Positions 1 through 52,167 of a stretch of 52,167 nt of DNA are shown here, piece after piece; position 1 is the stretch's first letter, and each line of letters starts with the position of its first letter. The notes under the pieces were generated by a model. The model was not told the DNA's origin. It ran no database searches and was given only the letters and a program-made list of their open reading frames with translations. The stretch covers positions 1 through 52,167 of the forward strand of contig NIUT01000082.1 in the NCBI GenBank assembly GCA_002254365.1. Reading direction: 5' to 3'. The translations under genes and the position numbers were made by a program. The stretch is from Nitrospira sp. UW-LDO-01 (GTDB lineage: Bacteria; Nitrospirota; Nitrospiria; Nitrospirales; Nitrospiraceae).

Positions 1-110
1 GGTCATCCTTCGAGAGCCTCAGGACGAATGGAGTGGTTAGTGAAAGCATAGAGGTTTTCCGTTCGTGCTGAGCCTGTCGAAGCACACAGACCGAGTTTTT
101 CAGCAGACTG
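1..110. repeat. Partial copy of a palindrome-ended intergenic repeat (copy A)
   Basis: This stretch matches the complete element at 1350-1484. It shares the TCATCCTTCGAGAGCCTCAGGA block, the GTTCGTGCTGAGCCTGTCGA block followed by AGCACACA, and the right end TTTTTCAGCAGACTG at 96-110. The left end is cut by the window boundary. It lies just upstream of aat. There is no coding capacity of its own, so a non-autonomous MITE or REP-like element is the best description. Confidence 0.75.
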
Positions 111-193
111 TTGGTGCTTTCTTGAGCATGTAAGAAACCGTTACCCCCGGCCAGCATGGTCTTTTCACCCCACTTCACGTATCGTACGTTGCG

Positions 194-895
194 ATGGTTC
201 GCTTACACCAACATGACCTTCGTTTTCCTTCAGTAGATCGAGCCTCCCCAGAAGGTCTGCTTGCCGTCGGGGGAGACCTCCGTCCCGAACGATTACTCGA
301 AGCGTACCGGCACGGCATTTTCCCTTGGTACAACGAAGACGATCCCATTCTCTGGTGGTCACCGGATCCTCGGGCTGTGTTGTTTCCGGAGAAACTTCAC
401 GTTCCGCACAGCCTGAAGAAACGACTTCGCTCGAATGTATTCACGGTCACGCTCGATACCTGCTTTCGCCATGTGATGGAACAGTGCGCAGGGCCACGTC
501 CTCAATATCCGGAAGGAGGGACGTGGATCACGGATGAGATGTTGGCCGCCTATACGCGGTTGCATGAACTTGGCCATGCCCACTCCGTCGAATCCTGGCA
601 GGACGGTCGCCTGGTTGGTGGCGTCTACGGTGTGGCCCTTGGTGGCGCTTTCTTCGCCGAATCCATGTTCACTAGAGTCGATGACGCGTCAAAGGTCGCA
701 CTCGTAACGCTCATCCGCCAACTCCAGGCCTGGGACTTCCGCCTGATCGATTGCCAACAATCTTCTCCCCATGTCATGCGGTTCGGTGCAGAAGAGATTC
801 CACGGTCGGATTTTATCGATCAGCTCACCGCAGCACTCACTCGTCCAGACCGCCGGGGACGCTGGGTGTTCGACGAGGCATCAGACACGGAATGA
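194..895 (+). CDS. aat: Leucyl/phenylalanyl-tRNA--protein transferase
   Basis: The enzyme transfers Leu or Phe from charged tRNA to proteins with N-terminal Arg or Lys, making them N-degron substrates for ClpS/ClpAP in the cytoplasm. The 233-residue protein has the usual family length and its hallmark blocks in order: GLLAVGGDL (about residues 21-29), GIFPWY, WWSPDPR, GTWITDEM, then AHSVESW, LVGGVYGV and FFAESMF. The ATG at 194 starts just before the conserved N-terminal region. It stands alone between a repeat copy and the rhodanese gene, with no clp gene nearby. Confidence 0.95.
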   Translation: MVRLHQHDLRFPSVDRASPEGLLAVGGDLRPERLLEAYRHGIFPWYNEDDPILWWSPDPRAVLFPEKLHVPHSLKKRLRSNVFTVTLDTCFRHVMEQCAGPRPQYPEGGTWITDEMLAAYTRLHELGHAHSVESWQDGRLVGGVYGVALGGAFFAESMFTRVDDASKVALVTLIRQLQAWDFRLIDCQQSSPHVMRFGAEEIPRSDFIDQLTAALTRPDRRGRWVFDEASDTE

Positions 896-989
896 GCAGA
901 GGAATTCGGTTAACCAGGCTAGCCGACCGCATTTGACAGCCTTTTCTTCACTCGCTTATGATTTGTTTTAATAAAAAGGAGGCGGTCAC

Positions 990-1310
990 ATGAGTTTTAC
1001 GATTACACCAAAAGAGCTGAAGGCTCGGATCGATAAAGGGGATCAGTTGGTACTCTTGGACGTCCGCGAGCCCTGGGAGAACCAGTTGGCCAGGCTGGAT
1101 AACTCGGTGCTGATTCCACTCGGCACGTTACCCCAGTCACTGTCCAAATTGGATCGGGAGACCGAGATTATCGCGTACTGCCATCATGGCATGCGCAGCG
1201 GCGATGCGACCGGATTCCTGCTTCAACAGGGATTTTCCAACGTGAAGAATTTGATCGGTGGGATCGATGCCTGGTCGATCCAAGTGGATGGGACTGTCCC
1301 CCGGTACTGA
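990..1310 (+). CDS. Rhodanese-like single-domain sulfurtransferase
   Basis: A 106-residue single rhodanese domain. The N-terminal part carries the LDVREPWE block (residues 23-30) and the active-site loop reads YCHHGMRS with the catalytic Cys at residue 64. It is of the GlpE/PspE-like cytoplasmic size class and has no signal peptide, so transfer of sulfane sulfur to a thiophilic acceptor in the cytoplasm is expected. A strong ribosome-binding site (AAAGGAGG) lies just before the ATG at 990. It follows aat by about 95 bases and is bounded downstream by the palindromic repeat at 1350-1484. The physiological acceptor is unknown. Confidence 0.9.
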   Translation: MSFTITPKELKARIDKGDQLVLLDVREPWENQLARLDNSVLIPLGTLPQSLSKLDRETEIIAYCHHGMRSGDATGFLLQQGFSNVKNLIGGIDAWSIQVDGTVPRY

Positions 1311-1349
1311 TCCTAACAAGAACACCGGCTTGGGAAGATCAGCTGCTCT

Positions 1350-1484
1350 AGCAGTCTGCTGAAAAACCCTCTGCTCATCCTTCGAGAGCCTCAGGATGAG
1401 CGAGAAGAGCATTGAAACTATTAGAGTTTCCCGTTCGTGCTGAGCTTGTCGAAGCACACATGTTAAGTTTTTCAGCAGACTGCT
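1350..1484. repeat. Complete MITE-like repeat with perfect 17-bp terminal inverted repeats (copy B)
   Basis: The 135-bp element begins AGCAGTCTGCTGAAAAA at 1350-1366 and ends with its exact reverse complement TTTTTCAGCAGACTGCT at 1468-1484. Inside are two further dyads: CTCATCCT...AGGATGAG, and GTGCT...AGCAC within the GTGCTGAGCTTGTCGAAGCAC block. A second, truncated copy lies at 1-110. When read through in spurious frames such elements give LRQAQHE / LRLSKDE-type peptides, seen here on the minus strand, so any gene call across it is false. Confidence 0.85.
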
Positions 1485-1536
1485 AGGCGATGCCGGGCAC
1501 AAGTGACCGAGCGTTCCGTTCGCATGAGGTGACCGG

Positions 1537-2460
1537 TTATTGAGCCTTGCCTTGGAAGAACTCCACTGTTTGCTTGAGTCCATCTGAGAGGTCCATCTTG
1601 GCCTCCCACCCAAGTTCTTGTTTGATCCTCGACGCGTCAACGACGCTCCGAATCTGCTCGCCGGCTTTGGCCGGCCCATGAACTTCCTTGGCACTTGACC
1701 CGGTTAATCCAGCCAGCATGCGGAATAACTCGTTGACGGACGTTTCCGCCCCGGTTCCGACGTTATAGACGCCATGTGCATCCTGACCCATGGCGGCCAG
1801 ATTGGCCTCGGCCACATCTTCAACGAACACAAAATCTCTGGTTTGACGGCCATTGCCGTTGATGATGGGCTGTTCCCCGTTCAACATCTTTTGAATGAAG
1901 ATCGCCACCACACCCGCCTCGCCTTCTGGATCTTGTCTCGGTCCATAGACATTGGCGTAGCGAAGGCTGACCACTGGGATCCCGCCGACTCGCTGGAAGT
2001 ACGATAAGTAATGTTCGCCGCACAGTTTGCTGATCCCATAGGGCGACAAGGGGTTGGTGACGTGCGATTCAGGGGCCGGAAAGGCCTCCTGCTCTCCGTA
2101 AATCGCCCCGCCGGATGAGGAGAACACCACTTTTCGGCACCCATACCGGACCGCTTGTTGCAATACGTTCATGGTACCCAGCACATTCACCTGCGCATCA
2201 AAGACCGGATCGGTCACTGAATTGCGCACGCTCACTTGCGCCGCAAGATGCAGCACGATATTGGGCCGTTCATTGCGAAAGATCCGTTCGAGACGCCAGC
2301 TGGTAATGTCGGTTTTATAGAGACTGGCGGCGCGATTAACATTCTTGCGCTTTCCGGTCACCAGATTGTCGACGATGACAACTTGATGCCCCTCCTCGAT
2401 CAGTCGATCCACCACATGAGATCCGATAAATCCTGCACCACCCGTGACGAGTACTTTCAT
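1537..2460 (-). CDS. NAD-dependent epimerase/dehydratase (UDP-glucose 4-epimerase-like)
   Basis: An extended short-chain dehydrogenase of 307 residues. The N-terminus has the Rossmann motif GGAGFIGSH (residues 7-15). The catalytic region shows FSSSGGAIYG followed by SPYGISK, giving the Tyr-x-x-x-Lys pair. Family members epimerise or dehydrate nucleotide sugars for cell-surface polysaccharide. The downstream half keeps the RYANVYGPRQDP block typical of GalE/WbpP-like enzymes. It starts 39 bases after tlyA on the same strand, so co-transcription is possible. The exact sugar substrate cannot be read from sequence. Confidence 0.88.
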   Translation of the reverse strand: MKVLVTGGAGFIGSHVVDRLIEEGHQVVIVDNLVTGKRKNVNRAASLYKTDITSWRLERIFRNERPNIVLHLAAQVSVRNSVTDPVFDAQVNVLGTMNVLQQAVRYGCRKVVFSSSGGAIYGEQEAFPAPESHVTNPLSPYGISKLCGEHYLSYFQRVGGIPVVSLRYANVYGPRQDPEGEAGVVAIFIQKMLNGEQPIINGNGRQTRDFVFVEDVAEANLAAMGQDAHGVYNVGTGAETSVNELFRMLAGLTGSSAKEVHGPAKAGEQIRSVVDASRIKQELGWEAKMDLSDGLKQTVEFFQGKAQ

Positions 2461-2499
2461 TGGCCCTCCTGAATCAATACTCTCCGTTATCGATGCTCC

Positions 2500-3270
2500 T
2501 TACATATCATGAATCGGCGCATTGTACTCAAAGATTGCGAATATCTCCTGGTTCCCCTTCTTCCCTTTGACGGCGGAGAGAACGGTAGTCAGAGTCCGTA
2601 ACCCCAGCTCCTCAGCAAATCGTATCACTCGCTGAACAACCTCCGTTCGCTGTCCCTCATCCCGTACGATCCCCCCCCGACCGACCTGACCTTTGCCAAC
2701 TTCAAACTGCGGTTTGATCAGGGCCACGACCTGAGCCTGTGGTCGAATAAACTGCGTGATGGCCGGCAGGACCTTCGTCAATGAGATAAAGGAGACATCG
2801 ATGACGACCAGCTGAATCGAGTCTGGAACGGCGGAGCGCTCCATATAGCGGATATTGGTCCGCTCAAGCAGCACGACCCGCGGGTCATGACGGAGTCGCC
2901 AGTCAAATTGCCCATAGCCCACATCAACGGCGTAGACCTTCATCGCTCCCCGTTGGAGCAGACAGTCTGTGAACCCGCCCGTCGAACAGCCGACGTCGAG
3001 ACACACCCACCCCTGTGGATTGATCGTCCCTGCGTCCAGCGCCGCGTCGAGTTTCTCCCCACCTCGGCCGACAAACGGCTGGTCCTCTCCGGCAATCTCG
3101 ATGGAGGCATCGATCGGGATCAGCCTGGACGGTTTATCGACAAGCACTCCGTCGCTCTTGACCTTTCCCGCCAGAATCAGCCGTACGGCGGCATCACGAC
3201 TCTGGACGAGGCCCTGAGCCGTCAACACCTGGTCACATCGATGCTTCTCGCGTCGCGCTTGTGTCGCCAT
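2500..3270 (-). CDS. tlyA: TlyA-family rRNA (cytidine-2'-O)-methyltransferase / hemolysin-type protein
   Basis: A 256-residue protein with an N-terminal S4 RNA-binding domain (about residues 10-65) and a C-terminal FtsJ/RrmJ methyltransferase fold. The SAM-binding motif DVGCSTGGFTDCLL begins near residue 92. The downstream VVIDVSFISL and ALIKPQFEVGKG blocks contain the Asp and Lys expected of the catalytic K-D-K tetrad. Characterised TlyA proteins 2'-O-methylate cytidines in 16S and 23S rRNA. The same family is often annotated as hemolysin A, which is probably not its role here. It lies between the xse block (separated by a repeat) and the epimerase gene. Confidence 0.9.
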   Translation of the reverse strand: MATQARREKHRCDQVLTAQGLVQSRDAAVRLILAGKVKSDGVLVDKPSRLIPIDASIEIAGEDQPFVGRGGEKLDAALDAGTINPQGWVCLDVGCSTGGFTDCLLQRGAMKVYAVDVGYGQFDWRLRHDPRVVLLERTNIRYMERSAVPDSIQLVVIDVSFISLTKVLPAITQFIRPQAQVVALIKPQFEVGKGQVGRGGIVRDEGQRTEVVQRVIRFAEELGLRTLTTVLSAVKGKKGNQEIFAIFEYNAPIHDM

Positions 3271-3404
3271 GTGCGCCTAAATGAGGAAGGGCAAAAAAGA
3301 ACCCGGGATCAGAGCAACAACGGGTTAGCAGGTTGCAGAAAATTCGGCCATTACCACCAATGCAGTTGGAATGAACAGTGCGGCACTCACGCCACAATCA
3401 CTGA

Positions 3405-3523
3405 AGGATGCTCAAACAGGCCGTCCAGCAAGGCCGCATCGAGCAAGAGATGAGACGTACGTGTCAGTACGTTGAACCTCTGAACGATGCGAGGACACCG
3501 CTGGTGAAATTTTTCAGCGTCCT
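3405..3523. repeat. Second intergenic repeat-like element with imperfect terminal inverted repeats
   Basis: The left end AGGATGCTCAAACA (3405-3418) pairs imperfectly with the right end TTTTTCAGCGTCCT (3510-3523). The interior carries a dyad around ACGTAC...GTACGT near 3453-3472. It fills most of the gap between the xseB stop and the tlyA start and codes for nothing. Its sequence differs from the 135-bp element at 1350. Only one copy is present in the window, so its repetitive nature rests on general resemblance to dispersed Nitrospira intergenic elements, which is recollection and not measured. Confidence 0.5.
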
Positions 3524-3525
3524 AT

Positions 3526-3783
3526 CTAGGACTCTTCGGCAGAGCCGACGACATCAATGTCATCCGAGGTGAACGCCCGCAGCTGCTTCTTCCCATTCTT
3601 ATCCTGGACGAGCACTTCGACCTTTCGTTCGGCCTCTTCCAATACTTTGAGGCAACTCTTCGACAGTCGAATCCCCTCCTCAAAAATCTTCAACGATTCA
3701 TCGAGGGGCAGATCGCCTTTTTCCAACTCCCCCACGATGACTTCCAATCGAGCCATCGCCTGTTCAAATTTCACCCCAGCCAC
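3526..3783 (-). CDS. xseB: Exodeoxyribonuclease VII small subunit
   Basis: An 85-residue protein matching the small XseB family. It has the FEQAMARLEVIVGELEKGD block and PLDESLKIFEEGIRL, followed by a helical SCLKVLEEAERKVEVL segment. Several small subunits coat one XseA subunit to form exonuclease VII, which degrades single-stranded DNA from either end to short oligonucleotides. It follows xseA by 49 bases on the same strand, the usual arrangement. The C-terminal tail DVVGSAEES is acidic and variable in the family. Confidence 0.93.
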   Translation of the reverse strand: MAGVKFEQAMARLEVIVGELEKGDLPLDESLKIFEEGIRLSKSCLKVLEEAERKVEVLVQDKNGKKQLRAFTSDDIDVVGSAEES

Positions 3784-3832
3784 AACCTTCTCCCTTCAAG
3801 AGCGTTCATTATAGCGAAGCCCCGGTACGATT

Positions 3833-5230
3833 TTAAACCGATGGATTCGACGTGACGTCATTCACCGTACAACGAACCTGCCCATTGGTCAGACGGGCCA
3901 CCACCTCATCTCCAACAGCCACCTGCTCAACACCTCGTATCATCTGACGGCTCGGCACCATTTCAAGAATCGCATATCCACGTTCCAGAATCGCAAGCGG
4001 ACTCAGCCCATTCAATCTCCAGAGGGTGCCGCGTGTCAGTTGCATTTTCTGCGTCACGACATGATCCATCGCTGCGGCCAAACGCGACCGCAACTGTGGG
4101 ATAATCCCCAAATCCCGACGCACGCGGAAGACCGGATTCTGCGACATCAACGCTTGTGTCCATGCTTGGGCATTGACCATCGCACTCCTCAGCGTGGCCT
4201 GTGTCGCTTCTCGCATACCAGCCACGGCCTCATCCACCCGCTGGGCTTCTTTGAGAATCCGTAGCCGAATGTGGCCCATCTCGGCCAACACAAGATCAAG
4301 GCGCTGATGCTGATCCAAGCACTGTGCAGTGATGGCTTGCCGAGCACGCGTGATGAGCATCTCGAGTCGTTCGACAAGCTCCGCTAAGACCGGAACAACC
4401 AGTTCGGCAGCAGCGGAGGGTGTTGGGGCTCGAACATCTGCGGCAAAGTCGGTCAGCGTCACATCCGTCTCATGTCCGACGGCTGATACGATAGGTACCG
4501 CTGAGCAGGCGACTGCCCGTACGACAATCTCTTCGTTGAAGCTCCAGAGATCTTCCAATGACCCGCCGCCTCGTCCGACGATTATGACATCGACGGCCTC
4601 CAGCTGATTCAACACGTCAATGGCAGCCACGATCTGTTCCGCTGATCCGTCGCCCTGTACCGAGACCGGCACGAGAATAATGCGCACGATGGGACATCGA
4701 CGATGCAGGACCGCCATCATGTCTCGAACCGCCGCCCCAGTGGCTGAGGTCACAAGACCGACGGTCCGTGGCAATGCCGGAAGTGATCGTTTGCGTGTGA
4801 CATCGAAGAGCCCCTCGTCTTCCAGGCGGCGCTTCAGTTGCTCCAAGGCCAACTGAAGGGCGCCCAGCCCTCTCGGCTCAACATGATCCAAAATGAGCTG
4901 ATATTCCCCCCGCGGTTCATAGACCGACACTCGCCCACGCACGATGACATGGAGACCGTCCTCCAGGCCAAACCGCAATCGAAGGGCGGTTGATCGAAAG
5001 ATCACCGCGCGAATCTGACTCGTCTGATCCTTCAGAGTACAATACAGATGCCCAGACCCTGGGGCCCGGAGGTTCGAGATTTCCCCCTCAAGCCACACCT
5101 CCGAAAAGGACGTCTCGAGGGAGGCCCGCACCATGGCCGTCAGTTCTGAGACTGTCAGCACCTGTCTCGAGGGCGAATCGAGAGGAAAAAGAGATGAAGA
5201 CGGTTTGGTATGAGTGAGTCCTCTTCTCAT
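3833..5230 (-). CDS. xseA: Exodeoxyribonuclease VII large subunit
   Basis: A 465-residue XseA. The N-terminal OB-fold (about residues 25-120) contains EVWLEGEISNLR and GHLYCTLKD. The catalytic part has VGLVTSATGAAVRDM, VIIVGRGGGSLEDLWSFNEE and VSAVGHETDVTLTDFAADVRAPTPSAAAE, which are family signatures. The rest is mostly helical or coiled coil, followed by a small C-terminal domain with ERGYAIL. It is the catalytic component of exonuclease VII, used in mismatch repair and removal of single strands. It sits downstream of the YmdB-type gene, with xseB following. Confidence 0.95.
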   Translation of the reverse strand: MRRGLTHTKPSSSLFPLDSPSRQVLTVSELTAMVRASLETSFSEVWLEGEISNLRAPGSGHLYCTLKDQTSQIRAVIFRSTALRLRFGLEDGLHVIVRGRVSVYEPRGEYQLILDHVEPRGLGALQLALEQLKRRLEDEGLFDVTRKRSLPALPRTVGLVTSATGAAVRDMMAVLHRRCPIVRIILVPVSVQGDGSAEQIVAAIDVLNQLEAVDVIIVGRGGGSLEDLWSFNEEIVVRAVACSAVPIVSAVGHETDVTLTDFAADVRAPTPSAAAELVVPVLAELVERLEMLITRARQAITAQCLDQHQRLDLVLAEMGHIRLRILKEAQRVDEAVAGMREATQATLRSAMVNAQAWTQALMSQNPVFRVRRDLGIIPQLRSRLAAAMDHVVTQKMQLTRGTLWRLNGLSPLAILERGYAILEMVPSRQMIRGVEQVAVGDEVVARLTNGQVRCTVNDVTSNPSV

Positions 5231-5300
5231 GAAACCCGTGAGGCACTCATAGTGATCAGGAAACAGCTAGCGGCACGTGAACCATCGGGTGACGCTTCGT

Positions 5301-6080
5301 TTAATCAATCTGGCGAATCCGTTCGAACGCCACGGCCTTGCCCAAACGCACATCCAGTTCGAGCAAGACGGCACAAAACACCGAAGGCCCTGAGGCGACC
5401 TCAAAGCGCTTGGGCATGCCGGTCAAGAACTTCTCGATGGCGAGTTCCTTTTTGACCCCGATGACTGAATGAAGCGGTCCCGTCATTCCAATATCCGTGA
5501 TATAGGCGGTGCCTTTCGGAAGGATCTGTTCATCGGCCGTTTGCACATGAGTATGTGTTCCAACGACGGCCGTCACCTCTCCATCCAAAAAATGCCCCAT
5601 CGCCATTTTTTCGGACGTGGTCTCCGCATGCATGTCGACGACAATAGCCGATGTCTCTCGTTTCAACCGCGACAACTCACGCTTGGCTGCTTGAAACGGA
5701 CAGTCGAGCGTCGGCATGTAGACCCGCCCCATCAGTTGAAGGACGGCGAGCCGTTCTCCACTTGCCGTCTCGAAGACCACGCTGCCATTTCCCGGGACTC
5801 CCGGAGGATAGTTTCCCGGTCGTAATAGACGCGGTTCACGTGAAAAATACTCAACCGCCTCTTTTTTATCCCACGCGTGATTGCCGGTCGTGATGACCGA
5901 CACGCCCGTTTCAAAGAGTTCCTCCGCCAACTCCCTTGTAATTCCGAACCCCCCCGCGACGTTCTCGCCGTTGGCGATCACCGCATCGATCTGGCGCTGG
6001 GCCACCAGCCGAGGCACCATGCGGGCAAGCGTTCGACGGCCCGGCTCTCCCATGACGTCGCCGATGCATAACACCTTCAT
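5301..6080 (-). CDS. YmdB-type (TIGR00282) metallophosphoesterase
   Basis: A 259-residue calcineurin-like phosphoesterase with the binuclear metal motifs in order: GDVMGEPG (Asp9 region), NGENVAGGFGI, GNHAWDKKE, DMHAE and GTHTHVQTAD. Bacillus YmdB hydrolyses 2',3'-cyclic nucleotides and affects mRNA stability and biofilm fate. Pairing with rny is a recurrent arrangement. Here its ATG overlaps the rny stop in a 4-base overlap, which implies translational coupling. RNA-linked cyclic nucleotide turnover is therefore a reasonable inference. Full length, nothing missing. Confidence 0.92.
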   Translation of the reverse strand: MKVLCIGDVMGEPGRRTLARMVPRLVAQRQIDAVIANGENVAGGFGITRELAEELFETGVSVITTGNHAWDKKEAVEYFSREPRLLRPGNYPPGVPGNGSVVFETASGERLAVLQLMGRVYMPTLDCPFQAAKRELSRLKRETSAIVVDMHAETTSEKMAMGHFLDGEVTAVVGTHTHVQTADEQILPKGTAYITDIGMTGPLHSVIGVKKELAIEKFLTGMPKRFEVASGPSVFCAVLLELDVRLGKAVAFERIRQID

Positions 6081-7657
6081 TTGGCGTATTCCACGTATCG
6101 ACTTTCCCGAATCACCGTCACCTTGATTTGCCCCGGATAGGTCAACTCCTGTTCGATCTTCTTCGCCAGCTCACGCGACAGCTGAAAGGACTCAGAATCC
6201 GTAATATCTTCCTGTCGGACAATGACCCGAATTTCACGCCCTGCTTGGATGGCGTACGCCTTCTGGACGCCTTTGTGCCCGGTTGCGAGCGATTCCAATT
6301 TCTCCAGCCGCTTCACATACGACTCAAGTGCCTCGCGCCTTGCTCCCGGACGTGCGGCCGATAAGGCCTCAGCCGCCGCCACTAATACGCTCTCCGGACA
6401 AATCGGCTCCACTTGCTCGTGGTGCGCCGCGATGGCATTGACGATCTTTGCCGATTCGCCGTATTTCTTGGCGATCTCAGCCCCCAGCATGGCATGCGGC
6501 CCCTCCTCTTCATGACTGACGGCTTTACCGATATCATGAAGAAGGGCCCCCCGCCGAGCCAACTTGACATCAAGGCCCAACTCCGACGCCATGATGCCGC
6601 AGATGTAGGAGGCTTCGCGGGCGTGATAGAGATTGTTCTGGCCGTAACTCGTTCGATATTTCAAGCGACCCAAGACTTTTATCAACTCCGGGTTAAAATC
6701 GGAGAGACCCAGTTCAAAGATAATCTTCTCGGCCTCCTCATACATCAACTTATCGATGTCGACCTTAACCTTTTCGACGATCTCCTCGATACGCGTGGGA
6801 TGGATGCGTCCATCATGCATCAGGCGTTCCAAGGATACTTTTGCAATCTCGCGCCGCAACGGATCAAACCCGGAAATAATCACGGCTTCAGGCGTTTCAT
6901 CAATGATGAGGTCAATGCCTGTCGCCGCTTCCAAGGCGCGGATATTGCGCCCTTCACGACCAATGATCCGCCCCTTCATCGCATCATTCGGAATCGGGAC
7001 GACAGAAATCGTCGACTCCGAGACATAGTCACGAACCACGCGCTGAATCGATGAGGTAATGATTTCCCGCGCCTCGCGTTCGGCATTCTCGCGGGCCTCT
7101 TCAATGGTCCGTTTGGCAATCCCCACGGCATCCAGTTTCGCCTGCGACTCCATCTCGACGATCAGTTGTTTCTTGGCTTCTTCCGCCGTCATGCCTGCCA
7201 CTCGCTCCAAGGCCTCACGGTGCTCACGCTCCGCCTTGGCGCAGGCAGCCTCTTTCGCCGCCAAGCCTTCCTCCCGTTTTGCGAAATCCTGTTCGCGCTT
7301 CCGGGCTTCGTTCTCGCGCTTTTCTACGGCCGTCAACTTTCCATCCAACACACCTTCCCGCTGGATGAGCCGCTTTTCCACCCCTGATAGTTCACCTAGC
7401 TTCGCCTTTTGCTCTTGTTCGAACTCGGACTTGGCCTTAAACGCAAGATCCTTGGCCTCAAACCTGGCTTCCTTGAGGACATTCTCCGCTTCTCGCTGTG
7501 CATTCTGGACAACCTGCTTCGCGAGTTCTTCCGCCTCAGCCTGTTTGGCTCCCGTCACACGGCGTCGAAGCAGCTCAAACACACCCGCCCCAACCACAGC
7601 GCCTACGATCAGAGAAAGTACGATGGACACAATCGTTTCAGTAGAAATGGGAGTCAC
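6077..7657 (-). CDS. rny: Ribonuclease Y
   Basis: A membrane-anchored endoribonuclease that initiates mRNA decay. It has one N-terminal membrane segment (IVSIVLSLIVGAVVGAGVF), a long charged coiled coil, a KH domain with IIGREGRNIRALE, and an HD domain with LLHDIGKAVSHEEEGPHAM (metal-binding His-Asp). The open frame extends upstream to 7810, but the extra 51-54 residues lie before the membrane anchor and do not belong to the family. The likely start is the GTG at 7657 (526 residues) or an ATT at 7648 (523 residues). The ATT sits about 5 bases after the excellent Shine-Dalgarno AAGGGGGTGA, which overlaps the GTG. It is the first gene of the rny-ymdB-xseA-xseB run. Confidence 0.93.
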   Translation of the reverse strand: MTPISTETIVSIVLSLIVGAVVGAGVFELLRRRVTGAKQAEAEELAKQVVQNAQREAENVLKEARFEAKDLAFKAKSEFEQEQKAKLGELSGVEKRLIQREGVLDGKLTAVEKRENEARKREQDFAKREEGLAAKEAACAKAEREHREALERVAGMTAEEAKKQLIVEMESQAKLDAVGIAKRTIEEARENAEREAREIITSSIQRVVRDYVSESTISVVPIPNDAMKGRIIGREGRNIRALEAATGIDLIIDETPEAVIISGFDPLRREIAKVSLERLMHDGRIHPTRIEEIVEKVKVDIDKLMYEEAEKIIFELGLSDFNPELIKVLGRLKYRTSYGQNNLYHAREASYICGIMASELGLDVKLARRGALLHDIGKAVSHEEEGPHAMLGAEIAKKYGESAKIVNAIAAHHEQVEPICPESVLVAAAEALSAARPGARREALESYVKRLEKLESLATGHKGVQKAYAIQAGREIRVIVRQEDITDSESFQLSRELAKKIEQELTYPGQIKVTVIRESRYVEYAK

Positions 7658-7859
7658 CCCCTTCTTAAATTTCGCCCGGTCAGATCCGCTTGGATCGAGA
7701 CGGGCACACCATGACACATCACAGACAACGGGCACGATTCGGACATGTGCGGTGATGATGAAGGAAGGGCTTAGGAGACGAGAAATCGCTTCACTTGGAA
7801 ATACAGGCATTCATCAGGATACAACTTCCTAACCTGCCGGGTTCCGCTGTTTGCCTCGC

Positions 7860-8075
7860 ACTCCTCAGTCAGCGACACGAGGCGGCGAACAACACAGCCA
7901 TAGACGCTGGATCATCCCCCTGTCCGGCCGGCATCTGCCGTGATCGTGGTGCGCTTTGCGCATCTGCCAGTCCTAAGGTGAACCGGCATGGTCGACTATC
8001 CACGATCCGCAAATTGCACACCCCTTGAACAAACACTTCGTATCCCTTCAGAACAACACTGCCTGTGGCTTTTTT
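7860..8075 (-). ncRNA. Candidate 6S RNA (ssrS) in the zapA-rny gap
   Basis: The roughly 530-base gap between zapA and rny has no credible gene. It contains strong nested dyads on the minus strand: GATCGTGG near 8005 pairs with CCACGATC near 7945. Between them lie a GCCGGT/ACTGGC hairpin and a TGCGC-AAA-GCGCA hairpin. A long irregular rod of this kind directly downstream of zapA recalls the 6S RNA locus, which follows zapA in many bacteria. The strand is chosen from context. I could not match the 6S consensus base by base, and ends are approximate. A long structured rny leader is an alternative. Confidence 0.3.
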
Positions 8076-8189
8076 GACACGTATTTCCAAGTCATTCAAC
8101 GGTTCAACGCTACGCCCTTACCTCATCCACCGATACCGACATATCTACACGATAACAAAGGGACTCTTTGAAAGCAAGGCGAATCACCG

Positions 8190-8486
8190 CTATCGGAAGA
8201 GCGACGACGGCATCTGCTCCTCAATCGATTCCATTAAGGTCACCATCCGCCGTTCGACATCGGCCTCACCCTGAACCCGTTTCTTCTCGGACTCGAAGAG
8301 TTGATGAGCTAAATTAATCGCGGTGAGCACGGCTAGTTTCGAGGGTGTCGTGGTCTTCATTCCCTCCGCGAGGTGCTTCATATGGTCGTCGACAAAATGA
8401 GCCAGCCGACGGACATAGGCATCATCGCTGTCTCCGGTGATGGCATAGCGGTGACCATAAATTTCTACATCGATGGTCTTAGTCAA
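8190..8486 (-). CDS. zapA: Cell division protein ZapA
   Basis: A small FtsZ-ring stabilising protein. It has the family's N-terminal VEIYGHRYAITGD block, a DDAYVRRLAHFVDDHMK helix, then LAVLTAINLAHQLFESEKK and a coiled-coil tail. The open frame begins at 8528, but homology starts only at residues corresponding to a TTG at 8486, which has GGGAGGTGG about 4 bases upstream. That gives 98 residues, the usual size. The start overlaps the 3' end of zapB by 8 bases, implying coupling. ZapA dimers crosslink FtsZ filaments and recruit ZapB. Confidence 0.88.
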   Translation of the reverse strand: MTKTIDVEIYGHRYAITGDSDDAYVRRLAHFVDDHMKHLAEGMKTTTPSKLAVLTAINLAHQLFESEKKRVQGEADVERRMVTLMESIEEQMPSSLFR

Positions 8487-8760
8487 TGGCCACCTCCCTT
8501 GGATCCTCGATACACTCGAGCAGCTCAATCTCGCTCATGACTTTTTCGATTCGCGTCTTGATATCAGTTCGCTCCACTTCCCATCTGCGATTCACGTCAT
8601 CCTGCTGGGCCAACTGCTGACGAGCCGCCTTGAGTTCTTCCTCCAAGAGTCCGTTCTTTCGTTTGAGCTCTTGAACGAGCTTGACCAGGTCACGAATTCG
8701 CGTTTCGAGCGCATCCATTCGATCCAGCGACATAATCATCCCCTCTTGGTTAGAGGCCAC
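8479..8760 (-). CDS. zapB: ZapB-like coiled-coil cell division protein
   Basis: A 93-residue, almost wholly coiled-coil protein (heptads from about residue 8 to 85) with blocks MDALETRIRDLVKLVQELK and NGLLEEELKAARQQL. Its sequence is typical of short ZapB-like proteins that bridge the Z-ring through ZapA. The assignment rests on coiled-coil composition plus its place directly before zapA, with overlapping ends; ZapB sequences are poorly conserved. It starts at the ATG at 8760 and is separated by 40 bases from the lytic transglycosylase gene upstream. Confidence 0.7.
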   Translation of the reverse strand: MASNQEGMIMSLDRMDALETRIRDLVKLVQELKRKNGLLEEELKAARQQLAQQDDVNRRWEVERTDIKTRIEKVMSEIELLECIEDPREVAID

Positions 8761-8800
8761 ACCAGATTGTGGCGCACTATAAAAACTTCACAAAATCCTG

Positions 8801-11089
8801 TCAAGAAACGGTTTTAGGGGCACCGTATAAGCGGAGATACTCTTTGTAACTACGGAGCACCCGTTTGACGTATTGCCGGGTCTCTTGGTACTGAATCAGT
8901 TCTACGAACTCATCTTCACTTCGACCGCGATACGTCTCCGCCCAAGTCCCCACGACGACCGGACCGGCGTTGTATGCTGCGATCGCTTGGACGATATTGC
9001 CGGAAAACTGTGCCAGGAGCTGTTCCACATACCGCACACCGATCCGAATGTTGATTTCTTGATCGAAGAGATCCTCTCGAGTCACGTTCGGCAGGTGATG
9101 TTGCTGCGCAACGGCTGTAGCCGTGGTCGGCATCACTTGCATCAAGCCGATGGCACCGACGCGGGAAACCGCCTTCCAATCATACTGGCTTTCCTCTCGG
9201 ATGATGGCCGCAACCAGAAAGGGGTCGACCCCGTTGGTTGCCGACACTTTAATCGTCGGGATCAATCCGGTTGGATAGGCCACATTCCACAGGCCGTCGG
9301 CGATTGTTCCCCCGGTTCGTTCTAACTTCTCTCGGAATCGCGATCGCACGAGGCGTAACGCATGATGGTACGCGCCGACTTCATTCAGCATGATGGATAA
9401 TGCTGCCAACACTTCAGGCTCTCGACTATACCGATCCGTCAAGGCGCTCAGCTCCCTCGCGGCATCTTGCTCTCGACCAAGCAGCCTCAATTCAATCGCT
9501 CGCCGGAAGGCCGATTGTTGTTCGATCTGTGTCCGATTCGTCACCTGGCTCTCCGGTGTCGGTGCGTGAGCGGCTTCAAAAACGGGTTGGACGGCTGCCA
9601 CAGGTGAAACGGTCGACTCCTGTTCCGGCCGTGGAAGCATCGGTATGTTCCCCTGCTCACGTGCCATCTGACAATAGTAGGTGTACGGGAACCGTTGACA
9701 GACTTGCACAAACAGATCTTTCGCCTTGGTATCCCCAAGCTGCCCGTGGGCGCGCGCGATCCAGTAGAGCGCTTGTGGTTCAATGTCGCTGTCTTTTTGA
9801 TCGATAATCTGTTGCCACACACGGATCGCTTCCCGTTGGCGCTCCGTTCGATACAGCAACCACCCTTCCCGCCACTGCGCCTCAATTCGTTGAGAAGCAG
9901 GGTCACCCATCTTGGCAACATGCCGATATCGTTCAGCTGCTTCGTCGAAGCGAGCTTGATCCTCCAGCCAGATTCCAGCGAATAGGTTGATCTGTCCTTT
10001 CTGTTCCGGCGTCAAAGTCCGCTTGGACAGCGTACGACACAAATCCAACAGCTTCTCCCCCAACCCCTGGCGGAGGTAGACTCTCCCCAGCCAAACCGTC
10101 GCCTCATCCCCCCGAGGCCCTTGATCCTCCGTCAGTGCAGAGAATGTGTCACGCGCCTGGTCGTAGGTCTTGAGTCGAACCTGTGCAATCCCCAATTTGA
10201 GCTTGGCATCCGAGCGTTGCGGAGAGGACGGATCGAGAGTCATGAACTTCTTGAGTTCATCAATCGCTTCCGAATGAAGGGACTGTGCCAGAAATGCCTG
10301 GGCACGCTCATAGTGCAGGTCAGGAGATGCACTCCACGACGTGCCTCCGCCGTTGCTCGCCAATAACGCCTGCGCCTCCTTCGCTTCCTTCGTTTGCGGA
10401 AACTTCACCCAGAGCTGCTTCAACGTGTCTCGGGCTTCGGTCAATTGATTTTCACGGAGATAACACGAGGCTAATCGCAGCCATGCCTGCGCGACTTGAG
10501 GGTCTTTATCATTTCCACTCACTGCCTTCAGAGACCAAGAGATGGCCTCGGGGCAACTGGCAGCTCGATACCAGGCTTCCCCGGCACGGAGCGCGGCCAA
10601 GTTGAGCAAGTTGGAATCGGGGACCGCTTGCGGCACTCCTTCGAACATCGCCGCAGCCTCCTTGACCTCCCCCAGTCGTAAGTGGGCCTCGCCGATCCAG
10701 AATCGGATGTAATCGTCGAGAACCGGAAAGTCTTGCTGTGCAGCTCGAAGATACGGCAGCGCGGCAGCAGGATTACGATCCGTCAGAATCACGCCGGAGA
10801 GTAACCCGGCCCTCTTAGCCCAGAGCGACGCCGCCCCCCCTTCCATGACCTTCCGGAGACGCTCAAGTTTCAGTGCAAGGACTTGGTCCTTCGTCAAAGC
10901 ATTCCCCAGTCGTTCCCTCGGCCAAACCGCTGCCAGAAAACATTCCTCGGGAGATGCACAGCTCTCGGTATTCGGTTGGTCCAGCGCGGCAACCTGCGCG
11001 GTGTGCGCGTCACGCGACGGCACGAATACACTGAGCAACGTCACACAGATGCCGACGATGGCCGATACATTATGGTTTCTCATAGTCAC
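8801..11089 (-). CDS. Soluble lytic murein transglycosylase (Slt70-like) with TPR repeats
   Basis: A 762-residue exported protein. The N-terminus is signal-peptide-like (IVGICVTLLSVFVP, then a DAHTA cleavage area). A long superhelix of tetratricopeptide-like repeats spans about residues 60-560. The C-terminal SLT domain contains FLVAAIIREESQYDWKAVS with the catalytic Glu in REES, GAIGLMQVMPTTA, and AIAAYNAGP. It cleaves the MurNAc-GlcNAc bond of peptidoglycan with 1,6-anhydro product formation in the periplasm. It is longer than E. coli Slt because of the repeat region. It is read divergently from rlmN with about 135 bases between start codons. Confidence 0.9.
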   Translation of the reverse strand: MTMRNHNVSAIVGICVTLLSVFVPSRDAHTAQVAALDQPNTESCASPEECFLAAVWPRERLGNALTKDQVLALKLERLRKVMEGGAASLWAKRAGLLSGVILTDRNPAAALPYLRAAQQDFPVLDDYIRFWIGEAHLRLGEVKEAAAMFEGVPQAVPDSNLLNLAALRAGEAWYRAASCPEAISWSLKAVSGNDKDPQVAQAWLRLASCYLRENQLTEARDTLKQLWVKFPQTKEAKEAQALLASNGGGTSWSASPDLHYERAQAFLAQSLHSEAIDELKKFMTLDPSSPQRSDAKLKLGIAQVRLKTYDQARDTFSALTEDQGPRGDEATVWLGRVYLRQGLGEKLLDLCRTLSKRTLTPEQKGQINLFAGIWLEDQARFDEAAERYRHVAKMGDPASQRIEAQWREGWLLYRTERQREAIRVWQQIIDQKDSDIEPQALYWIARAHGQLGDTKAKDLFVQVCQRFPYTYYCQMAREQGNIPMLPRPEQESTVSPVAAVQPVFEAAHAPTPESQVTNRTQIEQQSAFRRAIELRLLGREQDAARELSALTDRYSREPEVLAALSIMLNEVGAYHHALRLVRSRFREKLERTGGTIADGLWNVAYPTGLIPTIKVSATNGVDPFLVAAIIREESQYDWKAVSRVGAIGLMQVMPTTATAVAQQHHLPNVTREDLFDQEINIRIGVRYVEQLLAQFSGNIVQAIAAYNAGPVVVGTWAETYRGRSEDEFVELIQYQETRQYVKRVLRSYKEYLRLYGAPKTVS

Positions 11090-11149
11090 CCATCAAAACC
11101 CACCCGTTCCCATTATATACAGAGCCACCCCCAATGGAAAAAGAATTGC

Positions 11150-11166
11150 GGGTCGGTGAGCGACCC
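11150..11166. promoter_or_regulatory. Perfect 6-bp inverted repeat in the slt/rlmN divergent intergenic region
   Basis: GGGTCG-GTGAG-CGACCC forms a perfect dyad 59 bases before the chosen rlmN start and 61 bases before the slt start. It could be an operator or a small RNA hairpin in the rlmN leader. No partner site was seen elsewhere in the window. Confidence 0.35.
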
Positions 11167-11224
11167 GAATCATATGCGAGGTGACATGAGCTATGGTAGG
11201 CTGCTCATCCAACGCAGGGAACAT

Positions 11225-12325
11225 ATGGTCAACGCATCGGGCTCGCACCTGAACACAACGGTTCATCTTTTGGCCCTCACCGAACTTCAGATGGCCCGGT
11301 TTGTCCGCACGCAACGCTGGCCTGCGTATCGAGCCACACAAATTCTGCGCTGGTTATACCAACGACGTCTTCGAACGATCCTGGACATGACCGATCTGCC
11401 GATGCAGGATCGAGTCGCACTCTCGCAATCCGCCTCCATCGGTCGCTCGACACAGGTGACCGTTCTCCAATCTCAAGATGGAACACGTAAAGTACTCCTG
11501 ACACTCGAAGATGGAATGTCGGTCGAATCCGTACTGATCCCTGACGACAGCAGGCTGACCCTCTGCGTGTCGACACAGGTAGGATGCATGTTGGACTGTG
11601 GGTTCTGCCTCACCGGACAGATGGGACTGAAACGTAACCTCAAACTCCATGAGATCATCGACCAGGTCCTGACCTCCCAAGACCTCCTGACGTCTGATGA
11701 ACGCATCACGAATCTCGTCTTCATGGGAATGGGAGAACCCCTCGCCAATGTGGAGACACTCAAGGCCGCCGTCGCTGGTCTCACGAACAAACCGTGGGGC
11801 CTGGGGTGGTCGCGGAGACGCATTACCGTCTCGACAGCCGGCCTGGCTTCCCGCCTTTCGGACGTCGCGGCGATGGGCGTGAATCTCGCCATCTCTCTGA
11901 ATGCCACCACGGAAGAACAACGTCGAGACCTGATGCCTGCCGCCAGTAATATCGCGTCCCTCAAATCACTCCTGGCTGCTTGTCGGCGGTACCCTCTTGC
12001 ACCCCATCAACGGTTGACGTTCGAATACGTCCTGCTGGCCGGTGTGAATGATCTTCCGGCCGATGCTCGGCGCTTAGTACAGCTGCTGAAATCGTTGCGC
12101 TGCAAAGTGAATCTCATCCCGTTCAATGAATTCCCGGGAAGTCGGTTTCATCGTCCACCGGAAAAAGACGTGCTGCGCTTTCAATCCGACCTCCGCAAGG
12201 CGGGGCTCGATGTCTATGTCCGGAAGAGTCGCGGGCGCGACGTGTACGGCGCCTGCGGACAACTTGGTGACGTCTCCGGCAACCAACCTCCCGTTACCTT
12301 GACAGCTATTGAAACTCGTTGTTAG
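11225..12325 (+). CDS. rlmN: 23S rRNA (adenine-2503-C2)-/tRNA-A37 methyltransferase RlmN
   Basis: A radical SAM methyltransferase with the cluster motif CMLDCGFC (C-x3-C-x2-C) followed by LTGQMGLKRNL. It also shows VFMGMGEPLANVE, ITVSTAGL and FEYVLLAGVND. The C-terminal GACGQL contains the Cys that forms the methylene adduct. It methylates C2 of A2503 in 23S rRNA and A37 in some tRNAs. The frame is open back to 10883, but family homology begins near the ATG at 11225 (366 residues), which has CAGGGA upstream. The ATG at 11186 is the main alternative. Its stop lies 1 base before the M16 peptidase ATG. Confidence 0.92.
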   Translation: MVNASGSHLNTTVHLLALTELQMARFVRTQRWPAYRATQILRWLYQRRLRTILDMTDLPMQDRVALSQSASIGRSTQVTVLQSQDGTRKVLLTLEDGMSVESVLIPDDSRLTLCVSTQVGCMLDCGFCLTGQMGLKRNLKLHEIIDQVLTSQDLLTSDERITNLVFMGMGEPLANVETLKAAVAGLTNKPWGLGWSRRRITVSTAGLASRLSDVAAMGVNLAISLNATTEEQRRDLMPAASNIASLKSLLAACRRYPLAPHQRLTFEYVLLAGVNDLPADARRLVQLLKSLRCKVNLIPFNEFPGSRFHRPPEKDVLRFQSDLRKAGLDVYVRKSRGRDVYGACGQLGDVSGNQPPVTLTAIETRC

Positions 12326-12326
12326 C

Positions 12327-13727
12327 ATGCTCTATCCAACGCCCATCATGATCAGGCCGATTGTCACACGCACTTGGTTTGCCTTTCTGGCAGGGATTCT
12401 CCTGATCCTGGGCGACCGCTCCATTTCCATGGGAGCCGACCCTAACGAGTACATCCTCACCAACGGTATGAAGGTGCTGCTGATCGAAGTGCCGAAAGCC
12501 CCGGTGGCTACGGTCCAGGTCTGGTACAAGGTGGGCTCCCGTAATGAAGTCATGGGTCGCGCGGGACTCTCACACATGCTTGAACACATGATGTTCAAGG
12601 GCACGGCCCGGTATCCCAAAGGCTCGTTTTCACGAATTATCCGAAAGAATGGCGGGATCGACAACGCCTTTACCGGACAGGATTTCACCGCTTATTTTGA
12701 AAATGTGGCGGCTGACCGTGTCGGGCTTGCCTTGGAACTAGAGGCCGACCGGATGCAGGGGTTGCTCCTCGATCACAGTGAGTTCCAGACGGAGCGCGAC
12801 GTCGTGAAAGAGGAACGCCGTTTGCGGTCCGAGGATGACCCGCAAGGTGCCTTGGTCGAAGCCTTGTTTGCCCAAGTCTTCATGAGTCATCCCTATCATT
12901 GGCCGGTGATCGGCTGGTTCGCAGACCTCGATGCGATGGCGATCGAAGACTTACAGCGCCACTATGACACTTTTTATTCGCCCAACAACGCCACTTTGAT
13001 CGTGGTGGGCGATATCAAAGCCGACACGCTACTCCCCATGATCAAACGCTTGTTTGAGCCGATCCCCAGAGGCCCATCGCCGAAGCACGTTCTGCCGCCT
13101 GAGCCGGAACAACGCGGTGAACGTCGGTTTCTTCTCAAGCGGGAAGCCCAGGTTCCGTTTGTGATGACAGGGTTTCGCATCCCAAACTATTCAAGCGACG
13201 ACAGCTATGCCCTGGACCTCCTTGAGTCGATCCTTTCGCATGGGAAGAGCTCCCGCCTCTACCAGAGTCTCGTCTATGACCAGAAAATGGCGCTTGCAGT
13301 CGGTGCGGACTACAGCTTGCTGCAAACCGATCCCGGCCTCTTCTATTTCTATGCGGTGGTCAATCCTGGAACGAAGGTCGAGGCTGTAGAAGAAGCGCTC
13401 CAACGGGAGGTCTTGCGCCTTCAGAATGAGCCCCCATCGGAGCTGGAGCTCCAACGGGCCAAGAATCAGGTGGAAGCGTCGCGCGTGTTTGAGCAAGACT
13501 CGAATTTTCGCCATGCCATGCTCATGGGACAAGCAGAGACCGTCGGCGCAGGGTGGCGACGTATCAATCAGTTTGTTGAACATATCCGTGCAGTCACGGC
13601 CCAAGATATTCAACGTGTCGCGAAGCAGTATTTGACTCCTGACAGTCGGACGACAGGGATTCTCATCCCCTTACCGCCAAAACCGCCCGAATCACCTTCC
13701 TCATCGACCCATGATGGGAAGTCCTAG
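12327..13727 (+). CDS. M16-family zinc metallopeptidase, catalytic member
   Basis: A 466-residue protein with an N-terminal signal peptide (FAFLAGILLIL) and the inverted zinc motif HMLEH at residues 83-87. A distal Glu in EERRLRSEDDP (about residue 162) completes the metal site. M16 peptidases form a clam-shell of two homologous halves. Here the two halves are separate adjacent genes, as in mitochondrial processing peptidase-type pairs. It probably acts in the periplasm on peptides. The ATG at 12327 follows the rlmN stop; a TTG at 12309 and an ATG at 12348 are alternatives. Confidence 0.9.
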   Translation: MLYPTPIMIRPIVTRTWFAFLAGILLILGDRSISMGADPNEYILTNGMKVLLIEVPKAPVATVQVWYKVGSRNEVMGRAGLSHMLEHMMFKGTARYPKGSFSRIIRKNGGIDNAFTGQDFTAYFENVAADRVGLALELEADRMQGLLLDHSEFQTERDVVKEERRLRSEDDPQGALVEALFAQVFMSHPYHWPVIGWFADLDAMAIEDLQRHYDTFYSPNNATLIVVGDIKADTLLPMIKRLFEPIPRGPSPKHVLPPEPEQRGERRFLLKREAQVPFVMTGFRIPNYSSDDSYALDLLESILSHGKSSRLYQSLVYDQKMALAVGADYSLLQTDPGLFYFYAVVNPGTKVEAVEEALQREVLRLQNEPPSELELQRAKNQVEASRVFEQDSNFRHAMLMGQAETVGAGWRRINQFVEHIRAVTAQDIQRVAKQYLTPDSRTTGILIPLPPKPPESPSSSTHDGKS

Positions 13728-13733
13728 GACACC

Positions 13734-15131
13734 ATGACTCACACTGCATGCCCTGCGGAGCACTCTAATTCGAGCTCCCGACTCGCTCGAGTGCGTTCAC
13801 TTCTCGAGCCGATGTACTGGGCTTTCTGTGCCGCATTGTCGATGAGTATTCCCCAGGGAGCAGCCGCTGCCGACCTCGCACCTATTAAGTTCACCACGCC
13901 GAATGGGATGACGGTCGTCGTGTTGGAACAACATTTCCTTCCCATCGTGGAACTCCATGCGCTCATCAAAGCCGGCTCGTCGCAGGATCCTTCGGAGAAG
14001 GCAGGTGTTGCCAATCTCGTGGCCAGCCTGCTCGATGAGGGTACGACATCACGATCGTCCAAGCAACTCGCCGAACAGATCGACTTTGTCGGAGGATCAC
14101 TGAGCGCGCAAGCCAGTGAAGACTTCACGACCGCGTCGGCCCGTATTCTAAGAAAGGATATTGACCTGGGGTTTACGCTTCTTGCTGATATCCTTCAACG
14201 TCCCGCATTTCCCAAACAGGAATTTGAACGGGTTCGATCACAGATCCACGGTGAAATCGCGAGCGACAACGATGACCCCAGCCATGTGGCGATGAAAGCC
14301 TTCAACCAGCTGGTCTATCAGACTCACCCCTACCGCTGGCCGGTACAGGGAACCGAGGAGACACTCAACAAGATTACCTTGTCCGATATCCAAGGCTTCT
14401 ACGCAAAAGAATACCTCCCTAACCAAGTCATCCTGACCATCGTTGGTGACGTGACGGTCGAACAAGCGACGTCGCTTATTCAGGTACATTTCGGGTCTTG
14501 GAAGAAAGGCCTTGCACAACCTCGGCCCGTCAGGAAACCGCCCAGCGTCGAGAAGAAGGCCGTCCAATTCATCGAAAAAGACTTAACTCAGTCTACTATT
14601 ATGTTGGGTCATTCCGGAATTACCCGAACGAACCCTGACTTCTATGCGGTCACCGTCATGAATCATGTTCTAGGAGCCGGCGGATTTTCCTCGCGGCTGA
14701 TGGATTCCATTCGTGACAAGCAGGGCCTTGCCTACGGCATCACGAGCCACTATGACGCGAGAGCCGTGCCAGGATCATTCTGGATCAGCCTCCAGACTCG
14801 CACCGAGACCACCAACCAGGCTATCAGCAGCGTCTTAGCTGAGATGAAAGCGATCCGTGAGGCACCGGTGACCGACCAGGAATTAGCCGAAGCCAAGTCG
14901 TTTTTGATGGGGAGTTTCCCGTTACGACTGGATTCCACAGCGAAGTTGGCTCAAGTCTTGGGACAGGTGGAGTTTTTTGGCCTCGGATTCGACTACTTCA
15001 GCCAATACCCCAAATGGATTGACCGCGTCACAAAAGATGACGTGCAGCGTGTGGCCAAACAATACCTCAACCCTCAGCTTTACGCCCTTGTGGTAGTGGG
15101 GAACATTACCAAAGCGAAAGTCCGTCACTAG
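13734..15131 (+). CDS. M16-family peptidase partner lacking the zinc motif
   Basis: A 465-residue protein homologous to its upstream neighbour and beginning 6 bases after it. The N-terminal signal region is MYWAFCAALSM with an AAAAD cleavage area. At the position of HxxEH it reads VANLVASLLDEGT, so the metal ligands and catalytic Glu are absent. The substrate-binding half is preserved, including GAGGFSSRLMDSIRDKQGLAYGI. It is therefore expected to be the non-catalytic half of a heterodimer with the gene at 12327, analogous to the regulatory subunit of M16B pairs. Full length with no disruption. Confidence 0.88.
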   Translation: MTHTACPAEHSNSSSRLARVRSLLEPMYWAFCAALSMSIPQGAAAADLAPIKFTTPNGMTVVVLEQHFLPIVELHALIKAGSSQDPSEKAGVANLVASLLDEGTTSRSSKQLAEQIDFVGGSLSAQASEDFTTASARILRKDIDLGFTLLADILQRPAFPKQEFERVRSQIHGEIASDNDDPSHVAMKAFNQLVYQTHPYRWPVQGTEETLNKITLSDIQGFYAKEYLPNQVILTIVGDVTVEQATSLIQVHFGSWKKGLAQPRPVRKPPSVEKKAVQFIEKDLTQSTIMLGHSGITRTNPDFYAVTVMNHVLGAGGFSSRLMDSIRDKQGLAYGITSHYDARAVPGSFWISLQTRTETTNQAISSVLAEMKAIREAPVTDQELAEAKSFLMGSFPLRLDSTAKLAQVLGQVEFFGLGFDYFSQYPKWIDRVTKDDVQRVAKQYLNPQLYALVVVGNITKAKVRH

Positions 15132-15185
15132 CCGGGCGCGTAAAAATCATCGTGATGTATGCGCGACGTTAGGAACGAAGCACCT

Positions 15186-15995
15186 ATGCAAGTGACTGTT
15201 CTGCAAGACAAACTTCTTCGACTTCGAACCGTACTCACAGATTTTGGTTCCGTGGTTGTCGCCTACTCCGGTGGCATCGACAGCACCTTTGTACTGAAGG
15301 TTGCGCATGACCAACTTGGTGAAAAAGCGATCGGCATCACGGCCGTCTCGCCGACATTTCCATTACTGGAACTTGAAGCCGCCAAGCGAGTCGCTCAAGA
15401 AATTGGCGCCCGGCATGAACTGGTGCAAACTGACCAATTGACCATTGAGGATTTCGTCAAGAATGACGCCAGCCGATGCTTTCACTGCAAAACAGATTTA
15501 TATCAGCTGCTCGGCACTGTCCGACAATCAAAGAACGCCGCGTATGTCGTGGATGGCACCAACCTGGACGACCTGGGTGATGACCGTCCTGGTATAAAGG
15601 CGGCACGGGAATGGGGCGTCCGGAGCCCGCTCGTCGAGGCTGAGCTGTCAAAATCCGACATCCGCATCCTGGCCAAGGAACTCGGTCTCTCGAACTGGGA
15701 TAAGCCTGCAGCAGCCTGCCTCTCGTCACGAATCCCTCGTGGAATGCCAATTACACTGGAAAAACTGAGCCGAGTTGAAGAGGCTGAAGCCTTGCTTCAA
15801 CGCGAGGGGCTCCGCCATTTTCGAGTCAGAAACCACGGCGATATCGCCAGAATTGAAGTGGCCCCCGGCGACCTCCCCTGGATCATTGAACAGGCTCGAC
15901 GCACACGAATCACTACACAACTGAAAGAACTGGGATTTCAGTTTGTGACGGTAGATCTTGATGGGTATCGGCCAGGGGGGATCAGCCTGAGCTGA
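15186..15995 (+). CDS. larE: LarE-family ATP-dependent sacrificial sulfur transferase
   Basis: A 269-residue PP-loop ATPase with the pyrophosphatase motif SGGIDST near residue 34. It carries the FHCKTDLY block and, later, PAAACLSSRIPRG, whose Cys corresponds to the sacrificial Cys176 of Lactobacillus LarE. LarE sulfurates the pyridine carboxylate made by LarB during nickel-pincer nucleotide cofactor synthesis. No larB, larC or lactate racemase gene lies nearby, so another sulfur-insertion role is possible. An ATG at 15159 is also open, but homology favours 15186. It converges on atpF. Confidence 0.85.
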   Translation: MQVTVLQDKLLRLRTVLTDFGSVVVAYSGGIDSTFVLKVAHDQLGEKAIGITAVSPTFPLLELEAAKRVAQEIGARHELVQTDQLTIEDFVKNDASRCFHCKTDLYQLLGTVRQSKNAAYVVDGTNLDDLGDDRPGIKAAREWGVRSPLVEAELSKSDIRILAKELGLSNWDKPAAACLSSRIPRGMPITLEKLSRVEEAEALLQREGLRHFRVRNHGDIARIEVAPGDLPWIIEQARRTRITTQLKELGFQFVTVDLDGYRPGGISLS

Positions 15996-16024
15996 CACCC
16001 CCTGAAAATCCCGATACGGGCAGA

Positions 16025-16531
16025 TTAGCGCTGTTGTGATCGAGAGAGGGCTTCAAGCGCTTCGTCGGCGAACTTCCGTTGATCAGCGTCGGTCAAACTC
16101 CGCTGCACAACCTTTTCCGCAACCATGAGCGCCAATTCCGTAGTCTGGGTACGGATGTCCTGAAGGGCCTTACGCCGTTCTTGTTCGATTTCTCTCGTGG
16201 CATCGCCTTTAATCCGCTCAGCCTCAGTAGTCAACCGTTGCTCGTTTTCCTCAAGCAGGCGCTGTGCTCGTTCTTTTGCCGCCGCGAGGATGGCCTCCGC
16301 TTCCTTACCGGCTGCACTGAGCTTCGCCTCATAGTCCTTCAGTCGGCTTTCGGCCTCTGCCCGGTGACGCTCAGCCTGATCGAGACTGTCCTTAATTTTC
16401 TTTTCTCGTTCTTCAAGGACGCTGAGGATCCCTGGGAATGCATACTTATACAAGATGAACAATAAAATGCCGAAGGACACAACCTCCCAGAAAATCAGGG
16501 ACGAAAAAAAGTGCGATTCAAACTGTGGCAT
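16025..16531 (-). CDS. atpF: ATP synthase F0 subunit b
   Basis: A 168-residue subunit b with one N-terminal membrane segment (LIFWEVVSFGILLFILYKYAF). A long charged helix follows (EEREKKIKDSLDQAERHRAEAESRLKDYE in part) and forms the peripheral stalk that holds F1 against rotation. It ends the minus-strand atpZ-atpB-atpE-atpF run. Normally atpH, the delta subunit that b binds, follows. Here the next gene is the convergent larE. Only one b-type gene is visible in the window. Confidence 0.93.
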   Translation of the reverse strand: MPQFESHFFSSLIFWEVVSFGILLFILYKYAFPGILSVLEEREKKIKDSLDQAERHRAEAESRLKDYEAKLSAAGKEAEAILAAAKERAQRLLEENEQRLTTEAERIKGDATREIEQERRKALQDIRTQTTELALMVAEKVVQRSLTDADQRKFADEALEALSRSQQR

Positions 16532-16587
16532 ACACGCGTTCGTGAAACGTTACACATGAAACGTCTGACGAGAATGAGCTCTCGATA

Positions 16588-16612
16588 AACGGTTAACGAG
16601 TAACGGTTAACG
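16588..16612. repeat. Tandem 11-bp direct repeat between atpE and atpF
   Basis: AACGGTTAACG occurs twice, at 16588-16598 and 16602-16612, separated by AGT. Each copy contains the palindrome GTTAAC. It lies just downstream of the atpE stop, within the 89-base atpE-atpF spacer. It could be an mRNA processing or protein-binding site affecting the stoichiometry of c relative to b, but nothing in the sequence proves this. Confidence 0.6.
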
Positions 16613-16620
16613 CTCCCTAG

Positions 16621-16851
16621 TTATTTACGGAATCCCATGATGATAAAGGCAATGACCAGGCCGTAGAGCGCAATGGCTTCCACTAATGCGAAACCAATCC
16701 ACATGTACTTCGTGACGCGTGCTTCTGCCTCAGGCTGACGGGCCACAACCTCGATCATCTTTCCAAAGATGAACCCGATACCGACACCCGCTCCGGCAAA
16801 CCCTGCCGCGGCACATCCCATACCGATCAACCCTGCTGCTGCTGAATCCAT
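16621..16851 (-). CDS. atpE: ATP synthase F0 subunit c
   Basis: A 76-residue hairpin of two membrane helices joined by the polar loop RQPE (residues 38-41). Helix 1 is rich in Gly and Ala; helix 2 has the ion-carrying carboxylate Glu58 in FALVEAIALYG. The ring of c subunits turns as ions pass along subunit a. The residue after Glu58 is Ala, and no Gln sits in helix 1 at the usual sodium-ligand position. This argues for proton coupling. It stands between atpB and atpF with the normal order. Confidence 0.95.
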   Translation of the reverse strand: MDSAAAGLIGMGCAAAGFAGAGVGIGFIFGKMIEVVARQPEAEARVTKYMWIGFALVEAIALYGLVIAFIIMGFRK

Positions 16852-16887
16852 TATGTCTTACTCCTCTCTTGTCTAAACTGGCATGCG

Positions 16888-17637
16888 CTAATGCGCGTGC
16901 TCATCGTGGCCATGTAAATGAAATGCGTCACCCAGGTAGACGCAGGTCAAGATACTGAAAATGTAGGCTTGAATAAACGCGATACCGAATTCTAATCCAT
17001 AGATGGCAACCGTAAACGCAAAGGGCAACCATCCGATCAGCACCCCGCCTCCGATCGTGAGGCTGAACAACACCGCGAGCATCACATGGCCCGCCGTCAT
17101 ATTGGCAAACAACCGAACCGCCAGCGAAACCGGCCGAGCTATCTGGCTAATAATCTCGATCGGAATCATTAAGGGCACTAACCATCCGGGCGTCCCAGGA
17201 GGAACCAGGATTCCGAGGAACTTCGCACCGTGTAACATGAACCCGATGACCAGGCTCAACCCATAGACCACGAAAGAGAAAACGGCCGTGACAATAATCT
17301 GGCTCGTCACCGTGTAGCTACCAGGAATCAACCCGATCAGATTACTGAAGAGGATAAACACGAAGAGGGTGGCGACCAGTGGGAAAAACCGCATCCCCTC
17401 CTTCCCCATCGTATCCAAGATCATGCTGCGAATGAAATCCACCATCATCTCCGCCAAACTCTGCAATTTTCCTGGGACCAACTTCCGTGCAGACCCTGCC
17501 ATGACCATGAGCACCGCCGCAACCAGCACGACGATCCACATAAAGACAACGGCTTTATTGATGGAAATATCGAATCCACCGAGCGAAATCGGAACCCAAT
17601 TCTGAAGCTCAAATTGATGAAGGGGGCTTTCTTCCAC
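16888..17637 (-). CDS. atpB: ATP synthase F0 subunit a
   Basis: A 249-residue polytopic membrane protein. The essential Arg is in ARPVSLAVRLFANMTAGHVML. The N-terminal part reads QNWVPISLGGFDISINKAV, and the final helices contain YGLEFGIAFIQAYIFSILTCVYLGDAF. Together with the c ring it forms the two half-channels for proton movement. The His-rich C-terminus (HLHGHDEHAH) is variable. It is preceded by atpZ at a spacing of 40 bases. Confidence 0.95.
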   Translation of the reverse strand: MEESPLHQFELQNWVPISLGGFDISINKAVVFMWIVVLVAAVLMVMAGSARKLVPGKLQSLAEMMVDFIRSMILDTMGKEGMRFFPLVATLFVFILFSNLIGLIPGSYTVTSQIIVTAVFSFVVYGLSLVIGFMLHGAKFLGILVPPGTPGWLVPLMIPIEIISQIARPVSLAVRLFANMTAGHVMLAVLFSLTIGGGVLIGWLPFAFTVAIYGLEFGIAFIQAYIFSILTCVYLGDAFHLHGHDEHAH

Positions 17638-17677
17638 GATATTCTCGTCAGTCCTTTAGGTTGTAGTTATGGAATCT

Positions 17678-17923
17678 TTACTCTGGACGCTCGGTCTTCG
17701 GCCACCGTTGGACCGACCGATACGCATTCCTCATCCCTGCGACGATCCCCATCAGAAGCCCGATGATCATACCCCATGGGGTCGAATCCAACACATACGT
17801 ATCACAAACCCACCCTAATGCTCCCCCCACAATCAAGGCCGCAAGCAGATCAGTTGCGATCCTGATCGCTTGGCCGAGCCCCGCATATAAGGGATCTTGT
17901 GGAGGGGCCATTCTGAAACCCAT
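17678..17923 (-). CDS. atpZ: AtpZ/AtpI-family F0F1 assembly protein
   Basis: An 81-residue protein with two predicted membrane helices (ATDLLAALIVGGALGWVCDTYV and PWGMIIGLLMGIVAGMRNAY in part). The family lies first in atp operons and assists c-ring assembly or cation supply. It starts the F0 block here. The tail is short and basic. AtpI and AtpZ are hard to separate by sequence alone; the small size and GxxxG-rich second helix suit AtpZ. Confidence 0.8.
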   Translation of the reverse strand: MGFRMAPPQDPLYAGLGQAIRIATDLLAALIVGGALGWVCDTYVLDSTPWGMIIGLLMGIVAGMRNAYRSVQRWPKTERPE

Positions 17924-18085
17924 GGGAGGCGGAGCGTGCAGTCACAACTCTGCCGTTGATGGGCGTGCAATTTAAGCAAAGGTCTGCTTGTAATGTCAAG
18001 CCGTTAGCCATCTATCTCCCTAGAAATCTCTGCGGTATAGTGAGCCGACGTTATTTTGCAGTACTGATCGAGGCACCCCCAACCC

Positions 18086-19552
18086 ATGCGACAAGCTACA
18101 TCATCAAAGTTTTTGCATGGGCCCCCTGCACCACTTATCGTCACTTGTCCCTGCCCACCGACGACCCCCTTGGCACTGTATGCACACATCGCTTCGACCA
18201 GGCAACCGTCTTTTCTATTGGAAAGTGGCGGTGGACGATCGATGGGACGATATTCGTATCTTTCTACAGACCCGTATTATCGGCTGTCCGGAATGGGCAG
18301 TCACCTGCTTGAACAACCCACCTGGAGCCACAACACGCCAGGACTGGTTCCCTTTCAGCGGTTGGCTCAACTATTTGCCGACCAGCACATCGCTCGCCCG
18401 CCCGACGCTCCTCCGTTTTTCGGAGGGGCCGTGGGTTACCTCAGCTATGACCTCGTTCGCCAGTTCGAGACATTACCGTCGCTCGCCTCAGCCCATCCCA
18501 CCGTTCCTGACTTGGAATTCGCATTTTTTGATCTCGTCGCAGCAGTCGACCATGAGCAGAACCGCCTGATACTGATGTTCTGTCCGCCACTGACACGTTT
18601 TTTAGGAGAGTCGCGAGAACAGTTACTCCGCGAAGGAAGGGACCGGCTTGCTGCACTCGAAGCCCTTTTGACGCAGCCAGATACCGGCGATCCCCATCCA
18701 GACGATCTAGGCCTCCTGACCTTTACACCTGAGCAGGAACAATCCGCCTATATGCAGAGTGTCCGCCGGTGCCAGGATTACATCGCCGCCGGTGACATCT
18801 ACCAAGCAAATCTCTCACACCGCTTCGCCGTCAATTGCGCGGCACTCCGGCAAGGACAGCTGCAAGCCGATCTCTCCGCCTATCGTCGCCTACGGACCCT
18901 GAACCCCTCGCCCTTTTCAGGAGTACTCCGGCTCGATACCGTCCGTCTCATCAGCTCTTCACCCGAGCGCCTTGTTCGGCTTGATGGTCGTCGAGCCGAT
19001 ACCAGGCCAATCGCAGGAACCAGGCCCCGAGGGAAAACATCGCTGGAAGATCGACAACTCGTCGGGGAACTGCGGGCCAATGAGAAGGAGCGCGCGGAAC
19101 ACATTATGTTAGTCGATCTCGAGCGAAACGATCTCGGTCGTGTCTGTCGGTTTGGGAGCCTCCAAGTCGATGAAGTCATGACCTTGGAGCAGTATTCGCA
19201 TGTCAGCCATTTAGTGTCTCATATCGCCGGCACGCTCACGGAGCAGGCAACCGGGTTCGATCTACTGCGAGCCATGTTTCCGGGAGGCACGATCACTGGC
19301 GTTCCGAAGATCCGCTGTATGGAGATCATTGAGGAATTGGAACCGGTCCGCCGCGGTCCCTATACCGGTTCCATGGGGTATCTCAGCTGGAGTGGCGACC
19401 TTGACTTCAATATCTTGATTCGTACGCTCACGATGATACAAGACACTGGATATCTTCAAGTCGGCGCCGGAATTGTGGCCGATTCCGACCCGGCACGCGA
19501 GTACGAAGAAACCATTCATAAAGCCCAGGCTTTTTTCAGTGCGTTTGGGTAA
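18086..19552 (+). CDS. pabB: Aminodeoxychorismate synthase component I
   Basis: A 488-residue chorismate-utilising enzyme. The C-terminal catalytic domain has DIYQANLSHRF, FSGVLR, SSSPERLVRL, TRPIAGTRPRG, ERAEHIMLVDLERNDLGRV, EVMTLEQYSHVSHLVS and MFPGGTITGVPKIRCMEIIEELEP. These fit PabB/TrpE, and pabC immediately downstream points to PabB. It converts chorismate plus ammonia from PabA glutaminase to 4-amino-4-deoxychorismate for folate. No pabA is in the window. A TATAGT box lies at about 18036-18041. Confidence 0.9.
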   Translation: MRQATSSKFLHGPPAPLIVTCPCPPTTPLALYAHIASTRQPSFLLESGGGRSMGRYSYLSTDPYYRLSGMGSHLLEQPTWSHNTPGLVPFQRLAQLFADQHIARPPDAPPFFGGAVGYLSYDLVRQFETLPSLASAHPTVPDLEFAFFDLVAAVDHEQNRLILMFCPPLTRFLGESREQLLREGRDRLAALEALLTQPDTGDPHPDDLGLLTFTPEQEQSAYMQSVRRCQDYIAAGDIYQANLSHRFAVNCAALRQGQLQADLSAYRRLRTLNPSPFSGVLRLDTVRLISSSPERLVRLDGRRADTRPIAGTRPRGKTSLEDRQLVGELRANEKERAEHIMLVDLERNDLGRVCRFGSLQVDEVMTLEQYSHVSHLVSHIAGTLTEQATGFDLLRAMFPGGTITGVPKIRCMEIIEELEPVRRGPYTGSMGYLSWSGDLDFNILIRTLTMIQDTGYLQVGAGIVADSDPAREYEETIHKAQAFFSAFG

Positions 19553-19556
19553 CACG

Positions 19557-20444
19557 ATGTGGGTCTACTTGAACGATCGATTTGTGCAAGACCACGAAGC
19601 CGTCATCTCCGTCTTCGATCATGGATTTCTCTACGGCGACGGAGTCTTTGAAACGATGCGCTCGTATGGTCCGCGCCTCTTCATGCGAGACCGCCATCTA
19701 TCACGACTGTTTCAGTCCGCCGATGCCATCGGCTTGAGGGTTCCGATTCCGCCCGCACGGTGGGCCGACATTCTTCAGGAATCTCTGGTACGCAACGAGG
19801 TGGGAACCGATCAACAAGACGCCTATGTGCGAATCACCCTGTCGCGTGGAGTTGGAGACATTGGGCTGGATCCGGCCCTGTGTCCCTCACCGACCGTCGT
19901 CGTGATGACCAAACCGCTGGTGCCTCCGGCATCCCATCTCTATGACCAAGGCGTCGCAGTGATGGTCGCGTCGACCACACGTAACTTGCCGAGTGCGCTC
20001 CCACCGCGAATCAAGACCACCAATTTCCTCAACAACATCCTGGCCAAGCAAGAGGCCATCGCTGGAAACGCGTTCGACAGCCTGCTGCTCAACTGGGAGG
20101 GCCACCTCACCGAAGGCACGATCAGCAATCTCTTCTTCATTCGGAATTGCCGCTTGAGTACGCCTGCCTTGGACTGCGGCCTCCTCGACGGCATCACCAG
20201 ACAAGTCGTGATTCAGTTGGCCCAAGAACTCCACCTGCCCATCAAAGAAGGACATTTTACCGTTGACCAACTCTATCAAGCCGATGAGTGCTTCTTGACC
20301 AATACCAGCATGGAAATCATGCCGGTGGTAGCGATCGACAGCAAGCGAGTCGGGAATGGCGCACCAGGCCCAGTGACCCGCAAGCTACACGCACGGTTCA
20401 TTGAGTCTCGAGACCGATTCTCGAAACCGGCCCCATCGCGCTAA
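19557..20444 (+). CDS. pabC: Aminotransferase class IV, probable aminodeoxychorismate lyase
   Basis: A 295-residue fold-type IV PLP enzyme. It begins MWVYLNDRFVQDHEAVISVFD and has HGFLYGDGVFETMR, LSRGVGD, the presumed PLP lysine in PPRIKTTNFLNN, and EGTISNLFFIRN. PabC, BCAT and D-amino acid aminotransferase share this fold. Position 4 bases after pabB supports 4-amino-4-deoxychorismate lyase, yielding p-aminobenzoate and pyruvate. The open frame extends to 19473 inside pabB, but the ATG at 19557 fits the family N-terminus. A branched-chain or D-alanine aminotransferase role is the alternative. Confidence 0.8.
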   Translation: MWVYLNDRFVQDHEAVISVFDHGFLYGDGVFETMRSYGPRLFMRDRHLSRLFQSADAIGLRVPIPPARWADILQESLVRNEVGTDQQDAYVRITLSRGVGDIGLDPALCPSPTVVVMTKPLVPPASHLYDQGVAVMVASTTRNLPSALPPRIKTTNFLNNILAKQEAIAGNAFDSLLLNWEGHLTEGTISNLFFIRNCRLSTPALDCGLLDGITRQVVIQLAQELHLPIKEGHFTVDQLYQADECFLTNTSMEIMPVVAIDSKRVGNGAPGPVTRKLHARFIESRDRFSKPAPSR

Positions 20445-20509
20445 CCTTCTGAATCTGTACTGTTTTCCAAGGTCTTCCCCGAGCCGACCAACAGAAGATC
20501 TGCAATTTC

Positions 20510-20537
20510 TTGACAGCCCGCTAGAGGCTGCTATCGT
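20510..20537 (+). promoter_or_regulatory. Sigma70-type promoter placed to give a leaderless transcript
   Basis: A consensus -35 TTGACA (20510-20515), a 16-base spacer and -10 TATCGT (20532-20537) precede the lytic transglycosylase gene. The usual start of transcription about 7 bases after the -10 box falls on the A of the ATG at 20544, leaving little or no leader. No ribosome-binding site lies in front of that ATG. Confidence 0.55.
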
Positions 20538-20543
20538 GTGACC

Positions 20544-21242
20544 ATGCTGAATCACAGATACCCGTCCGTCACTCCATGCCTGCGTACCGTCTTGGCAACT
20601 GCAATCTTGCTTGGCGGCTGTTTCCTGGGTCGAGTTCAACCCCTACACGCGGAGATCTACCAGTATATTGACTCCAGAGGGACTATTTCTCTGACCAATG
20701 TCCCTTCTGATGTCCGATATCGACGAGTCGACATCCGCCCGAATCGGCTGCACCCGGTCATATCCGAGCAGGAGTTGGAGCCGATGATCAAGCGATTCTC
20801 GCGGCAACATCAACTCCACCCGGCTCTCATCCGCGCCGTGATCAAGGCTGAGTCGAATTTTGATCCTCGCGCAGTGTCACGATCCGGTGCGATCGGGTTG
20901 ATGCAGCTCATGCCGCAGACCGCGCTTCAGCTGGATGTTCGGGATCTCTACGATCCGGAGGATAATATCGGTGGGGGGACCAAGTATCTCCGTCACTTGC
21001 TGGATCGTTTCCGAGGGAATCTCCCCCTCGCACTAGCTGCCTACAATGCCGGAGAGCGCGTCGTCGACCGGTATCGTACCCTTCCACCCATCGATGAAAC
21101 GCGGCAATATGTCAGGAAGGTCCTTCGCTACTACCGAACCTTTCTCGCACGTGACCTGGCGTCGACCGGCCATGTCATCCCGTCTTCGGAGTACGCAATG
21201 GCACCAGTTTCCCCTGAGGTCTCGATTCCACCCGCCCAGTAG
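20544..21242 (+). CDS. Lytic transglycosylase with N-terminal DUF4124-like domain
   Basis: A roughly 232-residue exported protein. The N-terminus has a hydrophobic stretch, VLATAILLGGCFLG, that could be a lipoprotein signal (Cys in LGGC) or a type I signal ending at LHA. A short DUF4124-like segment follows (EIYQYIDSRGTISLTNVPSD). The SLT domain has ALIRAVIKAESNFDPRAVS with the catalytic Glu, GAIGLMQLMPQTA, NIGGGTKYLRHLLDRF and LALAAYNAGE. It cuts peptidoglycan glycan strands in the envelope. A GTG at 20538 is open but would lie outside the predicted transcript. The 3' end overlaps nadB by 68 bases in convergent orientation. Confidence 0.88.
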   Translation: MLNHRYPSVTPCLRTVLATAILLGGCFLGRVQPLHAEIYQYIDSRGTISLTNVPSDVRYRRVDIRPNRLHPVISEQELEPMIKRFSRQHQLHPALIRAVIKAESNFDPRAVSRSGAIGLMQLMPQTALQLDVRDLYDPEDNIGGGTKYLRHLLDRFRGNLPLALAAYNAGERVVDRYRTLPPIDETRQYVRKVLRYYRTFLARDLASTGHVIPSSEYAMAPVSPEVSIPPAQ

Positions 21243-22809
21243 TCCGATCCGTGAGACGCAATCTACTATGCGCCTTCCATCCAGGACGTCGCGCCCCAGG
21301 GAAGTCGGATCGGTAGTGAGCACCCACACTGTTCTCTCTCCACAAGGCCGCTTCGGCCACACAACGTGCTACCTGGACCATGTTCTTCACCTCGAGGTCG
21401 GCCCTCGTCGAAAAGAATCGCGAGACCATCCGTTCCCATCGAGCCAGTTGCGCTGTAGCTCGCACTAATGACTCTCTGGATCGGATCAACCCGACCTGTC
21501 CCCACATGATCCGACGCAGAGAGTTTCGTACCTTTTCCACATCCTCAAGTCGATTACCCTGGCCGTGTGGTAGCGGCTCACGGGACTCGATCATGCTCGA
21601 AACCGAGCCGTGAGCGGCCGATGCGATGGCGGCCACGCCGGCCCGCCTCCCAAACACAAGCCCTTCCAATAATGAGTTGCTTGCCAATCGGTTGGCCCCG
21701 TGTACCCCGCTGCAGGCCACCTCTCCGGCCGCGAACAAGCCCGGCAATGTGGTCGCTCCATTGAGGTCGGTCGTGACCCCTCCCATCATATAGTGGGCAC
21801 TTGGCGAGACCGGAATCCACTCTTCCGTAATGTCGATATCGTGACGAAGGCAGGTCGCATAGATCGTGGGAAAGCGACGCTTCACAAAATCTGCGCCGAG
21901 ATGCGTGACATCAAGATAGACATGCCGAGCACGCGTCGCCGCCATTTCCGCCCAGATGGCCCGTGCCACGATATCTCTCGGAGCCAGCACTCCGAGCGGG
22001 TGATATCGCGTCATAAACGACTCGCCTTTATTATTGCGCAGCTGACCACCTTCCCCACGCATGGCCTCCGACAGCAAGAATGGCGGGCTTGACGGCAGAT
22101 ACAGCGACGTCGGATGAAACTGCACGAATTCCATATCTTGCAGTTCCGCCCCTGCACGAAAGGCCATCGCCATCCCATCGCCCGTGGCATTGGGGGGATT
22201 CGTCGTTCGAGCAAAGATCTGGCCGGCACCACCGGTTGACAGCACCACCGCTTTGGCCGGAATAATGAACTGCTCACCGGAGTTTTCATCAAGAACCACC
22301 GCGCCGGAACATCGACCTCCCTCGACGACAAGATCCACTGTAAAGTGGTAATCCAAGCGGGCGATCCGCTGTTGTCGAACCGCCTGCGCCATCAGGGCTC
22401 GGACCATTTCATTTCCCGTGGCGTCGCCTCGCGCACGAAGAATGCGGCTACGGCTATGGGCGGCTTCCCGTGCAAAGGCGAACTTTCCGCCGGCCTTGTC
22501 GAACTTCGCTCCCCATTGGATGAGCTCCTGAATTCGATCCGGCCCTTCTTCCACTAACACACGAACCGCTTCTCGACGACACAACCCATGGCCCGCCTTC
22601 ACCGTATCCGTCAAATGGATGGAGACATCATCTTCTTCACTCAACGCAACGGCTACGCCGCCTTGTGCAAAGATCGAATTACTCTGGAGAGGATGGCCTT
22701 TGGTGAGCATGATCACTCGTCCAACCCGGCAGAGCTCCAAGGCGGCACGCAGTCCGGCCACTCCGCTGCCGATGACGAGAAAATCTGCTTCCGGCACAGA
22801 TCGCGGCAT
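21175..22809 (-). CDS. nadB: L-aspartate oxidase
   Basis: A 544-residue FAD enzyme oxidising L-aspartate to iminoaspartate for NAD synthesis. The FAD Rossmann motif VIGSGVAGLRAALE is near the N-terminus, then SIFAQGGVAVAL, HSRSRILRARGDATG, VLSTGGAGQIFARTTNP and MEFVQFHPTSLYLP. Further on it has SPSAHYMMGGVTTDLNGATTLPGLFAAGEVACSGVHGANRLASNSLLEGLVFG in pieces. All are family signatures. The C-terminal helical domain runs into the lytic transglycosylase gene. The ATG lies 3 bases after the stop of the upstream lipoprotein gene. nadA and nadC are not in the window. Confidence 0.95.
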   Translation of the reverse strand: MPRSVPEADFLVIGSGVAGLRAALELCRVGRVIMLTKGHPLQSNSIFAQGGVAVALSEEDDVSIHLTDTVKAGHGLCRREAVRVLVEEGPDRIQELIQWGAKFDKAGGKFAFAREAAHSRSRILRARGDATGNEMVRALMAQAVRQQRIARLDYHFTVDLVVEGGRCSGAVVLDENSGEQFIIPAKAVVLSTGGAGQIFARTTNPPNATGDGMAMAFRAGAELQDMEFVQFHPTSLYLPSSPPFLLSEAMRGEGGQLRNNKGESFMTRYHPLGVLAPRDIVARAIWAEMAATRARHVYLDVTHLGADFVKRRFPTIYATCLRHDIDITEEWIPVSPSAHYMMGGVTTDLNGATTLPGLFAAGEVACSGVHGANRLASNSLLEGLVFGRRAGVAAIASAAHGSVSSMIESREPLPHGQGNRLEDVEKVRNSLRRIMWGQVGLIRSRESLVRATAQLARWERMVSRFFSTRADLEVKNMVQVARCVAEAALWRENSVGAHYRSDFPGARRPGWKAHSRLRLTDRTTGRVESRPQGKLVPLRTPKTG

Positions 22810-22812
22810 TGT

Positions 22813-23322
22813 TTATCGTCGTGATGGAGAGGATGGCTCGGACAACATCTGCTTGGTCTGCATCCCGAAGGGCAGGTCGCCCTGTGCCCCGCGCAACAAA
22901 ATCGAGGGCGTCCCGACCCATTGCAATCGGGCATGGCCACGCTGACGCGTGCCCGAGTCATTGGCGTCTTTTTTCCATGTCCCCTGCCAATTGACCAGCA
23001 CATCGAAGGCGTCCTTTGCTAACATGACCCGCTCGATCTTGAACTCAAGCGTAATCGCATGGAACCCCTCAAAATCCATCTCCGCTTGTCGTTGCAACTC
23101 TTCTGTCTGATCGACCGGGGACAGCATCGCCCGAAACCCTGCCCGATCCTTCTCCTCATACGCCCTTCGGAGGGATTCCAGGGCCTGATCAAGGCGAAGC
23201 AGTCGCTCGTGCTCGGCGGGGTACTGAATCGTCTTGGACGGACAGCCTGTGACAAGAAAAGTCAGCAACAGAAGCCATCCTATACGCAGAGTTGGTGAAA
23301 GACAGGTTCGCCGGACAAACAT
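22813..23322 (-). CDS. Putative lipoprotein of unknown function
   Basis: A 169-residue protein with a lipoprotein signal (WLLLLTFLVTGC; lipobox Cys at residue 27). The mature part begins with an EHERLLRLDQALESLRRAYEEKDR helix, then FRAMLSPVD and a beta-rich half ending in WVGTPSILLRGAQGDLPFG. The helix-plus-curved-sheet layout resembles NTF2/SnoaL-like domains, which is an impression and not a match. It directly precedes nadB with a 3-base gap, so it is co-transcribed and probably translationally coupled with it. No functional link to NAD synthesis is evident. Confidence 0.75.
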   Translation of the reverse strand: MFVRRTCLSPTLRIGWLLLLTFLVTGCPSKTIQYPAEHERLLRLDQALESLRRAYEEKDRAGFRAMLSPVDQTEELQRQAEMDFEGFHAITLEFKIERVMLAKDAFDVLVNWQGTWKKDANDSGTRQRGHARLQWVGTPSILLRGAQGDLPFGMQTKQMLSEPSSPSRR

Positions 23323-23416
23323 AAGAAAGGCAGTATAGCATAGGGGAAAAGCGTGCCGTGAGCTTGCATTTTTCAGAAAAAGCTTTTAGACTCCCCCTTC
23401 TTTGGAGATACTAAGC

Positions 23417-23512
23417 ATGTCAAGCGTCTTGAAGAAACGACGGAAGAAAATGCGCAAGCACAAGTACAAGAAGTTGCGCCAACGTCAAAAGTTCCTTCGC
23501 CGGAAAAGCTAA
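23417..23512 (+). CDS. AURKAIP1/COX24 domain-containing small basic protein (31 aa)
   Basis: A tiny gene below usual size cut-offs. It encodes MSSVLKKRRKKMRKHKYKK followed by LRQRQKFLRRKS and a TAA stop. Seventeen of its 31 residues are Lys or Arg. The KKRRKKMRKHKYKK core is the hallmark of the COX24/AURKAIP1 (mS38-type) family, whose mitochondrial members are small-subunit ribosomal proteins. In bacteria such peptides are thought to bind the ribosome. It stands 30 bases before the next plus-strand gene, which begins with GTG at 23543. Confidence 0.85.
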   Translation: MSSVLKKRRKKMRKHKYKKLRQRQKFLRRKS

Positions 23513-23542
23513 GCTGAGCCTGCATGGCGGGAGGCCAAGGCC

Positions 23543-23767
23543 GTGTCCGAGGGTAAGGGCAAGAAAGTTCGAATCCGCGTACGGACGGTCAGTTGTACCT
23601 ACGTGGGAGACTTCCTGGTACCCCCAATGCGAAATCGCGTCTCCGACGCGATTAACGAAGAGGCTCGTCTGTTCATTAGCCTCACCGACGTGGTCATCAA
23701 TGAGAAAGAACAGTCGGATTTCGTCGCAGTCAATAAAAACCTGATCGAGTCAATCGTTCAGATCTAG
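23543..23767 (+). CDS. Small conserved-looking protein of unknown function (74 aa)
   Basis: A GTG-started 74-residue protein with alternating beta-type segments: KKVRIRVRTVSCTYVGDFLVP, then SDAINEEARLFISLTDVVIN and SDFVAVNKNLIESIVQI. The pattern (a strand, a short helix and paired strands around FISLTDVVI) looks like a compact beta-barrel such as the DUF6812-type small proteins. I do not recognise a function. It follows the COX24-type gene closely and precedes the ABC exporter by about 100 bases. No signal peptide, so it is cytoplasmic. Confidence 0.7.
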   Translation: MSEGKGKKVRIRVRTVSCTYVGDFLVPPMRNRVSDAINEEARLFISLTDVVINEKEQSDFVAVNKNLIESIVQI

Positions 23768-23864
23768 CCAAAACCACCCCCTGCCCCGCCTCACACTCCG
23801 TTATCGTGGAAGAAGGCTGACCCGACCACTCAATGTCACCGTCAATCGAACCACCTGACTTGCC

Positions 23865-25592
23865 ATGGTGATCTTTCGGCGATTCCTGCCGTTCGTTCGC
23901 CCCTACATCCCTCGCCTATTACTGGCCGGACTTCTCGTGACCGGAGTGGCTCTCATCAACCTTACCTTGGTCCGGCTGGCCGGGACACTCTGGGACGTCA
24001 TCACCGTTCAACATGACGCTGACAAGATGACGCGCTCCATCGGGCTGTTCCTCGGCCTGGTGATTCTCCAGGGGCTCTGCTCGATGGGCCATAGTTACCT
24101 CACCGCCTGGGTCTCCCAGACCGTCGTCGCTGACTTTCGTAAACATCTCTTTGGGCATCTCCAAAAGCTGACGGTCAGCTTTTTCGCTCGCCGACGCACA
24201 GGAGAATTACTCTCCCGGTTGATGTCCGATGTCACCGTCATTCAATCCCTCGTCACAGAAGCTCCCATCGATGGGGTCAAACAACTCGTGACCTTCATCG
24301 GCGGCATTACGTTCCTCCTCTTGATGAATTGGAGGCTCTGCCTCCTGATTCTTGTCCTGCTCCCGCTGTTGGTGGTCGTCTCAAAAATGTTCGGCCGACG
24401 ACTGAAATCCCTGTCGACCTCGATTCAAGACCACATGGCTGCACTCAGCACCCTCACCGAAGAAGTCATTTCCGGCATTCGCATCGTCAAGTCCTTCGTT
24501 CAGACAGAACGGGAACAGACCCGTTTTGCTGATCAGGTCGAGCAGACACTGCACCAGACGCTCCGTCGAGCCGGCATCATGGCCGTCTTCATTCCGGTGA
24601 TCAGCCTGCTGACCTTCTCATCGGCCACCGCCGTCCTGTGGTACGGAGGTCGCCAGGTCATCGACGGTGTGGTCACGCCGGGTGATCTCTTCGCCTTTGT
24701 ACTCTTTGCCGGCATCTTGATTGGTCCCTTCAGCTCAGCAGCCAAGATCTTTACCCAGATCAAGGAAGCTCAAGGTGCGACCGAGCGAGTCTTCGAGATT
24801 CTGGATGCCAAGCCGGAGATCGACGATCGACCAGACGCGCAGCCGCTCGGGACAATCGCAGGGCACGTGCGGATGGAAGACGTCACCTTCAGCTATGACA
24901 CCCGTCATCCAGTGCTTGCTCACCTGTCGTTTGAGGCGAAGCCTGGTGAATTGGTCGCCTTCGTCGGGCCAACCGGCGCCGGGAAGACCACAGTGATCAA
25001 TCTCCTGCATCGGTTCTACGATCCCATAGAGGGACGCCTGACCATCGACGGACGAGATCTGCGGGATGTGACCCTCGACAGTTGGTATCGACAGATCGCG
25101 CTGGTGCCGCAGGAGACCATCTTGTTCGGAGGCACCATCCTCGACAACATACGCTATGGGAACAGAGAGGCGAACGAAACCGCGGTAGTAGAGGCCAGCC
25201 AAGCGGCCCATGCACACGACTTCATCACAAACTTGCCGGATGGGTACCAAACCGTGGTGGGCGAGAAGGGGGTCAATCTGTCCGGCGGACAGCGCCAACG
25301 AGTCGCGATCGCTCGAGCCGTTTTGAAGAATCCTCGTATTCTCTTACTCGATGAGGCCACGTCATCTCTCGATACCGAGTCGGAACGGTTGGTGCAGGAA
25401 GCCCTCCAACGCCTCATGGAAGGGCGGACGACCTTTGTTGTCGCCCACCGGCTGTCGACCATCCAACGCGCCGACCGAATTCTGGTTTTGGACAAGGGGC
25501 AGTTGGTGGAGGAAGGCACGCACGCACAATTGATGGAACGCAAGGGACTGTACCACTACCTCTACACCATCCGGCTCAACGAACCCGCGTAA
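23865..25592 (+). CDS. msbA: MsbA-like ABC exporter (fused membrane and ATPase domains)
   Basis: A 575-residue half-transporter with about six membrane helices in residues 1-310 and a complete nucleotide-binding domain. Walker A GPTGAGKTT, Q-loop LVPQETILFGGTILDNIRYGN, signature LSGGQRQRVAIARA, Walker B ILLLDEATSSLD and H-loop VAHRLST are all intact. It fits the MsbA/lipid-flippase group, in which a homodimer moves lipid A-core across the inner membrane. Neighbours do not confirm the substrate, so multidrug or other lipid export remains possible. It is a useful contrast to the degenerate ATPase domain at 43137. Confidence 0.85.
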   Translation: MVIFRRFLPFVRPYIPRLLLAGLLVTGVALINLTLVRLAGTLWDVITVQHDADKMTRSIGLFLGLVILQGLCSMGHSYLTAWVSQTVVADFRKHLFGHLQKLTVSFFARRRTGELLSRLMSDVTVIQSLVTEAPIDGVKQLVTFIGGITFLLLMNWRLCLLILVLLPLLVVVSKMFGRRLKSLSTSIQDHMAALSTLTEEVISGIRIVKSFVQTEREQTRFADQVEQTLHQTLRRAGIMAVFIPVISLLTFSSATAVLWYGGRQVIDGVVTPGDLFAFVLFAGILIGPFSSAAKIFTQIKEAQGATERVFEILDAKPEIDDRPDAQPLGTIAGHVRMEDVTFSYDTRHPVLAHLSFEAKPGELVAFVGPTGAGKTTVINLLHRFYDPIEGRLTIDGRDLRDVTLDSWYRQIALVPQETILFGGTILDNIRYGNREANETAVVEASQAAHAHDFITNLPDGYQTVVGEKGVNLSGGQRQRVAIARAVLKNPRILLLDEATSSLDTESERLVQEALQRLMEGRTTFVVAHRLSTIQRADRILVLDKGQLVEEGTHAQLMERKGLYHYLYTIRLNEPA

Positions 25593-25671
25593 GCTAGAGG
25601 CCACTCTTTTCCTTACCTTTTCAACTCCCAGCTCACCCCTCACCCTTCGTGAATCTCCGGTAGAATGAGGC

Positions 25672-26310
25672 ATGACTCTTTCTCATCGAATGCTCCTCAT
25701 CATCCTCGTCTGCCTCCACACTCACTTCCTATGGGTAGGGATTGTTCCAGCGCTGGAGACGAGCGCGGAGGTCACTCTGTGGTTGGAGTCCAACCACGCT
25801 GTGGCCACTAGCCCATTCAATGGCCGAAGGGAAATTCGCTTGGAGGCTCAAGAGCGGGTCATCGGTTCGGGAGCGAACGGTATCAATGGGATTGTGGTGA
25901 CCTCGCGACGGCTATTGGGATTTTCGAGCCGCAGTTTGACGTGGACCAAGATAGATCTGGATCTGAACGAAAAGGTGTTGGAACGAAAAATCCTGGCAGC
26001 CTTCAGCCTGGTTCGAACCGACCGGAATCTATACGCCTTCCGTGGCGCCAATGGTCTTTGGTTTGAGGACGCGTTGGGAGTGCGAGAACAGGTCACCCGC
26101 TTCCACAGCACTGACTATGGAGCCGTGTTCATCACCAATGAACGGGTCATCGGATTCACCCCGCTGCTCGGCAGCTTTTCTTCGAAGCCCTTGGATGTGC
26201 ACGAGCGTATCGTGGAGATCGGACACGACAATGGACTCATTCTCGTGTCAACAACCAGACGCACGTTGGTCTTAGGGAGTCGGCTGAGTGGGTGGGAAGA
26301 GTTCGAGTAA
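25672..26310 (+). CDS. Exported beta-rich protein of unknown function
   Basis: A 212-residue protein with an N-terminal signal sequence (MLLIILVCLHTHFLWVGIVPAL). The mature part is made of short repeated strand motifs: VVTSRRLLGFSSRSLTWTKI, then FITNERVIGFTPLLGSFSSK, then VSTTRRTLVLGSRLSGWEEF. These spacings suggest a small beta-propeller or beta-sheet repeat. I do not recognise the family. It lies about 80 bases after the ABC exporter and could be co-transcribed with it. Confidence 0.7.
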   Translation: MTLSHRMLLIILVCLHTHFLWVGIVPALETSAEVTLWLESNHAVATSPFNGRREIRLEAQERVIGSGANGINGIVVTSRRLLGFSSRSLTWTKIDLDLNEKVLERKILAAFSLVRTDRNLYAFRGANGLWFEDALGVREQVTRFHSTDYGAVFITNERVIGFTPLLGSFSSKPLDVHERIVEIGHDNGLILVSTTRRTLVLGSRLSGWEEFE

Positions 26311-26484
26311 ATGAACTCATTGTATAAGAAGTAGTCGTCCTTCCTCTTTGAAAGCACATGGAGTGACGCAAACCTTGCTCCAACCGCTTCTATAACTTTA
26401 CATGCTTGTAATAGACCCATAACGCTCCAGCAACAGACTCTTGCTACCCTGACAGCAATACATAATCTTAAAAGGGAGGATCAG

Positions 26485-26868
26485 ATGGTAACAGTTGGCA
26501 ACTTGATGCAGACAGAACCGGTGACAGTGGAGGCGGGTACATCAGTCATCGATGCAGCGAAACTCATGAGAGCCTGCAATGTAGAAAGTGTATTGGTGAC
26601 ACACAAAGCGAAGATCATCGGGATCGTCACCGAGTCGGACATCGTCAAGAAATTCGTAGGTGCTGAGAAGGCATCTTACTTTGTGCCGGTTGATGCCATC
26701 ATGAGCAGTCCCGTTCCTGGCATCGAAGAGCGGCGGCCACTAACAGAAGCTGCCGACCTCATGGATAAGCATCGCACGCTGCACCTCGGAGTGACCAAAG
26801 GAGGCGCACTCGTCGGACTCGTGTCTGTTCGAGACTTTCTTCGACCGGTGTCCATCGACGAGTTTTAA
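26485..26868 (+). CDS. Stand-alone tandem CBS-domain protein
   Basis: A 127-residue protein consisting only of two CBS motifs (about residues 5-58 and 68-125). Typical turns are VGNLMQTEPVTVEAGTSVIDAA, IGIVTESDIVKKFV, DAIMSSPVPGIEE and LVGLVSVRDFLRP. CBS pairs bind adenosine nucleotides and act as energy sensors or regulators of partner proteins. A strong ribosome-binding site (AAAGGGAGGA) precedes the ATG. No effector domain is attached, so the partner is unknown. A second CBS pair is found in the protein at 33939. Confidence 0.9.
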   Translation: MVTVGNLMQTEPVTVEAGTSVIDAAKLMRACNVESVLVTHKAKIIGIVTESDIVKKFVGAEKASYFVPVDAIMSSPVPGIEERRPLTEAADLMDKHRTLHLGVTKGGALVGLVSVRDFLRPVSIDEF

Positions 26869-27077
26869 GCATCTCTCCGCTCCTGAGCTGCCTGCCTAGT
26901 CGACGCGGCAGTTCCGCCCCGTTCTTCAACCTCTCCCAAGCGCATCTCTACCTTGTCTTCATAAAGGGGGCGTCCTCTCCGGCCCTTCCACTCCTCATCT
27001 TCATGATAACGCCGTGACACGCAACAGTCTACCCCCTCACCCTCCCTGCACTTCGGATCGTACGAGCCTCCCGCCAA
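26865..27077 (-). CDS. Possible small Cys-containing protein (70 aa), weakly supported
   Basis: A TTG-started frame of 70 residues, convergent with and overlapping the CBS gene by 4 bases. It contains YDPKCREGEGVDCCVSRRYH with three cysteines, then EEWKGRRGRPLYEDKVEMRL. The Cys-rich and charged composition looks more protein-like than the other frames in this 400-base gap. There is, however, no strong ribosome-binding site and no ATG. I do not recognise a family. Confidence 0.35.
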   Translation of the reverse strand: MAGGSYDPKCREGEGVDCCVSRRYHEDEEWKGRRGRPLYEDKVEMRLGEVEERGGTAASTRQAAQERRDA

Positions 27078-27271
27078 GTACCCCTGCAGTTAACATAGGC
27101 TTTACGTGTTCGTGATCTCTTTGGAACGAGCATCCGATACTTTGATTTTCATGAAGAATAAGAAGGAAGCGATGGCAACACTCGAAATCGGGGTTCCTAC
27201 TGGAACCAAACAACACGAACAAGGCCTCACGATACTGTGCCTGTTGATCTCAACCACAAGGGAGGTGCGCT

Positions 27272-27466
27272 ATGATTGAATCACCGGCGACGAAACTACT
27301 GACCATCGTGCAGGAGCGGAAACGTATTCCGCTCGAAGAACTCCTGAACTGCTGTCCCGAACTCACCTGGAATCAGGTCTTCTCGCTTGTGGATGACCTC
27401 AGCCGTCATGCGTTGATTGGTTTGCATCGACGCGGAGTTGATTACGAATTGCGAGCGGTTTCATAA
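27272..27466 (+). CDS. Small winged-helix-like protein (64 aa)
   Basis: A 64-residue protein with a clear ribosome-binding site (AAGGGAGGTG) 4 bases before the ATG. The sequence ATKLLTIVQERKRIPLEELLNCCPELTWNQVFSLVDDLSRHALIGLHRRG has the helix-turn-helix then beta-wing rhythm of small MarR/ArsR-like or DprA-C-terminal-like winged helices: LLxxVxxxxxIPLEELxxxxPELTWNQVxxxVDxLSRxxLIxLxRRG. It stands alone with about 400 bases upstream and 300 downstream free of confident genes. A DNA-binding regulator is a plausible inference. Confidence 0.65.
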   Translation: MIESPATKLLTIVQERKRIPLEELLNCCPELTWNQVFSLVDDLSRHALIGLHRRGVDYELRAVS

Positions 27467-27776
27467 CTCAGTAAGTGGCAGGCTCACTTCTTGACCAAGC
27501 TCTGTAGCCTAGCTGCGCTTATCTATAGCAAGCCATTTAAATATCGAATCTCAACGGAATTGCTGGATGAATACGCCCTCAATTCTAATGTGATCAGACT
27601 CGGACAGACGTTGCGGCACCCACATCCCTGGTTTGGCCCCAGGGCCGCTCACGACTGGCACTGCCTAGCAGCCGTTCACCACTGAGTTCATCGCCGGCAA
27701 TTAGAACGAATGTTGAGAAGCTGACAAAAAGAGCCACCGACCAAGGGGTGAAGAGACACGCAGGCTTGTTGGATTA
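27467..27776. other. Intergenic stretch without a supported gene
   Basis: About 310 bases between the small winged-helix gene and the SDR gene. A 64-residue plus-strand frame (27491-27685) exists but lacks a ribosome-binding site and any recognisable motif. No hairpin with a T-run, tRNA-like fold or repeat shared with the rest of the window was seen. Confidence 0.5.
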
Positions 27777-28502
27777 CTACCAATCCGCGCCAAGCCGATC
27801 GATGACGACCTGATGGACAACCGTGTACTTTCCCAAGGTGGAGAGGTACACCGCTGCCTCGGCCACATCAAATGGGTCAATCTTCTCACTGCGTTCAATC
27901 TCTGCCCGAGGCGCATCCACCAATTCGTCAGCCACAGCTCCTGGACAGATCGCACTGACCTTGATGCCGTAGGGTCTGCCTTCATCAGCCAAGGCTTTAG
28001 TCAGCGCCATAATGCCGTGCTTCGACGCGCTGTAGGTTCCCGTGCCTCTCCAGGCTTGCAGACCAGCCACACTCGACATGTTGAGAATCACCCCGCCCCG
28101 TTGCTGCTTCATCTGCCGGAAGCCGGCCCGACAACACAAGAAGGTGCCACGTAAGTTGATAGTCATCACCTCATCGAATGTCTGGATACTCGTGTCAGCG
28201 ATTCGTCCACCGCCGCCGATGCCGGCATTGTTGACGAGAATATCGATCCGACCGTAACGAGAGACCGATTCAGTGATCAACCGTTGCACCTGCCGCTCGT
28301 CGGCGACGTCTGTTTGGACCGCTATGGCTTCTCCACCATTTTGTTGAATTTGTTGCACCGTTTGCTGGCAGAGCGTCATTCGCCTGGCCGCCACGATAAC
28401 CTTTGCGCCTTCCTGGCCAAACCGAAGGGCAATGGCCTTGCCGATCCCACTGCTACTCCCCGTGACAATCGCGATCTTATCTTCTAGGCGTGGCATTTTC
28501 AT
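27777..28502 (-). CDS. Short-chain dehydrogenase/reductase
   Basis: A 241-residue classical SDR. The cofactor motif is GSSSGIGKAIA and the Asn motif NNAGIGGGG. The catalytic Ser-Tyr-Lys sits in LNMSSVAG and TYSASKHG. DVADERQ after the second strand suggests NADP or NAD binding. The C-terminal part ends VVHQVVIDRLGADW. The frame is open to 28559, but homology begins at MPRLEDKIAIVTG, so the ATG at 28502 is preferred. The substrate cannot be predicted. It follows the quinone-oxidoreductase-like gene on the same strand with about 110 bases between them. Confidence 0.9.
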   Translation of the reverse strand: MKMPRLEDKIAIVTGSSSGIGKAIALRFGQEGAKVIVAARRMTLCQQTVQQIQQNGGEAIAVQTDVADERQVQRLITESVSRYGRIDILVNNAGIGGGGRIADTSIQTFDEVMTINLRGTFLCCRAGFRQMKQQRGGVILNMSSVAGLQAWRGTGTYSASKHGIMALTKALADEGRPYGIKVSAICPGAVADELVDAPRAEIERSEKIDPFDVAEAAVYLSTLGKYTVVHQVVIDRLGADW

Positions 28503-28613
28503 ACGCAGGATCCCTACCGAGCATAAGGAATGGAACTGGACACTGTGGGCCACACTCATTCAGTACACGTTGCCGTGTGAATCGGGAGTGAGTCCGTTCC
28601 GTTGAAACTCCCC

Positions 28614-29606
28614 TCAGAGCTGCACAACCACCTTGCCGATGCTGGTGTGCTGTTCCAGCATGGTGTGGCCGACACGAAGATTTTCGACGGTCAGTCCATG
28701 TAATACCTTGTTCGCCGTCGTGCGCATCTTGCCGCCCTCAACAAAATCTTTCACCTCCGTAAGAATTCTCCCCTGAGACTCCATGCGATAATCGAACATT
28801 GACTTGGTGAACATCAGCTCCCAATGGAGACTCACGGCTTTTCGTTTAAAGATGGATATATCCAGACCGTCGGCGTCGTCAATAAGCCCAATTTCGCCGA
28901 ACGGCGCCACGATCTCAGCCATGTTGCTCCAGTGCTGGCCGGAGTGGGTTGTGCTGAAAACAAAGTCGACAAACTGAATCCCAAGTGCACGGATCTCCGA
29001 GACGAAATTCTGGTGAGATACCACATGATCGGCTCCGAGACCGGCAACCCACTGCCGGCTTTCCGATCGAGACGCCGTGGCAATGATGGTCATTGACGTC
29101 TTCAGCTTGAGCAATTGGATCGCCTGCGACCCGACGCCACCGGCACCACCGATAATGAGGACTGTTCGCCTATCAGAACCGATGAGGCCTATTTTTTCGA
29201 AAAGCATCTCATAGGCTGTGAGGCTCGTCAGTGGAAAAGCGGCCGCGTCAGCAAACGAAAGCGTGTTCGGTTTCAAGGCCACGAGCCGTTCATCCACGAG
29301 TTGCCTAGTCGCGTAACACCCCGGCCGGTTGAGGTCTCCACTATAGAACACCTCGTCCCCAACCTTGAAGTGCACGGCATCATTGCCGCAGGCCCGTACA
29401 ATCCCCGCGGCATCCCACCCCAAAATGACAGGCTTTCCGTCTGAACCAGATCGCCGCGAGCGGATCTTGTAATCAATTGGATTCAAACCAATGGCCCTCA
29501 CCTCAATCAAGAGATCCCTTCCCGTTGGGGTCGGATCTGGCAAGTTCATCAGCCGAAGATTGAACGCTTCCAGTGTATGTGCCTGTGTGTAGCCAAGTAC
29601 GTTCAT
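28614..29606 (-). CDS. Zinc-free alcohol dehydrogenase / quinone oxidoreductase family protein
   Basis: A 330-residue MDR-superfamily protein. The N-terminal GroES-like fold has LLIEVRAIGLNPIDYKIRSRR and VILGWDAAGIV. The Rossmann part has VLIIGGAGGVGSQAIQLLK and LGADHVVSH. The structural and catalytic zinc cysteines of alcohol dehydrogenases are absent, placing it with zeta-crystallin/quinone reductase-type enzymes (TIGR02817-like). An excellent ribosome-binding site (GGTAGGAGGT) precedes the ATG at 29606. It probably reduces alpha,beta-unsaturated carbonyls or quinones with NADPH. Confidence 0.88.
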   Translation of the reverse strand: MNVLGYTQAHTLEAFNLRLMNLPDPTPTGRDLLIEVRAIGLNPIDYKIRSRRSGSDGKPVILGWDAAGIVRACGNDAVHFKVGDEVFYSGDLNRPGCYATRQLVDERLVALKPNTLSFADAAAFPLTSLTAYEMLFEKIGLIGSDRRTVLIIGGAGGVGSQAIQLLKLKTSMTIIATASRSESRQWVAGLGADHVVSHQNFVSEIRALGIQFVDFVFSTTHSGQHWSNMAEIVAPFGEIGLIDDADGLDISIFKRKAVSLHWELMFTKSMFDYRMESQGRILTEVKDFVEGGKMRTTANKVLHGLTVENLRVGHTMLEQHTSIGKVVVQL

Positions 29607-29739
29607 TGATACCTCCTACCATAGTGATCCATAGGCTCGGCAAACAAGTCCGGCCATGACCGTACCAAGCTAAAAACTGAGGGATCAGAAACTCTGTCGA
29701 TTTGAACCGGGACACAAAGGCGTAGGAAATGAATCGAGC

Positions 29740-30387
29740 TTACTTCACTTTGGAGAATTCGGCGGGGATGCGAATTTCTTTGCCGTCCTGCAGATTGACG
29801 ACAAACACTGATGAGGCAGTGGGGTCAAACTGCTCGTAAGCAAAGAGCGCGGTAAAGCGAGACCGGTAGGCTGGGCCATTCGTTTCGTTTTTTCTCCCTC
29901 GCTCGGCTTTGCCGATGTCGATGGCTTTGATCCGCTTGGACCCTTGTTGCAGCTCGATCAGCGCACCCTCGGCGAAGTACTCGTCATCGCCGCAGAGCTG
30001 CACCTCGATCTCCATGTTCGGCATGTCCATCACCTTCTTGATGAACTCTTCGGGCATACGAATTTCGGTATTCCGTTTCTTCGACTCCGCCGCTTCCTGG
30101 CGACCGAAGGCTTCCAGCCGATAACGTTTTGTCCGTAGAACGGCGCTCGCCCCACAGGGATCCGTTTCTGGATCGGCCCCTACGCGGGTAGCCAACGATG
30201 CCTGTTGAAGCACCTTCTTCACGTCTTCCGGGGAGTTGGCCTTTTCCATCGGAAGCCGGCCGGTCTCCAACGCCTTATGTGCGTCTTCTGACGACAGCTT
30301 CACATCGATCGCCCAGGCTGCACTCGTGCCTGTGCTCAGAACTCCGATGAGCCCACACATCAGTATCATCTGTTTACGACAAGTCAT
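29740..30387 (-). CDS. Exported protein of unknown function (215 aa)
   Basis: It begins MTCRKQMILMCGLIGVLSTG with a signal peptide ending near SAAWA. The mature part has LSSEDAHKALETGRLPMEKANSPEDVKKVL, then a Cys-containing segment GADPETDPCGASAVLRTKR and a beta-rich half with VQLCGDDEYFAEGALIELQQG and SSVFVVNLQDGKEIRIPAEFSKVK. Two mature cysteines could form a disulfide. The frame is open to 30558, but that extension would overlap maf and precede the signal peptide, so the ATG at 30387 is chosen. I do not recognise the family. Confidence 0.72.
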   Translation of the reverse strand: MTCRKQMILMCGLIGVLSTGTSAAWAIDVKLSSEDAHKALETGRLPMEKANSPEDVKKVLQQASLATRVGADPETDPCGASAVLRTKRYRLEAFGRQEAAESKKRNTEIRMPEEFIKKVMDMPNMEIEVQLCGDDEYFAEGALIELQQGSKRIKAIDIGKAERGRKNETNGPAYRSRFTALFAYEQFDPTASSVFVVNLQDGKEIRIPAEFSKVK

Positions 30388-30482
30388 GGTGTCCTGTGAC
30401 TGTGTTGACGGTTGAAATCCAGTGGCTGCTGCCCATTCCAATGATCGGTGGGTATTGTAGGGGAACCCTGCTGCCTTTGCAA

Positions 30483-31115
30483 TTACACCGCGAACCGGCG
30501 CCAGTTCGCGTAGGGCCTTCGTTGATAGAGAGATCCCACATTTACGGCAACTTGACATGAAGCCGATTGAAGTAAGTCCGCGACAAGCTTCAACGGTAAG
30601 CCCACCACAGTGGTATAGTCGCCCTCGATTCGTTCCACTAAATCTCCACCGAGCCCCTGAATGGCATAGGACCCGGCTTTCCCAAGCGATTCCCCTGACG
30701 CAAGATACCGTTCATACAGCTCCCCTCTGTCGGGTTTCATGTGGACCGTTGCCGTTGCCACCTTGACCGCTTCGTAGTTGTGTTCGCCGTTGATGAGTGC
30801 CACAGCTGTATGGACATGATGAGATCGACCGGCTAGGGCCCCCAGCATGACCCGCGCGTCAGCAAGGTCTCGGGGCTTTCCCAACAATCGCCTCTCCAGC
30901 TCAATGAGGGTATCGCTGCCCAGCACGTAGGCTTGGGGATGAATCTTGGTCACTGCTCGCGCTTTTTCAAGCGCGAAATGTTTGACCTGCTCGAGTGGGA
31001 ACAGTCCCACCGACGGAAGCTCGTGGAAGTCCGACGGATAGATCTCAAAGGCCAGCCCCAAAAGAGCAAGAAGCTCGTTGCGGCGCGGTGAACTCGAGGC
31101 GAGGATCAGCTGCAT
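30483..31115 (-). CDS. maf: Maf-family nucleoside triphosphate pyrophosphatase
   Basis: A 210-residue Maf protein beginning LILASSSPRRNELLALLGL, the phosphate-binding signature. It also has the VLGSDTLIELERRLLGKPRDLADARVML block, with the acidic and Lys residues of the active site, and GSYAIQGLGGDLVERIEGDYTTVVGLPL. Maf proteins hydrolyse dTTP/UTP or modified nucleotides and are linked to septum control. Its start overlaps the dus gene by 10 bases. The tail after residue 190 (QRRPYANWRRFAV) is a short extra segment. Confidence 0.92.
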   Translation of the reverse strand: MQLILASSSPRRNELLALLGLAFEIYPSDFHELPSVGLFPLEQVKHFALEKARAVTKIHPQAYVLGSDTLIELERRLLGKPRDLADARVMLGALAGRSHHVHTAVALINGEHNYEAVKVATATVHMKPDRGELYERYLASGESLGKAGSYAIQGLGGDLVERIEGDYTTVVGLPLKLVADLLQSASCQVAVNVGSLYQRRPYANWRRFAV

Positions 31116-32284
31116 CGCGAAGCCAGGAGAATGGTTTCATCGACCGACTCTGCGGATGATGGTTCAAGCCCCTTCTGGGCGCTGCTCCGAAAATCTGAGA
31201 GAACTTGGTTGAGCTCTTCAACGGATGACACCCGCACCATTCGCGCACGGAGTGCCGCGGCATGAGGGAAGCCCTTACAGTACCATCCCAAATGTTTGCG
31301 CATCCGGTGGAACTGCCGCTCTCCGAACATCGTTTGGAACTGATGGGCATGATCACGCAGCACCGCAAAGCGTTCGTCTAGCACAACCTTCTCAGTCGGA
31401 GCTGAGAGACTTTTTGCTTCAGTTGTTGTTCGGGAACATGCGCGGAACCGCTCCTTTGAGCGAAAGAGCCACGGCGCCCCGAGCGCTCCCCGTCCGACCA
31501 ATACCCCATCAACGCCGGTCTCGCGCACACGCATCGCAGCTTCTTCGAGATTCTGAATATCGCCGTTTCCCAGCAACAACGTTCCGGTCCCTTTCATGAA
31601 CGCCGCAGCACGAGCAATGGCGGACCAGTCTGCTGTGCCACGGTACATTTGCTTGAGCGTGCGACCATGGAGCGAAATCACCGTCGGCTTTTCCAATAAG
31701 AGCTGTTCCAGCCAGACTTCCACCGTCACATCTTCATACCCGAGACGGGTTTTTACTGAAAGCGGCACCGGTCGTCGTGGCACGGGACTCGCGGCGCCAC
31801 GCTGTTGATTCATTCGTTCAAACGCGACAATCCGTGACGACTTGAAGCCGGCCTGTTCCAGCGTCTGTCCGCTTGCCCAATCGTCAATTCCACATCGAGC
31901 CGCCTGCATGATGGAACGGGCCAGTTCAGGGGTTCGAATGAGACCTGCGCCGGAGCCGGAATGAGCCACACTCTTTGATGGGCAGCCCATGTTGATATCC
32001 AGTCCGTCGAACCCGAGCTCGCACACAGCCTGCGCCGCGAGATAGAACAATTCCGGATCTTTCCCATAGAGTTGGGCCACGATGGGACGCTCGACATCAC
32101 TGTAGAGAAGCGTCTCCAAATGAATCTCAGGACCGCGGCAGACATCATGCACGTGCGTGAATTCGGTATAGCTAACATCCGGCTTACCTTGGCCCGTGAT
32201 CACGGACCGAAATGCTGCATCGGTCACGCCGTCCATCGGTGATAACCCGACGAGTGGTCTGGGAAGTGTCGACCAAAAGTTCAT
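31106..32284 (-). CDS. dus: tRNA-dihydrouridine synthase
   Basis: A 392-residue FMN enzyme reducing uridines in tRNA D-loops. It begins with LVGLSPMDGVTDAAFR and has VAQLYGKDPELF, INMGCPSKSVAHSGSGAGL (catalytic Cys in GCPSK), SVKTRLGY, ISLHGRTLKQMYRGTADW and DGVLVGRGALGAPWLF. About 30 residues around GFKSSRIVAFERMNQQRGA form an insertion between the catalytic Cys and SVKTRLGY. DusB versus DusA/C identity is not certain. It starts 1 base after the MNIO stop and overlaps maf, so MNIO-dus-maf is one operon. Confidence 0.92.
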   Translation of the reverse strand: MNFWSTLPRPLVGLSPMDGVTDAAFRSVITGQGKPDVSYTEFTHVHDVCRGPEIHLETLLYSDVERPIVAQLYGKDPELFYLAAQAVCELGFDGLDINMGCPSKSVAHSGSGAGLIRTPELARSIMQAARCGIDDWASGQTLEQAGFKSSRIVAFERMNQQRGAASPVPRRPVPLSVKTRLGYEDVTVEVWLEQLLLEKPTVISLHGRTLKQMYRGTADWSAIARAAAFMKGTGTLLLGNGDIQNLEEAAMRVRETGVDGVLVGRGALGAPWLFRSKERFRACSRTTTEAKSLSAPTEKVVLDERFAVLRDHAHQFQTMFGERQFHRMRKHLGWYCKGFPHAAALRARMVRVSSVEELNQVLSDFRSSAQKGLEPSSAESVDETILLASRCS

Positions 32285-32285
32285 C

Positions 32286-33782
32286 TTAATTTACCTGCAC
32301 GGCTCCGTGAGGAGTATTGGCTGTACGATAGCCCTGTCGAAGCACCTCGGCCTCTCGCTCAGCAATCGCTTCCAACATCGGTGCCACTTCCTGGACAAAC
32401 TCCACAAATCGCTCAATCTTGAGTAAGAAGAAATCATAAGTCCCTGAGAGCGATCGTGGTTCCCGAAACCAGAACTGGACAAATTCAGCGAGTGACAGGT
32501 GCAGTTCCGCCAGTCCTCGGCACGATTCTGGAAACATATCAGCGACCTCGCCGCCCCAATGGAGAATCTCATGCGGGAGGTAGCTGAAGCGATAGAGACC
32601 GAGCTCATTGAAACAAGCTTGTCCCCCATTCCATTCTTCCCCAATAGGCTCTGCCCTGCCAACTACAACCCGCGCATACCGATCGTAGGCTTCTGCAAGC
32701 GCCAGCTTGTCAGCGGGCGAAACAACCTTTTGCTCTATGGATATGGCCTCTGATTCTGACGCTGCACTGTTCTCCACGTTCATACGTCGAAAGCCGTTGG
32801 AATAGCGTCGGGTGAACCTGGCAAACTCCTCGACAATCAATTCCTCTGGTTTCATATCAACCTCCAAGGCCAGGCCTTTGAGGTTGGTCAGCTGAGGCTG
32901 AGCTAAAATATGATCCAGCATCTCGAACAAGACCGAAGGAATAGGCGCTGCATGGGCATCGGTCCATGCCGGAAGGACACCATTGGAGTCTAACCGGACC
33001 TGTGCAGGAGCAGCATCCAAGCATGACTCATGGATGGCCAGCCCTGCTACATGAATCTCAACCACACGGTCCAGAGGAAACTCGTCGAGAAAGGCTTGGA
33101 CGAATGTCTCCAATGAACTCGTTCGATATGCTCCCGAATATCGAAATACGGTCCAGAGATGGCCCAAATCCAGAACCAGCCCGCAGGGGGCCAATTCAGT
33201 TACCAGACGAAAAAAAGTGGGGATCGGGAGAGTCCCCGCCACAAAATAAGTGAGCGGTGGCATCTCCAGCAACAGCAACGGCGTACTCTCGTTTTCCAGC
33301 ACACATCGTTCATCCAAGAGCGTTTGGATCTGCCTCGCATTCTCCGCCACCGTCTCAGCACTGGCTCGTGTATAGAGCGGAGGGAGATAGGTTCCGTACG
33401 AATAACCTGCCAGGTATTTTGTCGCACATTCATGATTGAGCCAGGCACTCTGGAGGATCTGCAGATGGGTGATCGCATCATCCAGTTCCTGCCGACCTGC
33501 CCAGGAACCAGCCATTTCCGGCTGAGTTATCCACAGCCCTTCACCATGATAGGCAAGAAAACGTTCGCCGACCTGCTCCCGCACCACCTCTAATGCCGCC
33601 GGTTCTGTATAAAATACTTCAAAATAGCCAGGTGGCACTTGACGTGCTTGTAGACTTCGCAGCAAGCTAGTGACCTCCGGGGCATGGATATCCACGGACA
33701 GTCCTAACCCATGAATCGGAATGCGCCTCACACGACGAAGGAATTCCTTGTGAGACAGGTTTGCCATCCCCATATATCCCAT
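32286..33782 (-). CDS. DUF692-type (MNIO) multinuclear iron enzyme with a long C-terminal extension
   Basis: A 498-residue protein. Residues about 20-310 form a TIM barrel of the DUF692 family: HGLGLSVD, YFEVFYTEP, LAYHGEGLW, then LPPLYTRASAETVAENARQIQ, VLENEST, LVLDLGHLW, RVVEIHVAG, TDAHAAPIP and LALEVD. His79, His117, Glu163, Asp205, His244, Asp275, His277 and Glu307 fall where family metal ligands are expected. Relatives (MbnB, TglH) oxidise peptide cysteines. Residues 310-498 are a separate, mostly helical region I do not recognise. The frame opens with a TTG at 33797; the ATG at 33782 is chosen. No precursor peptide or partner gene is adjacent. Confidence 0.78.
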   Translation of the reverse strand: MGYMGMANLSHKEFLRRVRRIPIHGLGLSVDIHAPEVTSLLRSLQARQVPPGYFEVFYTEPAALEVVREQVGERFLAYHGEGLWITQPEMAGSWAGRQELDDAITHLQILQSAWLNHECATKYLAGYSYGTYLPPLYTRASAETVAENARQIQTLLDERCVLENESTPLLLLEMPPLTYFVAGTLPIPTFFRLVTELAPCGLVLDLGHLWTVFRYSGAYRTSSLETFVQAFLDEFPLDRVVEIHVAGLAIHESCLDAAPAQVRLDSNGVLPAWTDAHAAPIPSVLFEMLDHILAQPQLTNLKGLALEVDMKPEELIVEEFARFTRRYSNGFRRMNVENSAASESEAISIEQKVVSPADKLALAEAYDRYARVVVGRAEPIGEEWNGGQACFNELGLYRFSYLPHEILHWGGEVADMFPESCRGLAELHLSLAEFVQFWFREPRSLSGTYDFFLLKIERFVEFVQEVAPMLEAIAEREAEVLRQGYRTANTPHGAVQVN

Positions 33783-33938
33783 GCTGTCAACCGGCAAAAT
33801 GACGTCCTAGTGTATGCCGTCAAACCCTTGAATGACAAGGATTTCACGTCACCAAGGCCTATAAAAACCGTCTGCTATACTTGGCATACATTGCGGCCAG
33901 GCAAGCAGATTCGTGAGAAGAGAGGACCTGGCTGAGCG

Positions 33939-34715
33939 ATGCTGGAGAAGGATATTCAACGGCCGCGAGGGGAGGATCCGCAGACTATCCTGGTTGGACA
34001 TATGATGACACCCGGTGTAGTCCAAATTCCCGGAGATGTATCGGTCACTGAAGCGGCCTCACTGCTAGAACGCGAGCGGATGCCCTGCCTGTTGGTCAAA
34101 GACAGCGAATGGCGCTTTGGCCTCATGACTCCGACCGACATCGTCAAGAAGGTCGTGGCTCAAGGACTCGAACCAGACGATGTCGAGGTACGGACGATCA
34201 TGACACGTCCGGTCCAATTCATTGAATACGATCGAGCCATGGAAGAGGCCTCTACCCTCATGATGTCCTCGGGAACTCCGATTCTCATCGTCACCAAAGA
34301 AAATCAGCCCGTCGGTGTATTGACCGCCCGAGACTTGGTGCTGTCACCCAAGCGATGTGCAGCCAATATTCCGGCAACCATCAGTGTGATGGAGGGAGAG
34401 GGCGCGGGAGCAGCCCATCAGAGCACCATCACCCAACTAAGCCATGCCGGTGCGTCGCTGGTCTCTTCCGCCTTACTATTACCCGGGGCCCGAGTTGTTT
34501 TGGGTTTCTCGCTTTCAGAAACAATGAGCCCTCTCACTATCAGAGCGACCGTACTGAATAACGCCAGCCTTGAAGCCATATCGGGTGTGACCCGACCCAT
34601 TTTGTCCACGCCTCCCGCCGTAGAAGTCCAGTTTCTCGATCTTTCTCCTGCAGATCAGTCTCGAATCAAAGCCTGGGTGCTCGGGCACCTTCCTCCCTCG
34701 CTCAGTTCATCGTAG
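33939..34715 (+). CDS. CBS-pair protein with a degenerate C-terminal PilZ-like domain
   Basis: A 258-residue cytoplasmic protein. Two CBS motifs (about residues 18-75 and 83-138) show VGHMMTPGVVQIPGDVSVTEAA, FGLMTPTDIVKKV, VRTIMTRPVQFIEYDRAMEEA and VGVLTARDLVLS. The remainder, ITQLSHAGASLVSSALLLPG to VEVQFLDLSPADQSRIKAWVLGHL, has the beta-barrel and end helix of PilZ. The D/NxSxxG motif reads QLSHAG and the RxxxR motif before it is missing. Binding of adenosine nucleotides is likely and binding of c-di-GMP doubtful. It is divergent from the MNIO gene across 156 bases. Confidence 0.75.
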   Translation: MLEKDIQRPRGEDPQTILVGHMMTPGVVQIPGDVSVTEAASLLERERMPCLLVKDSEWRFGLMTPTDIVKKVVAQGLEPDDVEVRTIMTRPVQFIEYDRAMEEASTLMMSSGTPILIVTKENQPVGVLTARDLVLSPKRCAANIPATISVMEGEGAGAAHQSTITQLSHAGASLVSSALLLPGARVVLGFSLSETMSPLTIRATVLNNASLEAISGVTRPILSTPPAVEVQFLDLSPADQSRIKAWVLGHLPPSLSSS

Positions 34716-34795
34716 GCTGGTCCTGTTTGCATCAATCTTTGACCGGGATCCATTCCGTTGGTAAGCTCTCTTATTACTCACACACAAGGATAACC

Positions 34796-35851
34796 ATGAC
34801 GATGTCCAGCAAGTCTGCATCGCTCCGATCCCGCCCCGCCTTATCGCGAGAGGAGATCCTCCAGCAGATCAACCTGCTCCTCGATAGTCCGGAAGACGAC
34901 CTCCATGCCGCACTCATGCGTGAGCTCATGACCGGACTGTTGAAGCTGCACGAAGCCCAGTTGGATCTGCTGGACGTCAAAATCATCAACCGCGCAGTCA
35001 AAGAGCTCCGCCATGCCTTCGGTGTATTCCACAGGTATCGCGATCGACAAAAAGTGAGCATTTTTGGTTCGGCACGGACTCCCACCGATGATCCCAATTA
35101 TCAGCTGGCCCACCAATTCTCCCAAGCCATTGTGCGAGCAGGATTCATGGTCATTACCGGCGGTGCCGATGGCATCATGCGCGCCGCACAAGAGGGTGCG
35201 GGACGTGAACACAGCTTCGGCGTCAACATCATGCTGCCGTTTGAACAGGGACCGAACTCGACGATCGCCGACGACCAAAAACTGATCACCTTCAAGTATT
35301 TTTTTACCCGCAAGTTGATGTTCCAAAAGGAAGCCAATGCCATTGCGCTGTTTCCCGGAGGGTTCGGCACACATGACGAGGGATTTGAAATCCTGACGCT
35401 CGCTCAGACCGGAAAGAGCGATCCGCAGCCGATCGTCTGTCTTCAGGCTCCAGGCTGTGACTATTGGGACGATTGGGCGGCATTCATCACGAGACAACTC
35501 TTGCGCCGCAAACTGATCAATGAGGAAGACCTGGCGCTCTTCACCATCGTGACCTCCGCCGATGAAGCCGTGAGCCACATTCTCCGCTTCTACCGGCGTT
35601 ATCACTCCATGCGATTTGTGGGCAGGCAGTTGGCTATGCGACTGAAACAGCCCATTGCTGCGGAACAACTTGAACAGATTCGAGAACGCTTTTCCGATCT
35701 ACTCTCCGACGGCACCTTTGAACAGAGCGGCCCACTGCAAGAAGAACTCGATGAACCGACCATACGAGAGCTCCCACGGCTCGTGTTCAGCTTCAATCGA
35801 CGCAGTGCCGGACGGCTCCGCCAACTGATTCACCATCTCAACGACTTGTAA
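34796..35851 (+). CDS. LOG-family (TIGR00730-type) protein with long flanking extensions
   Basis: A 351-residue protein whose core (about residues 85-265) is a Rossmann-like LOG domain: VSIFGSARTPTDDPNY, VITGGADGIMRAAQEGA and the diagnostic ALFPGGFGTHDEGFEIL (PGGxGT-x2-E). LOG enzymes release free bases from nucleoside 5'-monophosphates, and cytokinin-type substrates are the best known. An N-terminal helical extension of about 80 residues and a C-terminal tail of about 85 residues are unusual for the smallest LOG proteins but known in the longer class. The ATG at 34796 has AAGGA upstream; an earlier start at 34727 lacks support. Confidence 0.85.
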   Translation: MTMSSKSASLRSRPALSREEILQQINLLLDSPEDDLHAALMRELMTGLLKLHEAQLDLLDVKIINRAVKELRHAFGVFHRYRDRQKVSIFGSARTPTDDPNYQLAHQFSQAIVRAGFMVITGGADGIMRAAQEGAGREHSFGVNIMLPFEQGPNSTIADDQKLITFKYFFTRKLMFQKEANAIALFPGGFGTHDEGFEILTLAQTGKSDPQPIVCLQAPGCDYWDDWAAFITRQLLRRKLINEEDLALFTIVTSADEAVSHILRFYRRYHSMRFVGRQLAMRLKQPIAAEQLEQIRERFSDLLSDGTFEQSGPLQEELDEPTIRELPRLVFSFNRRSAGRLRQLIHHLNDL

Positions 35852-35917
35852 GGCACTCCGATTCCATGTACAGTTAGCCCATTGTCCTACGCCAGATATA
35901 GGTCCTCGCCGAAGTCT

Positions 35918-36781
35918 ATGGCTCCCGTATCAACCGCTCCACCATTCCACGGTTCCCCTGACATCGTCCTGTACCATGCGGACTGTTTCGATGGGTTTGG
36001 AGCCGCCTGGGCGGTCTGGAAAAAGTTTCCGAACGCCAGATTTCTTCCCGTGAAGCACGGCCAGCCTCCACCATCCGACCTCCATGATCGTCGAGTATTA
36101 ATCGTCGACTTCAGCTATGCACGACCGATTCTGGAGACGATGGCCGCAGAAACTAAAGAACTCCTGATCTTGGACCACCATATCACCGCCGAACGAACCT
36201 TGGCTGGATTTCCCCATGCCTACTTTGACCAGACCAAGTCCGGAGCCGTCTTGAGCTGGGAATGGACTCATCGAACGACCGCACCTTGGCTGCTTCAGTA
36301 CGTGCAAGACAAGGACTTATGGACGTGGGCATTATCCGGCAGTCGTGAAATCAGCGCGGCATTGGCTTCCTATCCACTCGACTTCAACTTATGGGATAAA
36401 TTTTCGCAATCGACTCTCGAGCAGGAAGGCCGAGCCATTCTCCGCTACGAACAAGAATTAGTTGGAAAACTTGCGGCACAAGCAGTGATGGTCTCATTCC
36501 AGAAAGAAGTCGTTCCGTCCGTCCAAAGTGCGATCCTTACGAGCCAGATCGGCGAGCGGCTTTCTCCAAAGCATCCGTTTTGCGTAATCTGGCACGATCG
36601 GGATGGCCGTCGCTACTTCAGCATGCGTTCTCGACCAGATGGGACGGATGTAGGTGCGATTGCCGCTGCATTCGGCGGTGGAGGCCATACTCATGCTGCC
36701 GGGTTTTCGGTTCCGTTAAGCCCCGATGGATATCCCCCAAGCGACGATCGATTGCCTCGTTTGGTTGTGGATCGACGCTAA
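35918..36781 (+). CDS. DHH/DHHA1-family phosphoesterase
   Basis: A 287-residue phosphoesterase with a DHH domain. It begins IVLYHADCFDGFGAAWAVWKKF and has VLIVDFSY and LLILDHHITAE, the Asp-His-His motif. The DHHA1 end has GGGGHTHAAGFSV. This architecture is shared with NrnA-like oligoribonucleases, c-di-AMP phosphodiesterases and RecJ-like exonucleases. The compact form and DCFDGFGAA motif point to an oligonucleotide or cyclic-nucleotide hydrolase of unknown specificity. The TTG at 35882 and the ATG at 35918 are both open; the ATG is chosen. It is followed closely by the rhomboid gene. Confidence 0.85.
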   Translation: MAPVSTAPPFHGSPDIVLYHADCFDGFGAAWAVWKKFPNARFLPVKHGQPPPSDLHDRRVLIVDFSYARPILETMAAETKELLILDHHITAERTLAGFPHAYFDQTKSGAVLSWEWTHRTTAPWLLQYVQDKDLWTWALSGSREISAALASYPLDFNLWDKFSQSTLEQEGRAILRYEQELVGKLAAQAVMVSFQKEVVPSVQSAILTSQIGERLSPKHPFCVIWHDRDGRRYFSMRSRPDGTDVGAIAAAFGGGGHTHAAGFSVPLSPDGYPPSDDRLPRLVVDRR

Positions 36782-36802
36782 CACCTATACCAGTGAAGAG
36801 TC

Positions 36803-37507
36803 GTGATCCCGCTCCACGACGATAACCCAACCAGACTGACCCCTTTCGTGACGATGGTGTTCATCGCCATGTGTTTCGTCGTGTTTCTCTATCAGAACAA
36901 TCTGTTAGACGTACCAGCTCAGCTCTTTGCCATTCAATATGGTGCCATTCCCTCAGTGATCTTCGGCCACGCCTCACTCCCAGAGGAAGCGGCTGTCGCG
37001 TTTCCCGCCGTATTCACACTGGTGACGAGCATGTTTCTGCATGGAGGCTGGATGCATCTCCTGGGGAACATGCTCTACCTATGGATTTTCGGGAACAACA
37101 TTGAAGACGCCATGGGTCATGCCAAGTTCATCGTCTTCTATATCCTGTCCGGGATTCTGGCGGCACTCAGCCATGCGCTCACAGATCCCTCATCCGAGAT
37201 TCCTATGGTCGGTGCCAGTGGAGCCATTTCTGCGGTGCTGGGCGCATACCTCTTGCTTTACCCACGCGCGCGGGTCTTGGTGATGCTCCCGGCCATCGGA
37301 ATGACCCGTGTACCGGCTGGCATCGTCCTAGGCATGTGGTTCGTGACTCAACTCGTCAGTGGAGGCATGAGTGTAGGATCCAAGGGCGGTGGGGTCGCCT
37401 TCTTTGCTCACATCGGCGGATTTCTTGCGGGTATGGCGTTAATCGGACTGTTCAAGCGGAAGGACGTGCGGTTCTTTGCTCCAGGACGGTCAACCTGGGA
37501 TCGGTAG
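36803..37507 (+). CDS. Rhomboid-family intramembrane serine protease
   Basis: A 234-residue membrane protein with six or so helices. The catalytic Ser is in MVGASGAISAVLGAYLL (GxSG), the conserved loop HGGWMHLLGNMLYLWIFGNNIEDAMG precedes it, and the catalytic His is in FFAHIGGFLAGMALIGLF. It cleaves membrane proteins within or near the lipid bilayer. The frame begins with GTG at 36803 and the protein starts IPLHDDNPT, a usual rhomboid N-terminus. It converges on the histidine-kinase-like gene with 29 bases between the stops. Confidence 0.93.
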   Translation: MIPLHDDNPTRLTPFVTMVFIAMCFVVFLYQNNLLDVPAQLFAIQYGAIPSVIFGHASLPEEAAVAFPAVFTLVTSMFLHGGWMHLLGNMLYLWIFGNNIEDAMGHAKFIVFYILSGILAALSHALTDPSSEIPMVGASGAISAVLGAYLLLYPRARVLVMLPAIGMTRVPAGIVLGMWFVTQLVSGGMSVGSKGGGVAFFAHIGGFLAGMALIGLFKRKDVRFFAPGRSTWDR

Positions 37508-37536
37508 CTAAGCAATCCAGACGCCGCCGAAGAAGG

Positions 37537-39384
37537 TTATGCGGCATCCAACATTTCTCTCACTTTCCCGATCAATCCGGTTTGGCGATACGGCTGCTGT
37601 AGGACAAACCTCTGATTGATTCGATGCTGTCGAATCGTTTCATCATCATAACTGGATAGAAACAATGCCTTCATCGTGGGCTGGAGGTCTAAAAGCCGAC
37701 GAGCCAATTCACGCCCCCCGATCTCCGGCATGACCAATGGACTCACCGTAAGATGCACAATCCCCTGATACTGTTGTGTCAGCATCAGCGCTTCGACCGG
37801 TGAGGCGGCTTCCAGGACATGGTAGCGGTGCCGCTGCAAGACCGACTTCGCTAACTTTCGTTCAATTTCGTCTTCTTCCACCAGCAGGATGGTCTCTCCC
37901 CCCCTGGCCAACATAGACTTTGGAAGTGATTCCTCTTGTCCGTCTGATACGGATGCCGCGGGAAAGGACAGGCGGACGACCGTCCCTTGCCCAGGCCGAC
38001 TCTCCACACTCAGTCGACCTCCATGTTGCTTGACAATCCGAAAGACAGCGGTTAGTCCGAGTCCAATATTCATTTCCTTGGTTGAAAACAACGGCTCAAA
38101 CATGTGGGCTTGGGTATCCAGGTTCATACCGGTTCCGGTATCGCTGATGGCAATCTCAACCTGAGACGCCGCCGCACCGATCTGAGTTGTCCCGGAGGAT
38201 TTCACTGGCGTTTCGATCGTCTTGACCTCGATCGTGAGCCGACCTCCATTCGGCATGGCATCCCTTGCATTCACTACCAGCTGAAAGAGGATGGTTTCTA
38301 ATCCCTCCCGATCAACTTCTATATGTCTCACCTGGGGATCCAGCATGACTTTCAGTTCAATCTGCTCGGGCAGAAGATCAGCAATCATGCTACGGACATC
38401 ACCCAATACGGCATTGACCGACACCTTGTTTCTATCCGAACCTTTCTCAAGGTTGAGCGCAATGAGTTGTGCCGTGAGCGTAGCCGCCTGTTCTCCGACC
38501 TTGAACAGTTCATCGACCGTACCTCGAAGCGGGTCATATTGCTGAAGGTGCGCCAACATAACGCCCGTCTGCTTCCCAACCGCTGAAAACAGGGATCCAA
38601 ATTCCACAGCAATTCTCGCCGCGACTCGGCCGACGGCCTCTAGTTTCTGCGCTTCCTGCAGCTGCCGTTCAAGCCCTTGACGGGTAAGTTGCCCTTCTCG
38701 CAGATCCGTTTTCGCCTTGGTCAGGTCTGATTTTAATGCCGCGATCCTGGCCTCCAATTCGGCCTTTGCGATGACCAAGTCCTCTTCAGTCTTCTTCAAC
38801 CCTTCGACATCTTTCTGTAGAGAGTCGTTCTCTTTCTGGACGACCGCCGAATTTTCCAGGGCCACTCCATAGAAGACCGTCATCACGACCAGTACCGGGA
38901 TACCCAACAACTGTCCTGTCACCGGCGCTCCCGTGTTCAGAATACCTTCATAGAGGACCACCGAGTATCCGGCGCTCAAGAGCAATGAGAGACCGAATAG
39001 ATGACTGAGTCGCCGAACGGATGCCGCCAGCAACATGAGCACAAAATAGGTGATATAGAGATCAGATCGGGCATTCCCTGAGAGATAAATGGCAGCGGTC
39101 ACCAGGATCGTATCGAGAGTCACCAGCATGGACCCAAACCAGGCTGCTTCAAATACGGTTCGAGGCAACATGACCAGCGCAATGACCCCAAGCCAAAATC
39201 CCAACACCAGGCTATTGGTAGTCACTTGACTCAGGATAGGGTCGGCACCGAACAGCAGCTCATAGGACAAGATGATCGTGACCAACCCCTGAAGGACAAG
39301 GTAGCGCGATCCTGAGTCCGTCAGCATCCGATAGAGTCGGTCTGGGGCTTGGTGGGAGCGAGATTGGGCCGGACAAGTTCCCAT
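37537..39384 (-). CDS. Membrane histidine-kinase-like protein with receiver-like domain, both phospho-acceptors missing
   Basis: A 615-residue hybrid-type sensor. Residues 25-175 hold several membrane helices, 180-245 a coiled coil, 245-310 a dimerisation domain, 340-475 an ATP-binding domain and 497-612 a receiver-like domain. The ATP lid motifs are intact: VNARDAMPNGG (N box), ISDTGTGM (G1) and NIGLGLTAV (G2). The dimerisation helix reads VAARIAVEFGS, with Val260 where the phospho-accepting His (AHDFNN) should be. In the receiver the Asp position is Pro549 (TVSPLVMP) and the conserved Lys is Gln597. Signalling must therefore be non-canonical. The GGAGG ribosome-binding site lies in a 12-base palindrome. 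Confidence 0.88.
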   Translation of the reverse strand: MGTCPAQSRSHQAPDRLYRMLTDSGSRYLVLQGLVTIILSYELLFGADPILSQVTTNSLVLGFWLGVIALVMLPRTVFEAAWFGSMLVTLDTILVTAAIYLSGNARSDLYITYFVLMLLAASVRRLSHLFGLSLLLSAGYSVVLYEGILNTGAPVTGQLLGIPVLVVMTVFYGVALENSAVVQKENDSLQKDVEGLKKTEEDLVIAKAELEARIAALKSDLTKAKTDLREGQLTRQGLERQLQEAQKLEAVGRVAARIAVEFGSLFSAVGKQTGVMLAHLQQYDPLRGTVDELFKVGEQAATLTAQLIALNLEKGSDRNKVSVNAVLGDVRSMIADLLPEQIELKVMLDPQVRHIEVDREGLETILFQLVVNARDAMPNGGRLTIEVKTIETPVKSSGTTQIGAAASQVEIAISDTGTGMNLDTQAHMFEPLFSTKEMNIGLGLTAVFRIVKQHGGRLSVESRPGQGTVVRLSFPAASVSDGQEESLPKSMLARGGETILLVEEDEIERKLAKSVLQRHRYHVLEAASPVEALMLTQQYQGIVHLTVSPLVMPEIGGRELARRLLDLQPTMKALFLSSYDDETIRQHRINQRFVLQQPYRQTGLIGKVREMLDAA

Positions 39385-39577
39385 GCGAGGTCTACCTCCA
39401 GAGGTGGAAATAGCCGGACAACAGCAAATTGTGTGCCCTCCAGCTCGTGGTGAATTCTTCGGTTTTCTGCCTGTGCCGCCCTCGCTTAGACCGCTTCCGG
39501 ACCATCACGGGACAAAATCGAACGGACAGGTTTGGTCAGGAACGAACTTTTTGGAGGAAATAGATGTCGCCGTTAGC

Positions 39578-40762
39578 CTATGGAGCGGATGGAATGGCGG
39601 AGGGAAGGTTATGGACTCGCGACAAAAATTGCTGAGCCGATGCGACTGCGGTTGCTCGTTCTGGAGCCGTAAAGGTCACATGACCCATCTTCCTTCCCCG
39701 GCGAATCACCCGCTTGCCATACAGATGCACTGAGGCACCTGGGGTGGAAAAGGTTTCCCGGCTTCCCTCACCGGACAGCACCGTGGTCACCTCGTCACCA
39801 AGGAGATTCACCATGACAGCAGGGGACAGGAGTCTCACTTCACCCAATGGAAGACCGCACGTCACGCGAACCTGCTGCTCAAATTGAGAGACGGTACAGG
39901 CATCCAAGGTGTAGTGCCCGGAGTTATGCGGACGCGGCGCAATTTCATTGATGAGCAGGCGACCGTCTTGGGCTTGAAAGAGCTCGACACAGAAGATTCC
40001 CACTCCATGCAGCTCAGCCACCGCCCGGACGCTCAGCTCACAGGCTGCCTCAGCGTCACTGAGGGAGATGGAAGCAGGAACGATGCTATCCCGCAAAATC
40101 CCTTGTTCATGCCGATTTTCAGAGGCTGGATAGACACGGGTTTCGCCGGTTCCAGATCTGACCACGAGGACCGAGAGCTCGCGCACAAAGGTCACAACCT
40201 GTTCGGCGATCCACCGGACCCCGGAGGAGGGTGTGCTGAGGATCTGCTCGAACTGCGCGATCTCCGAAGGCTGCCTGATCAGCCATTGACCTTTTCCGTC
40301 GTAGCCACTTCTCGCCGTTTTACAGATCAGCGGAAGACCAAGGCGACTGATCACCTGATGAAGTTGATGCTCCGATGTCACTTCAGCAAAGTCAGGAACG
40401 GGAAGCGAGCAGGACGATAAAAACTGCTTCTGGGTAAGCCTGTCTTGAATGATTCGCAGGACGGCACTGGAGGGACGCAGCGTCCGATGTTGTTCAAGCC
40501 ATTGACAGAGCTCGACCGGGATATTTTCCCATTCGAGCGTGATGGCCTGAACCGTATCAATGAACCGCTCCCTCGTGTCATGATCTGCGAAGGATGTCGA
40601 GAATGATTCGTCCGCAACCCGATGGGCGGGTGCATCGGGATCGGGATCCCAAATGGCAACTCGGTAGCCCATGCGACGAGCTGCTCCGGTGAACATCGCT
40701 CCGAGTTGCCCACCGCCAAGCACCCCCAGCATAGCCCCTGGTTCAAGTATCGGATGCATCAT
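39578..40762 (-). CDS. purK: 5-(Carboxyamino)imidazole ribonucleotide synthase
   Basis: A 394-residue ATP-grasp enzyme. It begins [22 protein letters not shown] and continues [15 protein letters not shown]. The ATP-grasp region has [19 protein letters not shown] and [37 protein letters not shown]. It carboxylates AIR to N5-CAIR with ATP and bicarbonate in purine synthesis. Its ATG overlaps the purE stop by 4 bases, so the two are translationally coupled. The product passes to PurE. Confidence 0.95.
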
Positions 40763-41349
40763 GGTCGCCGTTTGGTCGATGACACCTCTGCCCTGTCACA
40801 ACCGACCCCCTTTGCTTCAGGGGAGTGGAGAACCGTCTCTGTCTGAATACGCCGGTACGCAATCAGGCGCTCCGCTATGTCAGGACGGCTTGCTGAAAGG
40901 ATCTGCGCGGCCAGGAGACCGGCATTTTCTGCACCACCGATCGCCACCGTTGCCACAGGAACACCTTTGGGCATCTGAACGATGGAGAGCAATGAATCTA
41001 GACCACGAAGGTTTTCCGTCGGAATCGGCACTCCAATCACGGGGAGATGCGTCTTCGCAGCGAGCATTCCAGGAAGATGCGCCGCACCACCGGCCCCACC
41101 GATAATCACTTGAATACCTCGTTCCGGAGCTGTGGTGGCATATTCAAAGAGTCGATCCGGTGTCCGGTGCGCCGAAACAACAAGGAGTTCATACGGAATC
41201 CCCAATTCAGCTAAGATCGCCCCGGCTTTTTCAAGTATAGGAAAGTCGGACTTACTACCTCCTAATACTCCAACAATCGGCCGACCACCCAGCGCTTTCG
41301 CACGGGTGCTGACCTGAGATTGTCGTACCGGCAGCTTACGCTTACCCAT
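40759..41349 (-). CDS. purE: 5-(Carboxyamino)imidazole ribonucleotide mutase
   Basis: A 196-residue class I PurE. It has [15 protein letters not shown], the [15 protein letters not shown] active-site block with the catalytic His, [27 protein letters not shown] and [29 protein letters not shown]. It rearranges N5-CAIR to CAIR. It has a strong ribosome-binding site (AAAGGAGG) and is the first gene of a purE-purK pair. The N-terminal extension [22 protein letters not shown] is longer than in E. coli. The C-terminal [15 protein letters not shown] tail is also extra. Confidence 0.95.
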
Positions 41350-41576
41350 ACCATCCGCCTCCTTTGATCAGACAGAACCCACACCAGTATCAGCTTGATG
41401 GCGGCACCATAGCGAGTCCGCCGAACCGGGTCAAGACAATCCACCCACAAGGACCCCGTGAGTACCAGCTTGGTACTGAGTACTTAGGAGACTCTCAGCC
41501 TAGACATTCAAGACGTGATGCCACGAGAGGTCAGCTTAACGCTGGCTGGTTTACATTCGGCCGGAGGGTTGAAAGA

Positions 41577-41609
41577 CAATGGCCCAGGGGCGATTCCCCT
41601 GGGCCATTG
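41577..41609 (-). terminator. Perfect 14-bp-stem terminator after the HlyD gene
   Basis: CAATGGCCCAGGGG (41577-41590), a 5-base loop and CCCCTGGGCCATTG (41596-41609) form an uninterrupted 14-bp stem 34 bases past the HlyD-gene stop. On the minus strand it is followed by TCTTTC, a weak T-rich tail. It marks the 3' end of the TolC-ABC-HlyD operon and insulates purE. Confidence 0.85.
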
Positions 41610-41642
41610 TTCTGAGGATCTCGGCGCCGCAGCGCCATTCAC

Positions 41643-43088
41643 TTACTTAGCGGCAGGCGCTGCCACCTTCGGCGCGAACATTTCAAACAGACTCGGCTCA
41701 CGCTCCAGATAGTCAGGTGGGAAGAAGTTGAATCGCCGCCACAGTTCGTACCAGAGCGGAACACGATTCATAATCACCCAACCCAGCACCTTTGTTCCTT
41801 GTCTCACCTGAGCTTGCTCAGGCCATGGTTGAGGGTCATCTGGGTCCGGAACCACCCAGAATCGATAGTTGCCCTTCCCATCATCGATCTGGTCAACTAC
41901 CTTGATGATACCTCCACGAGTACCGGCCATTAAGCCAGGCCAAGCGGGCAAGGGAATAGCGGGAACTCCGAAGAAGAGGATCCGCACCTTGCGCCCAGGC
42001 TTCAGAAGTGGAGAATCCAACCCTTCAGCCATCATCTCAATGGCCGGATCAGCGGCAAGAGGAGAAATGGTGACGAGATTCTCTCCCTGCTTCACCGTCT
42101 CGTTGATGCCGACTTTATTCATCTTGACAACGGTGCCGTCCATCGGCGAGTAGAGTTTTGCCGCTTCAATACGCTGTTGGACCCCCTGTTGCCGATAGGC
42201 AATGTCCGCCAGCGATTCGGTCGCCTTCGCAGCTTCAGCAACCGCGGAATCGCGGGATGCAATCGCATCCATCAACCTCTGGTTGACATCCGCTGAGACT
42301 TGATCACGGCCAAAGCTCAGTGATGACCTAGCCTGCTCCGCAGCCTGCAAACTCGCCTGTGCCGCCTGCAAGCCTGCCTTGGTCCCGATCTCGGTTTGGA
42401 TCGTCAACTCAAGTTCACGTTGGGAGACCAACCCTTCCCGAACCAGTTGCCGATGGCGGTCGACATTGAGTTGAGCTGTGTGCACGTCGATCTTGTACTG
42501 CTCAACCTTCTGTTGAGCCTCACGCACTTTATTGTCTGCCTCAACAACCCGCGCCTCTGCCGAAGGAACAGCAGCCTGGACCAATTTCTTCATCTCACCG
42601 ATTCGTCGGTTCAACTGGTCTGCCCTGGCCAATGCCGCCTGCCTGGTTTTTTCCAAGGCGTCTTTCCTCTGTTCGAAGAGAGGAAGGATCTCCGGCGCCA
42701 TAAAGGTCGGATCGTAATCCTCTAGCTCGCCGACCAATTCGCCCTTCTTGACCTTGACACCTTCATAAATGTGCCAAGCCTTGATTCGTCCGGTAATTCG
42801 AGATTCGATGTTCTGGGGACGATCATAGGGAGTATAGGCAGAAACCTTGCCCGTCGCTTGAATCGTTTGTGTCCAAGGAACAAATTCCAGGACGATGAGA
42901 AACAAGAGAAGAATCGTAAGAATGGCACGAGATGCCGTAAACATCCCTCTCGGGATTTGTACCGCCTGCCAGCAAGGCAACTTCGCCAATGCCGGACCTT
43001 GTTCAATCGTGATCGCTTCCAAGCCGACCCCTCGTTGAACCAGCGCACGCTCACCGCTACTATCATGACCGCGACCTAGGCTAGCCAT
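41643..43088 (-). CDS. HlyD-family periplasmic adaptor protein
   Basis: A 481-residue membrane-fusion protein. A single N-terminal membrane segment (ASRAILTILLLFLIVLEFV) follows a 50-residue cytoplasmic start. The periplasmic part has a lipoyl half (RITGRIKAWHIYEGVKVKKGELVGEL), a very long coiled-coil hairpin (about residues 130-330) and the second lipoyl half (KLYSPMDGTVVKMNKVGINETVKQGENLVTISPL). It should bridge the inner-membrane transporter at 43137 to one or more TolC partners at 44955-49738. It lies last in the operon with the terminator 34 bases beyond. Confidence 0.9.
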   Translation of the reverse strand: MASLGRGHDSSGERALVQRGVGLEAITIEQGPALAKLPCWQAVQIPRGMFTASRAILTILLLFLIVLEFVPWTQTIQATGKVSAYTPYDRPQNIESRITGRIKAWHIYEGVKVKKGELVGELEDYDPTFMAPEILPLFEQRKDALEKTRQAALARADQLNRRIGEMKKLVQAAVPSAEARVVEADNKVREAQQKVEQYKIDVHTAQLNVDRHRQLVREGLVSQRELELTIQTEIGTKAGLQAAQASLQAAEQARSSLSFGRDQVSADVNQRLMDAIASRDSAVAEAAKATESLADIAYRQQGVQQRIEAAKLYSPMDGTVVKMNKVGINETVKQGENLVTISPLAADPAIEMMAEGLDSPLLKPGRKVRILFFGVPAIPLPAWPGLMAGTRGGIIKVVDQIDDGKGNYRFWVVPDPDDPQPWPEQAQVRQGTKVLGWVIMNRVPLWYELWRRFNFFPPDYLEREPSLFEMFAPKVAAPAAK

Positions 43089-43136
43089 GGAGCCTCCATA
43101 ATAAAAGTACTGCTATGAATTGGCCGTTTCAACGAC

Positions 43137-44819
43137 TTACGCATGAGTATGATGCAACATGATCCGACGATCCGCATGATCCGTCAGGTTCGGATCGGTC
43201 GACACAAAGATCACCGACCAGGCCTCATCCTTCGAGCAAAGCCGTCGTAAAATCCGTTCACGCAATGATGGCTCAAGAGAATGAATCAACCCATCGAACA
43301 CGAGCACTTGCGGACGGCCAAGAATCGCACGGGCTAGAAGAATCTGCACCACGTGAGTTGGAGACAATGACTCCCCGAGTGAGGAGACATCGGACTTCAC
43401 TCCTCGCGGAAGGCCCTCGATATCTTCTTCCAACTCCGTGAAACGGAGCGCCCAGTTCAGGTCATCATAGGTGACATAGGAGCGGCCCATCACGATGTTC
43501 TCTTCGATCGTGCCCTTGACCAGGGACAATTGCGAGTCAATCATGACACTGCGGCACTGATTGATCGCGCTGGGATCGATGTAGCGAAGATCGACACCGT
43601 TATATTGCACAACGCCACCGGTCGGCACTTCAAGTCCACCAAGCACTCTTGCCAATGCCGTTTTCGCAGCCGTTGTTTTGGCATAAATCCCGAGCTTCTC
43701 ACCGGGGGCCACATCCAGATTGAAGCCATCGAACACCGCCACACCGCTGTGAACCAGACTCACCCCTTTGCAGGTCACGCGAACCCCTTGACCGAGATGC
43801 TTCGGCAGCGCCACGGTAGATTCGGTTGAGACGTAATCCTGCTCCTGACTAAACACCTCATCAAGGTGGGTGAGTGAAGCGAAGAAATAGTAGATGTACC
43901 CCATGTTCTTGATCAGCGAGTCAAAATTGATGACTAAGGCGCTGACCACCGCTTGGACTGCGACCAGCTGCCCAAGCGTCAATTGCCCTGAGGCCAAGAG
44001 CGAGCCTGAGATGGAGAGCGCACCGGCCTGTGCGATGGCTTGTCCGCCCACAGACCCGATATACTGCCGCACCAACACGGCGAACCGTGCTTTCCGAGCT
44101 TCGACATACTTGCTGACCAATGCATCGGTCTTCTGGATAAGAAATGGCTTACTGTCGGTCGCCTTTAATTGTAAGGCGTTCCGCGAAACCTCTTGGATGA
44201 AATTGAAGACATCGTATTTGGCGTGAGACATCTCCAGGGTTCTTTTCAGCGCACCACGCGAGAGCACGAAGAACGTGATCGCAAAGCCAGTCATGAGCAT
44301 GAGATTGTAAATGAGAAAATAGGGATGGTAGACGACCAGCATGATCATCCCGACCGATCCCCCGACCACCACGTTCAACAGATCGATGAGCAGCGTTGAA
44401 AGTGCCCGCTGCATGAAGACCGTTTCGATAAAGTAGTTCGCAATTTCCGGGCGAGCTCCTTTAAATCGATTACGAGGCAATGCCTCGACCATCGCCACCG
44501 CCACGCGGGCAAAGATTCTCCGCTGGACGACGTCCACGGCATAAAAATGGAAGGTCTTGAACAGACCGACGAACAGGAGCACCGAGAACATCACCGCCGT
44601 CAAGGTCCAAATCATGACCGGCTGAATCGCATAGGAAAAGGTGCTGACCAATTCCTGTACGGTCAACGGAATGATAAGAGAGAAAAAGCCAACCGCAAGG
44701 GCGTAGGAGAAAAGAAGACTCATAATCTTTTTCTCCGCCCGGATGGCCACGGACAACTGCTTCATCAGCGCTTCGAACAGGCCCCGATAACCTTCGCCCT
44801 GAGGTTCCTTCATGAGCAC
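43137..44819 (-). CDS. ABC exporter-type protein with degenerate ATPase motifs
   Basis: A 560-residue half-transporter: about six membrane helices in residues 30-315 and an ATPase-like domain from 345. The Walker A position reads IYAKTTAAKTAL (378-389); the three glycines are replaced and only Lys386-Thr387 remain. The signature LSGGQ is LSPTH (485-489). Walker B is VLVFDGLIHSLE, with the catalytic Glu changed to Gly510. The switch His is Thr541. The frame is intact, so the protein is maintained despite probable loss of normal ATP hydrolysis. It sits between the third TolC gene and HlyD. It may act as a passive channel, a scaffold or a partner of another ATPase. Confidence 0.85.
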   Translation of the reverse strand: MLMKEPQGEGYRGLFEALMKQLSVAIRAEKKIMSLLFSYALAVGFFSLIIPLTVQELVSTFSYAIQPVMIWTLTAVMFSVLLFVGLFKTFHFYAVDVVQRRIFARVAVAMVEALPRNRFKGARPEIANYFIETVFMQRALSTLLIDLLNVVVGGSVGMIMLVVYHPYFLIYNLMLMTGFAITFFVLSRGALKRTLEMSHAKYDVFNFIQEVSRNALQLKATDSKPFLIQKTDALVSKYVEARKARFAVLVRQYIGSVGGQAIAQAGALSISGSLLASGQLTLGQLVAVQAVVSALVINFDSLIKNMGYIYYFFASLTHLDEVFSQEQDYVSTESTVALPKHLGQGVRVTCKGVSLVHSGVAVFDGFNLDVAPGEKLGIYAKTTAAKTALARVLGGLEVPTGGVVQYNGVDLRYIDPSAINQCRSVMIDSQLSLVKGTIEENIVMGRSYVTYDDLNWALRFTELEEDIEGLPRGVKSDVSSLGESLSPTHVVQILLARAILGRPQVLVFDGLIHSLEPSLRERILRRLCSKDEAWSVIFVSTDPNLTDHADRRIMLHHTHA

Positions 44820-44891
44820 CCCCAGTAATATGTCAGAATGTGAATCATCGGCCCCTTTCCAACTCTTGTATACAACGGAAAATACGCCTTT

Positions 44892-44909
44892 CTTGGATCA
44901 AGATCCAAG
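44892..44909. promoter_or_regulatory. 18-bp palindrome with possible internal promoter upstream of the ABC gene
   Basis: CTTGGATC-AA-GATCCAAG is a perfect dyad in the 135-base gap between the third TolC gene and the ABC gene. On the minus strand TTGGAT inside it, an 18-base spacer and TATTTT could form a promoter. A second dyad, TTGTATACAA, lies about 15 bases further downstream. It may allow separate control of the ABC-HlyD pair. Confidence 0.4.
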
Positions 44910-44954
44910 CCCACCAAATGTACTATGCGCTACCACGAAGCCCGTCCTGCGTGC

Positions 44955-46547
44955 TTAATCACGCCCGTGATTTTTTCGCCCTGATAAGCCGGCGGAATGG
45001 ACCGGGTCACCATACTTGGCAAGCACGTTGTCGGCCAGCGGCTTGGACAAGGCGCCTCTCGCCCAGAGCATCCCCCCACGGGCCACGGCATAGTCGGCTT
45101 GCGCGCGGTAGAGCTCGTACGCTGCTTCGACCACCGCACGCTCTCGCAAGTTGACGAAGAGCACGCTCGTTGCCCCCATATGAAACCGAGCCCGTTCGCC
45201 TTCCTCCAACGTTTTCGCCAAGCGTAACGCCTCGGTCGCAGCTTTCACGCGGTCTCTGGCCCGCACGATGGCCGAGAGCCAGTTATCGACATCGATCGCG
45301 ACCTGCTTTTCGGTATAGATCTGCTTATAGGCCAATCGTTGCTGCTGCGCTTCTGCGTAGAGGACCTTTCCCCTGGCGGCCCGATTGAACAAGGGCATGC
45401 TGAAGTGAGCGCCAAAATGGTACCCGAACCCTCCGATCCAATAGATACCTCCGACCGCTGGCCCCCCTTCAAGACTGAGCTTGGGAAGTAGATTATTTTT
45501 TGCCAGCTTCAATTCGATGTTGTTTAATTTGGCCTCAATGTAGAGATCGCGCACTTCCGGCCGATCTTCCGTGGCTTCCACCTTAAAGTCCGCCACATCG
45601 TCTTCGCTCGGCAAGGGCGTTTCTCCCTGAAATTCCGGAGCCCATTCCGGGCGAGGTGTCACCGGCTCGCCGTTCTCCCAGAGAAAGAGGGCAAGCTTGT
45701 ATTGCTCATACTCCACCTTTCGTTGCGCGGCAATGGTTGCCTCGCGACGCCGCTGAACCTCTTCTCTGGCTTCGACCACGTCGATTGGAGCCACCGCGCC
45801 TGCTTTAGACTTGCCCTCAACCATGCGATAGCGGTCTTCCGCGACGGCCAGCGTCCGCTTCACCACATCGGCTTGCTTGACGGCCACCTGCCAATCCCAG
45901 TATTGCACCGCTCCGGCGAGATAGAGATCTTGCCGTTTCTGAGCCACCTTCACTTCGGCTTGCGGCCCGGCAAGCTCCGCCTGTTGGTAGGCCGCATACT
46001 CGTCGTTGATCATGAAGCCCCGCAGGAGATTCATCGAGCCACCGAAGATGATATTTTGCTGCGAATAGAACAGTTCGTTATCCGTCGGGATCGCCACCGG
46101 ACCGGTGCCTGCGCCGCAGGTGAAGGCTGGGCCCTCGCCACTGATCGCCGTACAATCCCCAAACCCGTGACGAATGCCGGTGAAGGCTTCAAGCCCATAG
46201 GGGTGGCCGATCTTGAGCATGGTATCGCTATAGCCAGCTTGCAAGGTATTCGGCACGCCACTCGCATTCGTCAGGTTATAGGTTTGAAACCGATCCACCT
46301 CGACCTCGTTGCGGAGCTTCGGCTCCCAGGCACCCAGCGTTTTCAGCATTTTTGCCCGAGCTTGCGCCCGTTCCAGCCCGGTCGCCCGGAGCAGCGGATG
46401 GGTCAACTCAATCCTGGCCAGCACTTCCTCAATGGTCAGAGCAGCGGTGCGGGTGGACTGTGCTTTCAACGCGCTTGAATCGTGCACCGGCTGCGCCAGC
46501 GCCGTCACCGGAAGCAAGGTCAGAATCATCAGTAATAGAGCGGCCAT
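44955..46547 (-). CDS. TolC-family outer membrane protein, third of three tandem paralogues
   Basis: A 530-residue outer-membrane factor. The signal peptide MAALLLMILTLLPVTALAQ is followed by HDSSALKAQSTRTAALTIEEVLARIELTHPLLRATG. The central helices include AELAGPQAEVKVAQKRQDLYLAGAVQYWDWQVAVKQADVV. The second half has ATEDRPEVRDLYIEAKLNNIELKLAKNNLLPKLSLEGG and LSAIVRARDRVKAATEALRLAKTLEEGER. TolC trimers form a beta-barrel and periplasmic tunnel. It shares most of these blocks with its two upstream neighbours. The ribosome-binding site AAGGAG stands 9 bases before the ATG. The stop codon lies within the dyad AATCACG-GGCGTGATT. Confidence 0.88.
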   Translation of the reverse strand: MAALLLMILTLLPVTALAQPVHDSSALKAQSTRTAALTIEEVLARIELTHPLLRATGLERAQARAKMLKTLGAWEPKLRNEVEVDRFQTYNLTNASGVPNTLQAGYSDTMLKIGHPYGLEAFTGIRHGFGDCTAISGEGPAFTCGAGTGPVAIPTDNELFYSQQNIIFGGSMNLLRGFMINDEYAAYQQAELAGPQAEVKVAQKRQDLYLAGAVQYWDWQVAVKQADVVKRTLAVAEDRYRMVEGKSKAGAVAPIDVVEAREEVQRRREATIAAQRKVEYEQYKLALFLWENGEPVTPRPEWAPEFQGETPLPSEDDVADFKVEATEDRPEVRDLYIEAKLNNIELKLAKNNLLPKLSLEGGPAVGGIYWIGGFGYHFGAHFSMPLFNRAARGKVLYAEAQQQRLAYKQIYTEKQVAIDVDNWLSAIVRARDRVKAATEALRLAKTLEEGERARFHMGATSVLFVNLRERAVVEAAYELYRAQADYAVARGGMLWARGALSKPLADNVLAKYGDPVHSAGLSGRKNHGRD

Positions 46548-46571
46548 CGAAGGATGCTCCTTAGTGCCGGA

Positions 46572-48158
46572 TTAATCGCGGCCAGGTTGTTTAAATCCGT
46601 ATGCACCAGCTGCCGTCAGCGGGTTTCCGTACTTGGCTAGCTCGCTTTCGGCCCACGGCTTCGACAGGGATCCCGTGGCATATAACATGCCCCCGCGGGC
46701 CACCGCGTAGTCGGCTTGCGCCCGGTACAGCCTGTACGCCTGCTCCACGACGTTCCGCTCACGGAGGTTGACGAAGAGCACAGTACTCGCACCCATATTG
46801 AAGCGGGTCCGCTCGCCCTCCTCCAACGTCTTGGCTAGTCGCAGGGCTTCCGTCGCCGCTTTTACCCGATCTCTGGCCCGTACGATCGCCGAGAGCCAGT
46901 TATCCACATCGATGCTGACCTGTTGTTCGGTATACAGCTGCTTGAAGACCAATTGTTGCTGTTCCGCCTCCGCGTACAGGACCTTCCCACGTCCTTCTCG
47001 TTGGAACAGCGGCATCTTAAATTGCGATCCCATGCGATAGCCGACACCCACAATCCAATCCGCAGGGGCCTCCATGCGGCCGCCGCTAAAATCGAACGTG
47101 GGGAGCAGGTAGTTCTTCGCGAGCTTGAGATCGATATTGTTCATCTGGGCTTCGATATAGATGTCTCGCACTTCCGGGCGATCTTCTTTCGCCGCCACTT
47201 TGTTCGCGGCGATTTCTTCCGCAGTCGGCAAGGGGGTCTCCCCCTGGAACTCCGGTGCCCATTCCGGACGCGGGGTCACAGGCTCGCCACCCTCCCAGAG
47301 AAAGAGCGAGAGCTTATACTGCTCATACTCAACGTTCCGTTGCGCCGCAATCGCCGCCTCCCGTCTGGCCTGAACCTCCTGATTGACTTCGATCACATCG
47401 AGCGGCGCGACCTTCCCACCCTTCGCCATTCCTTGAACCTGCACCAAGCGATCTTCGGCAACCGCCAACACACGCTTGACCATCTCAGCCTGCTTGACGG
47501 CGACCTGCCAATCCCAATATTGGACGGCCCCGGCGAGATAGAGATCCTGCCGTTTCTGGGCCACCGCGATTTCCGCCTGCGGACCAGCCAGTTCGGCCTT
47601 TTGAAACTCCGCATACTCGTCGTTCATCATGAAGCCACGCAGCAGATGGAACTCCCCACCGAAGATCATTTGCTGCAGGCTATAGAAGCCCAGCGGATCA
47701 GGGATATACCCAACTGTCCCTGCCTCGAGGCCGCCCGATCCGGTTCCATCAGGAATAGGGCCGAGAACACCCCGATCGCCAAAGCCGTTGCGGATCCCGC
47801 CCCGAACCGTGAAGCCCCAAGGGTGCCCCAGTTCGAGCTTGGTGTCGTTAAATCCCCCAGTGATTACCTCTTGGGGATAGAGGAAGTTATAGACTTGGAT
47901 GCGATTGACATTTGTCGTGTTCTTGAAGGTCGGTTCCCAGGCGCCGAGCGCTTTGAGGATTTTCGCCCGGGCTTGCATTCGGTCGACGCCCTGCGCTCGC
48001 AGCAGCGGATGGGTCAACTCAATCCGGGCCAGCACTTCGCTGATCGTCAGGGGTTCCGTGCGGACAGATTGCGCCTTTAACGCGCTGGTATCATGAACCG
48101 GTCCCGCCAGAGTTGTCACCGGAAGGAAGATCAGGATTATGAATAACAGAGCGGCCAT
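46572..48158 (-). CDS. TolC-family outer membrane protein, second of three tandem paralogues
   Basis: A 528-residue paralogue of its neighbours, with the signal peptide MAALLFIILIFLPVTTLAG. Shared blocks include VLARIELTHPLLRAQG, AELAGPQAEIAVAQKRQDLYLAGAVQYWDWQVAV, PVTPRPEWAPEFQGETPLPT, AIVRARDRVKAATEALRLAKTLEEGERTRFNMGAS and a C-terminal FKQPGRD. The variable portion (about residues 100-160) differs most and carries a Gly-rich loop GTGSGGLEAGTVGYI. The ATG at 48158 has AGAAGGAG upstream. The frame is open to 48293, but that extension overlaps the preceding gene. The spacing to the next gene is 24 bases. Confidence 0.9.
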   Translation of the reverse strand: MAALLFIILIFLPVTTLAGPVHDTSALKAQSVRTEPLTISEVLARIELTHPLLRAQGVDRMQARAKILKALGAWEPTFKNTTNVNRIQVYNFLYPQEVITGGFNDTKLELGHPWGFTVRGGIRNGFGDRGVLGPIPDGTGSGGLEAGTVGYIPDPLGFYSLQQMIFGGEFHLLRGFMMNDEYAEFQKAELAGPQAEIAVAQKRQDLYLAGAVQYWDWQVAVKQAEMVKRVLAVAEDRLVQVQGMAKGGKVAPLDVIEVNQEVQARREAAIAAQRNVEYEQYKLSLFLWEGGEPVTPRPEWAPEFQGETPLPTAEEIAANKVAAKEDRPEVRDIYIEAQMNNIDLKLAKNYLLPTFDFSGGRMEAPADWIVGVGYRMGSQFKMPLFQREGRGKVLYAEAEQQQLVFKQLYTEQQVSIDVDNWLSAIVRARDRVKAATEALRLAKTLEEGERTRFNMGASTVLFVNLRERNVVEQAYRLYRAQADYAVARGGMLYATGSLSKPWAESELAKYGNPLTAAGAYGFKQPGRD

Positions 48159-48181
48159 AGCAGGATGCTCCTTCTGTCGCA

Positions 48182-49738
48182 TTAATCGCGCCCCGGTTGC
48201 TTGAAGCCGTTCAGACCAGCCGCCGTCTTTGGATCGCCGTACTGCGCCAACGACTCTGTCGGCCAGGGCTTCGACAACAGTCCTCTCGCCCACAGCATGC
48301 CTCCACGCGCCACGGCGTAGTCTGCCTGGGCCCGATACAACTTGTAGGCTGACTCCACCACGTTGCGCTCCCGAAGGTTCACGAAGAGCACGGTCGTCGC
48401 CCCCATGTTGAAGCGTGTCCGCTCGCCCTCTTCCAGCGTCTTGGCCAAACGGAGCGCTTCCGTTGCTGCCGTTACCCGGTCTCTGGCGCGCACAATCGCC
48501 GAGAGCCAGTTGTCCACGTCGAAGCTGACTTGTTGCTCGGTATATTGCTGCTTCAACATCAATTGCTGCTGACCCACTTCCGCGGACATGATCTTCCCCC
48601 GGGCTTCCCGCTGAAACAGCGGCATCTCGAAGTGCAGCCCCGCCCGATAGCCGATACCCACAATCCAGTCCGTGGCACCCTGGGTCGGCCCCGCTTCCAC
48701 CGTCATCTTCGGCAGCAATTTGTTCTTGGCAAGCTTCAGGTCGATGTTGTTCTTCCTGGCTTCGATGTAAAGATCCCGTACTTCCGGCCGATCTTCCTTG
48801 GCTTCCACTTTATAAGCCGCAATCTCCTCTTCGGTCGGCAGCGGCGTTTCCCCCTGGAATTCCGGCGCCCATTCCGGACGCGGTGTCACCGGCTCATTAT
48901 TCTCCCAGAGATAGAGGGACAGCTTGTACTGCTCATACTCAATATTGCGTTGCGCCGCGATCGCCGCTTCTCTCCGCCTTTGCACTTCTTGGTTCGCCTC
49001 GACCAGATCGAGGGGCGCGACCCTCCCGCCCTTGGCTAACCCTTCAACCTGAGCCACACGGTCTTCCGCCACAGTCAAGGCGCGCTTCACCATATCGGCC
49101 TGCCTGACGGCCACCTGCCAATCCCAGTACTGCACGGCCCCGGCAAGATAGAGATCCTGGCGCTTCTGCGCCACCTTGATCTCCGCCTGCGGCCCCGCGA
49201 GCTCAGCCTGTTGATACTCGGCATTTTCTTCGTTGATCATCAGGCCTCGCAGCAGCTGGAACGACCCCGCGAGGATGATTTGCTGTTGCGGATAGAAGAG
49301 CTGCAGGTCAGGAATAATCGCCGTGAAGTTCTGAGTGACACGATCCCCGATGCCGTTGCGGACTCCTCCCTCGAACCGGAACCCTAAAGGGTGCCCGACC
49401 TCGAGCTTGGTATCGTTATAACCCCCTGTATTCATGTGCGGGAGAAACTGGGCCGTTGTCGTGAGATTCCACGTGTTATAGCGTTCAGCCTCGGTAATGT
49501 TCTTGAACGTTGGTTCCCAAGCTGCGAGTGCCTTCAGGATTTTTGCCCGGGCCTTCGTGCGCTCGGCGCCTGCCGCCCGGAGCAGCGGATGGGTCAGCTC
49601 AATACGGGCGAGCACCTCTCCGATACTCAAGGGTTCAGTGCGCGTCGACAGAGCCTTCACAGCACTCGAGTCGATGACCGGCTCCGCCATCGCGGTCATT
49701 GGCAGAATTGCTACCAGAGCCAACACCAGTGCGACCAT
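48182..49738 (-). CDS. TolC-family outer membrane protein, first of three tandem paralogues
   Basis: A 518-residue paralogue and first gene of the operon. The signal peptide is MVALVLALVAILPMTAMAE. It shares VLARIELTHPLLRAAG, ILKALAAWEPTFKNI, AELAGPQAEIKVAQKRQDLYLAGAVQYWDWQVAVRQADMV and RVTAATEALRLAKTLEEGERTRFNMGATTVLFVNLRER, and the C-terminus FKQPGRD. The start at 49738 is supported by GAGAGGAG upstream. A longer frame to 49882 would run into the LysR start. It is read divergently from the regulator with about 145 bases between them. Confidence 0.9.
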   Translation of the reverse strand: MVALVLALVAILPMTAMAEPVIDSSAVKALSTRTEPLSIGEVLARIELTHPLLRAAGAERTKARAKILKALAAWEPTFKNITEAERYNTWNLTTTAQFLPHMNTGGYNDTKLEVGHPLGFRFEGGVRNGIGDRVTQNFTAIIPDLQLFYPQQQIILAGSFQLLRGLMINEENAEYQQAELAGPQAEIKVAQKRQDLYLAGAVQYWDWQVAVRQADMVKRALTVAEDRVAQVEGLAKGGRVAPLDLVEANQEVQRRREAAIAAQRNIEYEQYKLSLYLWENNEPVTPRPEWAPEFQGETPLPTEEEIAAYKVEAKEDRPEVRDLYIEARKNNIDLKLAKNKLLPKMTVEAGPTQGATDWIVGIGYRAGLHFEMPLFQREARGKIMSAEVGQQQLMLKQQYTEQQVSFDVDNWLSAIVRARDRVTAATEALRLAKTLEEGERTRFNMGATTVLFVNLRERNVVESAYKLYRAQADYAVARGGMLWARGLLSKPWPTESLAQYGDPKTAAGLNGFKQPGRD

Positions 49739-49818
49739 GTGAGATGCTCCTCTCGTATACATTCGGCGGACGGCGCCCACAGTAGCAACCTCGTCTTCTT
49801 TTTTCAAAATAGATAAAA

Positions 49819-49856
49819 CGGATTTGTGATATCGATTAATCCGATGGTATAGTACC
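49819..49856. promoter_or_regulatory. Shared operator/promoter region between the TolC operon and the LysR gene
   Basis: CGGATT (49819-49824) and AATCCG (49838-49843) form an inverted repeat with a 13-base centre, as LysR-type regulators often bind. It overlaps a plus-strand promoter for the regulator (TTGTGA at 49824-49829, 18-base spacer, TATAGT at 49848-49853). A GGTA-TAG-TACC dyad covers that -10 box. A minus-strand TTAATC-17-TTATCT pair could serve the TolC operon. Confidence 0.5.
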
Positions 49857-49882
49857 GCCGCTCTCCCAAGGCTACGGGCCAT

Positions 49883-50782
49883 ATGGATTGGTTAAACTAT
49901 CATCACTTGTTATATTTCTGGTCCGTTGCCAAACACGGAACCGTCACTAAAGCCTGCGAAGAGCTCCGGCTTGCTCAACCGACCGTCAGCGGGCAGATCC
50001 ATCTGTTAGAAGCGACCTTGGGCGAAAAGTTGTTCATTCGAACAGGCCGGCGTCTGGTGCTGACGGAGATGGGCCAGCTCGTGTTCAAGTACGCGGAGGA
50101 CATCTTCGCGACCGGGCAAGAGCTGATGAATACCGTCAGGGGGCAGGAGAACGGACAGCCGACACGTCTGGTCGTGGGCATTGCCAACGCCGTTCCTAAA
50201 CCACTCGCCACCCAACTGCTCAAGTCCGCTCTCAGGCTCTATAAACCGACACGCTTAATCTGCCAAGAGGATAACCTGCACCAGCTTCTGACCGATCTGG
50301 CCGCTCATCGTTCCGATTTGGTGATCGCTGATACTCCGGCTCCACCTGGAGTAAAGGCACATGCGTACAACCACCCGTTGGGCGAATCAGGCGTCACGCT
50401 GTTCGCCACGGCAAGACTGGCTGCCCAGTATCGTCGCGACTTTCCCCACTCACTCCGCAACGCGCCGCTCCTCCTCCCCACCTCGAGTGCGGTGCTTCGT
50501 CGCTTGATGGACCAATGGATGGTGAACCACGGCGTCCACCCCACCGTGGTGGGCGAGTTTGATGACAGTGCGACTCTCAAAGCCTTCGGCCAGGATGGCC
50601 ATGGGATCTTCCCCGGCGCCACTGTGATCGAAAAGGAGATCTGTCGCCAATACCAGGTGCAAGTGGTTGGACAGCTGGACGGACTCATCCAACATTTCTA
50701 CGCGATCACCGTGGAACGGCGACTGAAACACCCCGCTGTGCTTGCGCTTGTCCGCACCGCCCGACGCGAGTTGCTCAACTGA
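49883..50782 (+). CDS. NhaR-like LysR-family transcriptional regulator
   Basis: A 299-residue LysR-type protein. The N-terminal helix-turn-helix has LNYHHLLYFWSVAKHGTVTKACEELRLAQPTVSGQIHLLEATLGEKLF, typical of NhaR-type members, then a linker helix and an effector domain (about residues 90-295). NhaR controls ion or envelope-stress genes in E. coli. Here the divergent position suggests control of the TolC-ABC-HlyD operon. Its start lies about 30 bases after the predicted TATAGT box. The effector is unknown. Confidence 0.9.
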   Translation: MDWLNYHHLLYFWSVAKHGTVTKACEELRLAQPTVSGQIHLLEATLGEKLFIRTGRRLVLTEMGQLVFKYAEDIFATGQELMNTVRGQENGQPTRLVVGIANAVPKPLATQLLKSALRLYKPTRLICQEDNLHQLLTDLAAHRSDLVIADTPAPPGVKAHAYNHPLGESGVTLFATARLAAQYRRDFPHSLRNAPLLLPTSSAVLRRLMDQWMVNHGVHPTVVGEFDDSATLKAFGQDGHGIFPGATVIEKEICRQYQVQVVGQLDGLIQHFYAITVERRLKHPAVLALVRTARRELLN

Positions 50783-50837
50783 CGGAGTTTTTGAACACCT
50801 CCCCGTTGCGCTGGTTCATTTCTACCATGGACATCCG

Positions 50838-51551
50838 TCACGTCTGATGGCGCCCAACAGCGTTCAGCAGTTGCGCTCGCTCCTGACTCGTGAGCTCCTT
50901 CCACTCGCCGGTGCCCAGCCCGTTGACTGTGATGTGCATGATCCTGGTTCGATGCAGCAGGATCACCCGATAGCCGAGCGCATGGCACATCCGTCTGATC
51001 TGCCGATTCCGCCCCTCGGTCAAGACAATGCGAAACCGGTCAGGCCCGACCCGACTCATTCGGCAGGGCTTCGTCCGGCTGCCGAGAATCACGACGCCCT
51101 CCGCCATATGACCTAGAAAGGTCTGATCGAACGAACGATCCACCCGCACGAGATACTCTCGCTCGTGGCCGAATTCCGTACGGAGAATCTCGTTCACGAT
51201 GTTACCGTCGTTCGTCAGCAAGATGAGCCCGGATGAATCCTTGTCGAGCCGCCCGATCGGAAAAATCCGTTCAGGATGTCCGATCTCGGCAATGATGTTT
51301 CGAGCGACGTGCGATTCGCTCGTGGTCGTGACGCCGACCGGCTTATGGTACTTGATGTAGAGGGAAGCTTTTCCCCAGGGTAAGACCTGGCCCTCGCGAG
51401 CGATGACGTCTGATGGCTCGACCTGGTCCCCGAGCTTGGCCACACGGCCATTGATCGTGATCGCTCCGGACTCGACCAATCGATCGGCTTCACGCCGAGA
51501 GCAGATCCCCTGTTCGGTAAAGAATTTATTGATGCGGATGGTGTGCGCCAC
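50838..51551 (-). CDS. RluB/RsuA-family pseudouridine synthase
   Basis: A 237-residue enzyme with an N-terminal S4 domain (residues 5-50: INKFFTEQGICSRREADRLVESGAITING). The catalytic domain has IYIKYHKPVGVTTT-type phrasing, then FPIGRLDKDSSGLILLTNDG with the catalytic Asp in GRLDKDS. ILTEGRNRQIRRMCHALGY is typical of the RsuA/RluB/E/F group. It isomerises uridine in rRNA. RluB, RluE and RluF cannot be told apart with confidence by sequence alone. It converges on the LysR gene. Confidence 0.92.
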   Translation of the reverse strand: MAHTIRINKFFTEQGICSRREADRLVESGAITINGRVAKLGDQVEPSDVIAREGQVLPWGKASLYIKYHKPVGVTTTSESHVARNIIAEIGHPERIFPIGRLDKDSSGLILLTNDGNIVNEILRTEFGHEREYLVRVDRSFDQTFLGHMAEGVVILGSRTKPCRMSRVGPDRFRIVLTEGRNRQIRRMCHALGYRVILLHRTRIMHITVNGLGTGEWKELTSQERAQLLNAVGRHQT

Positions 51552-51582
51552 GAGAGCAGGAGACGGTTAATATGCGTATCGA

Positions 51583-52167
51583 CTACGAATGGACGCGGCG
51601 GCCAGCTTTGATACGCCCCAGGACACGATAGATCAACCGCGCGATGGAAAATTGCGGCGCGACAAATCCCTCTATTGGAGCTATCTCGCTGATATCCATT
51701 CCCACGATACCCGGTCCGTTGGCCAGCGCTGTGATGAGATTGAGGGTGTCGTACCATCCAAGCCCCCCCGGCTCTGGTGTGCCCAAGGCCGGAATAATCG
51801 ACGCATCCAGTCCATCGCAATCGAACGTGAGGTACACCGGGGTTCGGCAGGCTGCAACGACATCGGGAATCCATTTGGCCGCCTTCCCTTCGTAGGGACC
51901 GGATGGGTCGAGGATGCTTGCCGCAAAGAATGTCTTGATTCGGTCCGTCCTGTCGATACAGGCGACCTCTTCAGCGCTGATCGATCGGATCCCCACCTGT
52001 ACAAGCGGTAATCCATCATCCACCACCCGTGCCATGACACTGGCGTGGCTGAATGGATTGTCTTGATAGGCCTCCCGCAGATCGCCATGTGCGTCAATTT
52101 GCACGACCGTCATCTGCGGATATCGTTTGGCATGGGCGCGAATCGCCCCCAAGGCACCGGTATGTTC
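51583..52167 (-). CDS. Agmatinase/arginase-family ureohydrolase, 5' end outside the window
   Basis: The C-terminal 194 residues of a ureohydrolase; the start lies beyond the right edge. The binuclear manganese motifs visible are QIDAHGD and YLTFDCDGLDASIIP, then GTPEPGGLGWYDTL with the conserved Gly-Gly and GIVGMDISEIAPIEGF. The first in-window codons read EHTGALGAIRAHAKRYP, with a His where another metal ligand is expected. Agmatinase (SpeB, polyamine synthesis), arginase and related enzymes share these motifs. The specificity residues are not decisive. Confidence 0.88.
   Translation of the reverse strand, partial: EHTGALGAIRAHAKRYPQMTVVQIDAHGDLREAYQDNPFSHASVMARVVDDGLPLVQVGIRSISAEEVACIDRTDRIKTFFAASILDPSGPYEGKAAKWIPDVVAACRTPVYLTFDCDGLDASIIPALGTPEPGGLGWYDTLNLITALANGPGIVGMDISEIAPIEGFVAPQFSIARLIYRVLGRIKAGRRVHS

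Follow-up and report, generated by a model that had tools for sequence, protein, structure and literature searches.

A HlyD-TolC operon of Nitrospira retains an ABC exporter protein without almost all of its ATPase motifs, within a family showing graded loss of the ATPase domain

ABC exporters are generally regarded as ATP machines. The locus described here raises the question of what such a protein does, and what could drive it, once nearly all of its catalytic ATPase motifs have gone. Within a 52,167-nucleotide stretch of DNA from Nitrospira sp. UW-LDO-01 (contig NIUT01000082.1; the whole stretch is called the window), a degenerate ABC exporter gene sits in an operon with genes for a HlyD-family adaptor and TolC-family outer membrane proteins. 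The protein, its remnant motifs and its neighbors are as follows.

41643..43088, minus strand: HlyD-family membrane fusion protein, 481 aa (PF13437; TIGR01843; conserved neighbor)
43137..44819, minus strand: degenerate ABC exporter half-transporter, 560 aa (open reading frame; ABC_tran match; AlphaFold model; match to HlyB, 8dck)
43140..43802, minus strand: pseudo-nucleotide-binding domain (pseudo-NBD), residues 340-560 (weak Pfam match, alignment, model; dN/dS 0.036)
43194..43202, minus strand: H-loop remnant STD, residues 540-542, switch His replaced by Thr541
43269..43280, minus strand: D-loop remnant SLEP, residues 514-517 (alignment)
43290..43307, minus strand: Walker B remnant VLVFDG, residues 505-510, Asp509 kept, catalytic Glu replaced by Gly510
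43353..43367, minus strand: signature remnant LSPTH, residues 485-489, in place of LSGGQ (alignment)
43533..43535, minus strand: Q-loop position, Gln replaced by Ser429 (alignment)
43659..43682, minus strand: Walker A remnant AKTTAAKT, residues 380-387, glycines lost, Lys386 and Thr387 kept (alignment)
43845..44762, minus strand: membrane domain, six-helix ABC exporter fold, residues ~20-325 (model, structure match; retained alone in NBD-less relatives)
44124..44207, minus strand: second intracellular loop (ICL2)/coupling helix, residues ~205-232 (conserved in the window protein, decayed in both NBD-less lineages)
44955..46547, minus strand: TolC-family outer membrane protein, copy 3 (PF02321, 120.8 bits)
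46572..48293, minus strand: TolC-family outer membrane protein, copy 2 (PF02321, 98.9 bits)
48182..49882, minus strand: TolC-family outer membrane protein, copy 1 (PF02321, 98.9 bits)
49883..50782, plus strand: divergent LysR-type regulator (PF00126, PF03466)

The degenerate gene, read on the minus strand from 44819 to 43137, is an open frame of 560 aa with zero internal stops; an ATG two codons inside it, behind GGGGG, may be the true start. A sequence-only reading of the locus had held that almost every catalytic ATPase motif was lost from an intact frame, and both statements are borne out. Walker A, which should read GxxGxGK[ST], has lost its glycines (AKTTAAKT), and LSGGQ, the catalytic Glu and the switch His are all absent (LSPTH, Gly510, Thr541); the Q-loop Gln, not on that reading's list, is missing too (Ser429). 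The qualifier "almost" is warranted, as Lys386 and Thr387 of Walker A and Asp509 of Walker B survive, and weak nucleotide binding thus remains possible. As had also been stated, GPTGAGKT, LSGGQ, LLLDE, SSLD and a switch His are all present in the MsbA-like exporter that the window encodes at 23865. The lesions recur in 35 orthologues from separate assemblies, so they reflect neither chance nor a sequencing fault.

In fold and gene neighbors the protein is like a type I secretion ABC protein, but with the motor missing. An AlphaFold model of the monomer (input, 68 family members; mean pLDDT 91.7, pTM 0.84) has the six-helix ABC exporter membrane domain that to the earlier reading looked normal, and the model and its structure match meet the definition of an ABC exporter membrane domain joined to an NBD fold. 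The best solved-structure match is HlyB from the HlyB-HlyD complex (8dck; TM 0.86, 20% identity), and the gene lies in the HlyD and TolC cluster that would be expected of such a protein. Its sole ABC_tran match in Pfam is weak, at 34.8 bits, and it scores far below the cut-offs of the NCBIfam type I secretion models; the curated TIGR03375 gives 110.7 bits against a cut-off of 693.1.

The degenerate state is shared and fixed. All 35 of 35 close Nitrospira orthologues (the 80-97% class) carry SPTH and FDG, with STDP as well in those that are not truncated, and no close relative with intact motifs came to light. A scan of genome contigs found that in a second Nitrospira class (54-60%) every sequence covering the motifs is without them, and several copies have lost the Walker A Lys as well (TTTTTTRM); the lesions are fixed in every Nitrospirota representative examined. 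Over 164 orthologue pairs (dS 0.1-1.2), median dN/dS was 0.036 for the pseudo-ATPase domain versus 0.084 for the membrane domain. Common lesions combined with a lower dN/dS than that of the membrane domain indicate, at the level of sequence, that the Nitrospira pseudo-ATPase domain is maintained under strong purifying selection and is not decaying, which supports the retained pseudo-ATPase that had been proposed, with ATPase activity itself unmeasured. Across Nitrospirota representatives, mean pairwise identity is 56% for the pseudo-NBD versus 53% for the membrane domain, and the former has lineage-specific conserved stretches such as LRRLCSK. In a Bacteroidota group that keeps Walker A only, the corresponding values are 33% versus 52%. 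From this comparison, the dead domain seems to have been put to new use in Nitrospirota and to have eroded in Bacteroidota.

The family to which the protein belongs occurs in Nitrospirota, Bacteroidota and Pseudomonadota. Against the family profile, members score ~220-900 bits, in matches that span either the membrane domain or the whole protein, and ordinary ABC exporters ~110-140 bits, in matches restricted to the second half. Of 396 Nitrospirota genomes, 111 have a close relative of the query, and the profile matches 76 of 296 Bacteroidota and 5 of 299 Pseudomonadota genomes. Members are also found on sphingomonad plasmids, where some records say ATP-binding of proteins without a recognisable motif; the public records for L270, L271 and L347 read "ABC transporter ATP-binding protein", again with no recognisable ATP motif. 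Among copies with at least 4.5 kb of flank, a HlyD-type adaptor gene and a TolC-type gene both adjoin 91 of 95, and a LysR gene is likewise found next to the operon in other Nitrospirota and in Pseudomonadota. We found no viral relatives of the family and no description of it in the literature, our coverage of which was partial, so that this absence is weak evidence.

Several features of the surroundings were recorded along the way. Throughout the window's Nitrospira clade, three tandem TolC paralogues (44955-49882 in the window) accompany one ABC-like and one HlyD gene, the other copies being 65-70% identical to TolC3; the 57-60% class has a single TolC gene. In most Nitrospiraceae purE and purK flank the operon. 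Next to the operon at four Nitrospirota loci (L333-L335 and L106) and on one Sphingobium plasmid (L270) is a DabA gene (PF10070), mostly accompanied by DabB-like genes, which makes an inorganic-carbon theme possible; such neighbors are absent from the other annotated sphingomonad plasmids viewed. Three degenerate ABC-like genes (L104, L105 and L111) have no HlyD or TolC gene nearby, and the first two lie near a histidine-kinase-like ORF.

When we graded 68 family representatives by motif state ("motif-intact" or "active" meaning that motifs are present, activity not having been shown), 15, all from Bacteroidota, proved to have both Walker A and the catalytic Glu, with an altered signature, and 14 of these 15 also keep the switch His. 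Walker A is kept in a further 22 from which the Glu, signature and His have gone; it too is lost in 27, including all Nitrospirota and Pseudomonadota representatives; and four have no ATPase domain. Intact motifs are confined to distant Bacteroidota, at ~23-30% identity. Motif-intact members (L182, L194, L221-L235) bear an N-terminal extension in proteins of ~700-840 aa, and that of L182, the only one tested, matched no sequence in Pfam or PDB. A tree constrained to unite all degenerate rows was not rejected (AU p 0.356), leaving one early loss of catalysis tenable and the choice between single and several losses undecided; rooting on distant ABC exporters involved very long outgroup branches.

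The series ends in deletion. Two lineages, a Nitrospirota genus and a Bacteroidota clade, have dispensed with the whole ATPase domain and kept the membrane domain, HlyD and TolC. The family copies concerned are L201-L204 and three further ones from a single genus (L333-L335), recovered in a search of distant Nitrospirota; the Nitrospirota copies sit in LysR-adaptor-TolC-TMD clusters, and by a count of rows the domain-less form occurs in ~25 of 151 genomes of one Bacteroidota family. The two groups lie apart in the tree, and a single origin was rejected (AU p 9e-52). Both end in the TMD-NBD linker after TM6, with no NBD-like frame before the next gene. Assembly breaks can be ruled out as their source, the open frames of 333-346 aa lying inside contigs with the next gene close; two short copies at a contig end (L338 and L339) were left out of the count. 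Conserved membrane-helix sites are kept in NBD-less Nitrospirota (19/19 in TM3-4, 23/23 in TM5-6) and largely so in NBD-less Bacteroidota (18-20/21 and 22-26/31). ICL2 coupling sites, which the full-length dead Nitrospirota proteins compared have kept, number only 3-4 of 6 in the former and 1-3 of 5 in the latter. Small as these site counts are, they suggest that selection holds the transport domain and releases ATP coupling once the NBD is gone.

Taken together, these observations indicate that the operon can do its work without ATP hydrolysis by its own ABC protein, ATPase activity being unmeasured: judged from sequence, the catalytic apparatus is gone and the loss fixed, the fold persists together with the operon, and some relatives have no ATPase domain at all. 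In the scheme that we propose, the window protein would occupy the inner membrane as one of three parts, HlyD and TolC being the others, of an export system descended from an ATP-driven exporter and no longer hydrolysing ATP. We infer that its membrane domain alternates access, exports into HlyD and TolC and is driven by a gradient, the coupling ion most likely being the proton. The Nitrospira pseudo-ATPase domain, docked through the coupling helices, would clamp the dimer or gate it on the cytosolic side, and the membrane domain probably still feels it. With activity, substrate and energy source all unmeasured, we give this ATP-independent, probably gradient-driven exporter about an even chance of being right.

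A gradient-driven mode is plausible because it has precedents. SbmA is an ABC-type membrane domain without an NBD that is proton-driven and is proposed to have arisen when an ABC exporter lost its NBD and coupling helices (PMC13316013), and the membrane domain of MsbA alone, in an artificial truncation, shows proton coupling and moves ethidium using the pH gradient (PMC4979069). Candidate coupling residues in the family, the ion itself being inferred, are a TM6 Glu found in nearly all members, Glu56 of TM1, which is invariant in Nitrospirota only, and His165. This His lies in the turn between TM3 and TM4 on the periplasmic side; no degenerate group varies at it, whereas only 10 of the 15 motif-intact proteins have it. 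The window's own clade has Gln289 in place of the TM6 Glu, so no acidic ladder like that of SbmA is shown. The broader proposal is more tentative and falls somewhat short of an even chance in our judgement: tripartite exporters of one family, spread over several phyla, would have had their ABC pump converted stepwise to ion-gradient drive, giving TolC systems a fourth motor beside ABC, RND and MFS. The stages of conversion would still be extant: intact motifs, Walker A only, a dead domain, and a domain deleted at least twice.

The main rival is a purely structural role, in which the protein would anchor and gate a HlyD-TolC duct in the membrane without any transport cycle, substrates being periplasmic or diffusing. 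The conserved fold and operon linkage and the strong constraint on the pseudo-NBD suit such a platform, and the conservation of the His165 turn in degenerate groups might suit a docking face. The membrane-helix sites, however, are kept throughout even where the NBD has gone, seemingly beyond what an anchor needs, and we consider this role unlikely, though not to be set aside.

A dead subunit might instead pair with an intact ABC protein or recruit an NBD or another ATPase encoded elsewhere. Heterodimers in which one site is degenerate are common (PMC7756269), YddA has its TMD and NBD on separate genes (PMC13316013), and the window's genome contains other ABC half-transporters. We found no intact ABC partner within the window operon, a partner elsewhere in the genome not being excluded. 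Many Nitrospirota genomes carry two tandem copies (by coordinates, ~20 have tandem ABC-like pairs), but in all seven of the pairs read (L097-L103) both are degenerate, so the operon holds no active partner in the tandem copy either. One of the tandem copies (L340, 5382-7481) is spread over two overlapping frames, one for the membrane part and the other for the pseudo-NBD, and represents either a split gene or a frameshift. Nor did we find a second family member in the NBD-less Nitrospirota genomes or an NBD gene near the Bacteroidota genes that are without one; in those lineages decay has reached the coupling helix, on which binding of an NBD depends, and the window protein itself has lost the signature that a partner's site would require. 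The loss is wider than the sequence-only reading could see, and its occurrence in three phyla, the dead tandem pairs and two NBD deletions with the operon kept favor ATP-independent over partner-driven function. Of the structural, gating or partner-driven role suggested there, the general idea is thus supported and the partner-driven part disfavored; a partner acting in trans is improbable, though not excluded.

Slightly less probable again is a nucleotide sensor that binds ATP without hydrolysing it and acts as a switch or clamp. Lys386, Thr387 and Asp509 would permit this, and most Bacteroidota relatives have a full Walker A without the Glu, signature and His; against it, the Walker A glycines are gone from the window protein, the Lys too from some relatives, and the NBD-deleted members manage without any sensor. 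Recent pseudogene decay, for which only the motif loss speaks, is rejected with near certainty, contradicted as it is by the intact orthologue frames, the dN/dS of 0.036 and conservation across genus and phylum.

Database annotation names several family members ATP-binding. With ATPase domains that run from intact to absent and the other two parts of the operon constant, the ATP-independent exporter that we favor belongs to a graded series in which the role of the ATPase domain can be asked directly: what it contributes to an exporter of three parts, and by what route a primary pump turns secondary.

Among known systems, the closest likeness is to HlyB of the HlyB-HlyD-TolC type I secretion system, in fold and in its operon with HlyD and TolC proteins; unlike HlyB, the window protein has lost all catalytic motifs, with only the three residues noted above remaining, has no N-terminal C39-like domain and falls short of the type I secretion models. 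TM287/288, TmrAB and MsRv1273c/72c likewise have a degenerate NBD in an ABC exporter fold but keep one working site, whereas in a homodimer of the window protein, or in the tandem pairs, both sites would be dead. The tripartite MacB, RND and MFS pumps share the plan of inner-membrane protein, adaptor and TolC, yet each has a known motor, an ATPase or a proton-driven RND or MFS fold, where the window protein has an ABC fold without one. SbmA and BacA (SLiPT) resemble the NBD-less relatives in having an ABC-type membrane domain minus NBD and coupling helices. The window protein keeps both a pseudo-NBD and coupling helices and so meets neither SLiPT criterion, the first being met only by L201-L204 and L333-L335, and no equivalent of the SbmA glutamate ladder is shown in it. 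SbmA, the one precedent found, is an importer not described in any HlyD-TolC system, whereas the family described here adjoins HlyD and TolC genes.
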